A stretch of DNA of 64,000 nt. Origin: an uncultured Spartobacteria bacterium (lineage in GTDB: Bacteria; Verrucomicrobiota; Verrucomicrobiia; Chthoniobacterales; Chthoniobacteraceae). Position 1 is the first letter of the stretch. Every line of letters starts with the position of its first letter. The translations under genes were made by a program, and so were the position numbers. The notes under the pieces were generated by a model. It saw nothing but the letters and a program-made list of their open reading frames with translations. It was not told the origin of the DNA and did not search any database. The DNA lies in contig CAIXGS010000076.1 of NCBI GenBank assembly GCA_903919125.1, positions 124,001 to 188,000 of the forward strand, written 5' to 3'. This document shows positions 1 to 64,000 of the stretch, piece after piece.

Positions 1-1
1 C

Positions 2-853
2 GCCGGAGAAGCTCCCGAGTATTTCGACATCCGCCAATGGGAAATTGTGGGAGGCGCGGGCTTCACGGAGCAGGATGTGCGCGCTGCTGCAAAGGTTGCG
101 GTGATCGGCGCCACCGTCGCAAAACAGCTCTTCGGCGAAGAGGAGCCCATTGGCCAGATCATGCGGGTGCGCAACGTTCCGTTCCAAGTGATCGGCGTTT
201 TGAAACCCAAAGGAACCTCCATCATGGGCTCCGACCAGGATGACGTCGTCGTTGTCCCCTACTCGACCGTCATGAAACGCCTTAGCGGCATCACGAATCT
301 ACGCATGATTTCCGTGCAATGCGTCAGTGAGGAGCGAACTCAGGCGGTTGTGAATGGAATCACTGATTTAATGCGCCAACGCCACCGCTTGGGACAGGAC
401 CGCGAGAATGATTTTATGGTGCGCAGTCAACAGGAGATCGCGGAAATGGCGACGGCTACGTCCAAGGTCCTGCGCCTGCTGCTCGGAGCGATCGCAAGCG
501 TATCCCTTGTGGTAGGCGGCATTGGAATCATGAACATTATGCTCGTCAGCGTAACCGAACGCACCCGGGAAATCGGGATCCGCATCGCGCTAGGTGCTCA
601 CGGAGCAGACATTTTAAAGCAATTCCTCATCGAGGCGGTGACGTTAAGTTCGCTGGGTGGATTGATTGGGATTCTGCTGGGACTTGGCACCTCGACACTG
701 CTTTCCCGCTTTGCTGGCTGGCCGACGCTCACTTCAATCAACGCCATCATCATTGCCTTCCTTTTCAGCGCGGCTGTGGGTGTTTTCTTCGGACTCTACC
801 CAGCAAAAAAAGCTGCGGCGCTGGATCCAATCGACGCCTTACGTTACGAATAA
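2..853 (+). CDS. MacB/FtsX-type ABC transporter permease, 3' part
   Basis: This is the C-terminal part of an inner-membrane permease of the MacB family; the 5' end lies outside the window and the frame is open from base 2. The first visible residues belong to the periplasmic MacB core domain (the family pattern [14 protein letters not shown] followed by an acidic segment). After about residue 145 comes the FtsX domain, with three membrane segments and the typical cytoplasmic loop [15 protein letters not shown] near residue 185. It ends with the usual [11 protein letters not shown] tail. Such permeases work with a MacB-like ATPase in macrolide, peptide or lipoprotein export; the partner ATPase and adaptor are presumably upstream. 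The substrate cannot be told. No obvious terminator separates it from cysK. Confidence 0.9.
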
Positions 854-968
854 GGGGACCAAACTGGCTGCCCCTCCGCGCTTGCGGCGGGCGCGCTTAA
901 TGAGTAAATACACCCTTGTACAGACGTTTTTAACACACGGACAATCTCAGTTTCCCCGCATCACTTTT

Positions 969-1934
969 ATGGGCCACATCTATAACAACATCATCGAAAC
1001 CGTTGGCCGCACGCCTTTGGTCAAACTCAACCACGTCACAGCTGGTTTGGAGGCTACAATCGCTTTAAAATGTGAGTTCTTCAACCCGCTAGGTAGCGTG
1101 AAGGATCGCATCGGAGCAGCGATGATCGAGGCCGCCGAGCACGAAGGTAAAATCAACGCCGACACAGTGATCGTGGAACCCACTAGCGGTAACACTGGGA
1201 TCGCTCTCGCCTTTGTTTGCGCAGCAAAGGGTTACAAACTAATCCTCACCATGCCCGAGACAATGTCCCTGGAACGCCGCACTTTGCTGGCGATGCTCGG
1301 CGCCCAACTCGTCCTCACCCCCGGCGCTGAAGGTATGAAAGGCGCCATCTCCCGCGCCGAAGAACTGGTGCGTAGTACCCCAAACGCCTGGATGCCCCAG
1401 CAGTTCAACAATCCGGCAAACCCTGAGATTCACCGCAAAACAACCGCCGAAGAAGTCTGGAGTGACACAGACGGAGCCGTGGACATTTTCATCTCCGCCG
1501 TCGGTACGGGCGGTAGTATCACGGGGTGCGCCGAGGTGCTCAAGGCGCGCAAACCTAGTCTAAAAGCCATTGCAGTGGAACCCGCCGACTCGCCGGTCAT
1601 CACGCAGACGATGCACGGTGAACCTGTCAAACCAGGCCCACACAAAATACAGGGCACAGGCGCCGGCTTCGTCCCCAACAACTTGCACGTGAGTGTGCTG
1701 GATGAAGTGATCACTGTCACCAATGACGAGGCTTTCGCCATGGCCCGTCGCCTTGCCAAAGAAGAAGGAATCCTCGCGGGAATTTCCTCCGGCGCGAACG
1801 TACATGCCGCAATCCAAGTGGCCAAACGTCCCGAAAACAAAGGAAAGCTCATCGTAACGATCGCCTGCTCCACAGGGGAACGCTATCTCTCCACCGCCTT
1901 GGCCGCAGAAGCTCGCGCCGCCGTCGGAGCGTAA
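969..1934 (+). CDS. cysK: Cysteine synthase A (O-acetylserine sulfhydrylase)
   Basis: A 321-residue fold-type II PLP enzyme that makes L-cysteine from O-acetylserine and sulfide in the cytoplasm. The PLP lysine is Lys45 in the motif [11 protein letters not shown], the substrate loop PTSGNTG lies at 71-77, and the phosphate-binding loop GTGGSITG at 179-186. Length matches CysK (310-325). I chose ATG 969 because the family begins just before the [14 protein letters not shown] segment; an in-frame ATG at 900 would add 23 residues with no family support. There is no Shine-Dalgarno sequence before either start. It lies 115 bases after the permease gene and 28 bases before an L,D-transpeptidase gene, so it may share a transcript with the latter. 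Cystathionine beta-synthase is a less likely reading because no CBS domain follows. Confidence 0.95.
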
Positions 1935-1962
1935 AGAGTAACCCCGCTAACGCGGTTCCGCC

Positions 1963-2613
1963 ATGAGTCCTTCGCGCCCCACGCCCCAAGCAACCCGTGT
2001 CTGTATCCTCCTGATGCTAACGCTCTGGCTGGGGGCGTGCGCGAAAGAAAAGGACCTCACCCACGTCGTGCGAATCAGTGTTCCTCAGCAACGACTCGCC
2101 GTGTACGACCTCGGCCACGAGGTTGCACGCTACACGATTTCCACCTCAAAATTTGGTGTCGGCGACGTTCCTGGAAGTAACTGTACTCCCTTGGGCGCTT
2201 TAGAAGTGGCCCAGAAAATCGGCACTGGCGCCCCTCTAGGGATGAAGTTCAAAAGCCGCTGCCCCACTGGCGAAATTGTGAAAGTCAACGCGCCGGGCCG
2301 AGATCCCGTCGTGACAAGAATCCTCTGGCTGCGAGGACTCGAACCTAGAAATGCGAATGCCTTTAATCGGATGATTTACATCCATGGCACGCCCGAAGAA
2401 TGCCGATTGGGAACACCTTCAAGTTTTGGCTGCATCCGGATGCGCTCCAAGGATGTGGTGACTCTTTACGACCAATTGGGGAAAGGCGCGCGCGTGGAAA
2501 TTTTGACCACCGCGCTCCCGAAAACTAAACTATTCAAAGCGTTAGAAAACGGCCCCGCGGATGCCGCCAACCTCACCGCCCAGGCTCGCCTAACCACGGA
2601 AAGCCGCAACTAA
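1963..2613 (+). CDS. L,D-transpeptidase (YkuD) lipoprotein
   Basis: A 216-residue exported protein with a YkuD catalytic domain, which forms L,D cross-links in peptidoglycan or attaches proteins to it. The N-terminus has a hydrophobic stretch ending in the lipobox LGAC with Cys26, so it is probably a lipoprotein, consistent with Lol export genes elsewhere in the window. The catalytic signature covers His141 (IHGTPEE) and Cys157 (SSFGCIRM) with the usual spacing. The early region (residues 34-80) has the YkuD strand pattern QQRLAVYDLG. It is small for the class and lacks a recognisable LysM or other wall-binding domain. The specific substrate is not predictable. The neighbouring gene on the other strand is convergent, 24 bases away, with no visible hairpin between them. 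Confidence 0.88.
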   Translation: MSPSRPTPQATRVCILLMLTLWLGACAKEKDLTHVVRISVPQQRLAVYDLGHEVARYTISTSKFGVGDVPGSNCTPLGALEVAQKIGTGAPLGMKFKSRCPTGEIVKVNAPGRDPVVTRILWLRGLEPRNANAFNRMIYIHGTPEECRLGTPSSFGCIRMRSKDVVTLYDQLGKGARVEILTTALPKTKLFKALENGPADAANLTAQARLTTESRN

Positions 2614-2637
2614 CACTGGGTTGCAAGTCGGTGCCGC

Positions 2638-3387
2638 TCAGCGCGTGTACGCGCGCACACGATTGGTCCAACCGGGTAGCCAGCGTTGTTCGCCCCTTTC
2701 TGGTGGCGCGTTTTGAACTCGGCGAGTGAGCACGACCACAGCCGATTGCGCGAAAGCCGAAACATCTCCTTCGCCAGACATCTCTTCCAATACTTGCAGC
2801 AATCCCCAACCCCGGCCCTGATACCGCTCGGTCAGCTTAGTCCCCTCTCCTTTGAAGTTGACGTAGTCAATCAGAGCAAAACGCCCAGCTTGACTCGCCA
2901 CAAGCCTATCAAAACGCGCACGCACCATGGCTCGTCGCTCTCGAGGCAAGCCATCCAGCATTCCTGGTAATGCTCGCTCCAAACGTTGAGCGAGAAACAG
3001 ACTTTGCTGGGGAATCGTTGCCGCCAACAAGCCGCGTAATTCCCGCATTTTTGGCGATGCCGAATCCGCCTCAAAAGCAGCACGAGTCGGCCATGGACAC
3101 GGCATTCCCAGCACCACCCAAGACGGTAAACGCACTCCGCTCTCTTTCAAAAACTGGAGCAACGCAGGAAAGCTCTCCTCAAAGGGCCCCTTCGCGCCTG
3201 CCGGATACCAAATAAAGTGACCAATTCCAAGCGAGGCAAAGGCCTCTCCCGCGTTCCAAGCCGTCAGACCCTCAACTTTACCATCCGCTTCATTTTGCCA
3301 GACCCGTTTACCGACAGTCTCCAAGTCGGCTGGGGAAAGTGGCGGTAAAGCGAGCAATCCAACGGCGTAAACAAGCGGGGCGATCAT
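2638..3387 (-). CDS. Conserved hypothetical protein, probably exported
   Basis: A 249-residue protein of a conserved but unassigned family that I recall from many Gram-negative genomes. Its strongest blocks are GIGHFIWYPAG (about residue 54), a CPWPTR block (about 97), ALIDYVNFKGEG (about 172) and the C-terminal block NAPPERGEQRWLPGW. The aromatic and glycine-rich pattern around GIGHF and the GWGLLQVLEEM segment resemble lysozyme-like folds, but this is only an impression. The first 18 residues are hydrophobic, which suggests a signal peptide without a charged start. It lies 197 bases downstream of ftsH on the same strand and may be read from the same promoter. No function is claimed. Confidence 0.75.
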   Translation of the reverse strand: MIAPLVYAVGLLALPPLSPADLETVGKRVWQNEADGKVEGLTAWNAGEAFASLGIGHFIWYPAGAKGPFEESFPALLQFLKESGVRLPSWVVLGMPCPWPTRAAFEADSASPKMRELRGLLAATIPQQSLFLAQRLERALPGMLDGLPRERRAMVRARFDRLVASQAGRFALIDYVNFKGEGTKLTERYQGRGWGLLQVLEEMSGEGDVSAFAQSAVVVLTRRVQNAPPERGEQRWLPGWTNRVRAYTR

Positions 3388-3584
3388 GTTTCAGTTCAAA
3401 TGGTAGGTACCAAGCCGACAACCCTCGGTTGAGTCTCAAAAGCGCTCGAAAACATAAGAAACTTCAGCAAGCAGCGCCCTGTTTCAAGCATGCCCATCAG
3501 CAACATCGAATGATTAACACATTCAACGCCACGGATATGCCGAACACGATCGACTATGTGGTTACTAGATCAAGCACCACACGC

Positions 3585-5609
3585 TTAGGCCGGAGCGCCT
3601 GTGAGGCCGGGCGGCAAGTCCGTCACTCCAGGCGTGTTCTCAGTGCGCGCCGTACGAAGAGGCGGCGGCTGACTCGGCGGGCGTGGCGGCGGCGTAGGCG
3701 GGTTCTGTACACTGCCCGTGTCCATAATTTCACGAATGTGGGAGCCATCCAACGTCTCGTATTCTAGCAACGCCCGAGCGATCGCCTCCAGCGTCTCACG
3801 ACGCGCCGTGAGCATTTCCTTGGCCTGCTGATACGCGTGATCGCACAAACCGTGCACCTCGTGGTCAATTTGTTGCGCAGTAGCTTCCGAGTAGTTGCGA
3901 CTGCGAGAGATGTCGCGACCGAGGAACACATGCTCCTGATGTTCACCGTATTCGACCATGCCCATCTTGTCGCTCATCCCCCATTCGCACACCATACGGC
4001 GAGCAATGTCCGTGGCCTGATTAATGTCACCTCGAGCGCCGTTAGTGACATCGCCGAACACGATTTCCTCCGCAACTCGGCCGCCCATGATCATGACGAG
4101 GCGATCCAGCAATTCATTTTTACGCTGGGTGTATTTGTCCTCCAAGGGGAGGTACATCGTCGAACCCAGCGAAGGCCCGCGCGGAATAATGGTCACCTTG
4201 TGCAGTGGGTCGGTGTGCTTGAGCAGCAAGCCCAAGAGAGCGTGTCCGGCTTCATGATAAGCCGTGTTTTCCTTCTCCTTGTCGCTCATCGCTAGCGAAC
4301 GACGCTCCTTGCCCCAGCGCACCTTGTCGCGAGCCTCTTCGAGCTCCTGCTTCGTGATCCCCTTCAATCCGCGACGCGCCGCCAACAAAGCGGCCTCGTT
4401 GATCACGTTGGCAAGCTCCGCGCCCGAATAACCCGGGGTGCCGCGTGCAATCACCGCCAAATCGACATCTTCCGCCAACTTCACCTTCTTGGAATGCACC
4501 CGCAAAATTTCCTCGCGCCCCTTTACATCCGGCAAAGAAACCGTCACCTGCCGGTCAAAACGGCCCGGGCGCAACAGCGCAGGATCCAGCACATCGGGCC
4601 GATTGGTCGCCGCGATGATGATCACCCCCTCTTGAGTGTCAAATCCGTCCATTTCCACGAGAAGCGCATTCAGCGTCTGCTCACGCTCATCATGCCCGCC
4701 TCCCAGCCCATGACCACGATGCCGGCCTACCGCGTCAATTTCATCGATAAAAATCAAACAAGGCGCGTTCTTTTTGCCCTGCTCAAACATATCCCTGACC
4801 CGACTGGCCCCAACGCCCACAAACATTTCCACAAAATCCGAGCCTGAGATCGAGAAAAACGGCACATCTGCCTCTCCTGCGATCGCCCTAGCCAGCAGCG
4901 TTTTTCCCGTTCCAGGGGAACCCACCATGAGCACGCCCTTTGGAATATGGCCGCCGAGTTTTTGAAAACGCTTCGGGTCACGAAGAAATTCGACGATTTC
5001 CTGCAACTCATCCTTGGCTTCCTCCACGCCAGCGACGTCCTTGAAAGTCACCTTGTTCTTATCCCGACTCATCACACGCGCCTTGGACTTCCCGAAGCTC
5101 AATGCGCCCCGCCCCGCGCTGCGAATTTGTTGCCGAAACAAGAAATACAACACTAACAAAAACATCGCCACCGGCAGGAAACCCAGGACCGTGGACGCCA
5201 TCACATTGGTGTCAGAACGGGGATTTGCCTCGAGCTGGTGTTCCTGAAGAAAGTCCCGAAGGTTTGTATTATACTGTAAGTTGACCTGCGTACGGAAATG
5301 TTCGCTAGGGGCGGTTTCTTCAAATTTAGCCCATCCCTGAATGTGTTCATTTATAGCTCCCGCCTCGCTGACTAATTCCAAAGGCTTGGTACGATCCACC
5401 CAATTGTTTTCCACTGCCTTGTGAAACTTTGAATAAGGAACTTCCAAGGTGGTTCCACCCGGCGAGCGATACATGAAAGCCCCGCCAATGAGTGCAGCAG
5501 CCGTGGCCAAAAGCAGCAGGGCGCGCCAGTTAAACTGAGGGTCGCCTCCGTTGCCTTGGTTGCCAGAGCGGGGACGCTCTGGAGTGTTGCGGGGTTCTAA
5601 ATCTGACAT
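3585..5609 (-). CDS. ftsH: ATP-dependent zinc metalloprotease FtsH
   Basis: A 674-residue membrane-anchored AAA+ protease that degrades misfolded membrane proteins and short-lived regulators. Two membrane segments (about 29-46 and 138-158) flank a periplasmic domain of about 90 residues. The AAA module has Walker A GSPGTGKT at 230-237, Walker B LIFIDEID at 285-292 and the second region of homology with [16 protein letters not shown]. The zinc site is HEAGH at 452-456, with a later Asp in [14 protein letters not shown]. Walker A has Ser where almost all FtsH proteins have Pro (GPPGTGKT). The last 45 residues are proline-rich ([12 protein letters not shown]), an unstructured tail. A strong promoter lies 45-80 bases upstream. 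The gene stands alone or is followed by the hypothetical gene at 2638-3387. Confidence 0.98.
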
Positions 5610-5660
5610 AAATTTATTTTCCTGAAATTAACCGACGGGCAGCGAATGAGCCGTTTCGAT

Positions 5661-5689
5661 ATTATAGCACTTCGTCACACAATCGGCAA
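5661..5689 (-). promoter_or_regulatory. Sigma-70 type promoter of ftsH
   Basis: On the minus strand TTGCCG (5689-5684) and a perfect TATAAT (5666-5661) are separated by exactly 17 bases. Transcription would start near 5654, giving a leader of about 45 bases before the ftsH ATG at 5609. Seen directly; that it is used is inference. Confidence 0.7.
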
Positions 5690-5745
5690 CTAAACCGACA
5701 AACTCTTCAACTCCACGCCCCAGCGTCTCGCTTGCTGATTGGCCG

Positions 5746-5790
5746 CCTCATAGCCGCTTGATAGCCGCTTGATAGCCGCTTGAAATGAGG
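5746..5790. repeat. Three 11-base tandem repeats inside an inverted repeat
   Basis: The unit ATAGCCGCTTG occurs three times without change at 5750-5760, 5761-5771 and 5772-5782. The block is framed by CCTCAT (5746-5751) and ATGAGG (5785-5790), which are perfect reverse complements. It sits about 60 bases upstream of the ftsH -35 element. Function unknown; it may be a slippage product or a regulatory site. Confidence 0.85.
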
Positions 5791-5938
5791 TTGAGAAGTA
5801 TCTTGAGACCCGCGCGGAAGCATGAATGGGCAACAAACAGCCTTCTCTTCTTTTGCTCCTACCGCCCAGCAATGCTGTAGAATCGCGTCGTAGAATTCAC
5901 TCCACAACGACCAAGTAACTTCCAAGTCCAACCTTCCT

Positions 5939-6106
5939 TTAAAACTTCAGGCGGCTCCGCCAACGCGCCACGAAGACAACCGTCTTAAAAAAATAGGCCA
6001 ACAGCAGCGGCGCTATGATCAGTAACCAGAAGCTGAATTCCCAAGCGCCCCCCAAGTACCCTCCCAACAACCACGAGCATTCCGAACAATTCCTTCCGCA
6101 AACCAA
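5939..6106 (-). CDS. Candidate 55-residue membrane peptide behind ribE
   Basis: On the minus strand, 13 bases after the ribE stop codon, an open frame from TTG 6106 encodes 55 residues. It has a cysteine-rich start (Cys3, Cys7, Cys10), a glycine-rich linker with two Trp, one long hydrophobic segment (about residues 24-47, with WLLIIAPLLLAYFF) and a strongly basic tail ending ARWRSRLKF. This is the layout of a single-pass inner-membrane peptide with its C-terminus inside. A stop codon precedes the TTG in frame, so no longer start exists. AAAGGAG precedes the TTG, but only one base separates them, closer than usual. I do not recognise the family. The peptide is supported by composition and position only; chance is possible. 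Confidence 0.42.
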   Translation of the reverse strand: MVCGRNCSECSWLLGGYLGGAWEFSFWLLIIAPLLLAYFFKTVVFVARWRSRLKF

Positions 6107-6119
6107 ACTCCTTTAAGAC

Positions 6120-6719
6120 CTACGACGCCGCACGCCCCAACTGACGTTCCACGTACTTCGCCAGCAAATCGTACTCCAAGTTAACCCGATCTCCCGCCTT
6201 TCGCTCACCCAAGTTGGTCATCAAAAGCGTATGCGGAATAATCCAAAGCACAAAGCGGTCCGCGTGCAACTCGGCGACTGTCAGGCTAATACCGTCCACC
6301 GCTATGGAACCCTTGGCCACCAAATAAGGAACACCCTCGGGTGGCAGCGCAATCTCCAAACGCACGTCAGCGCCCCTAGGTTCGATACAAAGAATCTCCG
6401 CAGTGCCATCCACGTGTCCCTGAACAAAATGCCCCCCAAGCCGCGCCCCCACGGCCAGAGCCCGCTCCAAATTAACCCGACGCCCCTCCACTGCGCCGCC
6501 TAAACTGGTGCGGGCAAGCGTCTCCTGCAGCAGGTCAAAGCATAAAACCTCCCCCTGTTTAGCCGCCACCGTCAGGCAACAACCATTAACCGCCACGCTT
6601 TCACCAAGCTGGGCTTCCGGTGCGATTCGGTTGGCGCGCAACGATAAACGGACCCCGCCGTTAGTGTGCGCACTCAGCGCGAGCACCTCACCAGTTTCCT
6701 CGATTAATCCCGTGAACAT
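6120..6719 (-). CDS. ribE: Riboflavin synthase, alpha chain
   Basis: A 199-residue cytoplasmic enzyme that dismutates two molecules of 6,7-dimethyl-8-ribityllumazine to riboflavin. It has the two tandem lumazine-binding barrels of the family: the first starts MFTGLIEETGEV and contains VNGCCLTV (about residue 45), and the second contains the equivalent GHFVQGHVDG (about 95) and SIAVDGISLTV (about 138). Length is typical (about 200). The start has no Shine-Dalgarno sequence and no FMN riboswitch motif was seen in the 250 bases upstream. Other riboflavin genes are not in the window, so the pathway is scattered. Some genomes call this gene ribC. Confidence 0.96.
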   Translation of the reverse strand: MFTGLIEETGEVLALSAHTNGGVRLSLRANRIAPEAQLGESVAVNGCCLTVAAKQGEVLCFDLLQETLARTSLGGAVEGRRVNLERALAVGARLGGHFVQGHVDGTAEILCIEPRGADVRLEIALPPEGVPYLVAKGSIAVDGISLTVAELHADRFVLWIIPHTLLMTNLGERKAGDRVNLEYDLLAKYVERQLGRAAS

Positions 6720-6992
6720 GCCGCGAATATGGCTGATACGAGAGGCTTGGGTCTAGCACGATGCACGGAAAATTTGTTTTCGGTGATGTAATGGAACGGT
6801 GCTTGGCTCCGAGGTAGACCAAAAACGGGCAAAAAGCGGTGAGTTTCGAGCAAATCGGAGGAGGTACGGGGGCTGCGTGCAAAACAAAATAAAACGTGCA
6901 TGTGCTTCTGCGCGGGGGATCCAAAGGTTTGCGGCGCACGATTGTGAAATTTTCCTTAGAGAAATTACGCGTACGTGCTACAGTTAAAACCT

Positions 6993-7313
6993 ATGGCGAT
7001 GCAGAAAAGGACAGCGTTTTCCCGTCGATTGCCGGACCTCGTCACCGAGGAACTGGCTACGGTTCTCTCTTCACGAAGCAGCTTCGAATTCAAGGACCTT
7101 TTTGATAAGGTCTACGAACGTCTCAAAGCCCGAAACGCCGCTAGCGGTGGGGAAGAGATGCTCCGTCTGCGAGCTTACGAGAAGCTCCAGAACTTGGTGT
7201 CTCGTGGCATGGTGAAGAAGGATCTCAAAAAGTATAAAGGGATTCCAAAGCAACTTGCGACGCTGCAAACCACTCCTCCTCCGTTGCCCTTGCCGGTTCC
7301 GGTAGAAGCCTAA
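6993..7313 (+). CDS. Small basic hypothetical protein, possibly winged-helix
   Basis: A 106-residue protein starting MAMQKRTAFSRRLPDL. The middle (about 20-85) alternates helices rich in Leu, Lys and Arg and contains the pair RLRAYEKLQNLVSRGMVKKDLKKYKGI, here quoted only as RAYEKLQNLVSRG and KKDLKKYKGI; this resembles the recognition helix and wing of a winged-helix domain. The C-terminus is a proline-rich tail. It is divergent from ribE. An in-frame ATG at 6975 is possible, but the start at 6993 lies 9 bases after a -10-like TACAGT (6979-6984), which would make the message nearly leaderless. I do not recognise the family and infer nucleic-acid binding only from composition. Confidence 0.65.
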   Translation: MAMQKRTAFSRRLPDLVTEELATVLSSRSSFEFKDLFDKVYERLKARNAASGGEEMLRLRAYEKLQNLVSRGMVKKDLKKYKGIPKQLATLQTTPPPLPLPVPVEA

Positions 7314-7441
7314 ACAGCGAAGGCCTCCCGCCAAAGTGGAGCTGAAATGACTTTTCGAGTAATTAATTTTGCTCTGCAAGGTTCTTCCCACTCAGCGACG
7401 CGTCCTTAGGCGGAATTCGTTACCGCTATCTCATTCTCAAA

Positions 7442-7816
7442 ATGAAATCCGATTACCTTCCCATCCTGCTTCAGGTCATTATAGCCATCGGCTTCGCTTG
7501 CGGAGCATTGGGGGTTAGTTTGCTCTTAGGCAGGGTTGGTCGTCGTAACAAAACCAAAGACACCGCCTACGAGTGCGGAATGATCGCAGAAGTCGGGACA
7601 CAACCCCGCTTCAGCGTGAAGTTCTACCTAGTGGCGATGCTTTTCATTCTGTTCGATCTGGAAATCGTGTTCATGTATCCTTGGGCTGTGATCTACAAGG
7701 ACGCTATCGTTCAGTATGGAGCCTCGATTTTCTGGACCATGTTCAGCTTCGTTGGAATCCTGACGTTAGGTTACGTTTATGCCGTCAAAAAGGGGGCACT
7801 CGATTGGAAATCTTAG
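7442..7816 (+). CDS. nuoA: NADH-quinone oxidoreductase subunit A
   Basis: A 124-residue membrane subunit of respiratory complex I, in the proton-pumping arm near the quinone site. Three membrane segments are visible (about 7-30, 60-82 and 90-113). The family loop TAYECGMIAEVGTQPRFSVKFY sits between the first two, with the conserved Cys and Glu, and FDLEIVFMYPWA follows. Length matches NuoA (about 120-140). The gene is alone: a hairpin terminator follows it and the next gene is rnr, so nuoB and the rest of the complex must be elsewhere. Confidence 0.96.
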   Translation: MKSDYLPILLQVIIAIGFACGALGVSLLLGRVGRRNKTKDTAYECGMIAEVGTQPRFSVKFYLVAMLFILFDLEIVFMYPWAVIYKDAIVQYGASIFWTMFSFVGILTLGYVYAVKKGALDWKS

Positions 7817-7861
7817 CCTCCAACAAATCACTCCAAACCGAACCAATTTAACCTTCTGTGT

Positions 7862-7888
7862 AAGACCCGCCTCTACGGCGGGTTTTAC
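7862..7888 (+). terminator. Rho-independent terminator after nuoA
   Basis: ACCCGCC (7865-7871), loop TCTAC, and GGCGGGT (7877-7883) form a perfect 7-base-pair stem running into TTTT. It lies 45 bases after the nuoA stop and ends a one-gene transcript. Confidence 0.8.
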
Positions 7889-7950
7889 TGTTTGTAGGCG
7901 AAACTCGCCCAAACTCTCGCCCCTCCTTCGCACAAAACCACGCAGCTCTT

Positions 7951-10272
7951 ATGACGCTCCAAGCCCAAATCCTGAAGCTGCTCGCCCATCCGGACTACCA
8001 ACCGCTAGAAAAAGTTGGCCTCTCGAAGCAACTCGGTATCGAGCCGGGCCAGCGCCGCCACCTGCGTGACGCCTTAGCGGAACTCGAGAGAGATGGACGG
8101 GTTGCGCGCATCCGCAAAAACTATTTTGTACTGCCCGTCACTGCCAACTTAGTCACGGGCACGATCCTGGCTTTTCCCAGCGGCAATGCGAAACTGATCC
8201 AAACAGACACGCAACAAGAGCTGTTTCTCTCTCCGGCAAATCTTGGTACCGCGATGCATGGGGACAAGGTGGTTGCGCGCATTGTCCACGAGGGACGGGA
8301 GCAACCACGCGAAGGAGCGAGCCCAGAGGGCCGCGTAGTGCGCATTTTGGAGCTGGCTAATGCGACCGTTGTCGGGACCGTCGCCGCGACCAAAGGCTTC
8401 CAATACGTCATCCCTGATGATCCCCGCCTCTGCCACGACATCTACCTGCGCAAAACGCAGCTTCCCCTCGCCCGCCCGCTGGAGGAAGGAGACAAAGTCG
8501 TGGTGCGGTTGGATCCTTGGGAATCGAGACATGTGAGTCCCGAAGGCGAAGTTGTAGAAGTTTTAGGAGGGAACCGGGAACCGGGAGTGGATCTTCTTTC
8601 CTTGATGCGGCGGTACAACTTGCCCGACCGTTTTCCAGACGAGGTCCAGGCGGAAGCGAAGGCCATTCCCGAAGTGGTGCCTCCGGCGGATCACGCGAAC
8701 AGAGAAGACATGCGCGTACAACCCGTCATCACCATTGATCCCGACGACGCTAAGGATTACGACGACGCCATCCACGTCGAACGCCGCTCCAACGCTTGGC
8801 GCTTGAGCGTCCACATCGCGGACGTCGCCCACTATGTAAGCCGCGGCACTGCTCTGGACAAGGAGGCGCGTCACCGAGGGAATTCGACTTACCTCGCAGG
8901 TCGCGTTATTCCGATGCTGCCCGAGCGTTTATCAAACGGAGTTTGCTCACTCAAACCAGGCGTAGATCGGCTGGCTTACTCCGCAATTTTGGACTTCGAC
9001 GCCGACGGGCAGTTCCGCTCCGCCCGCTTTGCGCGCACAGTAATACGAAGCATCGCACGGCTGACTTACCGCCAAGCATTCGCCATTTTAAATTACGACA
9101 CCCTGCACCGCACCGATCTACCCACGGTTCCGGAAGGCTCTCTTTGTTACACAAACCCAGCGGTTCAAGAGCGCGTGCATACGGCTTGGGAATTTGCGCA
9201 ACTGCTGCGAAAAAGACGATTTGAAGCAGGCTCTCTAGATCTCGATTTTCCAGAAGTGAAGGTCTGGCTGGATGCTGACGGCCGACCAGAACGCTTGGAA
9301 AAAATTGAGAACGATCCCTCCCATCAACTCGTGGAAGAGTGCATGCTTGCAGCGAACGAAGCCGTCGCAGCATCTTTAAAAAAATCCAAGGCTCCCACCG
9401 TCTACCGTGTCCACGAGGTGCCTGATCCAGATAAACTGCAAGAGTTTAGGGAGAAAGCACTGCACTACGGCTGCAAAATTGGGGATCTCACGCAGAGACG
9501 CGAAGTCCAAAAGTTATTGAAGATTATCCGAGGGAAGCCGGAGGAATATCTTCTAAAACTGGAGTTTCTAAAAAGTCTCAAACGGGCCGCCTACGGAGTG
9601 CTACCTCTCGGACATTACGGGCTCGCCAAGGCCAACTACACGCACTTCACCAGCCCCATTCGCAGATACGCGGACTTGCTCGTGCACCGAGCTCTGGCTG
9701 GAGAATCGGGAGGACGCGCTGGGGACTTGGCTGCCACAGCGACCCACATTTCCACAACGGAACGGCAATCGGCTGAAGCCGAAAAGGATTCCGTGCAGCG
9801 GAAAAAAATGGAGTTTTTCGAGCGACAGTTACGCTCACGCAATCCGCAGGTTTTCAGCGCGGTAATTATCGATGTGCGCAGTCACGGGCTCGTACTTGAA
9901 CTACCCGATGTGCTTTTCACGGGGATGATTCATGTGAGCCGTTTGCCCGATGACTTTTACACCTTCGATCCAGTGCGCCTTCAATTCCGAGGCAAACGCA
10001 ACCGCAACGTGTTTGAACTAGGAGAGCGCCTTGAGGTGAGAGTGTGCCGCGTAGACACCTTTAAAAAACAGGTGGATTTTGAGATAGCCCAGCCGCAAAC
10101 AGCCTCTGGGAGGAAGACGGAGCCTGAGGCCAAGCAAAGGAACAATGGGAAGCGACCCGGGCGAGAACAGGCCCACCAAAAACGAAATCCTTCCGGCGCC
10201 AAATCTGGAAAAAAGGCTAAGGCAACCAAAAAGGACGCAGGCTCCAGAGCTCCCAAACGCCGCAGACGGTAG
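7951..10272 (+). CDS. rnr: Ribonuclease R
   Basis: A 773-residue processive 3'-to-5' exoribonuclease that degrades structured RNA. Order of domains: an N-terminal winged-helix segment (about 1-60), two cold-shock barrels (about 63-125 and 138-205), the RNB catalytic domain (about 250-585) with the acidic motif DPDDAKDYDD at 263-272 and the block FTSPIRRYADLLVHRAL, then an S1 barrel (about 635-715). The last 55 residues are a Lys/Arg-rich tail, as in enterobacterial RNase R, where it helps with duplex RNA. The ATG at 7951 has no Shine-Dalgarno sequence. The stop codon TAG is directly followed by the ATG of rlmH, so the two are likely co-translated. Confidence 0.97.
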   Translation: MTLQAQILKLLAHPDYQPLEKVGLSKQLGIEPGQRRHLRDALAELERDGRVARIRKNYFVLPVTANLVTGTILAFPSGNAKLIQTDTQQELFLSPANLGTAMHGDKVVARIVHEGREQPREGASPEGRVVRILELANATVVGTVAATKGFQYVIPDDPRLCHDIYLRKTQLPLARPLEEGDKVVVRLDPWESRHVSPEGEVVEVLGGNREPGVDLLSLMRRYNLPDRFPDEVQAEAKAIPEVVPPADHANREDMRVQPVITIDPDDAKDYDDAIHVERRSNAWRLSVHIADVAHYVSRGTALDKEARHRGNSTYLAGRVIPMLPERLSNGVCSLKPGVDRLAYSAILDFDADGQFRSARFARTVIRSIARLTYRQAFAILNYDTLHRTDLPTVPEGSLCYTNPAVQERVHTAWEFAQLLRKRRFEAGSLDLDFPEVKVWLDADGRPERLEKIENDPSHQLVEECMLAANEAVAASLKKSKAPTVYRVHEVPDPDKLQEFREKALHYGCKIGDLTQRREVQKLLKIIRGKPEEYLLKLEFLKSLKRAAYGVLPLGHYGLAKANYTHFTSPIRRYADLLVHRALAGESGGRAGDLAATATHISTTERQSAEAEKDSVQRKKMEFFERQLRSRNPQVFSAVIIDVRSHGLVLELPDVLFTGMIHVSRLPDDFYTFDPVRLQFRGKRNRNVFELGERLEVRVCRVDTFKKQVDFEIAQPQTASGRKTEPEAKQRNNGKRPGREQAHQKRNPSGAKSGKKAKATKKDAGSRAPKRRRR

Positions 10273-10716
10273 ATGAACTTAAAAATCTTTGCCGTAGGAA
10301 AGCCGAAACTAGCGTTCGCAAAAACTGGTGTGGAAGAATACACGGGGCGCCTGCGTCCGTGGGTAGGAGGCACATTAGAATTTGTGAAAGCAGGTTCGAA
10401 GGAGACGGAAAGCGCAACGCTTTTAGAACGCAGCGCAGGGTGCTTGCGGGTTGTCTTGGACGAGCGCGGGGAGGAAGTCACCAGTCGAGCTTTGGCGGGA
10501 CGAGTCACTCAATGGGAACAGGATGGCTCGGTGAAGACCGTCGCGATTTTAATCGGAGGCGCAAATGGCCACACAGCAGAGTTGCGGTCGGCCGCGCATT
10601 GGACCTGGTCGCTAAGCAAGCTCACACTTCAGCACGAAATGGCACTCGTGCTTGTGCTGGAACAACTCTACCGCGCCTACACGATCAAAGCTGGAACTCC
10701 CTACCATCGGGATTAA
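10273..10716 (+). CDS. rlmH: 23S rRNA (pseudouridine-1915-N3) methyltransferase
   Basis: A 147-residue SPOUT-fold methyltransferase that modifies pseudouridine 1915 of helix 69 in the large ribosomal subunit. The knot region shows the family blocks IGGANGHTAELR (SAM site), LSKLTLQHEMA and LEQLYRAYTIKAGTPYHRD at the C-terminus. The usual Arg in the block after LQHEM is Ala here (HEMALVLVLEQ rather than HQLVRVILAEQ), a mild deviation. It begins at the base after the rnr stop codon, which suggests coupling with rnr. The downstream neighbour is convergent, 38 bases away. Confidence 0.94.
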   Translation: MNLKIFAVGKPKLAFAKTGVEEYTGRLRPWVGGTLEFVKAGSKETESATLLERSAGCLRVVLDERGEEVTSRALAGRVTQWEQDGSVKTVAILIGGANGHTAELRSAAHWTWSLSKLTLQHEMALVLVLEQLYRAYTIKAGTPYHRD

Positions 10717-10754
10717 ACACATCTCGTAAGCCAACCCCTCGTCCCGTGCGCGCG

Positions 10755-12035
10755 CTAGTCGTGACGCAACGCCTTCACTGGCTCCAAGCGTGCAGCAACC
10801 AACGCAGGCACAAGCGCTGCCAACGCACAAATGACAAACGCGCTAGTGCATATAATCGCTAAATCCTGCGGGATCAACTTCGCCGGAATTTCGTGAAACT
10901 GATAAACTCCAGGAGGGAAAATCTGGATGCCAATTTGTTCTGATAGCCAGTCTTTAAACTCATTGCGCCAACGCAATACAGCCAGACCCAATCCGACGCC
11001 AGTGATGTTTCCAAACGCTCCAACCACCATCCCCTGCGTCAGAAAAACCCACACGATCTGCGAGCGAGTCGCACCGAGTGCCTTCATGACACCAATTTCC
11101 CGAGTCTTCATCACCGTCACAGTAATGAGCGTGTTCATGATGCTGAACGCCGCCACAATCACGATAAACAGGAGCAAGAAAAACATCGTGTTCCGCTCCA
11201 AGCGAATCGCATCGAACATCTCGCGATTGAGATCCATCCAAGTCAGCACGAACAAATCGGGATTTTTCCTGCGGATTTTCACCGCCACTTCTTGCGCCAC
11301 ATTCGCGTCCTTCAGCCACACGCTCACGCCGTGCACCATGTCCCCTATGCCGTATAACTCCTGACCGATATGCAACGGCACCAACAACGTCTGCGAATCG
11401 TATCCATAACGCCCCGAGGAAAACAGCCCTGTGACCGTGAGTTCCGCAGGCAAAATTAGTGAGCGCAGTTTTTGAATAGCTTCTTTCGGATTCTTCGCCG
11501 ATTCCGCTTCATTCAACGCCTCCAACACTGGCCCAAAATCTTTGGCCGGATAAACCGTTATCTTATCCCCCACCATCAACCCGAGCTCCTTCGCCAAGTC
11601 CCCTCCCAATAGCGCCGAGTCGCCCGTCAACGTCGAGGTTCCAGCCACAACTGACCCCACCACTCCATCCCGCGCGCCCTCCGCCTCCGGATCCACCCCG
11701 CGGATCTGCGCCGAACGCACCGATCCCAACGCCGTTGAAAGTAGAACCGGCCCCTCCACAAAAGGAGCCGCGTTCACCACATCTTTGAACCCCGTGAGTT
11801 TCGCAGGCAAAGTGCGCCATTCCGGTAGAGGTCCGTTAATGACAATGTGCGGATCAAACCCAATCACTTTGTTGCGTAATTCCTGATCGAACCCAGTCAT
11901 TACAGAAATGACCAAAATCATCACCGCGATGCCCAACGTGACTCCGAGCACAGAGACTACTGTGATCACCGAGACGAAGGTGCGCTTGGGTTTAAGAAAA
12001 CGCAGCGCGAGAAAAAGACTAAAGGGCAATTGCAC
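10755..12035 (-). CDS. lolC: Lipoprotein-releasing ABC transporter permease (LolC/LolE family)
   Basis: A 426-residue inner-membrane protein that extracts lipoproteins for transfer to the outer membrane. It has one N-terminal membrane segment (about 20-47, after the typical LALRFLKPKRTFVSVIT), a periplasmic MacB-like core (about 48-270), and an FtsX domain with three membrane segments in the last 150 residues, preceded by the loop MKTREIGVMKALGAT. It ends with LEPVKALRHD, typical of the family. Whether it acts as LolC, LolE or the single LolF-type permease cannot be told; no second permease is in the window. The matching ATPase candidate (57231-57911) lies 45 kb away. Confidence 0.9.
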   Translation of the reverse strand: MQLPFSLFLALRFLKPKRTFVSVITVVSVLGVTLGIAVMILVISVMTGFDQELRNKVIGFDPHIVINGPLPEWRTLPAKLTGFKDVVNAAPFVEGPVLLSTALGSVRSAQIRGVDPEAEGARDGVVGSVVAGTSTLTGDSALLGGDLAKELGLMVGDKITVYPAKDFGPVLEALNEAESAKNPKEAIQKLRSLILPAELTVTGLFSSGRYGYDSQTLLVPLHIGQELYGIGDMVHGVSVWLKDANVAQEVAVKIRRKNPDLFVLTWMDLNREMFDAIRLERNTMFFLLLFIVIVAAFSIMNTLITVTVMKTREIGVMKALGATRSQIVWVFLTQGMVVGAFGNITGVGLGLAVLRWRNEFKDWLSEQIGIQIFPPGVYQFHEIPAKLIPQDLAIICTSAFVICALAALVPALVAARLEPVKALRHD

Positions 12036-12131
12036 TGCGAAGCATTGAGGGAAGGCGGGTAAAATGTCTAGTGCTCTGTAGCAGAGTTGAGCTCAAGACT
12101 CCGTCAACATTCCCAAATAAATTCCCAGCGC

Positions 12132-13199
12132 CTACGCCTCCACTCGATACGTCTGCAAGCTACCCCACGGCGGCCACGCGCCCTGTTTACGAACTCCCTG
12201 TCCGTGCGCTCCCGAGACTAGCAGCGTCCCGCCATCCTCTGTAAACCGCGCGTGCGTGATCCGTTTTTTCGTATCTAGCGATGTGACCAAGCTGCCGTCT
12301 GTCGCGGAAAAAAGGCCCGCATTCCAAGTGCCCTGCGCCTGCCGACCCGCCATAAAAAAGTGCGTCCCAGCCGGGTGCCACGCAATACTTTCCATCAATC
12401 CGGCTCCCTGCAACGCATCCTTAATTTGATCCAAGCGCTCGCCTCGCGCCCAGTTCCAACGCTGCCACGTCATCTTGCCGTTACCCGCCATTGGGTCGCC
12501 CATGGGACCCATCCCGCAACACAATAAAACAGCGGCGTCCGGAGAAAAAGCTAAGCCGTAGATTCCGCCACAGTAATGGTGCGTCTTAGTCGTTCCCCAC
12601 GAAGTAAATTCGGGCGTTGTCCACTGCGACACGGGTTGCCCAGAAGCTGCGTCGTTCAAATTCCAGACACGAACCTCGCCCATCATATTAGCAGCAGCCA
12701 AGTGCCGGCCATCCGCACTAAACGCGCAACTGAGAACCGGAGGCGTGTGCCCAAAGGCCGCAACCAAGTCTCCACTGCCCGTATCGAACACCTTCACAGA
12801 AGGCTCGCTTTCCGCTGCTGGCTCGTACTTCCAGCCACCGGGAACATATTGTCCCGTAGTGGTCGCAACTCGCGATCCATCCGGAGAAAGCGCCATTTGC
12901 CAGCTCCAAAAACTATGCGCTTTGAGCCGACGCCAACACCGACCACTTGCCAGATCGTGCCACAAAAGCATCCCGTCGTACCCTGCGGAAATCAGAGTCT
13001 GGTTATCAGGCAATAGCACACAACCACTCGCGTAAGATTGATGCGCCCCTTCCAACGCTTCGGTTTGGCCAGTCGCGACGTCCACCGTGTACACGTGGCC
13101 ATCCACGCACGCAGCGAATGCGCGCGAACCATCCGAGGTGAAGTCGAGACCGAGAACCCCCGTGGCAAGTTTATGGTCGTGAGTAAGAGTAAGCTTCAT
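12132..13199 (-). CDS. WD40 repeat protein of module A
   Basis: A 355-residue beta-propeller protein with about six or seven WD40-like blades; clear blades read GHVYTVDVATGQ, YDGMLLWHDLASGR, SPDGSRVATTTG and MMGEVRVWNLND. No signal peptide or membrane segment is visible, so it is probably cytoplasmic, unlike its operon partners. It starts 3 bases after the DUF1501 stop codon and is the last gene of the three-gene module A. Propellers of this kind act as protein-binding platforms; no catalytic residues can be assigned. In module B the equivalent WD40 domain is fused to a secreted cytochrome protein. Confidence 0.85.
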   Translation of the reverse strand: MKLTLTHDHKLATGVLGLDFTSDGSRAFAACVDGHVYTVDVATGQTEALEGAHQSYASGCVLLPDNQTLISAGYDGMLLWHDLASGRCWRRLKAHSFWSWQMALSPDGSRVATTTGQYVPGGWKYEPAAESEPSVKVFDTGSGDLVAAFGHTPPVLSCAFSADGRHLAAANMMGEVRVWNLNDAASGQPVSQWTTPEFTSWGTTKTHHYCGGIYGLAFSPDAAVLLCCGMGPMGDPMAGNGKMTWQRWNWARGERLDQIKDALQGAGLMESIAWHPAGTHFFMAGRQAQGTWNAGLFSATDGSLVTSLDTKKRITHARFTEDGGTLLVSGAHGQGVRKQGAWPPWGSLQTYRVEA

Positions 13200-13202
13200 G
13201 GT

Positions 13203-14540
13203 TCACGCAAGCAGCTCGCGAATCGGCGCGGTCTTGTTTTCAACGCGGTGAAACGTCGGCATTCCGGGGAGATCATACTCGCCGTTGGGATCAATCCCCA
13301 AAGCAGTAAAGATCGTAGCAAACAGATTTTGTTCGTTGTACGGCTTTTCTGAAACGTCCACTCCATCCACGTCGGTGGCACCAGTCACGACGCCGCGTTT
13401 GAGGCCGCACCCAGTCATCATCATACTCCACGCGTTCGGATAATGGTCGCGACCCCTCGCCGGATTCAGCCAAGGCGTGCGCCCGAACTCGCCCATCGCA
13501 ATCACAAGCGTCGAATCCAAAAGGCCGCGCTCTTCGAGGTCGTTGACCAAATGAAACAACACTCGGTCAAGCTCTGGAACCAGCATCTGGTGGATCTCGT
13601 GCTGAAACACATGGTTGTCCCAGTTCATCCCGTTGGCCACCATCACAAAAGGCGCCCCGTTTTCCACCAAGTGCCGCGCCATGAGCGAGTGCTGGGCGAA
13701 ACTACCCGGACCATACCGTTCGCGATCTTTTGCGGGGAGTTTGTTTACGTCAAAAAGATCGGCACTCGCCGTCATTCCTTTCATGCGCTCAAACGCGGCG
13801 TTCTGGCCTCGCGCAATGCCGCTACGGCGGTCCCTTTCGAACTTCGATGTCAGGAATTTTCGCAACAACTCACGAGACTCTTTGTCATCTGGGGATAGCC
13901 CCTCGGTCGCCGCCCCAAGCAATTGTGTGTAATCGCCCCCCAGGCGCACGGGTGCGTGCTCCGCCCCCAACCAACCCGCCCAATTTCCAGCTTTGAACGA
14001 CTCAAATTCATTGCCCCCGGGAATGGGATCCAGCAGCACAAAATTTGGAATCTTCGCGTCCAACTGACCCATCGCTTGGGAAAGCGAACTCCCCAGCGTA
14101 GGTCGCGTGAAACCGGCTCTATCCGGATTGCCGCGCTGCAACAAATTGATCGCCTGCAGATGCTCCGACTGCGTCGTCTTCATGCTACGGACGACATTCA
14201 GTTTGTTAGCGATGCGCGCACAATTCGGAAGCAGTGAGGAAAAATGGACTCCTGGAATCGCCGTGGAGATGCTCCCAAAAGGGCCGCCTGTAGGACGCCC
14301 AGGCTTGGGATCCCATGTCTCAAACTGACTGGGCGCACCACATAACCAAAGCAGGATACAGTGCTTTTGCGCCTTCTTGGTTTCTGCTGCAAAAACGGGA
14401 TTTTCAAACAGTCCGGTAAAACTCGAAACGCTTGCCAATGCACCACCGGTAAGCCCCTTCAAAAAAAGGCGGCGATGCAAAAGATGCTCATCGACGCGGC
14501 ATCCTCCGGGAAGTCCTTGAATGGGATCCTTAAACATCAT
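13203..14540 (-). CDS. DUF1501 protein of module A (sulfatase-fold, Tat signal)
   Basis: A 445-residue protein of the DUF1501 family, which belongs to the alkaline phosphatase/sulfatase superfamily but lacks a known substrate. The twin-arginine motif HRRLFLKG (Arg23, Arg24) and a following hydrophobic stretch ending near FAAET predict Tat export. Conserved family blocks are ILLWLCGAPSQFETWDPKPG (about 63-82), GEFGRTPWLNPARGRDHYP near residue 355 and the last segment with PIRELLA. The start overlaps the stop of the upstream cytochrome gene (TGATG), so translation is coupled. The metal-binding Asp/His of true sulfatases are only partly recognisable (GRDH). Function unknown; family members almost always sit next to DUF1549/DUF1553 genes, as here. 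Confidence 0.92.
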   Translation of the reverse strand: MMFKDPIQGLPGGCRVDEHLLHRRLFLKGLTGGALASVSSFTGLFENPVFAAETKKAQKHCILLWLCGAPSQFETWDPKPGRPTGGPFGSISTAIPGVHFSSLLPNCARIANKLNVVRSMKTTQSEHLQAINLLQRGNPDRAGFTRPTLGSSLSQAMGQLDAKIPNFVLLDPIPGGNEFESFKAGNWAGWLGAEHAPVRLGGDYTQLLGAATEGLSPDDKESRELLRKFLTSKFERDRRSGIARGQNAAFERMKGMTASADLFDVNKLPAKDRERYGPGSFAQHSLMARHLVENGAPFVMVANGMNWDNHVFQHEIHQMLVPELDRVLFHLVNDLEERGLLDSTLVIAMGEFGRTPWLNPARGRDHYPNAWSMMMTGCGLKRGVVTGATDVDGVDVSEKPYNEQNLFATIFTALGIDPNGEYDLPGMPTFHRVENKTAPIRELLA

Positions 14541-16417
14541 CAGGGCATGGTTAAAAATTCAGCGCTGCTAAGAAGCGCCCACAGCAAATCGCGCACCGCC
14601 TCGCTGTGACGGCCTTGGCGACTAGATAAAAAAGCGATCGATTGCCCCGCTTCAACTGCGTCTGGTGAACGACCGTAGACTGCAAGAAACGCCTCCTGGA
14701 CGCAGGTGGCGGGTTCGGTGATCGCCGTCAAACGCTCCAACGTGCCGCCTGGAGTTGGCTTGAGAACTTGCGCAATGGTCGGCGCGTTTGTGAAAAACTG
14801 CGCCTGCTGAAATGACGCACTGTAGTCTCGTGGTAACACGTCGGGCACGGCTCCTACCGTTGCACGGCGCAAGGGTTCATCGTCTGGAGCAAACCCCGCA
14901 GCGATCCTCCACGAGCGGGCGATCTGCTCACCGGTAAGCGGCCGCTCGATGGCGCACGCGAACGTCTCAGGAGGTGCCTCGCCCGCACCTAGAGCGTACG
15001 CACGAGTCAGCAAAATTCCTCGCACGAACCGACGAATATCGTAACCGCTCGCGGAAAAATCACGGGTAAGCCACTCGAGTAATTCAGGGTGACTGGGAAC
15101 ATTGCGCGCGTTGATTTCATCAGCTGGATTCACTATCCCACGCCCCAGTAACGCAGCCCACATTTTATTCACAAAAGCCCTTGCCAACAATGGGTTATCT
15201 TGTGTCGCAACATCCGCAAAAGCTTCCCTTCGCGAGTATTTTGGCACACGCACTTTTGCCTTCGGATCGACATACTTATCGTCGCTATCCTCCTCTTTTT
15301 TATCACCCGAAGGCCACGTCTCCGGCAGCGAACGCCCGCTTAAAAGAGTGACGACGGCGGGCTGCGATTCCTTCTTTAGGTTCGTAAAATTCGCAAAGCC
15401 GCCAATCGCCGACTCCGCCACGCCGGTAGTTCCTTCCACGTTTTTACACCTGGAAAATGCCGCCACCAAACCCCAGTAATGCGCCTGCTTTATCTCCCTC
15501 GCCAGCGGATGGTCGTGGCACTGGGCGCAATCAATTCTTGTCCCATACACCATCGGTGCCACCGCCTCGGCAATCGCCTGATGCTCATTTTTACGTTCGT
15601 AAAGAAACCACGTCGCCCCCTTGTCTTCGGGTGTCTGAGGGCGAGCGCTCAGGACAGCGTGAACGGTTTCGTTCCATGGTCTGTTGGTGCGGAAAGAGGA
15701 TTCCAAAAAGGTCCACCACCCGTTTTGCCTGCGCTTATCCTCCTGCCCCGCCCGCTTGGCTCGCCCCATGAGAAAGACGTCCCAGAGCTCGCGCATCCGA
15801 ACCGCATATTCGTTGGACGAAAGTAATCGATCCACCAACACGCCTCTCCGAGTGGATTCAGGTGCCGCAAGAAACTCCGTCATTTCGTTCGCTGTGGGAA
15901 TACGGCCCGCCACATCCAAAGTGACACGCCGACACCAAACTGCATCGGCAAGGGACGGCGCAGGCGTTATCCCACGCTGAGTCCAACCCTCAGCGATCAG
16001 CACGTTCACAGCCTCGGTTACCGAACTAAATTGCCGCTCGGCTTGGGTCTTCCCCACCTCTGGTGGCGCAACAATCATCGCGGCGATCCACTCTCGAATC
16101 GTCTCGCGCTCCGACTGGGAAAGCTGCTTTTTAGGCGGCATGTGCGCCTCTACTCCTTCTGCGAGCTTGAGAAAAAGCGGGCTCTCCTCCGGCTTACCCG
16201 GCACCACTACCACTCCGTCATCGCCGCCCTTGAGCACAGCCTGCGGGGTATCCAGTTCCAAGCCGCCTTTCTGCTCAATTGGACCGTGACATTTGACGCA
16301 CTGCACGTCGAGTAGCGCCTGCACTTTACCCGTCCACAAGCGCCCTGCATCCGCCGCCAGAGCCGCAGGTGCACAGGCGAGAGCGAGCGATAAAAGGGTC
16401 AGAAATCGGGTGGACAT
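14540..16417 (-). CDS. Cytochrome PSCyt1 - DUF1549 - DUF1553 protein of module A
   Basis: A 625-residue secreted protein and the first gene of module A. A signal peptide (residues 1-22) is followed by a c-type cytochrome domain with haem motif CVKCH (40-44) and a possible distal Met93 in HMPPKK. Then come a DUF1549 domain (about 135-330), which contains a second haem-type motif CAQCH (297-301), and a DUF1553 domain (about 395-620) with the block FVNKMWAALLGRGIVNP. These proteins are abundant in Planctomycetota and Verrucomicrobiota. A redox role is inferred from the haem motifs; the substrate is unknown. The DUF1501 gene follows with overlapping stop and start codons. The aldo/keto reductase gene lies 114 bases upstream on the same strand and is probably separate. 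Confidence 0.92.
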   Translation of the reverse strand: MSTRFLTLLSLALACAPAALAADAGRLWTGKVQALLDVQCVKCHGPIEQKGGLELDTPQAVLKGGDDGVVVVPGKPEESPLFLKLAEGVEAHMPPKKQLSQSERETIREWIAAMIVAPPEVGKTQAERQFSSVTEAVNVLIAEGWTQRGITPAPSLADAVWCRRVTLDVAGRIPTANEMTEFLAAPESTRRGVLVDRLLSSNEYAVRMRELWDVFLMGRAKRAGQEDKRRQNGWWTFLESSFRTNRPWNETVHAVLSARPQTPEDKGATWFLYERKNEHQAIAEAVAPMVYGTRIDCAQCHDHPLAREIKQAHYWGLVAAFSRCKNVEGTTGVAESAIGGFANFTNLKKESQPAVVTLLSGRSLPETWPSGDKKEEDSDDKYVDPKAKVRVPKYSRREAFADVATQDNPLLARAFVNKMWAALLGRGIVNPADEINARNVPSHPELLEWLTRDFSASGYDIRRFVRGILLTRAYALGAGEAPPETFACAIERPLTGEQIARSWRIAAGFAPDDEPLRRATVGAVPDVLPRDYSASFQQAQFFTNAPTIAQVLKPTPGGTLERLTAITEPATCVQEAFLAVYGRSPDAVEAGQSIAFLSSRQGRHSEAVRDLLWALLSSAEFLTMP

Positions 16418-16531
16418 GTCGGGATGAAAGGCAACTCCTCACGAACCGTAATCTTAGAAGTTAGACTCATGAGACTACGCGATGGCCCTTCCCTCTCCGA
16501 GCCGAATACACGCTCGGCAGTTGGTTTAAAT

Positions 16532-17446
16532 TTATGGAATAGGATGCCCCTTCGCTGCCGTCCACAGTGCGTACCAATCCTCGCGCTCGAGTCTTAATTT
16601 TGTCGCCGCCGCAGCAGCTCGAATCCGCTCGGGCTTGTGCGTGCCGATCACCGGAAGCGCCCCTACGGGATGCGCAAGAATCCATGCGTAAGCAAGTTGA
16701 TCAAGCGTAGCCCCGTCGTATTTTCCAGACAATTCCCGCCCAAGTGCCTGCAAACGTTGACTGGCCGCATGTGAGGTGTCCCACAACAAAGCCCTCGCAA
16801 GCGGGCTCCACGCCATCGGCCGGTAGCCATGCTGTTGGGCATGATCAAAGATGCCGTCGTAGACCGGATCCATGTGTAGCAAACTAAACTCCACCTGGTT
16901 AGTCACCAATGGTTTCAGCATCCGTGAATTCAGCGCGTCAAACTGTGTAACGCTGTAATTGGACACACCCGCGTGACGAATTTTACCGGCTTTGAGCAGC
17001 CGGTTCAGCCCCTCGGCCGTTTCGTCCACTGATGCGAGCCAATCGGGTCGATGCACCAACAAAAGATCTAGGTAATCCGTTCCGAGAAACCGGAGCGACT
17101 TCTCGGCACTTTTCACGATTCGCTCGGCCGTTGCATTATAAAAAGCGGTCTTGCGGTCAGGATGAAATTCGCACGGCACGTATATCCCGCACTTACTCAC
17201 AATTTGAAGTCGCTGGCGCAGAGAACGATCCACTGCCATAGCCGCCCCTAGAGCCTCCTCTACGCGGTACGCGCCGTAAATTTCGGCCGTATCCACCGTG
17301 GTGATGCCCACCTCTTCGCAGACTCGCAAGCGACTGTTCAACCCTTCGGCTGTGCGCGTGGCAGGATCATCCAGAACTCGCCATGTACCGAACACCAAAC
17401 GCGAGAACTCTGGGCCGTTGGAAGAAAGAGAAACTTTGGGAACCAT
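16532..17446 (-). CDS. Aldo/keto reductase (YdhF-like)
   Basis: A 304-residue NADPH-dependent oxidoreductase with a TIM-barrel fold. The catalytic tetrad is visible: Asp and Tyr in DTAEIYG (about 52-58), Lys in VSKCGIY (about 89) and His in LLVHRPD (about 136). The family blocks IRHAGVSNYS, NQVEFSLLH and the C-terminal PVIGTHKPERIR are present. The overall pattern resembles E. coli YdhF. The physiological substrate is unknown. It lies 92 bases downstream of the DUF2132 gene on the same strand and upstream of module A; no terminator was seen on either side. Confidence 0.92.
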   Translation of the reverse strand: MVPKVSLSSNGPEFSRLVFGTWRVLDDPATRTAEGLNSRLRVCEEVGITTVDTAEIYGAYRVEEALGAAMAVDRSLRQRLQIVSKCGIYVPCEFHPDRKTAFYNATAERIVKSAEKSLRFLGTDYLDLLLVHRPDWLASVDETAEGLNRLLKAGKIRHAGVSNYSVTQFDALNSRMLKPLVTNQVEFSLLHMDPVYDGIFDHAQQHGYRPMAWSPLARALLWDTSHAASQRLQALGRELSGKYDGATLDQLAYAWILAHPVGALPVIGTHKPERIRAAAAATKLRLEREDWYALWTAAKGHPIP

Positions 17447-17538
17447 CAGAGGCCAAGTAAATCACGCATGGCCGCCCAAAATCAATCAAAGCAATACGAC
17501 GAGGGACAAATGAATTGAAAGCAGCCAGCCTCGCTGAA

Positions 17539-17760
17539 TCACTCCGAAAAAGTCCATACGTAAAGGTCTTCAACTTTCTTCCTCGCCCAAGGCGTCTTGC
17601 GCAGAAAAGTGAGACTCGATTTAACGCTCGGCTCCCAATTGAAACAACGAATGTCAATCCGCTGCCCCAACTCTTCCCAACCGTAGTGGGCCACCAAGGC
17701 CAAGAGGACTTTCTCCAAAGTAATCCCGTGCAACAAATCATTAGGGTGGGCTTGTGACAT
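17539..17760 (-). CDS. DUF2132 (VF530-type) small protein
   Basis: A 73-residue protein matching the VF530/DUF2132 family over its whole length: [26 protein letters not shown] is followed by [27 protein letters not shown]. The family is small, helical and suspected to bind DNA from structure; its role is not established. It is divergent from a 29-residue basic peptide gene 71 bases away, so the two could share a control region. Confidence 0.9.
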
Positions 17761-17831
17761 TGCTCAGTTTAAAATGAAAATTAGAAATACGCTGGACTCC
17801 GAAAGAGACTGCGCCAATAGAGAAAGGGATT

Positions 17832-17921
17832 ATGGCAAAAGGAAACAACAGTCAGAAAAAGGAAACAAAGAAACCTAAGAAGGAAAAACCTAAAGTCCTG
17901 GCGACGCGAAAGACTAATTGA
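17832..17921 (+). CDS. 29-residue Lys-rich conserved peptide
   Basis: The open frame from ATG 17832 to TGA 17921 encodes MAKGNNSQKKETKKPKKEKP and ends KVLATRKTN. The start AKGNNSQKKE and the PKKEKPKVLAT pattern match a tiny conserved hypothetical family I recall from many proteobacteria. GAGAAAGGGAT precedes the ATG and may serve as a ribosome binding site. It is mostly charged and disordered, so RNA or ribosome binding is possible but not shown. It is divergent from the DUF2132 gene and overlaps no other confident gene if the next gene starts at 17939. Confidence 0.7.
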   Translation: MAKGNNSQKKETKKPKKEKPKVLATRKTN

Positions 17922-17938
17922 TCCGATCAATCACCGCC

Positions 17939-19210
17939 ATGTCCAGACAGTTGCACCTTACGGCACTGTTGCTAGTGGCGGCCTCGGTCCCAGCAGGCGC
18001 TGCACGCAAGCCCTCAGCGGCGTTGACTGAAGCTCTGGAAAAACACGATGCAGCCGCCATCCGTGAGGCTGTGGCCTCGGGTCTAGAAAAGCTGGGCGAC
18101 CGTGCGGGCAGACCCGAAGTCCCAGACGAGTTTCACCCAGTGTCTAGCGATCTAAAGTCGCTTACCGTCGCCGAAGCTCGGGACAGCTTTCATGTCCTAG
18201 TGGATCGGATAGCAGAACCGTTTCCTTGGACGAAAGATGCCCCGCCAGAGACTCTGACCATGCCTTTGCGCGCCGTCGCATCGGTTCTAACGGCCGCTGC
18301 GAACACGCTCCTCTACGCGCAAGATCGCGACGGCAAAGCTCGTAGCGCCGGGACTTGCGCAGCTACATTTCTCATCAAGGCGCAGCGCGACGCAGGCGCT
18401 GGATGCTTCCCTTTTCCCGCAGCTAAAGGGACTTCCAAGGCGAGGGCGATGGAGGTTGCAACCCGCTTCATGGAGCAGGCCGAAAAGCAGGGGCACCTCC
18501 AAAGTATTGTGCGCAACGGTTGGGTCTTCGACGACTTGTCGGATGGCGGCCTGCAGTTTGACAACGGCGAATGCGGCGTCGCCATGTGGGAATGGTACGC
18601 GGCCACCGGCGACCCAGAGGCGCGCCAGTCAGCACTGGCTGCGAGCGAATGGGCGATGAAACGCCAGCTTGTCCCCAATTGGAACTACAACAGCTTTTCC
18701 GTCAACCTCCTCGCCAAATCGTTCGCGATGTCCGGTGAATCGCGCTTCTTGGAGGCAGCCTTACACAAAGCCCTACTCGGCGTCCTCCCTGGCCAGCTCA
18801 CCGACGGCCCGCACGCTGGTCGCTGGATGGATCCACACAACGCTCGGCCCGCCTACCACTACATCATGGTTCGCGCCCTAGCCCAACTTGCCTCGGTGCT
18901 TCCACAAGAGCATCCAGACATGGCCACGATCAAAAATGCGCTCCAACTCGGACTCAGTTGCCGCAATCAGGAAATCATCGCAAAAGGCGTCATGAACAAA
19001 GATAAGGCGACTGAAGCACTGCTTCTCGTGCAAACCGTCTTCGCCGCCGAACCTGAATTCCTCCAAAAAACCGCGTCCACACGAGCACTTGAATTGATCG
19101 CTGGAGCGCTCGCGCAAGAAGCACGCACCGGAAAAATTCCGCTCTCTCCCGCCGAGTGGACCGCATTTCTCGCTCACACGTTAGCCCTGAGAACAGGCGG
19201 CGGGCTATAA
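17939..19210 (+). CDS. Secreted helical protein of unknown function
   Basis: A 423-residue protein with a signal peptide (MSRQLHLTALLLVAASVPAG, cleavage near Ala22). The mature part is almost wholly helical; the repeating pattern (FDDLSDGGLQFDNGECGVAMW, NWNYNSFSVNLLAKSF, ARPAYHYIMVRALAQLASVL) resembles alpha/alpha-toroid proteins such as glycoside hydrolases, lyases or cyclases. I do not recognise the family, and catalytic residues cannot be assigned. An in-frame TTG at 17918 would overlap the 29-residue peptide gene; the ATG at 17939 gives a standard signal peptide, so I prefer it. The next gene is convergent. Confidence 0.78.
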   Translation: MSRQLHLTALLLVAASVPAGAARKPSAALTEALEKHDAAAIREAVASGLEKLGDRAGRPEVPDEFHPVSSDLKSLTVAEARDSFHVLVDRIAEPFPWTKDAPPETLTMPLRAVASVLTAAANTLLYAQDRDGKARSAGTCAATFLIKAQRDAGAGCFPFPAAKGTSKARAMEVATRFMEQAEKQGHLQSIVRNGWVFDDLSDGGLQFDNGECGVAMWEWYAATGDPEARQSALAASEWAMKRQLVPNWNYNSFSVNLLAKSFAMSGESRFLEAALHKALLGVLPGQLTDGPHAGRWMDPHNARPAYHYIMVRALAQLASVLPQEHPDMATIKNALQLGLSCRNQEIIAKGVMNKDKATEALLLVQTVFAAEPEFLQKTASTRALELIAGALAQEARTGKIPLSPAEWTAFLAHTLALRTGGGL

Positions 19211-19251
19211 TTTGAAACGGCGCGAATTTTCTCCTCCCCCACCCGCTCTGC

Positions 19252-20541
19252 TTACATTTCCCGCGCCCAATCGGGACGCTGTTTCAAGTGAAACAACATC
19301 TCACCCGCCTTAGGAACGTGCAGAATGCCCTCTTCTTCCCTGTTGGCAAAATCCTCCACGCGGATGGAGGCGGGATCTCTATAACCTAGGTTTATCGCCT
19401 TACACGTTGCTTCCGGAATTCCCGTGGCCAGAGTCACTTGAACTCGGCAGTTCTCGAGCCCATCCACATAAGAGCCAATTCCTCGAACATGAGTGGAATG
19501 CGCGAGAATGCCCCAAGGGTAGTCTTTAAATTTGTCCCATTGCTGGAGAAAAAAGTCACGGCAGTGGTACCCGATCTCCTTAATGAGCGCGCCGTGCGTG
19601 AGCGAAATTTCGTGAATGTGCGGCGCGTAAATAATGAGCTCTCCACCGTCTGCAACGACTGGCTCGAGCTTGTACATACATTTGCCCCCGACCCAAAGCT
19701 CGTCGTACATCTTGGGTGCGCAAGAAAGCACCGTATGAAAGGCGCGCTCTTTAGTTTCGATATGCAACTGGCGGGAAAGCTCACTCGCGGCGTCCCACGC
19801 ACTCTCGGGCGTGCCACAGAAAAGGCCTGCCAATTCTCCTTGATCCACAACCATCGCGAGACAAGTCTTGGGCACCTTGACCAACGCCGCTGCGCGATCC
19901 ACCACCTTTCGCACTGGGGTCCACTTGTTGCCTATGATCATTGGGTTGGTCACCACCGCGCCTAACCAATGAAAAAAGTTAAGAATTTCAGGCCCGCTTA
20001 CGCCTGGAAAAAGATACTTATTCCCCCCAGAAAATCCGACGACCTCGTGCGGAAAGACTGGACCGCAAATGATAATACGATCGTATTCCAACACGCTGGC
20101 GTTGATGTCCACCGGAACATCCATCGCAAAGAGTCCCCCGCTAAGCCCACTAATCTCATCGCTGCTGATAATGCCTATCCGCTTGAGCGCAGCGGGATTA
20201 TCCCATTGATGATTATGAAACCCCACTGCAGCGTACTTTCCTCTGCGCTCTTCGAGTGAAATCTCCAACCTCTGACAAATCGCCTCCTCACTCATCGGCT
20301 GATGCGTCCCCAAGGCAATCATCACATCAAGCTCGCGCACCACTTTGCCGAGGTGTGCGTGGAGTGTTTGGAACAACTGCCCCACCGGACAAGTCCGCGT
20401 GGAGTCGGGGATAATTAACACCACGCGTTTCCCACGATAATCCTCAATCGGACAAGATTCACTGACCAAACGAATGACGTCTGAAGGCGAAACGGAGGCT
20501 CCAACAGGTGCGACACAAGAAAGGGGGGCAGGATGTTGCAT
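19252..20541 (-). CDS. LarA-like nickel-pincer racemase/epimerase (DUF2088), divergent
   Basis: A 429-residue homologue of lactate racemase LarA. LarA uses a nickel-pincer nucleotide cofactor covalently bound to a lysine. Family features: DSTRTCP near residue 46, GTHQPM with His80, and the core block FPHEVVGFSGGNKYLFPG with His165 and Lys175, then His191. The spacing of His165, Lys175 and His191 equals that of His174, Lys184 and His200 in the Lactobacillus enzyme as I recall it, so a working active site is likely. The sequence differs from the typical form (for instance Gln rather than Arg after His80), so the substrate may not be lactate. The aminotransferase gene lies 67 bases upstream on the same strand, probably in one operon. 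Genes for cofactor synthesis (larB, larC, larE) are not in the window. Confidence 0.85.
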   Translation of the reverse strand: MQHPAPLSCVAPVGASVSPSDVIRLVSESCPIEDYRGKRVVLIIPDSTRTCPVGQLFQTLHAHLGKVVRELDVMIALGTHQPMSEEAICQRLEISLEERRGKYAAVGFHNHQWDNPAALKRIGIISSDEISGLSGGLFAMDVPVDINASVLEYDRIIICGPVFPHEVVGFSGGNKYLFPGVSGPEILNFFHWLGAVVTNPMIIGNKWTPVRKVVDRAAALVKVPKTCLAMVVDQGELAGLFCGTPESAWDAASELSRQLHIETKERAFHTVLSCAPKMYDELWVGGKCMYKLEPVVADGGELIIYAPHIHEISLTHGALIKEIGYHCRDFFLQQWDKFKDYPWGILAHSTHVRGIGSYVDGLENCRVQVTLATGIPEATCKAINLGYRDPASIRVEDFANREEEGILHVPKAGEMLFHLKQRPDWAREM

Positions 20542-20608
20542 GGGCTTTTATTCAGTATTTAACGCTTGGCTAATCGAGCAATCGCTCTGGCGCGGTTGGT
20601 GTATCAAA

Positions 20609-21676
20609 TCAGGCGGTGAGGCACGCGTCCAAGGCAGACAGTAACTCGCCGACAGACGCCTCAGTCTCATCTCCCATGTTTGAGAGCCGGAACGTTTTAC
20701 CTTTTAGCTTTCCGTAACCGCCGTCGATAATGAAACCGTGGGAACGCTTCACGCCCGCGACTAAAGCAGCCACATCAATTCCGCGATTATTGGAAACGCA
20801 AGTCAACGACTTAGAGCGGTAGCCTTCCGGCGCAAAGAATTCTAATCCATGACGACGCACCCAATCATGAACCAGCGCGTTTGTGGCAGCATGCCGAGCG
20901 TGCCGAGCCTCAATCCCTTCGGCAAAAATATCCTCCAACTTTGATTCTAACGCGTAAATGTGCGAGATCGAGGGAGTGGAAGGAGTCATGTCCTCGAGCT
21001 GATTCTTTTGAAACTCAATAAAATCAAAATAGTAACCGCGCCCTGAAATAGAGGCGGCCCGGCGCATGGCCTTTTCACTGGCTGAAAAAAGGGCGAGGCC
21101 CGGTGGCATTGCGAGAGCCTTCTGAGAGCCAGTTAGCAGCACGTCGATCCCGAGAGCATCCATCGCAATAGGCACAACCGAGAAGGACGAAACGCTGTCT
21201 ACGATCAGGCAAACTTCAGGAAACTCCCGCATCACCTCGGCGATTTCAGCCAGCGGTGACATCACGCCAGCCGAGGTTTCATTGTGAATGACAGTCACCG
21301 CATCAAAGCCTCCCTGCTTGAGATGTTCGCGGATTTGTTCACCCCGAATTGGTTGCCCCCATTCCACTTGCAACCCGACAGCGTCCTTACCGCAGCGCTT
21401 CGAGACGTCGAGCCACTTATCTGAAAACGCTCCGCACATACAGTTCAGAACTTTGCCTGAACCGACCAAATTGCGGACGGCTCCCTCCATCACTCCCCAA
21501 GCCGACGATGTGGAAAGAAAGACAGGTTGCGTCGTCTCAAAGAGCGTCTGCAAGCGAGACTGAATGCCACCGTAAAGTGATTTAAAGTCGCCGCTGCGGT
21601 GACCAATCAGAGGCTTACAAAATGCGGCGAAGGTTTTCTCGGAGACTTGAACCGGACCGGGAATAAAAAGTTTCAT
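20609..21676 (-). CDS. Class V aminotransferase (alanine/serine-glyoxylate type)
   Basis: A 355-residue PLP enzyme of the class V aminotransferase family. It begins with the family phrase LFIPGPVQVSE, has GHRSGDF at 25-31, the cofactor-binding VDSVSSF at 159-165 and the PLP lysine Lys186 in GSQKALAMPPGL. Closest described types are alanine-glyoxylate and serine-glyoxylate aminotransferases; phosphoserine aminotransferase is less likely. Substrate choice cannot be read from the sequence. It precedes the LarA-like gene by 67 bases, which suggests that a 2-oxo or 2-hydroxy acid links the two. Confidence 0.9.
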   Translation of the reverse strand: MKLFIPGPVQVSEKTFAAFCKPLIGHRSGDFKSLYGGIQSRLQTLFETTQPVFLSTSSAWGVMEGAVRNLVGSGKVLNCMCGAFSDKWLDVSKRCGKDAVGLQVEWGQPIRGEQIREHLKQGGFDAVTVIHNETSAGVMSPLAEIAEVMREFPEVCLIVDSVSSFSVVPIAMDALGIDVLLTGSQKALAMPPGLALFSASEKAMRRAASISGRGYYFDFIEFQKNQLEDMTPSTPSISHIYALESKLEDIFAEGIEARHARHAATNALVHDWVRRHGLEFFAPEGYRSKSLTCVSNNRGIDVAALVAGVKRSHGFIIDGGYGKLKGKTFRLSNMGDETEASVGELLSALDACLTA

Positions 21677-21779
21677 TGAAATACGAAGTAGTGGTGAGGC
21701 TGTATGAAATGGCCTCGGAACGGGAAATTACAAGGGGCCAAGCACCTCGATAATACGAAGTGAGGCCCAGAGATTGTTG

Positions 21780-22094
21780 CTAAAAACCAAGACCCGGAGG
21801 AAGCCCCATTCCACCGGTGAGCTTGCCCATCTCTGAGCTCGCCAGAGCTCGGCCTTCTTCGATGGCCTTGCGTACAGCCGTCAGGACCACTTCCTCCAAC
21901 ATTTCAACATCCTGCGGATCAACAACCTCGGGGGATATTTTGATGGAAAGCACATCTCCACCGCCGTTTGCAACGACGGTCACCTTCCCTCCTCCGGCCG
22001 TTGCCGTGACAGTCTTCTTCCCAAGATCTTCCTGCGCTTTAAGCATTTGCTCCTGCATCTTCTGCGCCTGCTGCATCATTTTTTTTATATTCAT
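21780..22094 (-). CDS. ybaB: YbaB/EbfC nucleoid-associated protein
   Basis: A 104-residue dimeric DNA-binding protein. The N-terminus has the heptad-like run MMQQAQKMQEQMLKAQEDL, then the strand segment VTATAGGGKVTVVANGGGDVLSIKISPEVV, quoted in pieces as VTATAGGGKV and DVLSIKISPE, and the usual glycine-rich end. Length matches the family (about 105-110). It follows dnaX by 8 bases, the common dnaX-ybaB arrangement; recR, which usually comes next, is absent here. Confidence 0.95.
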   Translation of the reverse strand: MNIKKMMQQAQKMQEQMLKAQEDLGKKTVTATAGGGKVTVVANGGGDVLSIKISPEVVDPQDVEMLEEVVLTAVRKAIEEGRALASSEMGKLTGGMGLPPGLGF

Positions 22095-22102
22095 AAATTC
22101 GC

Positions 22103-23941
22103 TTAAACCGCTTCTAAACGGGCTTTGAAAATCTCGAGGGCTTTCCGGATCAGTGGATCGTTTTTAAATTCTTCCATCGGATCCTTGGGTAAAACTTTTT
22201 CGGGCGCAGGAGGCTGAGCCACCGGACGCAATTGAATACCCGCGCGCATTCCCACACTCAGCTTTAAAGGAAAGCCCGCGACTTTCTGAAGGACTCCCTC
22301 CAGAAATCCACGGTTATTCTCTTGGGCAACATACTCTACTGCAAGTGTTTGATCCGCCGGAAAAAGAATATGCGCAATCCCCCCCACAACCTCAGCCAGC
22401 ACACCCGCCTCAACCCACATCGAGATCAAAGGTCGCTCTTTGCGAACCATCTCCACCATTACCGGCCAAAGCTCTTCGACCTTCCAAACGCGATCAGATG
22501 ATGAATCTACCACCTGCGGGACAATCGTATCCTGAACCGTTGAACGCTCAACAACGGGAGCCTGCTCTACGCTCGGCTTCGCCGCTTCAGGGGCTTGAAG
22601 ATCCCTAATCTCCTCGGGCTTGATAATCGTGGTTTTCGGAATTGCTGGGGCGGCTGGGGAAATCGTGGTCACCGAAGGTTGGTGGACAATAGCGGCAACT
22701 GGCTTAGCTGCGGGAATAGCCAACGCGACGGGCCTAGGTGGCTGCTGCTTCTGACGATTTGGAGCAGCCACGGTACCTTTCTCGCTGGGAGGACGTCCCT
22801 CGCGAATCGCGCCCAAGGCATCGAGGACTTCGCCTAGCGTGACCTGAGAAACCGCTTGAATAGCACGCAACAAGGCTACCTCCAGATACATCTGTTTGTT
22901 GGAGGCCCACTTCATGCGCTGCTCAGCCGAGGCGCACAAATCGATCAGCTCCAACAGACGCTCCCGATTCACATCCGCGCACTGCGCTTGAAGTGCCTCC
23001 ACGACAGAGCGTCCCAATTCTTCTTCAAGTCCACGAGGGTCCGCTTGGGCGAGCAAAAGGTTGCGCAGATGGCCGATTAAATCTCCCATCAACTGAGTCA
23101 GGTCACGGCCGGCCTCCGCCTGTTCGTGAACCAAGCGCATTGCATGGGGAGCGTCCTGCGCCAAAAGTGCACCGCAGAGCTCGCTTACCGTCTGCCGCGA
23201 AGTGAAGCCGAAAACAGACAGCACATCCTTTTCCTCCACGGTCTCTCCGCAAAACGCAACCAACTGGTCCAGCATAGATTCAGCGTCGCGCATCCCACCG
23301 TCAGCACCAACAGCAACAGCCAGCGCCGCCTCATCACTTAAAGCGACACCTTCTTGCGCTGCGATGTGCTTGAGATGACCGGCGATCACTGGAGCGCCGA
23401 TACGTTTCAAATCAAACCGCTGGCACCGGGAAAGAATGGTTGCAGGAAGCTTCTGCACGTCGGTGGTGGCGAAGAGAAATTTGACGTGTTGAGGAGGCTC
23501 TTCCAACGTCTTGAGCAGCGCGTTAAAGGAACCGGCCGAGAGCATGTGCACCTCGTCGACAAGATACACTTTGTACCGTCCACGGGCAGGCATGTACTTC
23601 ACGTTATCGATAATGATCTCGCGCACCTTGTCCACTTGTGTGTTGGAGGCTGCGTCGAATTCCAGAACATCCAGAGAGTTACCACCTGCAATCTCTCGAC
23701 AGGAATCACACCGACCGCACGGAGAAATCGTCGGCTTGTCGCTGGATAGACAGTTGAGCGCCATCGCAAGAATCCGCGCGGAAGAGGTCTTGCCTGTGCC
23801 GCGCGGGCCGACAAACAAATAAGCGTGCGCCAAGCGGTTCTGCTGAATGGCGTTCTTCAGCGTACGCGTGATGTGTTCCTGGCCCACCACGTCGTCAAAC
23901 GTCTGGGGGCGGTATTTTCGGGCAAAAACCGTATAGCTCAC
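22103..23941 (-). CDS. dnaX: DNA polymerase III subunit gamma/tau
   Basis: A 612-residue clamp-loader ATPase. I chose the GTG at 23941 because the family begins (M/V)SYTVFARKYRPQTF; an ATG at 23977 would add 12 unrelated residues. Walker A GPRGTGKT lies at 45-52, the zinc cysteines at 64, 75, 78 and 81, Walker B at DEVHMLS, and the sensor SRC in ATILSRCQRFD. After domain III (about residue 370) comes a Pro/Ala-rich linker and a C-terminal domain (about 480-612) that corresponds to tau. No slippery heptamer for a programmed frameshift was noticed. The gene is preceded by the ABC transporter genes and followed closely by ybaB. Confidence 0.95.
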   Translation of the reverse strand: MSYTVFARKYRPQTFDDVVGQEHITRTLKNAIQQNRLAHAYLFVGPRGTGKTSSARILAMALNCLSSDKPTISPCGRCDSCREIAGGNSLDVLEFDAASNTQVDKVREIIIDNVKYMPARGRYKVYLVDEVHMLSAGSFNALLKTLEEPPQHVKFLFATTDVQKLPATILSRCQRFDLKRIGAPVIAGHLKHIAAQEGVALSDEAALAVAVGADGGMRDAESMLDQLVAFCGETVEEKDVLSVFGFTSRQTVSELCGALLAQDAPHAMRLVHEQAEAGRDLTQLMGDLIGHLRNLLLAQADPRGLEEELGRSVVEALQAQCADVNRERLLELIDLCASAEQRMKWASNKQMYLEVALLRAIQAVSQVTLGEVLDALGAIREGRPPSEKGTVAAPNRQKQQPPRPVALAIPAAKPVAAIVHQPSVTTISPAAPAIPKTTIIKPEEIRDLQAPEAAKPSVEQAPVVERSTVQDTIVPQVVDSSSDRVWKVEELWPVMVEMVRKERPLISMWVEAGVLAEVVGGIAHILFPADQTLAVEYVAQENNRGFLEGVLQKVAGFPLKLSVGMRAGIQLRPVAQPPAPEKVLPKDPMEEFKNDPLIRKALEIFKARLEAV

Positions 23942-24001
23942 AAACAAAGTATGGCGGGATTTCAATCCATTTGCCAATGGTCTTCACACACCCGTTTTAG
24001 T

Positions 24002-25366
24002 CTAAACATTCGGGGCGTGTTCAACCTCATCTTTCAACACGAAGACGGTGCGGGCACTCGCGTTGAAGTCCATAATGCCGGCATAACGTCCCCATGCGAC
24101 CATGGTTTGTAATATTTTCTCGGGATTGTCGTATGGGAGCGCGCTGGCGATATCTTTCAAAATCTGATCCGCTTCCACCTCGTCTTGCAGGCGCAAGTAT
24201 TCAATGATGATGTGAAAGATCCGCAGATTATGAATCTGATCAGAAAAAATTAGCCTTCTTCCAATGCGGTCGGCCGAGAGAAAACTCTGCCCGAGTTCGG
24301 TGAGGCGCACATCATTTTTGGGGGTGTCAACGAGCTCCAGAATTTCAGCTGCCTTCACAATTCCAATCGTCTCGCCAAACTCTTTTCCAATCTCATTGGA
24401 GATGTCGTAGATGTTGGTGAGATCCGGCGTGTCCCTCAGAATACTCAACAGCCCAAGAATCTGACCCACTGGAACATAAGGAATTGATTCCATCCGATTC
24501 CGAGCTCTTGAAATGGGAGCTCCCGAGACAATGGTCGGTTCTGGAGGATGATCGGGAAGTGTCAGCGTAGTAATGGTCTCGTGGATCGTACGCACAAGAC
24601 TTTGGAATTCAGGACTTTTAGAGTCTCTCGGATAAGGGAGATTGTTTTCCAAAACCAACCCCAAGCGGCCTGGGCGCGGGAATAAAATGCAAATCCGAGT
24701 GGCCATCTCCACTGCTTCCTCAATGTTGTGAGTGACCATGAAGACGCTCTTGAGAGTGGCATCTTTGCGATGCCAAAGGGTGATCATTTCATGCCTCAAA
24801 TTCTCAGCTGTAAGCACATCCAGCGCACTAAAGGCCTCGTCTAAACACAAGATGGCCGGCTCGGATACAAGAGCCCTCGCAATACCAACCCGCTGCCGCA
24901 TCCCACCAGAAATCTCTCGCGGATATGCAGCGTGGTAGTTTGAAAGGCCTATAAGCTCAATGGCCTTCTCCACTGCGGCATCTCGCTCGGCACGCGGTAA
25001 ATTTTTCGCCATCAACCCCACCTCGACATTCTGCTCTACAGTGAGCCAAGGATAGAGCGCAAAGGTCTGAAACACGACTGAGGCGTGTGAATTAATCCCC
25101 TCCATCGGTTGACCATAACACAGAACCCGCCCGCTGGTAGGCGTCGCAAGGCCGGTGAGACAGCGCAAAATCGTCGACTTGCCTGACCCAGACTGGCCCA
25201 ACAACGCGAGCAATTCGCCCTCATGCACGGCGAGATCAATCTGATCGAGCACCTTCATTTCGCTGCCGCCAGCCACGGTGAAAGTTTTCGTGACATTGCG
25301 CAGTTCGACAATGACCGGCGACTTCTCGAACGCGGCTTGCTTCGGTGAGGTGGAAGTTTGGATCAT
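24002..25366 (-). CDS. NitT/TauT-type ABC transporter ATPase with C-terminal AAA-associated domain
   Basis: A 454-residue ATPase. The nucleotide-binding domain (about 20-265) has Walker A GQSGSGKST at 57-65, signature SGGMRQRVG from 153 and Walker B ILCLDE at 172-177. It resembles the nitrate/sulfonate/taurine group. Residues about 300-454 form an extra domain found in some members (AAA_assoc_C), mostly helical, of unknown regulatory function. The gene starts 2 bases after the permease stop codon, so the two are one operon. No substrate-binding protein gene is next to them, so the substrate is unknown. Confidence 0.92.
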   Translation of the reverse strand: MIQTSTSPKQAAFEKSPVIVELRNVTKTFTVAGGSEMKVLDQIDLAVHEGELLALLGQSGSGKSTILRCLTGLATPTSGRVLCYGQPMEGINSHASVVFQTFALYPWLTVEQNVEVGLMAKNLPRAERDAAVEKAIELIGLSNYHAAYPREISGGMRQRVGIARALVSEPAILCLDEAFSALDVLTAENLRHEMITLWHRKDATLKSVFMVTHNIEEAVEMATRICILFPRPGRLGLVLENNLPYPRDSKSPEFQSLVRTIHETITTLTLPDHPPEPTIVSGAPISRARNRMESIPYVPVGQILGLLSILRDTPDLTNIYDISNEIGKEFGETIGIVKAAEILELVDTPKNDVRLTELGQSFLSADRIGRRLIFSDQIHNLRIFHIIIEYLRLQDEVEADQILKDIASALPYDNPEKILQTMVAWGRYAGIMDFNASARTVFVLKDEVEHAPNV

Positions 25367-25368
25367 GG

Positions 25369-27120
25369 CTAATCAAGACGGAAACGGCGTTCGGCCAACG
25401 CATAAAGCCTCCGCCAAATAAGTTGATTGGTGACAATTACGAAAATGGACATGGTGCCGATGGAGCAAAGAATCAATGGCGTATCTCCACGCTGCGTCAC
25501 CTCCGCGATGAGAGCACCAAGCCCATCAGCCTTCAACGTCGTGTCCCCCCAAGTCGCTAGTTCCGCCACTATGCTGGCATTCCAAGCACCACCTGCGGCC
25601 GTACATGCACCCGTGACCCAGAACGGAAAAATTGCAGGTAAAATGAGGGTCCGCCACAACGCCCACCCTCGCAACCCATAAGTGCGTGCCGCGTCCTTGA
25701 GGTCGTTGGGAATGGCCATGGCGCCGGCAATTACATTAAAAAGTAGGTACCATTGCGTCCCCATTGCGATGAGCAGGATACTGCCCCAATTCATTGGAAT
25801 TCGCCACGCCACAAAAAGTCCCACAACAATTGGGAAGGTCATGTTGACTGGGAATGACGCGGCGATCTGCGCTAGAGGTTGAGCCACGCGAGCCGCCTTG
25901 GGATGAAACCCGATCCACACTCCAACCGGCGTCCACAACAACGTAGCCAGAAGCGTCATGGTGAACACCCGCAGCATCGTCAACACCCCCAGCCACGCAA
26001 TATGCCCTGCCATTTCCAATGAAACCCCGGCATGCACGGCTTTGGCAGCATCTACTAAACCTCGGACTGCGTAAAACGCAGCGAATAAAACGAGTGCGGA
26101 AAAAACGCATACGTAAAAAAGGTACTGCACTTTTGCGCTCCCCTTTGCGACAACACGCCGCGGACCGTTTCGACGAACGCTCAGCTGAGCAAACCATTCT
26201 ACGAGTGGGTCGAAAACTCGGCGCGAGAACCACTCCAGAACGACGCTTCCCCGTAGCATGTCGTAAAACCAAGACCCAGGGGCTTCGGTGGATTCCGTGA
26301 GTTCCATTTTAAAGCGATCGGCCCACGCGATGAGAGGTCGCCACACCAACTGATCACTCGCGACGATGACAACCAACATCGCCGCCACGGCCCAGAAGGC
26401 TGCCGTATTATCGCCTCGCTCCACAGCAGCAGCCATGTAGGAGCCTATGCCTGGGAGCTTTATATTCTTACCCATGACACTAATGGCTTCACTCTGCGCC
26501 ACGAAAAACCACCCTCCACCAAAGGACATCATAGAATTCCAAAGAAGGCTGTGCATCGAAGCGGGCACCTCCAACGTTCGAAACCGCTGCCAACGCGTCA
26601 GGCCGAAAGTTGCTGCGGCATCCTGCAGATCTCCCGGAATTGTGACCAACGAATGGTAAAAACCAAACGTCATATTCCACACCTGACCTGTGAAAATAGC
26701 GAAGATACTGGCGCACTCCACGCCGAACAAGCTGCCCGGAAAAAGGGCCATGAATCCCGCCACCGTGGCTGATAGAAAACCGAGCACTGGAACCGATTGC
26801 AGCACGTCGATTGCGGGCAAAATAAAGGCGCGGGCAATACGGCTTTTAGCTGCGGCATAACCAATACCAAAGGTAAACAGCAAGGAGCAACCGAACGCCA
26901 TCCACATACGAAGGAGTGTACGCCCCGCGTAATAAGGAATACTCCAGACGCTCTCATCGAGGGTGGGTACCGCCCGCTCGTCAAACCCCACAAGCATACC
27001 ACTCGCAAAATGGATGATGCTCCAAGCCAACCCTATAATTCCTAAAATAATAAAAACATCCATCAACCCAAACCCACCCCGGTGTTCAGATGCTTTAAGT
27101 TGAGGGAGTTCGGGATTCAT
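25369..27120 (-). CDS. ABC transporter permease with two fused membrane domains
   Basis: A 583-residue inner-membrane protein made of two binding-protein-dependent transport domains in one chain. Each half has about six membrane segments and its own EAA loop: DAAATFGLTRWQRFRTLEVP near residue 175 and DAARTYGLRGWALWRTLILP near residue 485. Most NitT/TauT permeases have only one such half and act as dimers, so this is a natural fusion. The partner ATPase follows directly. It is divergent from a small hypothetical gene at 27333; the 212 bases between are AT-rich and probably hold both promoters, though none is clear enough to mark. Substrate unknown. Confidence 0.92.
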   Translation of the reverse strand: MNPELPQLKASEHRGGFGLMDVFIILGIIGLAWSIIHFASGMLVGFDERAVPTLDESVWSIPYYAGRTLLRMWMAFGCSLLFTFGIGYAAAKSRIARAFILPAIDVLQSVPVLGFLSATVAGFMALFPGSLFGVECASIFAIFTGQVWNMTFGFYHSLVTIPGDLQDAAATFGLTRWQRFRTLEVPASMHSLLWNSMMSFGGGWFFVAQSEAISVMGKNIKLPGIGSYMAAAVERGDNTAAFWAVAAMLVVIVASDQLVWRPLIAWADRFKMELTESTEAPGSWFYDMLRGSVVLEWFSRRVFDPLVEWFAQLSVRRNGPRRVVAKGSAKVQYLFYVCVFSALVLFAAFYAVRGLVDAAKAVHAGVSLEMAGHIAWLGVLTMLRVFTMTLLATLLWTPVGVWIGFHPKAARVAQPLAQIAASFPVNMTFPIVVGLFVAWRIPMNWGSILLIAMGTQWYLLFNVIAGAMAIPNDLKDAARTYGLRGWALWRTLILPAIFPFWVTGACTAAGGAWNASIVAELATWGDTTLKADGLGALIAEVTQRGDTPLILCSIGTMSIFVIVTNQLIWRRLYALAERRFRLD

Positions 27121-27332
27121 TCGGCAGTGGTAAGAACAACCTTCTTAAAATAATTAAAAATAGGTGCCATGAAACCTTGTTAAAATGCAGGGCGTTTCAC
27201 AGATTGAATTTTGACCACGAGCTTCTAAACTCCACAAAAGATTCGCTGCCATGTTCACTTATTTTCCGTAATACACGATTCTAATTTTTAATCGCAATTT
27301 CCTATTCCACAGCGAACCTCGCTCTTGTTGCC

Positions 27333-27593
27333 ATGTCCCATCCACCCCAACTGACTCCACACCAGCTTCAGTCTCTTAACCTTTTCTGCCGCGCGGTTTC
27401 TTCTAGCAAGAACTTGCGCAAATGGTTCACGTCGTTGGGCTCACTGTCGCCCAACTTACGAATGAATGCGATTATGCAAATCACCACTGAAATGCGACGC
27501 GAGCAGGAGGATCTTACACTTATCGGAGCAATTTGCAGTCTATCAGATCATGACGTTTACGCGGCTGCAAAACAAGCAGTCGACGATCTCTAA
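27333..27593 (+). CDS. Small hypothetical protein (86 residues)
   Basis: An 86-residue soluble protein that is mainly helical (SLNLFCRAVSSSKNLRKWF, RMNAIMQITTEMRREQEDL, HDVYAAAKQAVDDL). I do not recognise the family and see no motif. It lies 54 bases upstream of the Tm-1-like gene on the same strand and could be co-transcribed with it. It is divergent from the ABC transporter. The start codon has no clear ribosome binding site. A real gene is likely from its residue composition and position. Confidence 0.6.
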   Translation: MSHPPQLTPHQLQSLNLFCRAVSSSKNLRKWFTSLGSLSPNLRMNAIMQITTEMRREQEDLTLIGAICSLSDHDVYAAAKQAVDDL

Positions 27594-27646
27594 ACGCTAC
27601 ACCCCGCGTTGCGCATTGAAGCCCATTGGCTTCAATATTTCCTTCT

Positions 27647-28891
27647 ATGGCCACCATCGCGGTGTTGGGAACCTTGGACACCAAGGGAGTGGAACATCAG
27701 TTCGTGGCAGACTGCATCAGCCGTCACGGACACCAAGCGCTGCTCATCGACGTCGGCACCGAGGGCGCGCCTCAAGTCAATCCGCACATTTCGAGGGAAG
27801 CGGTTGCCAAAGTGGCGGAAGTGGATCTCGCATCTCTAGGCGATGATCCAGCAATGGCGCATGATGCAATGAGCCTTGCAGCCCCAATCATTCTTTCAAC
27901 GCTATTTCGCCAAGGAAAGATACAAGGCGTCATTTCCTTGGGCGAGGGTGGTGGCACTGCCATTGCAACATCCGGAATGTGCGCGTTGCCCTTGGGCTTT
28001 CCAAAGCTCATGGTCTCCACACTGGCCAACGGAAACACCGCGCAATACGCCGGAGCCAAAGATATTGTCATGATGCCGAGTATCGTTGATGTCGCCGGAC
28101 TCAACCGTATCTCACGCCCTATGCTCACCCGTGCCGCAGGTGCGATCTGCGGAATGGTTGAGGCTGCTCAAGCTGAAAACGGGGCTCAGGACCGGCCTTT
28201 AATTTTCGCAACCGTGTTCGGCAACACTACCAGTGGAGTAAGCCACGCGCGCAGCATTTTGGAGGGAGCCGGTTACGAGATTATCACGTTCCATGCTACA
28301 GGAGTTGGCGGTCGCGCCATGGAGGCTCTCCTCGAAACCGGCGTCGCAGCTGGTGTCCTCGATTTCACCACAACCGAGTGCGCGGATGAAATCGTGGGCG
28401 GAGTACTTTCCGCAGGGCCCACCCGTTTGGAGGCCGCAGCCAAATCCGGAACCCCGGCAATAGTGACACTGGGATGTCTGGATATGGTCAACTTTTTCGC
28501 GAAGGAGTCCATTCCTGCAAAGTTCCGTGACCGCACACTGTATGAGCACAATCCCCAAGTCACGCTCATGCGCACCAACGAGCAAGAAGCGGCGGCTATT
28601 GGCACGGCGATGGCGCAGCGCATCAACCAATCTATCGGACCCGTTAGCGTTCTATTGCCACTTAAAGGAGTTAGTGCCATCAGCGGTCCAGGCTATATAT
28701 TCCATGATCCGAAAGCTGACGAGGCACTCTTCTCAGCTTTGCGCAGCACCTTACGCAGCGACATCCCAGTGGTCTCGCGCCCGGAAAACATAAACGAACC
28801 CGCTTTCGCAGAAGCCTGCGCGAAAGAACTCCTCAAAAATATCGAGCAAAAAGCCTTGTCCGACCGCGAGCGGCGACGTCTGGGAGACTGA
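27647..28891 (+). CDS. Tm-1-like / UPF0261 family protein
   Basis: A 414-residue protein of the UPF0261 (Tm-1-like ATP-binding) family. The N-terminal block TIAVLGTLDTKGVEHQFVAD is the family signature; the glycine-rich SLGEGGGTAIATSG (about 103-116) and the central segment FATVFGNTTSGVSHAR follow. The tomato Tm-1 protein binds a viral replicase and its N-terminal domain binds ATP; the bacterial role is not established, though many homologues sit near catabolic genes. I use ATG 27647 because the signature starts there; an ATG at 27626 adds seven residues. The gene ends 11 bases from the convergent module B. Confidence 0.88.
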   Translation: MATIAVLGTLDTKGVEHQFVADCISRHGHQALLIDVGTEGAPQVNPHISREAVAKVAEVDLASLGDDPAMAHDAMSLAAPIILSTLFRQGKIQGVISLGEGGGTAIATSGMCALPLGFPKLMVSTLANGNTAQYAGAKDIVMMPSIVDVAGLNRISRPMLTRAAGAICGMVEAAQAENGAQDRPLIFATVFGNTTSGVSHARSILEGAGYEIITFHATGVGGRAMEALLETGVAAGVLDFTTTECADEIVGGVLSAGPTRLEAAAKSGTPAIVTLGCLDMVNFFAKESIPAKFRDRTLYEHNPQVTLMRTNEQEAAAIGTAMAQRINQSIGPVSVLLPLKGVSAISGPGYIFHDPKADEALFSALRSTLRSDIPVVSRPENINEPAFAEACAKELLKNIEQKALSDRERRRLGD

Positions 28892-28902
28892 CAACGCAAC
28901 TC

Positions 28903-31683
28903 TCAACGCCGAATGTGCAGCAACAACGGCGGACCCACTTGACCTCCGTCGCCTTTCGCTCGCAAAAAAAACGTGCGGTCGCAGTCTTGTACCCACTTGG
29001 CAGCAGTTACGAAAAATTCCCGCTCGGTTTCTCCCTCGGGAATGAGCAAACCGTTGAGTCCGACGTTATCGACATACACACCATGGGGGAGATTGCGCGC
29101 AGAGTCGTTTCCTCCCAATTCGATACGCTCCTTAAAGTTTAATCGCTCGGCTCGCACTCGCGCACTAATTGTTTCACCCGGACGCAGAGTAAATTCGACA
29201 GGCTTGCCCGCAGATGCTGAATTTCCGTTAGGCGCCAGAACCTTCACGGTAACCTTGGGTGCAAGACCAACTTGTATTTCACCTAATCCAGCGAAAGAGT
29301 GCCTGACAACCCGTCCGTTAATGGAGCCGCTAGCAACCAACCGAGTCCGAGCTCCCACTTCAGGGGTGGGCTTCGTGATGCCGGCCTCAGCATAAATGGC
29401 ACCCCACGCGAAGGTCTGCCCGGGTTCTATAAATAACGGTGTCGTCGCACTAAAGCCCGGAGGCAAATCGGCCACATCAACGCGGATCTCACCTTCAAAA
29501 CCGTCTTTGCGTTTGGCTGTTATTTGAAACTCCCTGCCGCTTCCGGGGCTCACCACGGGCTTTACACCGCTTGAAACGCTGACGGTAAAATCGGGCTGTG
29601 AACGGCGGCATAGCAAACGGTAAGCCGCATGGGCATCTCCAAAACCGCGCGCGTCGCTCATGCGCAATTGAAAGTCCGCCTCCTCGGGTGCTGTGAAATG
29701 AAGCACCGAATCATGACCTCCTTCACGAGAAGAATCGTCGTCGTTTTCGTACGGCAATCGGAAAACCGGCAATCCGTTGGAGGGCGGTTGGGCTCCAGGG
29801 GGAAGCGGACGAACCGTGTAGACTGGCTGTCCAAGAGGGTGCGCAAGAGCGGTGGTGTCGTAATAATTCTGACGATTGCCGAGGCCGGGATAAACCGTGA
29901 AGCCCGAGTCAGGACCGCTCGGATACATCCACAACTTAAAAACCTCTCCATTACAGTATACCAATTCGTTCAACTCCATCTCGGAGTAATGCTGGATCCG
30001 GAAGTCATTAGATGCCTCGGAATTTTTGCCCCGAAAGCTCAACCACGAGGAGCGGATCGCCTGCAAAGCAACCCGCTCAATCGGCTCACCCAAGGCGTTC
30101 CTTACTTCCAAGCGAGAATCCAATGTCGATTTTTCGCGCTCCGCAACCACCTCGAAAACCCAATTTTCTCCCTTTTGCGAATGGAAACGAAAAATGTCCA
30201 CATCCCCTGGGTGCCCGATTTCCCCACGGATTTCCGCCGGAATCTTAACCTCTTGGGCAAGCTCGGTAACGCCGTTGGGTTCGATCTCCTTGAGCACCGA
30301 GAGCGAAGTTGACTCGGAGGGAATGTCGCTAACAATTACGGTCTGTTGAGCCACGGCTGCAACTTCTGCGCGGGTCTGAGTCGGCAACACCAAAATGTCC
30401 AAAGAGCCGTCCATACGGGCTACCAGCAGGCGCTCTCTGTCGAGTATCTGCAGCGCAGTGACGTTGTCGGCTTGTGGAGGGTAATCCTCCAACAATTCGA
30501 GCGCGGGCAAGCTCCAAACCTTCAAGGAGCGATCCCACGCAGTGGTGACGAGGCGGTCTCCCGCGGCAGAAATACTCATTCGGTTGATTGCGGCTTCATG
30601 GGCAAACCTCGCCTCCAAGAGCGGGTTGATTTCAGATCGCTCCCTGCTTTTGAGTGCCCAAAGACGGATCCTTCGATCTGCAGCCACCGCCAACAACTGG
30701 TTGCCATCTGGGGTGAAACAAACATCAAACACCTCACCCTGCGGCTCCTTTAAAGTATCCAAGCGTTCTCCATCCCGAACCCTCCACACCTTGACGGTTT
30801 GATCACCGCTGGCACTCGCGAGTAACGACCCATCGGAGTTAAACGCGACTCCAAAAACCGCTCCATTGTGTCCACTCAGCGTGCGAAGAGGATGTCCCGA
30901 CTGCGCATCCCACAGCACAATCTTGGCGTCGTAACCAGCCGTGGCAACCAGACGCTCGTCTGGTGAAAAGCGCACGGTGTAAAGTAAATCAGTGTGGCTA
31001 CCTTCAAATTTTACTGGTGAATCCTTAGAATCCAAATGCCACACGCAAGCCGAGCCAGACCGGCCCGCAACGCCCGATCCAACGGCAAGCCGCTTTCCGT
31101 CCTTTGAAAACTCCAGCGAGGTAACTTTACCAGACAGACCACTCAACTCTCTGACCACTTTGCGGGTCGCCATCTCCATTAGCTCAACTTTGTGATACCG
31201 CCCGACCGCAAGAAAGCGACCGTCAGGAGAAGCAACAGCTGCAGTAACGGCACGCGAGGGTACCACGGGTAACGCCAAGTCTGGCACCGTAACAAGGGAG
31301 AGAATCGAAACATCGGGCGCACTCGGTCCAGGCGCACCTGCCTTCAACCAAGCCTCCAAAACACCGAGTTCTGCCTCCGTTGGCTGTGGCTCTTTCTTGG
31401 GCGGCATCGCGGGCTTGCCATTCCGAATCACCTTCTGCAGCAAACTTTGGCTTTTGGAGCCGTCCGGTAACGGAGAGCTGTGTTCACCCCCAGCTTTTAA
31501 AGATGCGTAAGTCTCCAAATTCAGTTCGCCTTCCTTCTCTTTCCCCCCGTGGCAACCGCAACAATAGTCGCGTAAAATCGGTGCCACATCGGCGTGAAAA
31601 TCAGGGACGACACCCAGCAGCTGCGGTGAGATCGAAAGCAAGAAACCGAGGATGCTCCTCAAGGGAAACTTTTTCATGAACAA
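28903..31683 (-). CDS. Secreted cytochrome PSCyt1 - WD40 - PPC protein of module B
   Basis: A 926-residue secreted protein, last gene of module B. Signal peptide 1-24, then a cytochrome domain with haem motif CCGCH at 41-45 and a possible Met ligand in AMPPKKE (about 93). A WD40 propeller of about seven blades covers roughly 140-460 (for example YDAKIVLWDAQSGHPLRTLSGH, quoted as DAKIVLWDAQSGHP). Around 480-560 lies a pre-peptidase C-terminal-like domain (ANGVTEL.. region with HPGDVDIFRFHSQKGE), followed by Ig-like beta domains to the end. It starts 24 bases after the DUF1549/DUF1553 gene. It probably acts in the periplasm or at the surface as a scaffold with a haem; the substrate is unknown. 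Confidence 0.9.
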   Translation of the reverse strand: MFMKKFPLRSILGFLLSISPQLLGVVPDFHADVAPILRDYCCGCHGGKEKEGELNLETYASLKAGGEHSSPLPDGSKSQSLLQKVIRNGKPAMPPKKEPQPTEAELGVLEAWLKAGAPGPSAPDVSILSLVTVPDLALPVVPSRAVTAAVASPDGRFLAVGRYHKVELMEMATRKVVRELSGLSGKVTSLEFSKDGKRLAVGSGVAGRSGSACVWHLDSKDSPVKFEGSHTDLLYTVRFSPDERLVATAGYDAKIVLWDAQSGHPLRTLSGHNGAVFGVAFNSDGSLLASASGDQTVKVWRVRDGERLDTLKEPQGEVFDVCFTPDGNQLLAVAADRRIRLWALKSRERSEINPLLEARFAHEAAINRMSISAAGDRLVTTAWDRSLKVWSLPALELLEDYPPQADNVTALQILDRERLLVARMDGSLDILVLPTQTRAEVAAVAQQTVIVSDIPSESTSLSVLKEIEPNGVTELAQEVKIPAEIRGEIGHPGDVDIFRFHSQKGENWVFEVVAEREKSTLDSRLEVRNALGEPIERVALQAIRSSWLSFRGKNSEASNDFRIQHYSEMELNELVYCNGEVFKLWMYPSGPDSGFTVYPGLGNRQNYYDTTALAHPLGQPVYTVRPLPPGAQPPSNGLPVFRLPYENDDDSSREGGHDSVLHFTAPEEADFQLRMSDARGFGDAHAAYRLLCRRSQPDFTVSVSSGVKPVVSPGSGREFQITAKRKDGFEGEIRVDVADLPPGFSATTPLFIEPGQTFAWGAIYAEAGITKPTPEVGARTRLVASGSINGRVVRHSFAGLGEIQVGLAPKVTVKVLAPNGNSASAGKPVEFTLRPGETISARVRAERLNFKERIELGGNDSARNLPHGVYVDNVGLNGLLIPEGETEREFFVTAAKWVQDCDRTFFLRAKGDGGQVGPPLLLHIRR

Positions 31684-31707
31684 TAATGTTAGCCCTTCCT
31701 CATTTCC

Positions 31708-34017
31708 TTAGTGCTGGAAAAGAAACTCGCGGCTTGTCAGAAGAGACCAAAATAAATCCTCCACCGATGCTCGGCGATCCGCCTCTGGAACCTCGGAAAG
31801 CAATTCCAAATAAACTTCTTTCTCATGCGCCGTGGGAGCTCTGCCAAGGCAGCGCAAAAAAGCCGCATTCACCAAAGCCGCATCGTCTTTTGGTTCAAGC
31901 AAGAGACCGCTCACAACACCCGTTGGTGCGGCGAGCTTACCATTTAAAGTCGTGCCATTCGCAAGATGGAGCGCCTGAATCACGCTCGGCTGGCTGGATC
32001 GCTCACACTCGCAGGTAATCTCGCGTTGGTTACGTCCAAACGCTTTAAGAAAATAAGACTTCACCGACGAATCGAACAATTGAAGCGCACGAGAACCCTT
32101 TGGATAGAACTCAGTCTTTTCGCTAGAGCCGTCACCAAGGAGGATTTCCGTGAAGGCCTCGGGCACTGCAGTGACACTGCAAATCGCGTCATTGAGGACC
32201 TCGGCGCCGAGACGTCGCGGATAATATCGTGAGAAATAGCGCGTATCCTCCCGATTACGCGGCAGAGGCTCACTGGAACGTTGATAAGCGGCGCTTTGAA
32301 GAATCAAACGCATCAGAGATTTCAGGTCGTAATGTTCTGCGACAAGAAACTCGGTGAGTGCCGCAAGAAGCATCTCGTTGGTAGCAGGGTTGGACGCGCG
32401 CAAATCATCCACAGGGTTGACGATCCCAATTCCAAAAAACCCCGCCCAGATTCTGTTGACTATGGCCCTCGTAAAATAAGGGTTTTGCGGCGCAGTCAAC
32501 CACGCGGCCAAGGCCTCTCGACGATCGACTCCCTCAACATCTTTTACCGGCACGGCATCCAGCGGTGCAGCCGGTTGCGCCCGGCCGGTGCGCGGCTGAA
32601 GGAGATCTCCAGAGGGAGCAGAGTACACGGTCCGAGCCCCATCACCGGATCGAGCATCTCCGCCCCAGCCCTTAGCACGAACCCGTGCGAATAGATTTGC
32701 GAAGGCGTAGTACTGATCGTTGGTCCATTTTTCCAGTGGGTGATTATGACACTTCGCGCAGTTAATCGAGAGCCCCATAAACGCCTGACTGACGTTCTCT
32801 GCCATCGTCTCAGGATCCTGATGTACCGCGTAAAAATTCGTCGCTCCCATCTCCATACTTCCCCCACGAGCCGTGACGACCTTACGAACCAAGACATCCC
32901 AAGGGACGTTTTTTTCCACTTCAGCTCGCAACCATTGCGCGTAAGTCTTGACTGCCGCCGGACGCAGATGCGCGCCGCTAATCAAAAAAAGATCCGCCCA
33001 ACGATAAGACCAATAGTCCGTATACTCATTGCTATAAAGCAATTGCTCGATTAAACTATCACGCTTTTTTGGATTAGAATCTGCAAGAAAAGCGCTTACC
33101 TTCTCCGGAGAAGGCAGGGCACCGGTCGTATCCAAGTAGGCCCGTCGTAAAAACGTCGCGTCGTCCGATGACCTCGATGGAACCAAGTTAAGCTCACGCA
33201 ACTGCGTGTTAATCGCTAAGTCGATAACGTTACGGTTCTCCCATTCCTGAGGAAACGGCAGAGACTCGGCCGCCGCATTTTTCTCCACGGGAAACGGAGA
33301 AGTGACGCGAGCTAAAATAATTCGACTGGAAAACCACGCGGACACCGCCCCTTCGCCATACCCCGTCACCTCCACTCCCCCATTTGGGTCACTCACGCGA
33401 AGAAGCGTTTCGTCTGTTGCCGTAAATCTGGTCCACCGAGTTACATCCTCAACCAAACCGTCAGCGTAATGGGCTAAGACTTTAAGCTGCGCCCTGTCGC
33501 CCTTCTTAAGGAACAACCTTTCTGGAATCACCTCAAGTCGCGCTAACTGCGCCTCCCCCGTTCTTGGCCCCTCCGCCCCAGCCGCGATCCACTCTGCCAA
33601 AATACGATAATCATCGGAGCGCGGATCCAACCGACGGCCGCCTTTGTGCGGCATCGCTGCGGTGGGTTTGGTTAAGAGCAAACTGTGCAGAGGATCGCCC
33701 GTTTCAATGCGACGTCCAAGGGCATCCCGAGTAATAATTAAATAATCTGCTGCAGAATCGTAGGCACTCAAGCTGAGGCGGAAGCCTCCCTTTCCTGCCA
33801 ATGCTCCATGGCAACCTCCAGTGTTACAGCCTGCCTTGGTGAGAATAGGAATGACGTGCCGCTGAAAACTCCAGCCCTCGGCGGGCGCGACCCGAGGAGT
33901 GGCCGACGGCGCAACTGGGTCGCTTGCGCCTGTAGTGACTACCGCATTTCCCTCTACCAAAGGATTTAATGCCCCAAACGAAAAAGACAAAGCCAGAAGC
34001 AGAAAGCGACGCATCAC
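31708..34017 (-). CDS. DUF1549-DUF1553 protein of module B with atypical haem motifs
   Basis: A 769-residue secreted protein with a signal peptide (1-24). The cytochrome-like region has CNTGGCH at 64-70, a CX4CH motif in place of CX2CH, followed by GALAGKGGFRLSLSAYD, which is the usual form in this subfamily. A bacterial Ig-like domain (about 160-240, ERLFLKKGDRAQLKVLAHYADG region) comes before DUF1549 (about 265-440) with a standard CAKCH at 420-424, and DUF1553 (about 510-765) ends the protein. It starts 3 bases after the DUF1501 stop codon. Function unknown; two haem sites are inferred from the motifs. Confidence 0.92.
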   Translation of the reverse strand: MMRRFLLLALSFSFGALNPLVEGNAVVTTGASDPVAPSATPRVAPAEGWSFQRHVIPILTKAGCNTGGCHGALAGKGGFRLSLSAYDSAADYLIITRDALGRRIETGDPLHSLLLTKPTAAMPHKGGRRLDPRSDDYRILAEWIAAGAEGPRTGEAQLARLEVIPERLFLKKGDRAQLKVLAHYADGLVEDVTRWTRFTATDETLLRVSDPNGGVEVTGYGEGAVSAWFSSRIILARVTSPFPVEKNAAAESLPFPQEWENRNVIDLAINTQLRELNLVPSRSSDDATFLRRAYLDTTGALPSPEKVSAFLADSNPKKRDSLIEQLLYSNEYTDYWSYRWADLFLISGAHLRPAAVKTYAQWLRAEVEKNVPWDVLVRKVVTARGGSMEMGATNFYAVHQDPETMAENVSQAFMGLSINCAKCHNHPLEKWTNDQYYAFANLFARVRAKGWGGDARSGDGARTVYSAPSGDLLQPRTGRAQPAAPLDAVPVKDVEGVDRREALAAWLTAPQNPYFTRAIVNRIWAGFFGIGIVNPVDDLRASNPATNEMLLAALTEFLVAEHYDLKSLMRLILQSAAYQRSSEPLPRNREDTRYFSRYYPRRLGAEVLNDAICSVTAVPEAFTEILLGDGSSEKTEFYPKGSRALQLFDSSVKSYFLKAFGRNQREITCECERSSQPSVIQALHLANGTTLNGKLAAPTGVVSGLLLEPKDDAALVNAAFLRCLGRAPTAHEKEVYLELLSEVPEADRRASVEDLFWSLLTSREFLFQH

Positions 34018-34020
34018 AAA

Positions 34021-35406
34021 TTAGGTAAAGAGTTCACGAATCGGTGCACGCCCGAGATCCACCAACGGAAAGGGCCTGCCCGCGGGTCCCGGTAGAAAAC
34101 TTTCGTAATCCAATCCAAGGCTATGAAAGACCGTCGCCACCAAATCTCCAGGCAGAACGGGCCGCTCAGCGGGGAAGCCACCCACAGGATCGCTCTTCCC
34201 GATGACACGCCCTCCCCTCACCCCGCCGCCCGCGAAGGATACCGTAAAGCATTGCGGCCAGTGATCCCGGCCACCGGCTGGGTTCACCTTTGGAGTTCGC
34301 CCAAATTCACTGAGAGCAGCGACCATCGTGTTCTGTAGTAGACCGCGCTGCTGCAAGTCTTCGATAAGCGCGGAATACGCCTGATCGTACATAGGACAAA
34401 CGACGTTCTTCATCCCATCGATGGAGGTGAAGGGCTTGGAACCATGGATGTCCCAAGTCGTCTCGCCGAATACCGTCAGGAAAGTATTGATGGTGATAAA
34501 GCGAACTCCACTTTCCACGAGGCGTCTAGCAAGCAAACAACACTGGCCAAATCGGTTGCGTCCATAACGATCACGCACCGCGTCAGTCTCCTTGGAGAGA
34601 TCAAACGCCGAACGAGCCTGCTCGCTTGTCATGAGCTGAAACGCCGCGTGAAAATTCTCATCCATCAAACGCGCATCCTCACTCGCCTCAAACTGCGCCA
34701 CGGATGATTCCACGACCTCGCGCATCCGCTGACGACGTTCCAACCGGACAGCTCCCATTAAGTCAGGCGGCAATAAATCCGGCACCTTAAAGTTCGGCAT
34801 CGAGGGATCCGCCATTAATGCAAACGGATCGTGCGCCTTCCCTAAAAAGCCACCCGCCTGACCGTTGGGAAGATTGCCTCCACCTCTGCCCATCAACTCT
34901 GGGAGCACGACGAAGGGGGGCAGGTCACCCTTCCTTCCAAGCAGATGACTTGCGACCGCCCCCATGTGAGGCGTCTGCACCCCGCCCGTAAACCTGCGCC
35001 CAGTTTGCATAATCTGCCACCCAGCATCATGAACGGCAGCTCCGTCGTGATGACAAGAGCGCACCAGTGAGAATTGATCCGCGATCTTCGCGTGAAGCGG
35101 CAGGACCTCCGAAATTTGTATCTCTGGAGACTTAGTCGAAATGGGACGAAACGGACCGCGTACCTCAGAGGGAGCATCCGGCTTCATATCCCAAAGATCC
35201 AACTGACTGGGGCCGCCCAAATTAAACAATAGAATACAAGCCCGCTCATCGTGGCCCGCTTTCACGGCGCCTCGCTCTTTGGCTGCGAGGTACTGGGGAA
35301 GAGACAAACCCAATGCCGAGAGAGCACCCACTTGCAGAAACTCACGGCGCTTGAGATGGCTTGTCCCACAAAGCCCAGCCTTGGATTCTGAGAGGAAATC
35401 GAACAT
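34021..35406 (-). CDS. DUF1501 protein of module B (Tat signal)
   Basis: A 461-residue DUF1501 protein, first gene of module B. The start at 35406 places a clear twin-arginine signal, KRREFLQVGALSALGLSLP (Arg20, Arg21), at the N-terminus; a longer in-frame reading exists but runs through the regulator's promoter. Family blocks are ILLFNLGGPSQLDLWDMKPD and SEFGRTPKVNPAGGRDHWP near residue 365, then PIRELFT at the end. The fold is that of alkaline phosphatase/sulfatase relatives; no substrate is known. It is divergent from the PAS-AraC regulator with 68 bases between the start codons, so that regulator may control the module. Confidence 0.92.
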   Translation of the reverse strand: MFDFLSESKAGLCGTSHLKRREFLQVGALSALGLSLPQYLAAKERGAVKAGHDERACILLFNLGGPSQLDLWDMKPDAPSEVRGPFRPISTKSPEIQISEVLPLHAKIADQFSLVRSCHHDGAAVHDAGWQIMQTGRRFTGGVQTPHMGAVASHLLGRKGDLPPFVVLPELMGRGGGNLPNGQAGGFLGKAHDPFALMADPSMPNFKVPDLLPPDLMGAVRLERRQRMREVVESSVAQFEASEDARLMDENFHAAFQLMTSEQARSAFDLSKETDAVRDRYGRNRFGQCCLLARRLVESGVRFITINTFLTVFGETTWDIHGSKPFTSIDGMKNVVCPMYDQAYSALIEDLQQRGLLQNTMVAALSEFGRTPKVNPAGGRDHWPQCFTVSFAGGGVRGGRVIGKSDPVGGFPAERPVLPGDLVATVFHSLGLDYESFLPGPAGRPFPLVDLGRAPIRELFT

Positions 35407-35438
35407 TCCCCGATTATGCTCAAAATGTCTGCGGATGA

Positions 35439-35468
35439 TTGCAGAGATACGCCATATTTTTGTATAAA
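35439..35468 (+). promoter_or_regulatory. Putative promoter of the PAS-AraC gene
   Basis: TATAAA at 35463-35468, preceded by TG, lies 6 bases before the ATG at 35475; a weak -35 TTGCAG is at 35439-35444 with an 18-base spacer. Transcription would start at or next to the A of the ATG, so the message may be leaderless. Inference from spacing. Confidence 0.45.
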
Positions 35469-35474
35469 CGCCGC

Positions 35475-36224
35475 ATGAGCAAAGACTGGTGGAGTACCGT
35501 TTGCAATCCGCACCAATGGCTGGACCTTTTTGATTCGCTGCCAAACGTGGTATTCTACACCAAGGATCTAAAGAGCCGTTTCATGCGGGTGAACCAAGCC
35601 AGTGCAGAATTTCACGGATGCGAAACTCCTGCGCAGATGGTGGGCAGAAGCGACACGGACTTTCACACTGCGCCGCTTGCGAGCCAATACATAGAAGAAG
35701 ACCAAATTGTTTTTGCATCCGGCGAACCGCTGAAAGGACGAATCTGGCTAGTGCCTGACGCACAGGGATTTCCTAGATGGTTTCTCTCCAGTAAATTTCC
35801 TTTGCGCAACGCTTCTGGAGCTGTCGTGGGACTCGCTGGAGTCATGTATGAGCACGATGGCAGCGCTGGTTCAGCCCACGAGCGACTCAACCCTGCGCTA
35901 AGTCACGTGCTAAAACACTATGGTGAGGTCGTCCATGTGAAAAATCTTGCAGCCATGTGCAATCTCTCCACGAGCCAGTTTCAAAGAGAATTCCAGCGCT
36001 GCTTTGGCATCACTCCCTCCGCATATGTGCAGGGTGTTCGTATGGTACAGGCGCGCTGGCGATTGGAACACACCAGAGACCCTGTAGGTACAATCGCTTT
36101 AGAGTCTGGATTTTACGATCAGAGCCACTTTACGCGTACCTTCACAAAAGTACACGAAATGAGCCCACTCGCCTTTCGGAAACGAGTGGAGTCCCGAGTT
36201 GCGCCTAGAAGCAGCTTTTCATAA
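35475..36224 (+). CDS. PAS-domain AraC-family transcription regulator
   Basis: A 249-residue cytoplasmic regulator. Residues about 15-125 form a PAS domain (LFDSLPNVVFYTKDLKSRFM, quoted to 20, then NQASAEFHGCETPAQMVGRS), a sensor for a small ligand, redox state or cofactor. Residues about 140-240 form the two helix-turn-helix units of an AraC domain, with CNLSTSQFQREFQRCFGITP and ALESGFYDQSHFTRTFTKVH. ATG 35475 is preferred over an upstream ATG because the latter reads through the promoter. It is divergent from module B, so local control of that operon is likely; the ligand is unknown. Confidence 0.9.
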   Translation: MSKDWWSTVCNPHQWLDLFDSLPNVVFYTKDLKSRFMRVNQASAEFHGCETPAQMVGRSDTDFHTAPLASQYIEEDQIVFASGEPLKGRIWLVPDAQGFPRWFLSSKFPLRNASGAVVGLAGVMYEHDGSAGSAHERLNPALSHVLKHYGEVVHVKNLAAMCNLSTSQFQREFQRCFGITPSAYVQGVRMVQARWRLEHTRDPVGTIALESGFYDQSHFTRTFTKVHEMSPLAFRKRVESRVAPRSSFS

Positions 36225-36270
36225 AATCCGGCAAACGAGGAAGTTCTGCGCAAACAGGCACACCGACCGA

Positions 36271-36726
36271 TCAGTCCTTCTTGCGGGCACCCGAAGAACT
36301 CGCCTCGGAGCAGGCTTCTGCCACACGCTCCAATAGCATTAAAAACGTCTCCGCCTCCGCTTCACTGAGACACTCGAGTACGCGCCCTTGTAGCGTCAAC
36401 GCAAGCGAATGGGCTTCGCTAAAAACTTCTCGACCATTGGGAAGCACCAACACTCGTTTAGATCTCCCATCGGATTCGTGAGGCACGCGCTCGAGAAGCC
36501 TTGCGAGTTCCATCCGCCGGACCGTCGCGGTAATGGTGTTCGGATCGCTGGCCATGCGCTCCGTAATTTCAGTTTGAGTTAATCCCTGGCCACCCGCCTC
36601 GGAGAGCCAGCGCAAAACCGTGAATTGATCTGGAGTAATCCCCAACGGGGCAAGGCGCTGGCGAAAAGCTTGGTTTAATGAAAACCAAGCCCTCCGCAAA
36701 AGTGGAGGTAAACGGCGAGTCGTCAC
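36271..36726 (-). CDS. MarR-family transcription regulator
   Basis: A 151-residue winged-helix regulator. The helix-turn-helix lies at about 52-75 (GQGLTQTEITERMASDPNTIT) and the wing includes LLERVPHESDGRSKRVLVLP with the conserved Asp-x-Arg (SDGRSKR). The family usually represses nearby genes and is released by small aromatic compounds. It lies 18 bases downstream of the flavin-binding protein gene and after lepA, all on one strand, so it is probably co-transcribed with them rather than controlling a divergent gene. Its target cannot be read from the sequence. Confidence 0.93.
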   Translation of the reverse strand: MTTRRLPPLLRRAWFSLNQAFRQRLAPLGITPDQFTVLRWLSEAGGQGLTQTEITERMASDPNTITATVRRMELARLLERVPHESDGRSKRVLVLPNGREVFSEAHSLALTLQGRVLECLSEAEAETFLMLLERVAEACSEASSSGARKKD

Positions 36727-36744
36727 ACAGAAAATCCCCTGACT

Positions 36745-37200
36745 TTAAGGCTTGGGCAGCGGAATATCAAAATAGCTCAAGGCCCACTCACGCATGAAAC
36801 GGATGCGCGTCGGACGAATCTTGTAGATGATTAGCGCAGGATTATCTGGCTGACCTAAGTACCTCCTCAAAAGCGGGTTCTCCTTCCAGATAACTTCCAG
36901 AAGAACAGGGTCGGCGAGAATCTCGGCTACGCCAGTGATTCGCACCTGATCATGGGCATCGTCCAGATAACACAGTTCCACGTTTGGATTTACCGCGATC
37001 TGATTGGTCTTCCCGTAGGCCCGCAAATTCGCGACGTACACGACAAAGCCTTCGGTGCGCACTGGAGAAACCGGTCGAAGATGCGGTTGAAGGCCATCGA
37101 CTGTCGCTAGCATCGGAAACTTGGCCTTCTGCATCACCGCGAGGGCAAGCTGCGGAGCATCCTCCGCCGAGGCCGGGATTGGGCTGGGTGGGTTAGACAT
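36745..37200 (-). CDS. Pyridoxamine 5'-phosphate oxidase-like flavin protein
   Basis: A 151-residue split-barrel protein of the PNPOx-like family, probably binding FMN or a related flavin. The barrel core shows FPMLATVDGLQPHLRPVSPV, FVVYVANLRAYGKTNQI and VELCYLDDAHDQVRITGVAEI (each a family block). It is shorter than true PdxH and lacks its C-terminal domain, so it is more like the general-stress or uncharacterised members. It sits between lepA (9 bases upstream) and the MarR gene (18 bases downstream). The substrate is not known. Confidence 0.85.
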   Translation of the reverse strand: MSNPPSPIPASAEDAPQLALAVMQKAKFPMLATVDGLQPHLRPVSPVRTEGFVVYVANLRAYGKTNQIAVNPNVELCYLDDAHDQVRITGVAEILADPVLLEVIWKENPLLRRYLGQPDNPALIIYKIRPTRIRFMREWALSYFDIPLPKP

Positions 37201-37209
37201 GACGTAAAA

Positions 37210-39015
37210 CTAGTTTGTTTTGAGGACCTCAATAAAGGCTTCCTGCGGAATATTTACCCGCCCAATCGCCTTCATTCGTTTTTTCCCTTCTTTTTGCTTC
37301 TCCAAAAGCTTGCGTTTACGAGAGATATCACCGCCATAACATTTCGCGATCACGTTCTTTCTTTGCGCAGTGACGGTCTCCCTCGCGACAATTTTGCCGC
37401 CGATAGCCGCTTGAATCGGCACCGTAAACATCTGGGAAGGAATGACCTCCTTTAACTTTGCGGCCAAGGCCCGGCCTCGGCTCTCTGCTTTGTCCCGATG
37501 CACAATGCTTGAGAAGGCGTCCACAGGCTCGCCATTCACCAGAATGTCCAGCTTTACCAACTTGGATACTCGATGATCGGCGTGCTCGTAATCCATCGAG
37601 CCGTAGCCTCTAGTGATGGATTTAATCCTGTCCACAAAATCGACAAGAATCTCGTTCAAAGGAAGTTCTGTTGTGAGCATCACGCGCCGAGTGTCGAGGG
37701 ATTCAGTGTGTTTGACCTCTCCGCGCTTCTCCAAAATCAGCTGCATGATGGGAGAGATGTTTTCATTCGGAATCATGAGAAAACACCGCACCATCGGCTC
37801 GCGAATCTCTGCAATAACGCTGCCATCAGGAAGATGCTCTGGGTTGTCGACCAGCACCATCTCCCCGTTAGTCTTATAAACCTCGTAGATCACGGACGGA
37901 TAAGTCGCAATAATGTCCATGTCGAACTCGCGCCGCAGACGCTCCTGAATAATTTCCATGTGGAGCAACCCGAGGAAGCCGCACCTGAAACCAAAACCAA
38001 GCGCCACAGAGCTTTCAGCCTGAAACACAAAGGCCGCATCGTTGAGTTGGAGCTTACCCATCGCGAGTTTAAGATGCTCAAAGTCCGCGGTATTAATCGG
38101 ATAGATTCCGCTAAAAACCATCGGCTGAACTTCCTGGAAACCATCCAACGGCAACTCAGCGGGCTGCTTGGAACTAGTCAGAGTATCGCCAACCTTAACC
38201 TCCGAGCTCGTTTTCATGTTGGCAATCACGTAACCGACACTCCCTGCTGCGAGTTCCGGTTGAGGAACAAACTTTGGATTTGTGGCGCTGAAAATACCCA
38301 CCTCCTTCACGTCGTAAGGCCGGTTGGTCGCCATCAACTTTATTGTGTCGCCCTGTTTCACGGCGCCATCCATCACTCGAACGTACACAACAACACCACG
38401 GTAAGTGTCGAAAGTGGAATCAAATACCAGCGCACGCAGACGGTCTTCGCGCTTGCCAGTAGGAGCAGGGATTCTCTCCACGACCGCTTCCAGCACGTCG
38501 ATAATGCCGATGCCAGCCTTGGCGCTCGCAAGAACAGCCTCCTCAGCCGGGATGGCAAGAATTTCCTCCAATTGCTTGCGCACGGTGGGCAAATCGGAGT
38601 TGGGCAGATCGATTTTGTTAATGACAGGGACGATGGTCAGCCCCTGCTTAATGGCCAGATTTACATTTGCAACAGTCTGTGCCTCAACACCCTGCGCAGC
38701 GTCAACGACCAGAATTGCGCCTTCGCACGCGGCCAGAGAGCGGGAAACCTCGTACGCAAAATCAACGTGCCCAGGCGTATCCATCAAATTAAGCTTATAC
38801 ACCAAACCGTCTTTGGCCGTGTAGTTCATCGCTACTGGGTGAGACTTGATGGTGATGCCGCGTTCCCGCTCCAAGTCCATCGCGTCTAGGAGCTGTTCCT
38901 GCGACTCACGCTTTTCCACAGTCCCAGTAAACTCCAGCAAACGATCCGAGAGAGTCGTTTTCCCGTGATCGATATGAGCAATGATGCAGAAGTTGCGAGT
39001 GCGAGAGTTGGGCAT
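37210..39015 (-). CDS. lepA: Elongation factor 4 (LepA)
   Basis: A 601-residue ribosome-bound GTPase that can back-translocate stalled ribosomes. ATG 39015 was chosen because LepA starts close to the first G motif: residues 1-20 read MPNSRTRNFCIIAHIDHGKT, with G1 AHIDHGKTT. Then DTPGH (G3) and NKIDLP (G4). The C-terminal domain shows the LepA-specific YGSMDYEHADHR, ALAAKLKEVIPSQMF and GGDISRKRKLLEKQKEGK. Length is normal (about 600). It heads a three-gene group with a flavin-binding protein and a MarR regulator. Confidence 0.98.
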   Translation of the reverse strand: MPNSRTRNFCIIAHIDHGKTTLSDRLLEFTGTVEKRESQEQLLDAMDLERERGITIKSHPVAMNYTAKDGLVYKLNLMDTPGHVDFAYEVSRSLAACEGAILVVDAAQGVEAQTVANVNLAIKQGLTIVPVINKIDLPNSDLPTVRKQLEEILAIPAEEAVLASAKAGIGIIDVLEAVVERIPAPTGKREDRLRALVFDSTFDTYRGVVVYVRVMDGAVKQGDTIKLMATNRPYDVKEVGIFSATNPKFVPQPELAAGSVGYVIANMKTSSEVKVGDTLTSSKQPAELPLDGFQEVQPMVFSGIYPINTADFEHLKLAMGKLQLNDAAFVFQAESSVALGFGFRCGFLGLLHMEIIQERLRREFDMDIIATYPSVIYEVYKTNGEMVLVDNPEHLPDGSVIAEIREPMVRCFLMIPNENISPIMQLILEKRGEVKHTESLDTRRVMLTTELPLNEILVDFVDRIKSITRGYGSMDYEHADHRVSKLVKLDILVNGEPVDAFSSIVHRDKAESRGRALAAKLKEVIPSQMFTVPIQAAIGGKIVARETVTAQRKNVIAKCYGGDISRKRKLLEKQKEGKKRMKAIGRVNIPQEAFIEVLKTN

Positions 39016-39161
39016 AGAAAAATCTTTGAAACAGCGACGCCTTGAGGAGCGCCGAACGAACAGCGCTACACTATGGATGACGCCGCGCGGAGGGTCAACC
39101 GGATCAGTATCGGGCGGCGCGGTGGACGCCATCTTCATTTCGGGCTAATGATTGAGCCTTT

Positions 39162-40271
39162 ATGAGCACAGCTACGATTCCTGAAGCGGAGTTGGTTGAA
39201 AAGGTAGTCGCGGGCGCACGCGTGTCGGACGCCGAAGCGATGGCGCTTTACCAACTGCCGCTTAACGAACTTGGCGCGCTAGCAGACCACCGGCGCAATC
39301 TCGCCAAAGCCGCGTCCTACGGCGGGAACGGCGAACGCGTGGTGACATACATCGTCGACCGCAACGTCAACTACACAAACGTATGCAACGTGTACTGCAA
39401 GTTTTGCGCATTCTACCGCACAGAGCGTGATGAAGACCATTACGTGCTCACCCACGAGCAGTTGGCTGAAAAGTTAAGCGAGCTCAGCGCGATCGGTGGC
39501 GTCCAAGTACTGCTCCAAGGTGGGCATCACCCGAAGCTGGGGATCTCTCACTACCTCGAAATGCTGACGTTCATTCGGGAAAACTTTCCCCACATCAACA
39601 TCCACGGGTTTTCACCGCCGGAGTTCCACCACTTTTCTCAGGTCTTCGAGATGCCGGTCTTGGAGGTGCTGCGACGCTTTAAGGATGCTGGACTGGGCTC
39701 AATTCCAGGCGGCGGCGGTGAGATTCTCGTGGACCGAGTGCGCAACCGGATTTCGCCCTTGAAGGCTAATAGCGATCAGTGGCTGGGAGTGATGGAAGCG
39801 GCGCACGGACTCGGACTTCATTCGAGTGCGACGATGATGTTTGGCCATGTCGAGACACTGGAAGAGCGCGTGGAACATTTGCGCCGTCTGCGCGAACTGC
39901 AGGATCGCACGCACGGGTTCACCGCTTTTATATGTTGGACGTTTCAGCCCGAAAACACGGTCCTTAAAGCGGAACCCGTAGGATCCTCGGAATACCTTCG
40001 AATGCAGGCGCTTTCGCGGATTTATCTCGACAACATTGACAATCTGCAAAGCAGTTGGGTCACGCAAGGCCCCAAGATTGGGCAGATTGCTCTTCGCTAC
40101 GGAGCCAACGATTTTGGCTCGGTGATGATGGAAGAAAACGTCGTCTCAAAAGCTGGAACGAGCTTCCGTTTGCAGGCTGAAGAAATAGAACGCCTGATCA
40201 CAGAGGCCGGCTACGAGGCACGACGCCGCAACACTTGGTACGAGCTTGAGCCCGAAGCGCAAATCGTTTAA
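39162..40271 (+). CDS. mqnC: Cyclic dehypoxanthinyl futalosine synthase
   Basis: A 369-residue radical-SAM enzyme of the futalosine route to menaquinone. It cyclises dehypoxanthinyl futalosine. The iron-sulfur cluster cysteines are Cys75, Cys79 and Cys82 in NYTNVCNVYCKFCAFYR, and the MqnC-specific blocks LLQGGHHPKLGISHYLEML, PGGGGEILVDRVRNRISP and SSATMMFGHVET follow. MqnE is the nearest alternative, but the GGHHPKLG block favours MqnC. Other mqn genes are not nearby. A LarA-type gene follows after 21 bases, so the two may share a transcript without a clear metabolic link. Confidence 0.93.
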   Translation: MSTATIPEAELVEKVVAGARVSDAEAMALYQLPLNELGALADHRRNLAKAASYGGNGERVVTYIVDRNVNYTNVCNVYCKFCAFYRTERDEDHYVLTHEQLAEKLSELSAIGGVQVLLQGGHHPKLGISHYLEMLTFIRENFPHINIHGFSPPEFHHFSQVFEMPVLEVLRRFKDAGLGSIPGGGGEILVDRVRNRISPLKANSDQWLGVMEAAHGLGLHSSATMMFGHVETLEERVEHLRRLRELQDRTHGFTAFICWTFQPENTVLKAEPVGSSEYLRMQALSRIYLDNIDNLQSSWVTQGPKIGQIALRYGANDFGSVMMEENVVSKAGTSFRLQAEEIERLITEAGYEARRRNTWYELEPEAQIV

Positions 40272-40292
40272 CGCCGTCTCCGAAAATCGAGC

Positions 40293-41591
40293 ATGACGAC
40301 TGTTAATCTCGCTTTCGGGGACGTCGGCCACGACCTGACGTATTGTGAGGAACGTATCGAGGCCACAATCCTCCTGCCCGTTGATTTGCCGCAGTTGGTA
40401 GGACAGAGAGACGCTTTTTTTAATGCGGTTCGCAAACCGATAGGTTCTGCGCCGCTCGCCGAGATGGCTCGCATCTCGCTGGCAAAGACTCGTCAGGAAG
40501 GTCGCAAGCCGAAGATTGTCATTGTCACAGCGGATCACACTCGGCCCGTGCCTGATCATCTATTGGTACCATGGCTGGTTGAAGAGTTGGGTGTCTCGGA
40601 CGATGCCATCACCATTCTTATAGGAACAGGCACTCACCGCGGTTCTACGCCGGACGAATTACGCAAGATGCTAGAAGCTGCGGCAGAGCGCTTTCACGTC
40701 GTAAACCATCACTGCGAAGCTCCCGATCTAGTGCTTGCCGGACGCTCCTCATGCGGCGGCGAATGTTGGCTTAACCGACTCTGGGTTGAAGCGGATCTGC
40801 GTCTGGCCACTGGGTTTATAGAGCCGCATTTCTACGCAGGATTTTCGGGTGGATCCAAAGCCGTGGTGCCTGGAATAGCTGGTTTGCGTACCGTTCAACA
40901 TTTCCACAGAGCGTCCCTTATTGCGGATCCGAGGTCGACTTGGGGTGAATTAAAAGACAACCCGCTGCAACGCTTAAGCCGCGAAATGGTGGCGTTGTGT
41001 CCTCCAGATTTCATCGTCAATGTGACGCTCAACCGCGCCAAAGAGATCACCGGAATTTTCGCGGGTGGTAGTGTTCCCGCCCACGATGCTGGTTGCGCAG
41101 CAGTTCTGCACGAGGCGAGCATTCCCGTGGAGGATACATTCCCAGTGGTGGTGACCACGAATTCGGGGTATCCGCTGGATCAGAATTTTTATCAGACAGT
41201 AAAAGGCATCTCGGCCGCTGCACGAATCGTCGCACCCGGCGGCACCATACTTTGCATAAGCCGCTGTAATGCAGGACTTCCTGATGAGGGAGAATTCAAA
41301 GACCTTCTCGCCGATTCTCGCCCGAGCAATGAATTGCACGATGCAATCAAGGCCAGCGAACTAACGCGTCACGACCAGTGGCAGGTTCAGACCTTGCTCC
41401 AATGTTTGGAAAAAGCGCGCATCATTCTTCACTCAGAACTGCCTTTGGCGAAACGCCAAATTACTCGAACCGAACACACCGACGATCCTTCGGCAACATT
41501 GCATGAACTCGCGAACGCCACGCCTGAAGGCAAACTGCGTGTCGCGATCATGCCGCTGGGTCCACTGACAATTCCAACTCTGCAAGAATAA
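40293..41591 (+). CDS. larA: Lactate racemase-type nickel-pincer enzyme (LarA family)
   Basis: A 432-residue LarA homologue with a canonical active site: DHTRPVP at 81-87, GTGTHRG with His115, and FIEPHFYAGFSGGSKAVVPG with His179 and Lys189, then His205. The spacing of His179, Lys189 and His205 matches the Lactobacillus enzyme's His174, Lys184 and His200 as I recall it. Lys189 would hold the nickel-pincer nucleotide as a thioamide. Family members act on lactate and other 2-hydroxy acids. It begins 21 bases after mqnC with no ribosome binding site. The cofactor genes larB, larC and larE are not in the window. The other LarA-like protein here (19252-20541) is clearly diverged from it. Confidence 0.9.
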   Translation: MTTVNLAFGDVGHDLTYCEERIEATILLPVDLPQLVGQRDAFFNAVRKPIGSAPLAEMARISLAKTRQEGRKPKIVIVTADHTRPVPDHLLVPWLVEELGVSDDAITILIGTGTHRGSTPDELRKMLEAAAERFHVVNHHCEAPDLVLAGRSSCGGECWLNRLWVEADLRLATGFIEPHFYAGFSGGSKAVVPGIAGLRTVQHFHRASLIADPRSTWGELKDNPLQRLSREMVALCPPDFIVNVTLNRAKEITGIFAGGSVPAHDAGCAAVLHEASIPVEDTFPVVVTTNSGYPLDQNFYQTVKGISAAARIVAPGGTILCISRCNAGLPDEGEFKDLLADSRPSNELHDAIKASELTRHDQWQVQTLLQCLEKARIILHSELPLAKRQITRTEHTDDPSATLHELANATPEGKLRVAIMPLGPLTIPTLQE

Positions 41592-41610
41592 GCTAGGTTC
41601 TCGAAATCAT

Positions 41611-41626
41611 AGGTGACTGCTCACCT
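41611..41626. terminator. Weak hairpin between larA and hrpA
   Basis: AGGTGA (41611-41616), loop CTGC and TCACCT (41621-41626) form a perfect 6-base-pair stem in the 110 bases between two convergent genes. There is no run of T on either strand, so it is at best a poor terminator. Confidence 0.3.
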
Positions 41627-41701
41627 AACGCTTAACGGTGTGCACTCCCCCAGATCCCCTTTTCGACAAACAGCAACCAGCATCACGGAGACTCGCCAAG
41701 C

Positions 41702-44700
41702 TCAACTTTCCATCGCTTTGAGCTTTTGCGCAGAAACGCTCTCCAAAGTGCCAAGTTCCTGCGCAAATAGCGACACACGAAACTCTTCCAGAAGCCACCG
41801 AAATGCCTCGCGAGTTTCCAGAGGGACGCGTTTACGCCAGCCTTCAAACGGCAGTAGTTGCGCAGCCTTCTCCGCGTCCTTCGCCGGTTTGTGCTGCGCA
41901 CGCTCCGCTCGAACTTGAATCGCCTTGAGGTATCGAGGCAAATGCGCCAACCGCGCAAAAGGCGTTTGAGCCGGAAAATCGGGGGGCACCAAACGGGCAA
42001 TGTCCACATCCATGCCCGGATAGCGCTTGGGCAAGGCTAGTAATGTTTCCCTCAGCTCAAGAATTTTTCGCGCAGACTCGCCCATTTGGTAGACCAGTCC
42101 TGGGAGTGCTCTGCGGCCGTTTTCCAAGAACAACTCGAACCGTTCCTTCTGCAACGGATGTGCGGGTTCCCAGACAAACGCATGATCCAGCAAACGTTCC
42201 ATTGCAGCCTCCTGAAAGCTTTCCGGCGACTGTTCCATCTCCATCTTTTGTAACTGCGCTCCAAGCTGTTGCAGACTGCCATGGAAACTTGCCGCCCCTC
42301 GTTTGGGAGCATGCAATCGACGCGCGACGTGAATCAACTCCTTGCGCAACCCTACCAAGTCACGAGCCATTCCCAGTTCCACCAGTTTACGAATCCCGTT
42401 GCGTGTCGCAGCATGTGCCTCCACTGCTTTACGATACAGACGCACATTCACCGACTCTCCGGCCGCCTCGATTCCTGGATAAGCCACAAGCGACGCTCCC
42501 CCAACTTCCTCCACAAACACCGATTCCGGCAAATCGCCAAACGTCCAATCCGTCAACCCAGAGCGCTCCCATTGCCGAGCAGCCTTGTGCCAACCCCCAG
42601 TACGATGATCCTGCTTTTCAATCTGCTGTTGAATTACTTCCAAATCGCGTCCCACCGCGAGCGAACGCGCGGAGCGGTCCACCACCTCCACCCGGGGACA
42701 CAAGTGCGCAGGAAGGGTTTGTTCCGGCCAATCTGAACGTCGAATGTGTATCCGGTAACGCCTCGTCAGATACTCCGCGAGCGCTGTTAAAAATTCACCA
42801 CGGCCGGGATCAAACTCCCTAGCAACCTCTGCGGCGCGCTCCGCGAGCGGCATGAGCGGACGGCGAATAGCCTTGGGTAGGGCGCGCAAAAGCAGATTGA
42901 TCTGCTCCTCGCGAAGCCCCGGAACGAGCCACTGGATCTGTCCGGTAGTCAACTGAGCGGCGACCGGAAGCGGCACTTGAACAGTGACTCCATCGGATTC
43001 TTCCCCGGGATTAAAGGCGTAACTGAGCGGCAGCGCGGTGTTGCCCAAGAGTACTTTATCAGGAAAAAGTAGTGGATCGAAAGTGGTATCCGCCTCGCCC
43101 AAAAGATCCTCCTCACGCATGACGCAGAAGTCTGGGTCGCGCCTGATTTTTTCGTCTACGAACTTGTGCAGATCGTGCACCGACGAAATCCCGTGGAGCC
43201 GCGCCGCGTAAAACCGAAACACGGCCTCGTCTAAATCTTGCGCCTGATGGTGACGGACCCGTGTCAGCGCCGTTTCCACCTTCTCACGGGTCTGTCTGTT
43301 TTCGTCAAAAAAACGCAGGGGAATGCGCGCCTCTTCGGCCACTAGAGCGCCTCGGATGAAAAGCTCAGTGGCATGGGGAGCGTCAATTTTTCCGTAATCG
43401 ACGTTGCGGCGGCAAATCTCCAGCCCGTGAAGCAGGACACGTTCTTTGACGAGAACCCGCTCTGCTTTCTCGCTCCAAGCGGGTTCCGCGTGGCGAGTTT
43501 CGCAAAGGTGCGCGCCAAGATCCACCGCCCAGTTGGGATCAATCCCTGCAGCTGTTCGGGCGAAAAGCTGGGAAGTCTCCACAATTTCGGCCGCCATAAT
43601 CCACTCCGGCTGCCTCGGCTTTTGGGCGACTTTCGCGCCATCAGGCCCGGTTTGCGCGGGCTGGAGACGTCCCTTTTTACCTCGCTCCATTCGCGCAAAC
43701 AAATGCGATCCGGGAAAAAGCGTCACCAACCGATTGCCGGCGGCCTTGTAGCGATTGCGCTCCTGAACCTGAGCAATCTGGCCCAGCAGCCCGCTCAAAA
43801 TAGAGCGATGAATGCCTCGATACGAAGTCGCGAAAGGGTCCTCGACCTCTTCTCTTTGGCGTTTGGCACCACGACGATTCGGGGGAATCGGGAGGGGAAC
43901 ATCTGCTTGAACTCGGGCGCGCTGCTTTTCGGGAAAGACTTCTGCGAGCTGCCTGTGAATATCCCGCCATTCGCGCATCCTTGTGAAGGATAGAAAGTTC
44001 GTCTTACAATAACGGCGCAGTGCATTGCTGCTTCCCTTCCCCTCACCCTCCGGACATTGCTGCCACATTTTGAGAAAGCTCAAAAAGTCCGAATCTACAT
44101 CGGCAAACTTCTGATGCGCTGTTTGAGCCGCTTCCTTCTGCTCCTCAGGCCGCTCTCTCGGATCAGGAATACTGAGTCCGGCGGCGATCACCAGCACCTC
44201 TGGAAGAACGTTTTCCTCGCAGGCTTGAAGAAGCATGCGCCCGAGAGTCGGATCCAAAGGGAGTCGCGCGAGCTCTGCACCAAGCCCTGTGAGAACGTTA
44301 AGCTCGCTCACAGCGCCGAGTTCGTGCAGCAAGCGATAACCCGCACGGATCGCAGCAACGGGCGGCGGATTAATAAAAGGAAAGTTCTCTATCTCCCCAA
44401 GCGCGAAAGCTTTCATGCGCAAGATCACCTCCGCCAAATTCGCCCGCTGAATCTCGGGCTGAGTGAATCTTGGCCGCTTCGCGAAATCCTCCTCGTCGTA
44501 CAACCGGATGGCAACGCCCTCACGCAACCGCCCCGCTCGTCCAGCGCGTTGATTCGCACTACTTTGTGAGATCTCTTCGACGGGCAACCGCTTGGTTCGG
44601 GTACGCGGATTATAGCGGCTCATGCGCGCAAGACCCGCATCCACCACGTAACGGATCCGAGGCAGCGTCAGCGAAGTCTCCGCCACGTTTGTCGCCAACA

Positions 44701-45547
44701 CCACGCGCCGACGCGGCCCCGGGCTAAAAATTCGCGCCTGTTCTGCAGCCGGCATACGACCATAGAGCGCAAGGACTTCCGTACCGCGTCCAAGCATCTC
44801 CTCCATCATCTCGCGCACGTCACGAATGTCGCGTTCTGTCGGGAGAAAAACGAGCACATCGCCGTCGCCCGATTCCAACAAAGCGTCCTCGGTTGCTCGC
44901 ACTGCGGCATCCAAGTGACTGAGGGGTTCGTAAGCGTCCCTAGTGGGGAAGGATTCAAGAGGGCGGTAGCGAATCTCCACCGGCCAAAGGCGCCCGGATA
45001 CCTCGATAATGGGCGCGCCTCCAAAGGCTTGGGAAAACGCATCGGTATCGATAGTGGCAGAAGTAATGATGAGCTTGAGCTCGGGCCGCCGAACAAGCAG
45101 GCCTTGTAAGTATCCCAACAGGAAGTCGATATTCAGCGAACGTTCGTGTGCCTCATCGATGATAAGCGCCGAATACGCGCGTAATTCCGAGTCAGACTGA
45201 ATCTCGGCGAGCAGAATACCGTCCGTCATGAACTTAATGCGCGTCTCGGGGCCGGTGTCGTCGTTGAAACGCATTTTACAGCCGACTTCCCGCCCCCAAG
45301 ATACGCCAAGCTCTTCAGCCACCCGCTGTGAAATACTAAGAGCCGCCACACGACGGGGTTGCGTACACCCGATTCGCAACCCTGCCTCCGCAAGCCCAGC
45401 CTCAAGGCACATCTTGGGCAACTGCGTCGTTTTACCCGAGCCCGTTTCCCCCGCAATCACGACGACTTGATGGCGCCGGATCGTCTCCACGATCTCTTCC
45501 CGCCTCGCCGTGATGGGCAGATCTTCGGGATAACGTATCTTGAACAT
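41702..45547 (-). CDS. hrpA: ATP-dependent RNA helicase HrpA
   Basis: A 1281-residue DEAH-box RNA helicase. Walker A GETGSGKTTQLPK lies at 33-45, the DEAH box in LIIDEAHERSLN near residue 133, motif III SATIDTDAF, and motif VI QRAGRAGRLREG near 345. Helicase-associated HA2 and OB-fold domains follow, then a long C-terminal DUF3418 region that is special to HrpA. ATG 45547 (MFKIRYPEDLPITARREEI) is preferred; an ATG at 45598 adds 17 residues. In E. coli HrpA resolves stalled ribosomes on messages. It follows lysA after 76 bases on the same strand. Confidence 0.95.
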   Translation of the reverse strand: MFKIRYPEDLPITARREEIVETIRRHQVVVIAGETGSGKTTQLPKMCLEAGLAEAGLRIGCTQPRRVAALSISQRVAEELGVSWGREVGCKMRFNDDTGPETRIKFMTDGILLAEIQSDSELRAYSALIIDEAHERSLNIDFLLGYLQGLLVRRPELKLIITSATIDTDAFSQAFGGAPIIEVSGRLWPVEIRYRPLESFPTRDAYEPLSHLDAAVRATEDALLESGDGDVLVFLPTERDIRDVREMMEEMLGRGTEVLALYGRMPAAEQARIFSPGPRRRVVLATNVAETSLTLPRIRYVVDAGLARMSRYNPRTRTKRLPVEEISQSSANQRAGRAGRLREGVAIRLYDEEDFAKRPRFTQPEIQRANLAEVILRMKAFALGEIENFPFINPPPVAAIRAGYRLLHELGAVSELNVLTGLGAELARLPLDPTLGRMLLQACEENVLPEVLVIAAGLSIPDPRERPEEQKEAAQTAHQKFADVDSDFLSFLKMWQQCPEGEGKGSSNALRRYCKTNFLSFTRMREWRDIHRQLAEVFPEKQRARVQADVPLPIPPNRRGAKRQREEVEDPFATSYRGIHRSILSGLLGQIAQVQERNRYKAAGNRLVTLFPGSHLFARMERGKKGRLQPAQTGPDGAKVAQKPRQPEWIMAAEIVETSQLFARTAAGIDPNWAVDLGAHLCETRHAEPAWSEKAERVLVKERVLLHGLEICRRNVDYGKIDAPHATELFIRGALVAEEARIPLRFFDENRQTREKVETALTRVRHHQAQDLDEAVFRFYAARLHGISSVHDLHKFVDEKIRRDPDFCVMREEDLLGEADTTFDPLLFPDKVLLGNTALPLSYAFNPGEESDGVTVQVPLPVAAQLTTGQIQWLVPGLREEQINLLLRALPKAIRRPLMPLAERAAEVAREFDPGRGEFLTALAEYLTRRYRIHIRRSDWPEQTLPAHLCPRVEVVDRSARSLAVGRDLEVIQQQIEKQDHRTGGWHKAARQWERSGLTDWTFGDLPESVFVEEVGGASLVAYPGIEAAGESVNVRLYRKAVEAHAATRNGIRKLVELGMARDLVGLRKELIHVARRLHAPKRGAASFHGSLQQLGAQLQKMEMEQSPESFQEAAMERLLDHAFVWEPAHPLQKERFELFLENGRRALPGLVYQMGESARKILELRETLLALPKRYPGMDVDIARLVPPDFPAQTPFARLAHLPRYLKAIQVRAERAQHKPAKDAEKAAQLLPFEGWRKRVPLETREAFRWLLEEFRVSLFAQELGTLESVSAQKLKAMES

Positions 45548-45623
45548 GAAAGAACGGGAATCGCGTGGGAGAACGAAGGAGGAGACGAATGAACCCACCT
45601 CGCCCCGCTATGCAATTCCTCCA

Positions 45624-46901
45624 CTAAAGCACTTCGCTAACCTCGGCTTTCAGCAAATCTTCAAGCGTTTCGCGACGGGAAATCAGCTCCATCCGTCCAT
45701 CCGGCTCCAACCAGACTTGGGGCGCCTTGCCTATGGAGTTGTAATTCGAACTCATCGCGTAACCGTAGGCTCCGGCATCGCGCAGCACTAATAAATCGCC
45801 CGAAAGGGGCATCGGAAGATGACGCGGGTTAAGTAATTCCGCATCATCGCGGGTAAACACATCGCCACTTTCGCACAGCGGCCCAGCCACCACAACCCAG
45901 CCAGACTCACGCGCGCCACCATCTTGCGGCACCACCTCTATCCCGTGATAGGAGCCGTACATCGCTGGGCGCACGAGATCGACGAAACCCGCATCCACCA
46001 TCGCAAAAGTCGCCCCCTGCCCCTTCTCGTTAGTCTGCGTCGCCTTGACCTCCGCCACCCGAGTTACCAGAACGCAGGAGGAAGCGACGAAATAACGACC
46101 GGGCTCAATTTCCACACGCAATGGCCGCCCAGCCGCACTACACAATTTCTCGCGGCACCGCGCAAAAAGGGCTCGGAGCGGTTCCAGCGGGATCTGATCC
46201 GCAGGGTCGCGGTAATTGTGAGGAATGCCGCCGCCTAAACTGACGGCCTGAAGGTCAGGAAAAAGCGGCAACAGCGCGGCGAACTCATCGGCCAGACGTT
46301 CTAAATTGTCGTGCAATTCCTGAAACCGCGGACCGCTGCCGATGTGGGAGTGCAACATGACGGTGCGCATGCCGGCGTCGGTGATCTTCTTGGCAGTCTC
46401 GGCGAGGTCACCAAACCAAACCCCGTGCTTAGAACTGGGACCGCCTGTGTCGCAGGAGTTTACGTGCCCGTGACCAAATCCTGGATTCACACGGATGGAT
46501 ACATCTCCTTTGTAACCAGCAGCCTCCAGTTGCGTGATCATCCCGGGAGATCCGATATTTGGGAGGATTCCCTGTTGGAGAACCACTTCTAGGGCGTTGT
46601 CCCGGAAGACGTCACTTGTGTAAAGGATCACAGGCGGGTTGTGCCCAGAGGCGTGCCCGGCATGAAGCGCCCGCAGCATTTCGTTGCCCGAAACCGCATC
46701 AATCCAAACGCCAGCCTGATGCATCTCGGAAAGCACCTTGGTGGCAGGGCAGCTCTTCATGGCAAAACGCGCCTGCAAACCATCAGAGGTGATGAGTTGT
46801 ATTTCTGAAATCCTTTGGCGCAAGGTTGCGGCGTCATAAAGCCAGAAAGGGGTTCCAACTTTTTCAGCTAAAGACTGTAGCAAGGCGGGATCTAAGTGCA
46901 T
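45624..46901 (-). CDS. lysA: Diaminopimelate decarboxylase
   Basis: A 425-residue fold-type III PLP enzyme that makes L-lysine from meso-diaminopimelate. The PLP lysine is Lys49 in ARFAMKSCPATKV; the family blocks LHSHIGSGPRFQE, VSLGGGIPHNY and EIEPGRYFVASS follow, and the other subunit's catalytic cysteine is in GPLCESGDVFTRD. It ends with YAMSSNYNSIGKAPQVWLEP, quoted to 20. The length is typical. The strict YAMKAN form is replaced by FAMKSC, which occurs in some carboxynorspermidine or ornithine relatives, but CESGDVF favours LysA. It is flanked by tatC and hrpA on the same strand. Confidence 0.9.
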   Translation of the reverse strand: MHLDPALLQSLAEKVGTPFWLYDAATLRQRISEIQLITSDGLQARFAMKSCPATKVLSEMHQAGVWIDAVSGNEMLRALHAGHASGHNPPVILYTSDVFRDNALEVVLQQGILPNIGSPGMITQLEAAGYKGDVSIRVNPGFGHGHVNSCDTGGPSSKHGVWFGDLAETAKKITDAGMRTVMLHSHIGSGPRFQELHDNLERLADEFAALLPLFPDLQAVSLGGGIPHNYRDPADQIPLEPLRALFARCREKLCSAAGRPLRVEIEPGRYFVASSCVLVTRVAEVKATQTNEKGQGATFAMVDAGFVDLVRPAMYGSYHGIEVVPQDGGARESGWVVVAGPLCESGDVFTRDDAELLNPRHLPMPLSGDLLVLRDAGAYGYAMSSNYNSIGKAPQVWLEPDGRMELISRRETLEDLLKAEVSEVL

Positions 46902-47034
46902 GGGGTGATGGGTGTGATTTCGAGAATAAAGCCCCGAGTAGGCGCAAATGACAATCCCGAGCTCCCTCCAGACTTGACCCGTGCATGCTGAGCGGCGGGA
47001 TCGCTCTGGGATCTATGATGTTACGACGCTGAAA

Positions 47035-47835
47035 CTAATCCAGCGTGCGGATCTGGCTGGCGGCCTCGCGGGCGCGGCGACGGTCCATGGCCCAGACAAT
47101 CCAGATGCAAAGCTCGTAAATCGCCACGACCGGCAGAGCCAGTGCGATGAAAGTGAACGGATCCGGGGTTGGCGATATCACCGCGACCAACACGAGAATC
47201 GCCGTAATCGCGTAGGGGCGCGTCTTGGCGAGCAGCGGGTAGGTAACCATCTGTAAGGCAGCGAGTCCCAACACGCCTACGGGCAATTCACAAAGAAGGC
47301 CGCACGCGATGGTGAGGTGCGTCACAAACCCAAAGTAATCGCGCGCCTGCCAGCGCGGATCCATTCCCATGGATTTGGCGTAGTCGCTAAACCAAGAGAG
47401 TGTCGTGGGAAGCACGTAGGAATAACTGACAAAGGCACCAGCGCCAAAGAGCACAAAACCAGCAGCAATAGAGGGAACCAGAATACGGCGCTCTTTGGTG
47501 GTCAGCGCGGGGAGCACAAATTCCGCGAGGAAATAGAGAAGAAAAGGGAAACTCAGAATAATTCCCGCGTAAAACGCCAACTGGAGGGAAATCATGAAAG
47601 CGTCCGTTACGCCCAGCGTGATAAGAGGTTGGTTTCCTTGAATTTGCTCCAAAGGCTGGCGCACGATTCTGGAGATATCGTTCACAAAAAGGAAGGCAAG
47701 CGCCATCCCTGCAGCTAGAGAAAACGCCATTTTAATCGCGGTCCAGCGCAGATCCTCGAGATGATCGAGAAAGGGCTTAACGACGTCGCCTTGGGTTTGC
47801 TCGCGAAATTGAAACAGCTTACGGAGCCAATTCAT
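47035..47835 (-). CDS. tatC: Sec-independent protein translocase TatC
   Basis: A 266-residue inner-membrane receptor of the twin-arginine translocon. ATG 47835 begins MNWLRKLFQFREQTQGDVVK and is followed by the family phrase PFLDHLEDLRWTAIKMAFSL (quoted to 20). Six membrane segments are visible, with the conserved FLLYFLAEFVLPALTTKERR near residue 120 and the acidic residue in this region. An upstream in-frame extension of 92 residues has no family support. tatA and tatB were not found in the window. Three predicted Tat substrates lie in the window (13203-14540, 34021-35406 and 62166-63221), which suits a working Tat system. Confidence 0.95.
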   Translation of the reverse strand: MNWLRKLFQFREQTQGDVVKPFLDHLEDLRWTAIKMAFSLAAGMALAFLFVNDISRIVRQPLEQIQGNQPLITLGVTDAFMISLQLAFYAGIILSFPFLLYFLAEFVLPALTTKERRILVPSIAAGFVLFGAGAFVSYSYVLPTTLSWFSDYAKSMGMDPRWQARDYFGFVTHLTIACGLLCELPVGVLGLAALQMVTYPLLAKTRPYAITAILVLVAVISPTPDPFTFIALALPVVAIYELCIWIVWAMDRRRAREAASQIRTLD

Positions 47836-48392
47836 GGAGGAATGTATGCACGGGTGGAGTTGGCGAGCATAGTATAGGACTGGGAGTAGGGCAACCCTCA
47901 CGAAGGGGAGTTCCACGACTTCAACCCGGGGGCGGCTGCGATTCAAAAGAGAGGGCTTTGTAAACTGCGCGACACAAAGCAGTGCCGAGCGGCAGATGGC
48001 AAATATGCTACATTTATAGGGAGCTCGCAAGAATCCGTCGGAACCCCATATTTTGCGTTGCCCGCCCCCTCTTCCCCCACTAATAGTGTCTGCTACGCCG
48101 GAGAGTGCCACCTATTGTGGCAAAGGCGACATTTACAGTTCTTGGCCACAATGTTTTTTTCACCCCAACAGCCCCATAGAGTTGCGCCAACGTCCCGCCC
48201 CAAATCCCCTCTCCACACCGAATTGCCCTCCACGCAGAGCCCAAATTAGTCCCTCCTACGCACTTCCAAAGTCCCGCTCTGAGACTTTTTTCTTCAACAG
48301 GACCGAACGCACTTTTTTCTCATCTTCCAAAATTCAACGCTTCCTGCAGCCATCCCATTCAGACGCTACCGCATCCAGACCAAACTAACACC
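47836..48392. other. Control region between tatC and nrdB
   Basis: This 557-base divergent region has no convincing gene. An open frame at 48053-48388 on the plus strand has an improbable composition. It holds a cluster of dyad-symmetric sequences at 48078-48152, described separately, which may control nrdB. An AT-rich patch at 48000-48020 (ATATGCTACATTTATAG) may hold a promoter for either gene. No riboswitch, tRNA or hairpin terminator was recognised. Confidence 0.5.
48078..48152 (+). promoter_or_regulatory. Dyad-symmetric sites upstream of nrdB
   Basis: Three symmetric elements occur close together: CACTAATAGTG (48078-48088, a perfect 11-base palindrome about a central A), TGCCAC-CTATT-GTGGCA (48106-48122, a perfect 6-base-pair inverted repeat), and GCCACAATG (48144-48152), whose CCACAAT is the reverse complement of ATTGTGG at 48114-48120. 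Halves such as TATTGTGG resemble half-sites of the NrdR box, but the spacing is wrong for a standard 16-base box. They lie about 240-315 bases before the nrdB start. A role in controlling the reductase is inference. Confidence 0.4.
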
Positions 48393-49580
48393 ATGAGCTC
48401 CGCACTATTAGCCAATTTTGAACCCGACGCCACGCCGGACGATCCGCTCAATTTCACCAGCGCCCAAGGAGACGTTTCCGCTCGCGAGGTGGGAGATGTG
48501 GTCGTTTACCAGTTTCGCAACAAGACGTTCCGTCTGGACAAAACCAAGGCGAGGGAACGGTTGGCTGGCAAAAAAGTGATCAACGGGCACCGCTCGGCCG
48601 AGCTCAATGTACTGCCATTGAAGTACCACGAGGCTTATCGCATCTATAAGCAAATGAAAGCCAACCACTGGGAGCCGGATGTCATCGACATGTCGAAGGA
48701 TGCCCACCAATGGAACACCAATGCGCTATCGGCAAAGGAGCGTTGGATCATTGAAATGAGCATTGGCTATTTCTCTGCGGCGGAGGGAATTGTAGGCGAC
48801 TCTGTACTCCACGTCATCGAGGATAATCTCACTGCGGCCGAACTTAAGCATGCGTCGCTACGACACATCGCGGAAGAGTCCATCCACATGGATTCCTTGC
48901 TGCACATCATTGGGAGCCTGAACATCGACTTGGACGAAGTCACCGCAAAGTTCCAAGACATTCCATCGATTTTCAAGAAGAACGCGTTTATCACCAAGCA
49001 CATGCCCGTTCTGAAGATGGGCATCGACCTGACACAGACGGTCAACAAGCAGGCGTTCGCGAAGGCGCTTTTCGCCATCACCCAAGTCATGGAGGGCACC
49101 CAGTTCTACGCCCTTTTCGCAATGGTGCTTTCACTGCACCGCCAAAACAAAATGACGGGCATAGGGCAGATGTTCCAGTACACGCTGCGCGACGAATCCA
49201 ACCACATCGCTTTGGGCCGCTATATTTTAACGGAACTCATCAACGAAAACCCCGACATTTGGACTAACGAATTCCGGCAGGAGCTTTGCGATTTCATGCG
49301 TGAAGGCGTGGAACTGGAAAAGGAGTTCGTGAGTGACTGTTTGCCCGAGGACATCGTGGGAATGCGCCAGCAGGAGTTCCTCGATTTCGTTGAATTCAAC
49401 GCCGATCGCCGTCTTCAAGGGGTGGGATTACCCACACTTTACAAGGTGCGCACCAATCCCTTCCAGTGGCTCGATGAAGTCATTTTCCTCAAAAAGGAAA
49501 AGAACTTCTTTGAAACCCGCGTCACGGAATACCAGACGAGCGGCAGCGTCCAAAACGCTAACGAAGACGACCTGATCTGA
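48393..49580 (+). CDS. nrdB: Ribonucleotide reductase beta subunit, Tyr-less (class Ic-like)
   Basis: A 395-residue radical-generating subunit of class I ribonucleotide reductase. The metal ligands can be aligned to E. coli and Chlamydia R2: Glu131 (SAAEGIVG), Glu162 and His165 (AEESIHMDSLL), Glu234 (VMEGTQFY), Glu268 and His271 (LRDESNHIA). The first ligand is Glu where class Ia has Asp84. The residue at the place of the radical Tyr122 is Leu169 (codon TTG at 48897-48899). Chlamydia trachomatis R2 has Glu89 and Phe127 at these two places and uses a Mn(IV)/Fe(III) cofactor in place of a tyrosyl radical, so the same chemistry is likely here. The C-terminal tyrosine for radical transfer may be Tyr380. 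nrdA follows after 173 bases with two hairpins between. Confidence 0.95.
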   Translation: MSSALLANFEPDATPDDPLNFTSAQGDVSAREVGDVVVYQFRNKTFRLDKTKARERLAGKKVINGHRSAELNVLPLKYHEAYRIYKQMKANHWEPDVIDMSKDAHQWNTNALSAKERWIIEMSIGYFSAAEGIVGDSVLHVIEDNLTAAELKHASLRHIAEESIHMDSLLHIIGSLNIDLDEVTAKFQDIPSIFKKNAFITKHMPVLKMGIDLTQTVNKQAFAKALFAITQVMEGTQFYALFAMVLSLHRQNKMTGIGQMFQYTLRDESNHIALGRYILTELINENPDIWTNEFRQELCDFMREGVELEKEFVSDCLPEDIVGMRQQEFLDFVEFNADRRLQGVGLPTLYKVRTNPFQWLDEVIFLKKEKNFFETRVTEYQTSGSVQNANEDDLI

Positions 49581-49589
49581 TCCGCACGA

Positions 49590-49647
49590 CAAGGGCGTAT
49601 TGCCCTTGAAACTCCCTTGGGCGAGTTCCTTTTACGTCGCCCGAGGG
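49590..49647 (+). promoter_or_regulatory. Two consecutive hairpins between nrdB and nrdA
   Basis: Hairpin 1: CAAGGGC (49590-49596), loop GTATT, GCCCTTG (49602-49608), a perfect 7-base-pair stem. Hairpin 2: CCC TT GGGCGA (49614-49624), a 12-base loop, TCGCCC GA GGG (49637-49647), nine pairs with a small internal loop. No run of T follows either one, so they are not standard terminators. They may set the ratio of the two subunits through message stability or partial termination. Confidence 0.55.
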
Positions 49648-49753
49648 TGTTCCATGTGGCGCGCCTACCCCCGAACCTGCCCGTTTTGTCTGGCCCGTCC
49701 GTTTCTCTCCACTCCGCCTTCGCTTCCCCTTAGCCTCAACCGCACCACCCCGC

Positions 49754-52615
49754 ATGTCTTCCAGTTTCGTGCTTCAATCAGACCAAATGACCGCCGACAT
49801 ACCGGCTATTCCTACGGAGTCAGCCGATTTCCCTAGGGTGATCCGACGAGATACTCCGCAGTCGCTTCAGCAAAAGCCGCACATTGTCCCCTGGTTGGGA
49901 CACAAGATCGAGCGTGCAGTGGCGGCGGCTTGTGCTTCCGTGCAGGCAGACGAATCCATTGGCCGACAAGTGCGGGCTGAAATTGAATTCAAAGTCCGCA
50001 GGGAAAATCCCTCTTTTGTTCACATCGAACAACTGCAGGATTTGGTGGAAGATACCCTGATGGATCTGGGCCACAACCGCGTGGCCTTGGCGTACGGCAA
50101 ATATCGGGCAAAACGTGCGGCACTCCGTGAACTGGCGCACGAACAGTCTTACGAGGTTGAAACAGGGCAGCTGGAACTCGCTACGCACGAGCAGTTAACC
50201 GATATCCGTGCGCGTGTGTCCTTTGCGCTGATTGGGTTGCAACTGGAACTCTCCGAGAACGAGATCATCACCCGCTTGCTGCGTTCCACCTCGATGTCTC
50301 TTTCCCCTTCTGAACGCAGGGAGACCATCATTCTCAACGCCAAAGGGTTGCTCGAAACAGAGGCCGACTCCCGCTTCCTCGCCGGACGCATTCTTCTCAC
50401 CTACATTTACGAAGAAACCCTCGCATGGCGCATCACTGATGGCCCTCAAGCTCTCAAGGAAGCCCATCGCAGGGCGTTTCTAGCCTACATTCCCCTTGGC
50501 ATTGAACTCGGCCGACTCGACCCTCGCCTTGCCCAATTCGATCTCCGCGCCCTCGCAGATGCCGTGGATCCCTTCGCCGATCTTCAATTCGATTTCCTTG
50601 GAATCCAGACCCTTTACGATCGCTATCTCATCAACCGGCGCGATACCACCACCGGCGAAAAACTGCGCCTCGAAGCGCCCCAGATTTTCTGGATGCGCGT
50701 AGCGATGGGCCTCTCCCTGCTTGAAAAGGAGAAAGAAGCGCGTGCCATCGATTTTTACACCCTCTACAAAACTCGTCGCGCCTGTTCTTCCACGCCGACT
50801 TTGTTCAATTCCGGCACACTAAAAAGCCAGTTATCTAGCTGTTATCTATTGTATTGCGGAGATTCAATCGAGGAAATCACCGAAACATGGAACCGCTTCG
50901 CTCATCTCTCCAAGTGGGCTGGCGGTTTGGGTTGTTCCTGGACGGCCGTGCGCGGCACAGGTGCCCACATTCAAGGTACTAACGGCGAATCTAGTGGGGT
51001 GGTTCCTTTTCTCAAGGTATCCAACGATATTGCCATTGCCGTGAATCAGGGCGGCAAACGCCCCGGTGCACTTTGCAGTTATCTTGAGCTCTGGCACATG
51101 GATATCGAGGACTTCCTCGATCTGCGTAAGGAAACCGGCGATGACCGCCGCCGCACTCACAACATGAACACCGCGCACTGGATTCCAGACCTGTTCATGA
51201 AGCGGCTCAAAGCCATATCTGAAGGCCAGCTTTCCAAAGAAGCGACATGGACGCTGTTCCGTACCAACGAAGTCGCCGACTTGCCCGAGTTGCACGGCAG
51301 CGCCTTTGAGCGCCGCTACCTCGAGTACGAAGCCCTCATGGAGGAAGGGAAAATCTTCGGACGCAAGGTTCGTATCCTCCAGTTGTGGAAGCGCATGATT
51401 GAGATGCTCTTTGAAACGGGACACCCTTGGATAACTTTCAAGGATCCCTGCAATGTGCGCTCTCCCCAAGATCATGTCGGCGTGATCCACAACTCCAATT
51501 TGTGCACGGAAATCACACTCAACACCTCTACGGAAGAAGTAGCCGTATGTAATCTGGCCTCCGTCAACCTGCCGGCCCATCTCACGCCCGAAGGTGCCAT
51601 CGACCATCCCAAATTGAAGGGCACCGTCGAGATGCTCATGCGGATGCTGGACAACGTGATTGACCTCAATTTTTACCCGGTGCCGGCGGCGGAGCGGGCA
51701 AATATGCGGCATCGCCCCGTTGGCCTAGGCGTCATGGGCTTGCAGGACGCGCTTTACATGAAGCGTATTCCGTTCGATTCGCTAGAGTCGGTGGATTTCA
51801 ATGACGAGATTCTGGAGGCTATCGCCTATTACGCCTATACAGCGTCAGCGAAACTGGCGTCAGAACGTGGCGCCTACCAGACTTTCAAGGGCTCCAAGTG
51901 GGACCGCGGGATGCTACCGATGGACACCCTGAATTATCTCGAAAAAGAGCGCGGTGTCGCAATCCTCGTGGACCGCAAGGAGCGCATGCCTTGGAACGAA
52001 TTGCGTGAGCTTATCAAACAGCACGGAATGCGGAATTCCAACTGCATGGCCATAGCGCCGACTGCGACTATTTCGAACATTCTGGGATGCACGCCCTGCG
52101 TAGAGCCGACATACAAACACATCCATACCAAGTCCAACCTCTCGGGCGAGTTTGTGCGCACCAACGATCTTCTCCAACGCGATTTACAGATTTTGGGGCT
52201 CTGGGATCAGGCCATGTTAGACGACCTCAAGTACTTCGACGGTTCGGTACAATACGTTGACCGCGTACCTGATGACATAAAGCGTTTGTACAAGACGTCG
52301 TTTGAAATCGAAAATACGTGGATTTTGCAGTGTGCTGCCGTACGTCAGAAGTGGATTGATCAAGCGCAAAGTACGAATCTCTGGCTTGAAAAGCCCGACG
52401 CACGCGTGGCGAGCTTCATGTACCGCGAAGCTTGGGAACGTGGCCTCAAGACCACCTACTATCTACGCACGCTGAACAAGAGCAACATCGACAACGCCAG
52501 TCGCGATCGTAGACCAGCCGCAGCCGCTGCTCCCATCACTGAACCTGAGATCGCCCCAAGCGCTTGCTCAATTCAGGCTATGATGAACGGAGAAACCTGC
52601 GAGTCCTGCCAATAA
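49754..52615 (+). CDS. nrdA: Ribonucleotide reductase alpha subunit
   Basis: A 953-residue catalytic subunit of class I ribonucleotide reductase, which makes deoxyribonucleotides. An N-terminal domain (about 25-115) resembles a diverged ATP-cone for overall activity control. The ten-stranded barrel carries the active-site set: Cys363 in SQLSSCYLLYCGDS, then NSNLCTEITLN (the Asn-Cys-Glu group) and VAVCNLASVNL. The last residues are CESCQ with Cys949 and Cys952, the swinging thiol pair that is re-reduced by thioredoxin or glutaredoxin. The ATG at 49754 has no Shine-Dalgarno sequence. It pairs with nrdB upstream; the long N-terminal part and the Tyr-less partner together resemble the chlamydial enzyme. 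Confidence 0.96.
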   Translation: MSSSFVLQSDQMTADIPAIPTESADFPRVIRRDTPQSLQQKPHIVPWLGHKIERAVAAACASVQADESIGRQVRAEIEFKVRRENPSFVHIEQLQDLVEDTLMDLGHNRVALAYGKYRAKRAALRELAHEQSYEVETGQLELATHEQLTDIRARVSFALIGLQLELSENEIITRLLRSTSMSLSPSERRETIILNAKGLLETEADSRFLAGRILLTYIYEETLAWRITDGPQALKEAHRRAFLAYIPLGIELGRLDPRLAQFDLRALADAVDPFADLQFDFLGIQTLYDRYLINRRDTTTGEKLRLEAPQIFWMRVAMGLSLLEKEKEARAIDFYTLYKTRRACSSTPTLFNSGTLKSQLSSCYLLYCGDSIEEITETWNRFAHLSKWAGGLGCSWTAVRGTGAHIQGTNGESSGVVPFLKVSNDIAIAVNQGGKRPGALCSYLELWHMDIEDFLDLRKETGDDRRRTHNMNTAHWIPDLFMKRLKAISEGQLSKEATWTLFRTNEVADLPELHGSAFERRYLEYEALMEEGKIFGRKVRILQLWKRMIEMLFETGHPWITFKDPCNVRSPQDHVGVIHNSNLCTEITLNTSTEEVAVCNLASVNLPAHLTPEGAIDHPKLKGTVEMLMRMLDNVIDLNFYPVPAAERANMRHRPVGLGVMGLQDALYMKRIPFDSLESVDFNDEILEAIAYYAYTASAKLASERGAYQTFKGSKWDRGMLPMDTLNYLEKERGVAILVDRKERMPWNELRELIKQHGMRNSNCMAIAPTATISNILGCTPCVEPTYKHIHTKSNLSGEFVRTNDLLQRDLQILGLWDQAMLDDLKYFDGSVQYVDRVPDDIKRLYKTSFEIENTWILQCAAVRQKWIDQAQSTNLWLEKPDARVASFMYREAWERGLKTTYYLRTLNKSNIDNASRDRRPAAAAAPITEPEIAPSACSIQAMMNGETCESCQ

Positions 52616-52896
52616 TAGAGGGAACAACCAGACTGTGCCATTGCGGCTCTTGTGACTTCAGGATGCATTTTGCTCCACTTAAGCCGCTTGAGCCGCTTTT
52701 GACTTCTGTTCGATTCGCACTCTCTATCTGGCTAACGCGAGGGAAGCGAGGGCAGGCACTCATCCAAAACCGTTGACCAGGAGTAACCTGCCTAGGCAAG
52801 CCTTTGTAACCTCCACAAACTGGAGGGGCCTCAACCTTTAGGAGACAACGTCGCACGGGAGCGTCGACAGATTCTATCCCCTTTTGAAGGCAGCCC
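52616..52896. other. Non-coding spacer between convergent nrdA and TPR genes
   Basis: This stretch of 281 bases has no convincing gene. It holds CCTCCA-CAAAC-TGGAGG (52810-52826, a perfect 6-base-pair hairpin without a T-run) and the 10-base palindrome TGCCTAGGCA near 52789. One of these may act as a weak two-way transcription end. Confidence 0.4.
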
Positions 52897-54327
52897 TTAG
52901 GCCTTGGGAGCCGCGCTGTAACTACCTTCCACACGAGCGGCAACATCCATGTAGCCGTAGTCCGCTTCATAAAGATCCTTGAGGCAGTCCATGTATTCCG
53001 TCCGGTTGCCCATCATTTCGTGGAGCAAAGCGAGACGGTAAAGCGTGTCTTTCTTCATCGCATCCATGGCAACCATTTCCGCTACCGCCGTTTTGTATTG
53101 CTGCACAGCGAGGTCGGTCATCCCTTTTTCGGAGTAACACCGACCAAGAAAGCTAACGGCCTTCAAACGCACGTTAGGATTTTGACGGGCGCGCTGAAGT
53201 TCGGGAATAGCTTCCGTAAATTGCCCCGCCTCCATCATTTTCTCCGCCAACTCAAAACGCAACTGCAAGTCTGTAGGATTACGATCCACCCGCTTGCGCG
53301 CCTCACCGATGTGAGCGGAATCCCGCTCACGGCGCATTTCAAGCAATTGCTGACGATATTGTTCAGCGTCGGGATGGGCATCGCCACCACTCTCAAACCA
53401 GTCCTCAAACGCCTTGATAGATTGGTCCAGCTGCCTGAGACGCAGATCCGAATACTTACGAGCCAGCGCCGGATCACTTCCACCAAGCAACTGCTCACAA
53501 TACGCGTACCACTGCACCGCCCCCGCTAGGTCGTCCGGACTCCCAGTTTGCTCCAACTTCAACTCCATCAACTGCGCAATCTGGCGCACCACATCGACGT
53601 GTTGCGGATTCGCCTCGTACTGGGCACTTAACTCCGCCAACTGCGCATCGATAGTGGCCACGTCTTTAAACGTGCGCCCCTTTTGTTCCAACGCCGTCGC
53701 CTCGTCCTTGTCTTTAATGAGGTCGCGATAACTTTTAGCCGTCTCCCACCCACCCTGTTTCATGGTGAGATTCGCTGCGGTGTCCTTGGCCCGCTTCAGT
53801 GCCGTCAAATCCCCCGGATTTATTTCCGTAATCCGGTTGAAAATCTGAAGGGCTAAGTCAGGTTGATCAGCCGTAAAGTACAATTCCCCCAACTCATGCA
53901 ACACCTTAATATCCTTAGGGTTTCCTTTGGACAAAGTTTCCAGTGCAAACACAGCGATCTCCGGCAAACCCGCAGCGATTGCAGCCTCCTTCAATAGATG
54001 GTTTGCCGCTGGATTAAACGGGTCTGAATCCAGAATACGCTCCGCCATGTCCATTGCCGCTATTGGATCCTTTTTTAAAGTCGCCCCGCCGCGTAAAGAC
54101 ACCGAGGAAAGGCTGCCAAAAAGGCTACTGCCCTTTTTCCCGTCTTTTTGAGCGATCGCAGCTGCTCGCAGCATTTTCCGGCCGTCAAGAAAGCCGGGAA
54201 CCTCCTTCAAGATGTTCTGTAAAAGGGAGATCGCGTAACCGTGATTTTTTAGCTCCGCTGCGCTCTTCGCTTTGAGCCAAAGCGTACGGGCTTTTTCAGG
54301 GAGCTCTTTTTCTGAGCAAATAGCCAT
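52897..54327 (-). CDS. TPR-repeat protein
   Basis: A 476-residue, probably cytoplasmic protein made of tetratricopeptide repeats; clear ones read LHELGELYFTADQPDLALQIF (about 152-172) and KAVSFLGRCYSEKGMTDLAV (about 394-413). The middle (about 200-260) is more charged and may be coiled. No signal peptide. Repeats of this type hold protein complexes together; no partner can be named. It follows mcsB after 93 bases that contain a likely terminator, so it may have its own transcript. An alternative reading as a general stress scaffold has no direct support. Confidence 0.85.
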   Translation of the reverse strand: MAICSEKELPEKARTLWLKAKSAAELKNHGYAISLLQNILKEVPGFLDGRKMLRAAAIAQKDGKKGSSLFGSLSSVSLRGGATLKKDPIAAMDMAERILDSDPFNPAANHLLKEAAIAAGLPEIAVFALETLSKGNPKDIKVLHELGELYFTADQPDLALQIFNRITEINPGDLTALKRAKDTAANLTMKQGGWETAKSYRDLIKDKDEATALEQKGRTFKDVATIDAQLAELSAQYEANPQHVDVVRQIAQLMELKLEQTGSPDDLAGAVQWYAYCEQLLGGSDPALARKYSDLRLRQLDQSIKAFEDWFESGGDAHPDAEQYRQQLLEMRRERDSAHIGEARKRVDRNPTDLQLRFELAEKMMEAGQFTEAIPELQRARQNPNVRLKAVSFLGRCYSEKGMTDLAVQQYKTAVAEMVAMDAMKKDTLYRLALLHEMMGNRTEYMDCLKDLYEADYGYMDVAARVEGSYSAAPKA

Positions 54328-54354
54328 AGGGGAGAATCAGATTGAACTATCCTA

Positions 54355-54390
54355 AGAAAAAAGCCAACAAAAGCCTATACGAGGCTGTTT
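54355..54390 (-). terminator. Probable terminator after mcsB
   Basis: On the minus strand AGCCT (54386-54382), loop CGTAT, AGGCT (54376-54372) runs into TTTTGTTGG and then six T. The stem is short (5 base pairs) but the T-rich tail and the position between mcsB and the TPR gene support it. Confidence 0.45.
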
Positions 54391-54420
54391 TTGACGCTTT
54401 TTACAGTTTGGCCCATTTTA

Positions 54421-55590
54421 CTAAAAAAAATCCGTCCCGCTTGGCTCCTCTCCTGCCCCTGAACCGTGAGGAGGCTCTTTCTTCGCTCCACCCCGAGCTT
54501 CTTTCTCTCGCACCAGCACGCTCTCAAGATCCGGAGGCGCAAAAGAGGCCATTTTAGACCGAATGATCTCAGCGCGAAGCACGTCCCTCTCATCGGTAGC
54601 AAGCCGTTGCTGAGAGCCTTTTTGCAAATGAGCAGGCTGCGTCTCGATGAAGAGCTCGTCGATGGCATGCCGCTGGGCGTCTCCGTAAAAACCCAAATCA
54701 CAAGCCAACTTCGCGAAAGACAAGTGGTTCAGCGCCTCCTTGGAATTCATTGAGTACGCGTGCCTGAGCGTGCCGTAGGAACGTCCGACATGGTCTAACA
54801 ACGTGTTAGGCTTGTTGTGGAGCAGCACCTGCCGTGCGTTTAGTTCGTGATTGATAATCTCCAGAATTACTTTGTGCAGCCGGTCAATGATCTCCTCTTC
54901 TTTTTCCCCAAGGGTCGTCTGGTTGGACACCTGAAACAAATTACCCAACGCTTCCGTCCCCTCCCCGTATAACCCCCGCACCGCCAAACCGATTTTGTTC
55001 ACCGCCTGCACAATCTGATTGATCTGCTCACTGAGGACCAATCCAGGCACATGCACCATCGCCGAAGCGCGCATGCCCGTGCCCACATTCGTCGGGCATG
55101 CCGTGAGATAGCCCAGATTTGAATCAAAAGCATAGTCGAGCTGCTGTTCCAATTCCGAGTCCACCTTGTTTATGGCCTTAAACGCGGCGCGTAATTGCAA
55201 CCCAGAGCGGATCGACTGCATCCGCAGGTGATCTTCCTCGTTGATCATGATCGACAAGTTCTGCCGCCTATTCATCACCACCGCGGCGCCCGCCTTTTTC
55301 GCGGCGTGCTCCCTAGAAATCAGATGGCGTTCCACGAGCAAAAGTTTGTCCACCGGCGACAAATCCTGACATGCGAGCGACACCGCATCGACCATCTCGG
55401 GCAGCGACTCCACTTTCGGACGAATCTTCTCCAAAACATCCACCCGCTCCGCCGCCTTGGCTCGCCCCGGAAAAGCCACCCCCGCTAAATTGCGCGCCAA
55501 ACGGATCCGGCTTGTCACCACAATGTGATGATGCGGCCCGTCCCCGCGCAACCAGTCGCTGCTTTTACTTAAAATGTTTCCGATAGACAT
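54421..55590 (-). CDS. mcsB: Protein arginine kinase
   Basis: A 389-residue phosphagen-kinase-fold enzyme that phosphorylates arginine residues in proteins and, in Bacillus, marks them for ClpCP degradation. Blocks: SRIRLARN at 27-34, the catalytic-Glu region INEEDHLRM at 116-124, and the nucleotide-loop block CPTNVGTGMRAS at 165-176, with GLYGEGTEALGNLFQVSNQ following. The C-terminal RDVLRAEIIR part corresponds to the phosphoarginine-binding region. The last 45 residues, rich in charge and Gly/Pro, extend beyond Bacillus McsB. It begins 3 bases after the mcsA stop codon. Neither ctsR nor clpC is in the window, unlike in Firmicutes. Confidence 0.93.
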   Translation of the reverse strand: MSIGNILSKSSDWLRGDGPHHHIVVTSRIRLARNLAGVAFPGRAKAAERVDVLEKIRPKVESLPEMVDAVSLACQDLSPVDKLLLVERHLISREHAAKKAGAAVVMNRRQNLSIMINEEDHLRMQSIRSGLQLRAAFKAINKVDSELEQQLDYAFDSNLGYLTACPTNVGTGMRASAMVHVPGLVLSEQINQIVQAVNKIGLAVRGLYGEGTEALGNLFQVSNQTTLGEKEEEIIDRLHKVILEIINHELNARQVLLHNKPNTLLDHVGRSYGTLRHAYSMNSKEALNHLSFAKLACDLGFYGDAQRHAIDELFIETQPAHLQKGSQQRLATDERDVLRAEIIRSKMASFAPPDLESVLVREKEARGGAKKEPPHGSGAGEEPSGTDFF

Positions 55591-55593
55591 CAG

Positions 55594-56109
55594 TCAGTCC
55601 CCCTTTACTCCCCCGCTTAATTCCAACGCCCGAATCTTATCCCGCAAAGCCGCCGCTTCCTCGTATTTTTCCTCCACCACCGCCGCTCGCAAATCGTCGT
55701 GAAACTGCCGAAGCGCGCTATCCCGCTCCTGTGTCAGACGGAGCCGTTCAGGACACTTCCCAATATGCCTGAGCCCTTTGTGCATACCCTTGAGTAATTC
55801 CTTCAATGGCTCGGCAAAAGTCACGTAGCATACAGAACACCCGAGACGCCCAGTTTTCTTAAACTCAGCCTGCGTAAACCCACATTGCGGACATCGTACT
55901 CCTTCTGACCCGATATTCGCCCCAATTTGCTGGGCTGCACCCATGCCAAAGAGCATATCCGCCAGAGCAAAACCAGTGGGATCCGTGACCCCCTTTTCTT
56001 TCGAACAAGGATCACAAAGATTCACCTTCTGGATTTTACCGTCCACGATTTGCGTTAAGAAAACGCTCGCCGTTTGGGCCTTACACACATCGCACAACAT
56101 GGTCAGCAA
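55594..56109 (-). CDS. mcsA: McsA, activator of the arginine kinase
   Basis: A 171-residue zinc-finger protein that activates McsB. Four CxxC pairs are visible: CDVC (6-9), CDPC (about 32-35), CPQC (about 74-77) and CSVC (about 91-94). The block FKKTGRLGCSVCYVTF matches Bacillus McsA. The C-terminal 40 residues form a UVR helix pair (AAVVEEKYEEAAALRDKIR). The true start could be the ATG three codons later, nearer the first zinc pair. It lies 137 bases after ilvE and 3 bases before mcsB. Confidence 0.93.
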   Translation of the reverse strand: MLTMLCDVCKAQTASVFLTQIVDGKIQKVNLCDPCSKEKGVTDPTGFALADMLFGMGAAQQIGANIGSEGVRCPQCGFTQAEFKKTGRLGCSVCYVTFAEPLKELLKGMHKGLRHIGKCPERLRLTQERDSALRQFHDDLRAAVVEEKYEEAAALRDKIRALELSGGVKGD

Positions 56110-56246
56110 TCTTTCTGGTAGGAAAGTTTCATCAAAGAAACCCGATTCGTTACAATCGCGCAGGATCTCCCAACTTTCAAGTGCGCACCCTAAGCGAACT
56201 TTATTGAAACTATAAAAGGCAGCCCGCCAGCACCATGACTCCGTCT

Positions 56247-57113
56247 TTAGAACGGTGTTCCGGTGCTCTGGGCCAATTCACGGAAGCGTGCGATCACCTT
56301 TTTAGTAATAGCACCCGGCTCACCCGTGCCAATCACGCGCGTATCTAATTCAATTGCAGCGATCACTTCGGCAGCCGTACCAGTAAGAAAACACTCATCT
56401 GCAGTGTAGACGTCGTAACGAGTCATTTCGATTTCGCGAATTGGAATTCCCAACTCGTGGCAAATTTCAAAAACCACGTCTCGGGTGATCCCGCAAAGTG
56501 CACCCGCATAAACCGGAGGCGTGGAGATAACGCCTTTCTTAATCACGAACAAATTGTCCCCTGTGCACTCCGCAATGTACCCCTGTTCATTCAACATGAC
56601 TCCTTCGTCGGCGCCTGCGTGGGAGGCTTCGATCTTGGCCATCACGTTATTCAAATAATTCAACGACTTAACGGCCGGCAACAACGCTGCTGGAGCTGCC
56701 CGTCGCGTAGCGCAGGTCACCATCACCATCCCCTTTTCGTATTTCTCCACGGGATACAACTGAATTTTGTCAGCGATGATAATCACTGTCGCTTTCGGGC
56801 AACGATCAGGGCTTAAACCGAGATTGCCTTTTCCACGCGTCACCAGGAGGCGAACGTAGCCGTCCTGAAACCCGTTTTGACGAATGGTTTCCAGAGTCGC
56901 CTCGCGCATTTCCTCCAGCGAAATCGGAATGCGCAACATGATGGCTTTCGCCGAATCCCATAGCCGATCCAGATGCTCGTCTAAGCGAAACACGCGGCCA
57001 TTATAAAAACGGATTCCCTCAAAAATACCGTCTCCATAAAGCAAGCCGTGATCGAAAATAGAAACTTTGGCATCTGATTCCGGATAAAAAACACCATCGA
57101 TGTAGACTTTCAT
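56247..57113 (-). CDS. ilvE: Branched-chain amino acid aminotransferase
   Basis: A 288-residue class IV PLP aminotransferase that makes or breaks leucine, isoleucine and valine. It begins MKVYIDGVFYPESDAKVSIF with GLLYGDGIFEGIR following. The PLP lysine is Lys149 in AVKSLNYLNNV, and the block GYIAECTGDNLF holds the Glu that contacts the cofactor. D-amino-acid aminotransferase is the main alternative, but the NYLNNVMAKIEA stretch favours IlvE. It is followed by mcsA after 137 bases. Confidence 0.92.
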   Translation of the reverse strand: MKVYIDGVFYPESDAKVSIFDHGLLYGDGIFEGIRFYNGRVFRLDEHLDRLWDSAKAIMLRIPISLEEMREATLETIRQNGFQDGYVRLLVTRGKGNLGLSPDRCPKATVIIIADKIQLYPVEKYEKGMVMVTCATRRAAPAALLPAVKSLNYLNNVMAKIEASHAGADEGVMLNEQGYIAECTGDNLFVIKKGVISTPPVYAGALCGITRDVVFEICHELGIPIREIEMTRYDVYTADECFLTGTAAEVIAAIELDTRVIGTGEPGAITKKVIARFRELAQSTGTPF

Positions 57114-57230
57114 GAGTGAGTTAAGAAGGGGGTTAAAGCGGTTAAAATAAGAAGGCTAAATTCAAACTGAAAAATCAACACGCACACAATGCTTGGAAGA
57201 ACACCGGATTGCAGGCTGCGTTACCCGTAA

Positions 57231-57911
57231 TTAAGGGACAATCTGACCATCGCGTATTTCCAAGCGCCTGTCACCGCGCTGCGCCAGATTCGGGTCGTGG
57301 GTGACAACCACCATGGTCCGTCGCTGTTCGCGCACGAGCGTGAGCAAGAGTTCTATTATCGTCGCACCGGTGCGAGAATCAAGGTTGCCGGTGGGTTCAT
57401 CTGCGAAGAGAAGGCTCGGCTCGTTTATCAACGCCCGTGCGATGGCTACGCGCTGCTGCTCACCACCCGAAAGTTCAGCTGGCAAATGCTGCATCCGATC
57501 AGCCAACCCCACCCGCTCCAAGGCATTTTCCGCACGAGCCCGCGCTGTGGCATCCGGTATGCGGTGAATGTGAGACGGCAGAAGAACGTTTTCAAACGCG
57601 GTCAATTCTGGGAGCAAAAAGTAGCCCTGAAACACAAACCCAATACGCCGATTGCGCCTTAAGCACTCCGCTTTATCCCCCTGAGAGTACAACACTTCTC
57701 CCTCAAATGTGACGCTACCCGCCTCCGGCTTCTCCAATCCTGCCAGCGTGTAAAGCAACGTCGTTTTCCCAGCCCCTGACGCCCCGACTAAAAACACAGT
57801 CTCCCCGTGGGCAATGTCCAGATTGATGTCCCGAAGAACCTCCACAGTGCGTCGCCCGATGCGATACGATCGGCGTATACGAGATGCAGACAAATGAAAT
57901 GGTGCGTCCAT
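57231..57911 (-). CDS. lolD: Lipoprotein-releasing ABC transporter ATPase
   Basis: A 226-residue ATPase of the LolD/MacB/FtsE group. Walker A GASGAGKTT, signature LSGGEQQRVAIARAL and Walker B LLFADEPTGNLD are all standard; the segment FVFQGYFLLPELTAFENVLLP is typical of LolD. ATG 57911 (MDAPFHLSASRIRRSYRIG) is preferred over the ATG 33 bases upstream. No permease is adjacent; the LolC/E-type permease in this window is 45 kb away, so this is the probable partner, though MacB-type use is possible. The gene is divergent from the DUF1080-like gene. Confidence 0.87.
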   Translation of the reverse strand: MDAPFHLSASRIRRSYRIGRRTVEVLRDINLDIAHGETVFLVGASGAGKTTLLYTLAGLEKPEAGSVTFEGEVLYSQGDKAECLRRNRRIGFVFQGYFLLPELTAFENVLLPSHIHRIPDATARARAENALERVGLADRMQHLPAELSGGEQQRVAIARALINEPSLLFADEPTGNLDSRTGATIIELLLTLVREQRRTMVVVTHDPNLAQRGDRRLEIRDGQIVP

Positions 57912-58154
57912 GAAGTCGCGACAGCGTGTAGCGAATCGCATCAATCTTCAACACCCCAAAATCAATTCTCACACAACAAAGCGCAAAGCAGCTGAAGAGT
58001 ACGTTTTAAAATACATTCAATCACCGAGAGATCTGCACTTTGTTTATAGGAGATTCACATCCAAAACCTCATCTCACTCTGTACACTCAGCTCAGGATCC
58101 GAGTTTAGCTTGTATTCTCAACAGCCCAGAGCGAGATGTAATCAAATATAGACC

Positions 58155-58736
58155 ATGAAAATCCCCCTACTTTTCTGCGTGTTTCTGAGCGCCGCAGCCT
58201 TCGCGCAAGACCTCAAACCCATCGCCTCTCCCGATCTGAAGGCCCCCCTGAGCGCGGATTGGGTGCTGCGCCAAGGGACTTGGGAAATTAAGGACGGCGA
58301 AATCACCGCCGCGGAATTACCCGAACAAAAACACGCAGCAGTCCTGTGGCACCAAGTCGCCTTGCAAACTGGCGCGGTGGAATGCGAATTCCAATTCAGC
58401 GGAGCCAAGGGCTTCCTGCTGGGGTGTGACGGAAATAAACACGTGGGGCGCATCGTGATCAACAATAAAGAGATCCGTTTGATGGACGATTCCACCGAAG
58501 TGAAAGGTAAGACGCCCTCCACGCTTTTGGCCTCTGCCAAACTGGATCTCAAAGCCAACGAATGGCACAAACTTCGTTACGAATGGAGTGGCGAGCGCAT
58601 GGCGGCGACTCTGGATGGCACCAGCGTTGAGGCCACAAATGCGAACCTCGGTTTGAAGAAGTCGCGTTGGTGGTTTGCCGTGAGTGGCACCTCTATGAAA
58701 ATCCGCGAGGTGAAAGTATTCGGCGTTCAGCCTTAA
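58155..58736 (+). CDS. Secreted DUF1080-like concanavalin-fold protein
   Basis: A 193-residue secreted protein with a signal peptide (MKIPLLFCVFLSAAAFA). The mature part looks like a small beta-sandwich of the 3-keto-disaccharide hydrolase/DUF1080 type: WVLRQGTWEIKDGEITAAEL, a middle with FLLGCDGNKHVGRIVINNKE, and WHKLRYEWSGERMAATLDG near residue 140. Family members bind or cleave sugars. It precedes two sulfatase genes on the same strand and may act on the same polysaccharide. No catalytic residue can be assigned from sequence alone. Confidence 0.8.
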   Translation: MKIPLLFCVFLSAAAFAQDLKPIASPDLKAPLSADWVLRQGTWEIKDGEITAAELPEQKHAAVLWHQVALQTGAVECEFQFSGAKGFLLGCDGNKHVGRIVINNKEIRLMDDSTEVKGKTPSTLLASAKLDLKANEWHKLRYEWSGERMAATLDGTSVEATNANLGLKKSRWWFAVSGTSMKIREVKVFGVQP

Positions 58737-58844
58737 ACTAGTCTTAGAAACGAGCATCTAAAAGCAATCACACTCCAAACAGTTACATAGTTCCCCCATA
58801 ACCAAATGTTTCATTCAAGGAAGTTTATCGGGGCAGGACAGCCT

Positions 58845-60752
58845 ATGACCTGGAAAAAACTCACCAGCATATTGAGCGCCGCGGTTTGTCTAGCCTTAAC
58901 GCCGAGCGTTAATGCAGCTCCAACGAGGCCAAACATCCTTTGGCTCGTGAGCGAGGACAACAATCCGTTCCTCGGATGCTACGGAGATCCCCTCGCTCAC
59001 ACCCCGACGCTCGACAAACTTTCCAAAGAGGGCGTCACCTACGATCGTTGCTTCGCACAACCCGTATGCGCTCCTTCTAGGTTTGCACTGATCACGGGCA
59101 TGTTCGCCGTCTCCTGCGGTCCAGCCGAACATATGCGCGCCTCAGGCAAAATCCCTGCTTGGCTCAATGGCTTTCCCGTCTTTCTTAAGAAGGCAGGGTA
59201 TTATGTCACTAATAACTCAAAGACGGATTACAATTCTCCCATCATTCCAGCGGATACTTGGAACGAAAGCGGGAAGAATGCGCATTATCTTAAAAAGACG
59301 GATCCCTCCCAACCCTTCTTCTCTGTTTTCAATCATGAAGTGACTCATGAAAGTTGTTTGTTCCCGGAGAAAGGTCCGGAGCTGACAATCCCACCGATGG
59401 ATCCTGCAAAAGTACGGATCCCACCGTATCAACCTGATACTCCCGAAATTCGTGCGGATTGGGCGCGTTATTATGATTGTCTGTCTGCTTTGGATGATCA
59501 GATCGCTTCAAAATTGAACGATCTTGAAAAGGCGGGGCTCTCGGAAGATACCATTATTTTCTATTACGGGGACAACGGCGGGGTGCTACCTCGCAGTAAA
59601 CGTTGCCTGCAACAGAGCGGTACGCACGTGCCATTGATCGTGTATTATCCCCCAAAATGGAGACATCTAGCCCCCGCTGCCCCCGGAACACGCATCAGTG
59701 ATCCGGTCAGTTTTGTAGATTTTGCGCCAACGGTCCTCTCCTTAGCGGGGATCAAGGTGCCGGATTATATGCAAGGACGAGCGTTTGCCGGTCCGGCGAA
59801 GGCACCTGCGAATGAATACGTCTTTTGCACGCGGGATCGTATGGACGAGAGATACGATATGGTGCGCTCAGTGATGGATAAGCGGTGGTTGTATATTCAT
59901 AATTACCGCCCCGATTTGCCGTACGTTCAGCAATTGGCTTATCAGTTTCAAGCGCGGGGTTATCAATCGTGGGCTAGAGTTGCGCGGGAGGGAAAGCTTA
60001 CGAAAGCAACGGCGATGTTCTGGGGCGAAAAACCCACTGAAGAGCTCTACGACATGAATGAGGATCCGGACAACGTGCGAAACCTCGCGGGGGTACAGGA
60101 GCACGGAGCGGTCCTGACCAGAATGCGGGCCGCTTTGCGGGCACACACTTTGGAGGTGGTTGACAACGGATTTATGCCCGAAGGTTCGCTCGTTGAGGGG
60201 TACGAGGCTTCTCGCTCGGCAGGCGCATTTCCCTTGGAAAGGACTTTTGACCTCGCAAATCTCGCTTCAGAGAGAAGGGTGGAAAACCTCCCGAAATTGG
60301 TGGAAGCGATGGAAGATCCGAGCGAACCCATCCGTTGGTGGGCGGCGCAAGGATGTGGGATGTTGAGGGAAAAAGCGGGGGCGGCGGAAGCCTCTTTGCT
60401 AAAGCACCTGCAAGATGCGTCCGGAGCAGTTCGGGTAGCGGCTGCCGAGTCGCTGGTTTATTTAGGGCAACCCGAGGTGGCCTTACCCGTTCTCGAGGCG
60501 GTCCTCGGCGATTCGGAGAACAGTGGATTCGCCTTGCAGGCGGCTAATGCGTTGGCGCGCCTCGGTGAAAAGGCACGTCCTTCGCTTCCGAAAATGAAGC
60601 AGCTACTGGCCGGATTTGAGGACAAATTGAACGCTAAGCCCGCCGACCGCTATGGCCCACGTTATCCTCGCGACATTACCAAAAAGACGATTGCCATTCT
60701 GGAAGGAGATAACGAGCCATTGCTTTATCCCGGAAATATCTCGAGCAATTAA
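58845..60752 (+). CDS. Sulfatase with C-terminal HEAT repeats
   Basis: A 635-residue secreted sulfatase. After a signal peptide (about 1-24) the sulfatase domain begins RPNILWLVSEDNNPFLGCYG with the metal-binding Asp. The activating signature is CAPSR at 75-79, whose Cys is turned into formylglycine by a maturase; the block YYGDNGGVLPRSKR follows near residue 250. After about residue 480 comes a helical part with HEAT-like repeats (AEDPSEPIRWWAA-like and SLLKHLQDASGAVRVAAAES), an unusual extension for a sulfatase. ATG 58845 is preceded by AGGA about 10 bases upstream; an ATG at 58806 would add 13 residues. The next sulfatase gene follows after 7 bases. Confidence 0.93.
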   Translation: MTWKKLTSILSAAVCLALTPSVNAAPTRPNILWLVSEDNNPFLGCYGDPLAHTPTLDKLSKEGVTYDRCFAQPVCAPSRFALITGMFAVSCGPAEHMRASGKIPAWLNGFPVFLKKAGYYVTNNSKTDYNSPIIPADTWNESGKNAHYLKKTDPSQPFFSVFNHEVTHESCLFPEKGPELTIPPMDPAKVRIPPYQPDTPEIRADWARYYDCLSALDDQIASKLNDLEKAGLSEDTIIFYYGDNGGVLPRSKRCLQQSGTHVPLIVYYPPKWRHLAPAAPGTRISDPVSFVDFAPTVLSLAGIKVPDYMQGRAFAGPAKAPANEYVFCTRDRMDERYDMVRSVMDKRWLYIHNYRPDLPYVQQLAYQFQARGYQSWARVAREGKLTKATAMFWGEKPTEELYDMNEDPDNVRNLAGVQEHGAVLTRMRAALRAHTLEVVDNGFMPEGSLVEGYEASRSAGAFPLERTFDLANLASERRVENLPKLVEAMEDPSEPIRWWAAQGCGMLREKAGAAEASLLKHLQDASGAVRVAAAESLVYLGQPEVALPVLEAVLGDSENSGFALQAANALARLGEKARPSLPKMKQLLAGFEDKLNAKPADRYGPRYPRDITKKTIAILEGDNEPLLYPGNISSN

Positions 60753-60759
60753 ATCTTCC

Positions 60760-62151
60760 ATGAAAACTCTAAGTGCCTCGCTTACCGTTTTACTGCTATG
60801 GACAACGAGTTTATGGGCTCGTGAGTCCATCAATAAACCGAACATTATTTTTATCCTAGTCGATGATTTGGGTTGGACGGATCTGGGTTGCTTTGGGAGT
60901 CATTACTACGAGACCCCCAACATCGACAGGCTGGCCGCCCAAGGGATGCGCTTCACCAACGGATACGCTGCCTGCACGGTTTGCTCCCCTTCAAGAGCGA
61001 GCTTCCTCACGGGCCAATACCCCGCGCGTTTGCACGTCACGGATTGGATTGCTGGGCACAACCGCCCCTTCGCAAAAATGCGTATCCCAGATTGGACAAT
61101 GCGCCTTCTCCCCGAGCTTCCGAATCTGGCGAAAGAGTTGAAGTCTGTGGGATATGCGACGGCGAGTATTGGGAAATGGCATTTGGGGCCAAAGGAGTCG
61201 TGGCCGGACAAAGTCGGATTTGATCTCAATGTGGCGGGGACGCATGTCGGCCAGCCTCCGAACTATTTTTCCCCTTACAAAATAGAGACGATTCAGGACG
61301 AAAAAGATGGTGAGTTTCTTAGCGACCGCCTGACGGACGAATCTTTGAAATTCATCGAAGCCAACAAGGCTCGGCCCTTTTTCCTGTATTTACCACATTA
61401 CGCGGTGCATACGCCGCTCATGGCCAAGCCTGCGGTGGTAGAAAAATACAAAGCAAAGTCGGATCCTACTAGCGCCCATAAGAATCCGGTTTACGCGGCC
61501 CTTGTGGAAAGCGTGGACGATAGCGTGGGGCGCCTGATGGCAAAGTTAGACGAGTTGAAGCTTAGCGAAAACACTATAGTCGTGTTCACTTCTGATAACG
61601 GTGGATTGATCGGAGCGACCTCAAATGCGCCGCTTCGCGTCGGAAAAGGGTCAGCATACGAAGGCGGCGTGCGAGTGCCTTTAATCGTGAAATGGCCTAA
61701 CGTGACGCTCCCCGGTTCTACAAATAATACACCGGTAATTGGAACGGATTTCTTTCCCACATTTTTAGCGGCGAACGGTTTGCAGGCGCCGCAAGGCCAC
61801 GCCGTGGATGGAGAAAATTTAGCGCCAGTGTTACGCGGGGACGGCGGGCTGAAGCGGGCGGCGCTTTACTGGCATTACCCGCATTATCACCCCGGTGGTG
61901 CAACTCCCCACGGTGCGATTCGGGAGGGAGACTGGCGATTGGTCGAGTTCTTTGAGGACAACCATGTGGAGCTTTACGATCTCAAAAACGACATCGCTGA
62001 AACCCGCGATGAATCAAAAAACCAACCCGACATGGCGGCTGACCTGACCCAAAAACTCCACGCATGGAGGAAGTCCGTCGGAGCACAGATGCCTACGCCC
62101 AATCCAGACTTCGACCAAGAGAAGGATGCGGCGAAGAAAAAAGGGCGGTAA
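60760..62151 (+). CDS. Sulfatase (arylsulfatase A-like)
   Basis: A 463-residue secreted sulfatase with a signal peptide (MKTLSASLTVLLLWTTSLWA). The metal block NIIFILVDDLGWTDLG (about 29-44) and the formylglycine signature CSPSR at 75-79 are standard, then SIGKWHLG and TSDNGGL. It resembles choline-sulfatase or arylsulfatase families that remove sulfate esters from carbohydrates. It starts 7 bases after the stop of the HEAT-repeat sulfatase, so the two are an operon. A convergent SMP-30 lactonase gene lies 14 bases beyond the end. Confidence 0.95.
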   Translation: MKTLSASLTVLLLWTTSLWARESINKPNIIFILVDDLGWTDLGCFGSHYYETPNIDRLAAQGMRFTNGYAACTVCSPSRASFLTGQYPARLHVTDWIAGHNRPFAKMRIPDWTMRLLPELPNLAKELKSVGYATASIGKWHLGPKESWPDKVGFDLNVAGTHVGQPPNYFSPYKIETIQDEKDGEFLSDRLTDESLKFIEANKARPFFLYLPHYAVHTPLMAKPAVVEKYKAKSDPTSAHKNPVYAALVESVDDSVGRLMAKLDELKLSENTIVVFTSDNGGLIGATSNAPLRVGKGSAYEGGVRVPLIVKWPNVTLPGSTNNTPVIGTDFFPTFLAANGLQAPQGHAVDGENLAPVLRGDGGLKRAALYWHYPHYHPGGATPHGAIREGDWRLVEFFEDNHVELYDLKNDIAETRDESKNQPDMAADLTQKLHAWRKSVGAQMPTPNPDFDQEKDAAKKKGR

Positions 62152-62165
62152 CTTCAGACCGCACC

Positions 62166-63221
62166 TTAGCAGAAATGTGCTCCTAAAGCTTCCGTGTAGA
62201 CGGCGTAAAGCGAACGACTCGCCGTCATAAACAAACGGTTACGCCGAGGGCCGCCGAAACACACGTTGCTGCAAATCTCAGGTAGCAGAATCTGGCCTAT
62301 GCGCTGACCTTCCGGCGAAAAGATGTGGACGCCATCGTACCCCTCGCCCACCCAACCCGCGCTCGTCCAGATGTTGCCGTCCTTGTCGCAGCGCATACCG
62401 TCAGCGAGGCCAGCAACAGTGGTACCGTTCAGTTCCATTTTCATGGAAATATGCTCCCGACCATTAGAAAGCTTTGCGCCGTTCACATCCCACACCTTGA
62501 TGTTTTTGGGAGCCTTGGGGTAATGTGATGCACCGGTATCAGTGACGTATAGCTTCTTGTAATCTGGAGAAAAACAGAGACCGTTCGGTTTAAAAATATC
62601 GTCCGTCACCATCTCGATTTTAGCGGTAGCCGGATCAATACGATAGACGGCCTCTTTGAGGTAAAGTTCGCCCTTGTGCCCTTCGAAATTCACAAGGCTG
62701 CCATAACCTGGATCGCTGAACCAAATGCTGCCGTCCGGGTGCACGACGCCATCATTAGGAGCGTTGAGAATTTTACCATTAAACTTGTCCGCGAGAACGG
62801 TGATGGAACCATCGGGCTCATAACGAACCACGCGTCGATTGCCATGTTCGAAGGAAATCTGACGCCCTTCGCGATCGAAGGTATTGCCGTTACTGAAGGC
62901 GGATGGTTTTCGCAGGACACTCACTCGGCCGTCGTCCTGCAGCCATCGGTGCTGAATGTCGTTTGGGATATCACTCCACACAAGATAGTTGCCCCATCCG
63001 CTCCAAGCCGGCCCCTCAGCCCAGTACATTCCTGTGTGAAGGCGTTCAATCGGGGACATCGCGATCTTGTACTTAGCGAAGCTAGGATCCAAGGAAAGCA
63101 CGTCGGGCTCAGGATAGCGCACGGGCGCGGCACCGGGGCTGAAATCGCGGGCTAAGAGAGGCGTTGCGGCAAGGGCGCCAAGGCCTGCGAGAAAGGAACG
63201 TCGGGAGGAGAAAGTTTTCAT
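62166..63221 (-). CDS. SMP-30/gluconolactonase-family protein (Tat signal)
   Basis: A 351-residue six-bladed propeller protein of the SMP-30/lactonase family, which opens sugar lactones such as gluconolactone. The N-terminus SRRSFLAGLGALAATPLLA is a twin-arginine signal (Arg7, Arg8). Family blocks: YWAEGPAWSGWGNYLVWSDI (about 67-86), the calcium-binding NDGVVHPDGSIWFSDPGYG region and FKPNGLCFSPDYKKLYVTDT (quoted to 20). It lies next to two sulfatase genes on the opposite strand, so a role in breaking down sugar lactones from sulfated glycans is possible. Confidence 0.9.
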   Translation of the reverse strand: MKTFSSRRSFLAGLGALAATPLLARDFSPGAAPVRYPEPDVLSLDPSFAKYKIAMSPIERLHTGMYWAEGPAWSGWGNYLVWSDIPNDIQHRWLQDDGRVSVLRKPSAFSNGNTFDREGRQISFEHGNRRVVRYEPDGSITVLADKFNGKILNAPNDGVVHPDGSIWFSDPGYGSLVNFEGHKGELYLKEAVYRIDPATAKIEMVTDDIFKPNGLCFSPDYKKLYVTDTGASHYPKAPKNIKVWDVNGAKLSNGREHISMKMELNGTTVAGLADGMRCDKDGNIWTSAGWVGEGYDGVHIFSPEGQRIGQILLPEICSNVCFGGPRRNRLFMTASRSLYAVYTEALGAHFC

Positions 63222-63316
63222 GACTTATCGAACAGTTCAGGTAACGAGTATTACGAAACCGCAAATGAATCAACCACGCAAAAGTTGAAGCAAGCATCTC
63301 AGCCCTAGATCATCAA

Positions 63317-63350
63317 AAAAGCGCAAGCAACCGAAGCTGCTTGCGCTTTT
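63317..63350 (-). terminator. Bidirectional terminator after rpsD
   Basis: AAAAGCGCAAGCA (63317-63329), loop ACCGAAGC and TGCTTGCGCTTTT (63338-63350) form a perfect 13-base-pair stem. A flanking A-run on the plus strand gives a T-run on the minus strand, where it ends the rpsD transcript 40 bases after its stop. Confidence 0.85.
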
Positions 63351-63389
63351 AATAAATGCTAACGATTGAAAAATCGCTCCGCCTGAGAG

Positions 63390-64000
63390 TTAACGGGAGT
63401 ACAACTCAACGATCAACTGCTCGTTGACTATCGGCGCAATCTCATCACGACTCGGAATGCGCGTAACGCTACCAGAGTAGGTTTCGCGATCCAATGCCAG
63501 CCAATCTGGCACAGGAGCAATCTGCGTGAGTTCCAACCCGCGAGTCGCCAAAGTACGAGAACGAGGAGCGTCCTTAACGGTCACCTTATCGCCAGGTTTG
63601 ACGTTGTAAGAAGAGATGTCTACCTTGCGTCCGTTGACTTGAACGTGGCCGTGACCCACCATTTGACGGGACGCCGAGCGTGAGTTAGCGAAACCCAAAC
63701 GGAACACGACGTTGTCGAGGCGGGTTTCAAGCATTTGCAGGAGGATCTCCCCAGTCACGCCGCGCTTGCGTTGGGCGAGAGCGAAATACCGTCTGAACTG
63801 ACGCTCGAGAAGGCCATACTGATAGCGCAGCTTCTGCTTTTCAGCTAATGCCACAGAATACTCGCTCTGCTTGCGACGCGACCCTTTAGGGCCGTGCATG
63901 CCGGGAGGATAATTCTTCTGCTCCAGTGTCTTGTTTGAGCCGAAAATCGGAACTCCGAAACGGCGGCTGATTTTGTCTTTGGGACCGGTATACCGTGCCA
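63390..64000 (-). CDS. rpsD: 30S ribosomal protein S4 (start codon cut by window edge)
   Basis: About 203 residues of small-subunit protein S4, which nucleates 30S assembly and binds 16S rRNA. The frame continues to base 64000, where the sequence reads TGGCACGG on the minus strand, so the ATG lacks only its first base inside the window. The start reads ARYTGPKDKISRRFGVPIFG, then the family phrase YPPGMHGP. The S4 RNA-binding domain is at about 95-155 (LDNVVFRLGFANSRSASRQM, GHGHVQVNGRKVD). A strong terminator follows, so rpoA and rplQ do not follow rpsD as they do in many bacteria. Confidence 0.97.
   Translation of the reverse strand, partial: ARYTGPKDKISRRFGVPIFGSNKTLEQKNYPPGMHGPKGSRRKQSEYSVALAEKQKLRYQYGLLERQFRRYFALAQRKRGVTGEILLQMLETRLDNVVFRLGFANSRSASRQMVGHGHVQVNGRKVDISSYNVKPGDKVTVKDAPRSRTLATRGLELTQIAPVPDWLALDRETYSGSVTRIPSRDEIAPIVNEQLIVELYSR

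Follow-up and report, generated by a model that had tools for sequence, protein, structure and literature searches.

A probable class Ic-type ribonucleotide reductase R2 protein with leucine at the radical position, and its relatives in Verrucomicrobiota and Armatimonadota

The nrdBA locus and the metal site of NrdB

The window, a 64,000-nucleotide stretch of DNA from an uncultured Spartobacteria bacterium, carries the two genes of a class I ribonucleotide reductase (RNR), both on the forward strand, as are the nrdB residues whose coordinates are given below. The nrdB gene (48393..49580) encodes the R2 (beta) subunit, a protein of 395 amino acids. It was identified from its open reading frame, from profile matches (Pfam Ribonuc_red_sm, PF00268, E 5.7e-67; a score above the cutoff of NCBIfam NF005550), and from its best PDB match, the class Ic R2 protein of Chlamydia trachomatis. 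The nrdA gene (49754..52615) encodes the partner, a catalytic (alpha) subunit of 953 amino acids in which a profile search recognised one ATP-cone together with the all-alpha and barrel domains. This nrdA provides the single PF02867 match in the 4.34 Mb source assembly, which is 95% complete. Neither a class III RNR nor a match to NrdI (PF07972) was found in this assembly, and the same searches were positive in control genomes. Since the genome has only this one RNR alpha subunit and lacks both class III RNR and NrdI, the R2 protein of the window is presumably in use. A candidate NrdR box, one weak and imperfect palindrome at 49900, lies within nrdA and was rejected as being at chance level. 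A promoter and terminator scan around nrdBA was uninformative.

The nrdB product was aligned to all PDB chains with phmmer. The C. trachomatis R2c protein (1syy/4d8f) was the top match at E 2.7e-75, followed by 6y2n and then by other R2 proteins. The alignment to C. trachomatis is gapless from residue 48 to past residue 171, and thus from Glu131 to Leu169. A one-residue gap follows, after which Glu234, Glu268 and His271 fall on Glu193, Glu227 and His230. All of the C. trachomatis landmarks (E89, E120, H123, F127, E193, Y222, E227, H230, W51 and Y338) have counterparts. The position of E. coli Tyr122, Phe127 in C. trachomatis, is occupied by Leu169 (TTG, 48897..48899). The first metal ligand, Asp84 in E. 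coli and Glu89 in C. trachomatis, is Glu131 (48783..48785). The other ligands are Glu162 and His165 (48876..48887; Glu120 and His123 in C. trachomatis), Glu234 (49092..49094), and Glu268 and His271 (49194..49205). A sequence-only reading of this DNA had placed a leucine at the Tyr122 position, noted the same choice of glutamate as in C. trachomatis, and described the remaining ligands as intact; the alignment bears out all three statements, and the positions named in that reading are correct. The radical-position tyrosine that would speak against that reading was sought in the alignment, and Leu169 stands in its place. A misalignment concealing a tyrosine is excluded by the E-x-x-H-x-x-x-L spacing, which has no gap relative to C. 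trachomatis.

The residues of electron and radical transfer are present as well. Trp93 (48669..48671) corresponds to the electron-transfer tryptophan, Trp48 in E. coli and Trp51 in C. trachomatis, and is invariant among the relatives described below. Tyr263 (49179..49181) aligns with C. trachomatis Tyr222, an electron relay during cofactor activation whose role and conservation have been described (PMC4118035). Tyr380 (49530..49532) aligns with the C-terminal radical-transfer tyrosine, Tyr356 in E. coli and Tyr338 in C. trachomatis. Phe238 and Asp267 match Phe197 and Asp226 of C. trachomatis. Ala130, just before the first ligand, is the same in the two proteins; the R2b proteins that use or select Mn2 have Leu before the first ligand (PMC7239806).

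An AlphaFold2 model of NrdB was built from 27 aligned sequences and has a mean pLDDT of 80. Foldseek placed C. trachomatis NrdB first among PDB entries (E 4.7e-20). With VIA-align the C. trachomatis entries scored Z 40.1 to 39.0, ahead of 6y2n (37.9), Aquifex (35), and E. coli class Ia and class Id (both 32 to 33). The likeness of the predicted fold to the Mn/Fe NrdB of C. trachomatis does not prove a shared function.

A family of leucine-type R2 proteins

Relatives were collected by a protein scan of contigs and by searches of 387 genomes from the phylum of the source organism and 151 from Armatimonadota, the phylum of the relative L011 by its record title. Among 228 distinct R2 proteins, the residues at positions 131 and 169 are Glu/Leu in 130, Glu/Phe in 20 and Asp/Tyr in 78; other pairs are confined to 15 pseudoenzyme paralogues. 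For the association of Glu with a residue other than Tyr, the tree has one or two independent pairs, too few for a tree-corrected p value. The pairing is in line with that known from the literature, which is Tyr with Asp in classes Ia and Ib, Phe with Glu in class Ic, and Tyr with Glu in class Id (PMC8463856). The Leu-type sequences come from Verrucomicrobiota and Armatimonadota, and both Leu169 and Glu131 are invariant in them. All six leucine codons are used at position 169 among the relatives, indicating that Leu169 is kept by selection. A sequencing error or a pseudogene at this codon is excluded by the same pattern of a conserved residue with synonymous codon changes.

Of the 387 Verrucomicrobiota genomes, about 85 encode Leu-type R2 proteins, at 50 to 72% identity to the window protein. 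Closer ones (75 to 89%) are found in metagenome-assembled genomes, most of which bear the label Verrucomicrobia or Akkermansia. Armatimonadota contributed at least 12 full-length Leu-type proteins, and the remaining R2 proteins of both phyla are Glu/Phe or Asp/Tyr. One Leu-type R2, 81% identical to the window protein, is on a contig labelled Chlamydiae (L008); either the bin is misnamed or the gene was transferred. A divergent Glu/Phe protein of 29% identity (L219, G415:C42) has Trp at the Tyr263 position, sits on a very long branch and fits no group well.

This distribution bears on whether the window protein works at all. The source assembly encodes a second, Tyr-type NrdB on contig C82, and its C-terminal stretch, KKEKNFFETRVTEYQT, is identical to that of the window protein, so that it could be imagined as the working beta subunit beside an inactive or degenerate window R2. 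We find this hardly credible. The window nrdB retains all its ligands and adjoins nrdA, and its type recurs across the phylum, whereas C82 has phage-like genes (repressor, integrase and helicase) and no nrdA. The orphan gene itself (L173, 9110-10084 of this 57.9 kb contig of assembly G000) belongs either to a prophage or to a mis-binned contig.

The Leu-type proteins share a signature, EE[SN][IV]H[MAT]DSL plus Tyr126 (48768..48770). Position 126 is Tyr in all 130 of them, in none of the 20 Glu/Phe proteins and in 9% of Asp/Tyr R2s, and Tyr also occupies position 82 in 93% of the Leu types, as against 5% and 1% of the others. Such conservation could mean that a displaced tyrosine, for example Tyr126 or Tyr82, holds the radical, which would make the enzyme a tyrosyl-radical RNR whose site has moved. 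This seems very unlikely, as Glu at the first ligand pairs with tyrosine-free R2s across the whole set. E. coli R2 likewise has a Tyr five residues ahead of its first ligand, for which we know of no radical role.

Descent and tandem paralogues

A careful tree was built with columns 131 and 169 masked. In it the Leu-type proteins form one group (support 100/100) on a long branch of 2.8 changes per column, beside Glu/Phe proteins of candidate phyla (96/91). The Leu and Phe types, C. trachomatis included, are grouped at 95/88; for the group without the divergent L219 the support is only 61/15. In a quick tree that included very distant outgroups, the Leu and Phe types came out apart. The simplest account, though unproven, is that the tyrosine was lost once and that Phe was later replaced by Leu. 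The Glu/Phe protein 6Y2N is placed among the Tyr types, and a single clade uniting it with the remaining Glu/Phe proteins and the Leu types was rejected (p-AU 0.015). Because of this rejection, the Glu/Phe pair probably arose more than once. The class Ic-like character proposed from the sequence finds support in the alignment, the fold comparison and the masked tree.

In 3 of the 387 genomes the Leu-type nrdB has another R2-like gene as its neighbour. Two of these tandem copies (L153 and L154, in G116 and G207) keep the metal ligands and Leu169; they have Asn at the Tyr263 position and miss the KKEKNFFE stretch that precedes the C-terminal Tyr. A different paralogue, here called beta-prime (L220-L234), is found directly upstream of the Leu-type nrdB, for example at G378:C8:97454-98512. 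It occurs in 15 genomes of three genera within one Verrucomicrobiota family (G378, 12 genomes of g206 and two of g205). Four of the six metal ligands are lost in beta-prime (E131 to Q or G, H165 to R or Q, E268 to V, I, T or A, and H271 to R), as is the C-terminal tyrosine. Its best PDB match is C. trachomatis R2. A dN/dS of 0.04 to 0.08 in close pairs nevertheless indicates strong purifying selection on this pseudoenzyme. By analogy with the Rnr2/Rnr4 beta/beta-prime pair of yeast, beta-prime resembles a bacterial counterpart of Rnr4. Our literature search found no report of a beta/beta-prime R2 arrangement in bacteria.

Probable cofactor and comparison with known R2 proteins

We consider it likely that the nrdB product is a class Ic-type RNR beta subunit, with a Mn(IV)/Fe(III) oxidant and with Leu169 as a filler. 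In a protein without the tyrosine, the oxidising equivalent must sit on the metals. The sequence leaves the choice among Mn/Fe, Mn/Mn and Fe/Fe unfixed, and the features checked favour Mn/Fe. Glu131, the counterparts of Tyr222 and Phe197, Ala130, and the absence of the class Id Tyr and Lys together make Mn(IV)/Fe(III) the most likely state, and it is our best inference for the cofactor.

In C. trachomatis the oxidising Mn occupies site 1, adjacent to where the tyrosine has been lost (PMC8463856). In the window protein Mn would likewise be in site 1, next to Leu169, with Fe in site 2. Reaction of the dinuclear site with O2 or H2O2 would give a Mn(IV)/Fe(IV) intermediate, and one-electron reduction through Trp93 and Tyr263 would bring it to the resting Mn(IV)/Fe(III) form. 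This cluster would then oxidise the cysteine of the alpha subunit by way of Tyr380 and two alpha-subunit tyrosines. Leu169 would serve as a non-oxidisable, hydrophobic filler, the same job that Phe127 has in Chlamydia.

Two other outcomes at the metal site have to be weighed. There is a small but appreciable chance that the Leu/Glu proteins are a subclass of their own, unlike C. trachomatis in cofactor or activation, for example through another metal pair or through Tyr126 acting as a redox relay, with a cavity in place of the missing aromatic ring. The protein could also be a tyrosine-free R2 that works with an oxidised Mn2(IV,III) cluster in the manner of class Id, activated by free superoxide. 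Class Id proteins too have Glu at the first ligand and use no tyrosyl radical (PMC6754363, PMC8463856), and the lack of NrdI in the source genome is compatible with this idea. It is nonetheless unlikely, since class Id retains Tyr at the radical position where the window protein has Leu169, and its structures score a Z of about 32 to 33 as against 40 for C. trachomatis. The class Id Lys, which we take to lie four residues after the first ligand (Glu67 and Lys71 in F. johnsoniae), would be expected here at position 135, which is Gly in 130 of 130 Leu-type sequences.

The leucine is not new in itself. The sequence-only reading had called the protein a variant of its type, with Leu in place of Phe; the leucine stands, and R2c proteins in which Leu, Ile or Val replaces this Phe were already documented by Hogbom in 2010, according to PMC3824934. 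What is new is the breadth and the signature of the Leu clade, plus the tandem R2 pseudoenzyme, and not a new type of R2. Our literature search, which had most subscription journals outside its reach, turned up no study of a purified Leu-type R2, and the biochemical work in the R2c papers it did find is centred on C. trachomatis. Class Ic has been called primarily an enzyme of pathogens and extremophiles (PMC4118035). The presence of the Leu clade in phyla not known mainly as pathogens weakens this view. The large clade also offers test enzymes for two questions: can the Mn/Fe cofactor do without an aromatic residue next to site 1, and is it the Glu ligand that determines the choice of metal?

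Among known systems, the C. trachomatis NrdB (1SYY, 4D8F, 4M1I) is the best fold match. The two proteins share Glu as first ligand, the full ligand set, the lack of a radical Tyr, the counterparts of Trp51, Tyr222 and Tyr338, and the KEKNFFETRV tail. They differ in that the window protein has Leu169 where C. trachomatis has Phe127, Asp167 where it has His, and Tyr126 where it has Phe; identity is about 37%, and the window protein has an N-terminal extension of about 45 residues. The Glu/Phe proteins of candidate phyla (L012-L015 and L078), which branch closest to the Leu clade on the masked tree, share the Glu ligand and Asp167, but have Phe at the radical site and are about 40% identical.

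Other classes are further removed. The class Id R2 proteins of F. johnsoniae and L. blandensis resemble the window protein in their Glu first ligand and probably in a metal-based oxidant; they differ in keeping the Tyr, in a Lys near the metals, in the use of Mn2 and in a lower fold score. Class Ia and Ib proteins (E. coli NrdB, and NrdF) have the same ferritin-like fold, ligand layout and radical-transfer residues, but combine an Asp first ligand with a radical Tyr, neither of which is found here. Class Ib RNR also has the activase NrdI, to which the source genome has no PF07972 match. Class Ie proteins have lost the metal-binding carboxylates and form DOPA from the radical Tyr, whereas the window protein has six ligands and no such Tyr. 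Finally, R2lox proteins have Ala at the position of R2c Phe197 and no C-terminal Tyr (PMC4118035, PMC3824934), while the window protein has Phe238 and Tyr380.
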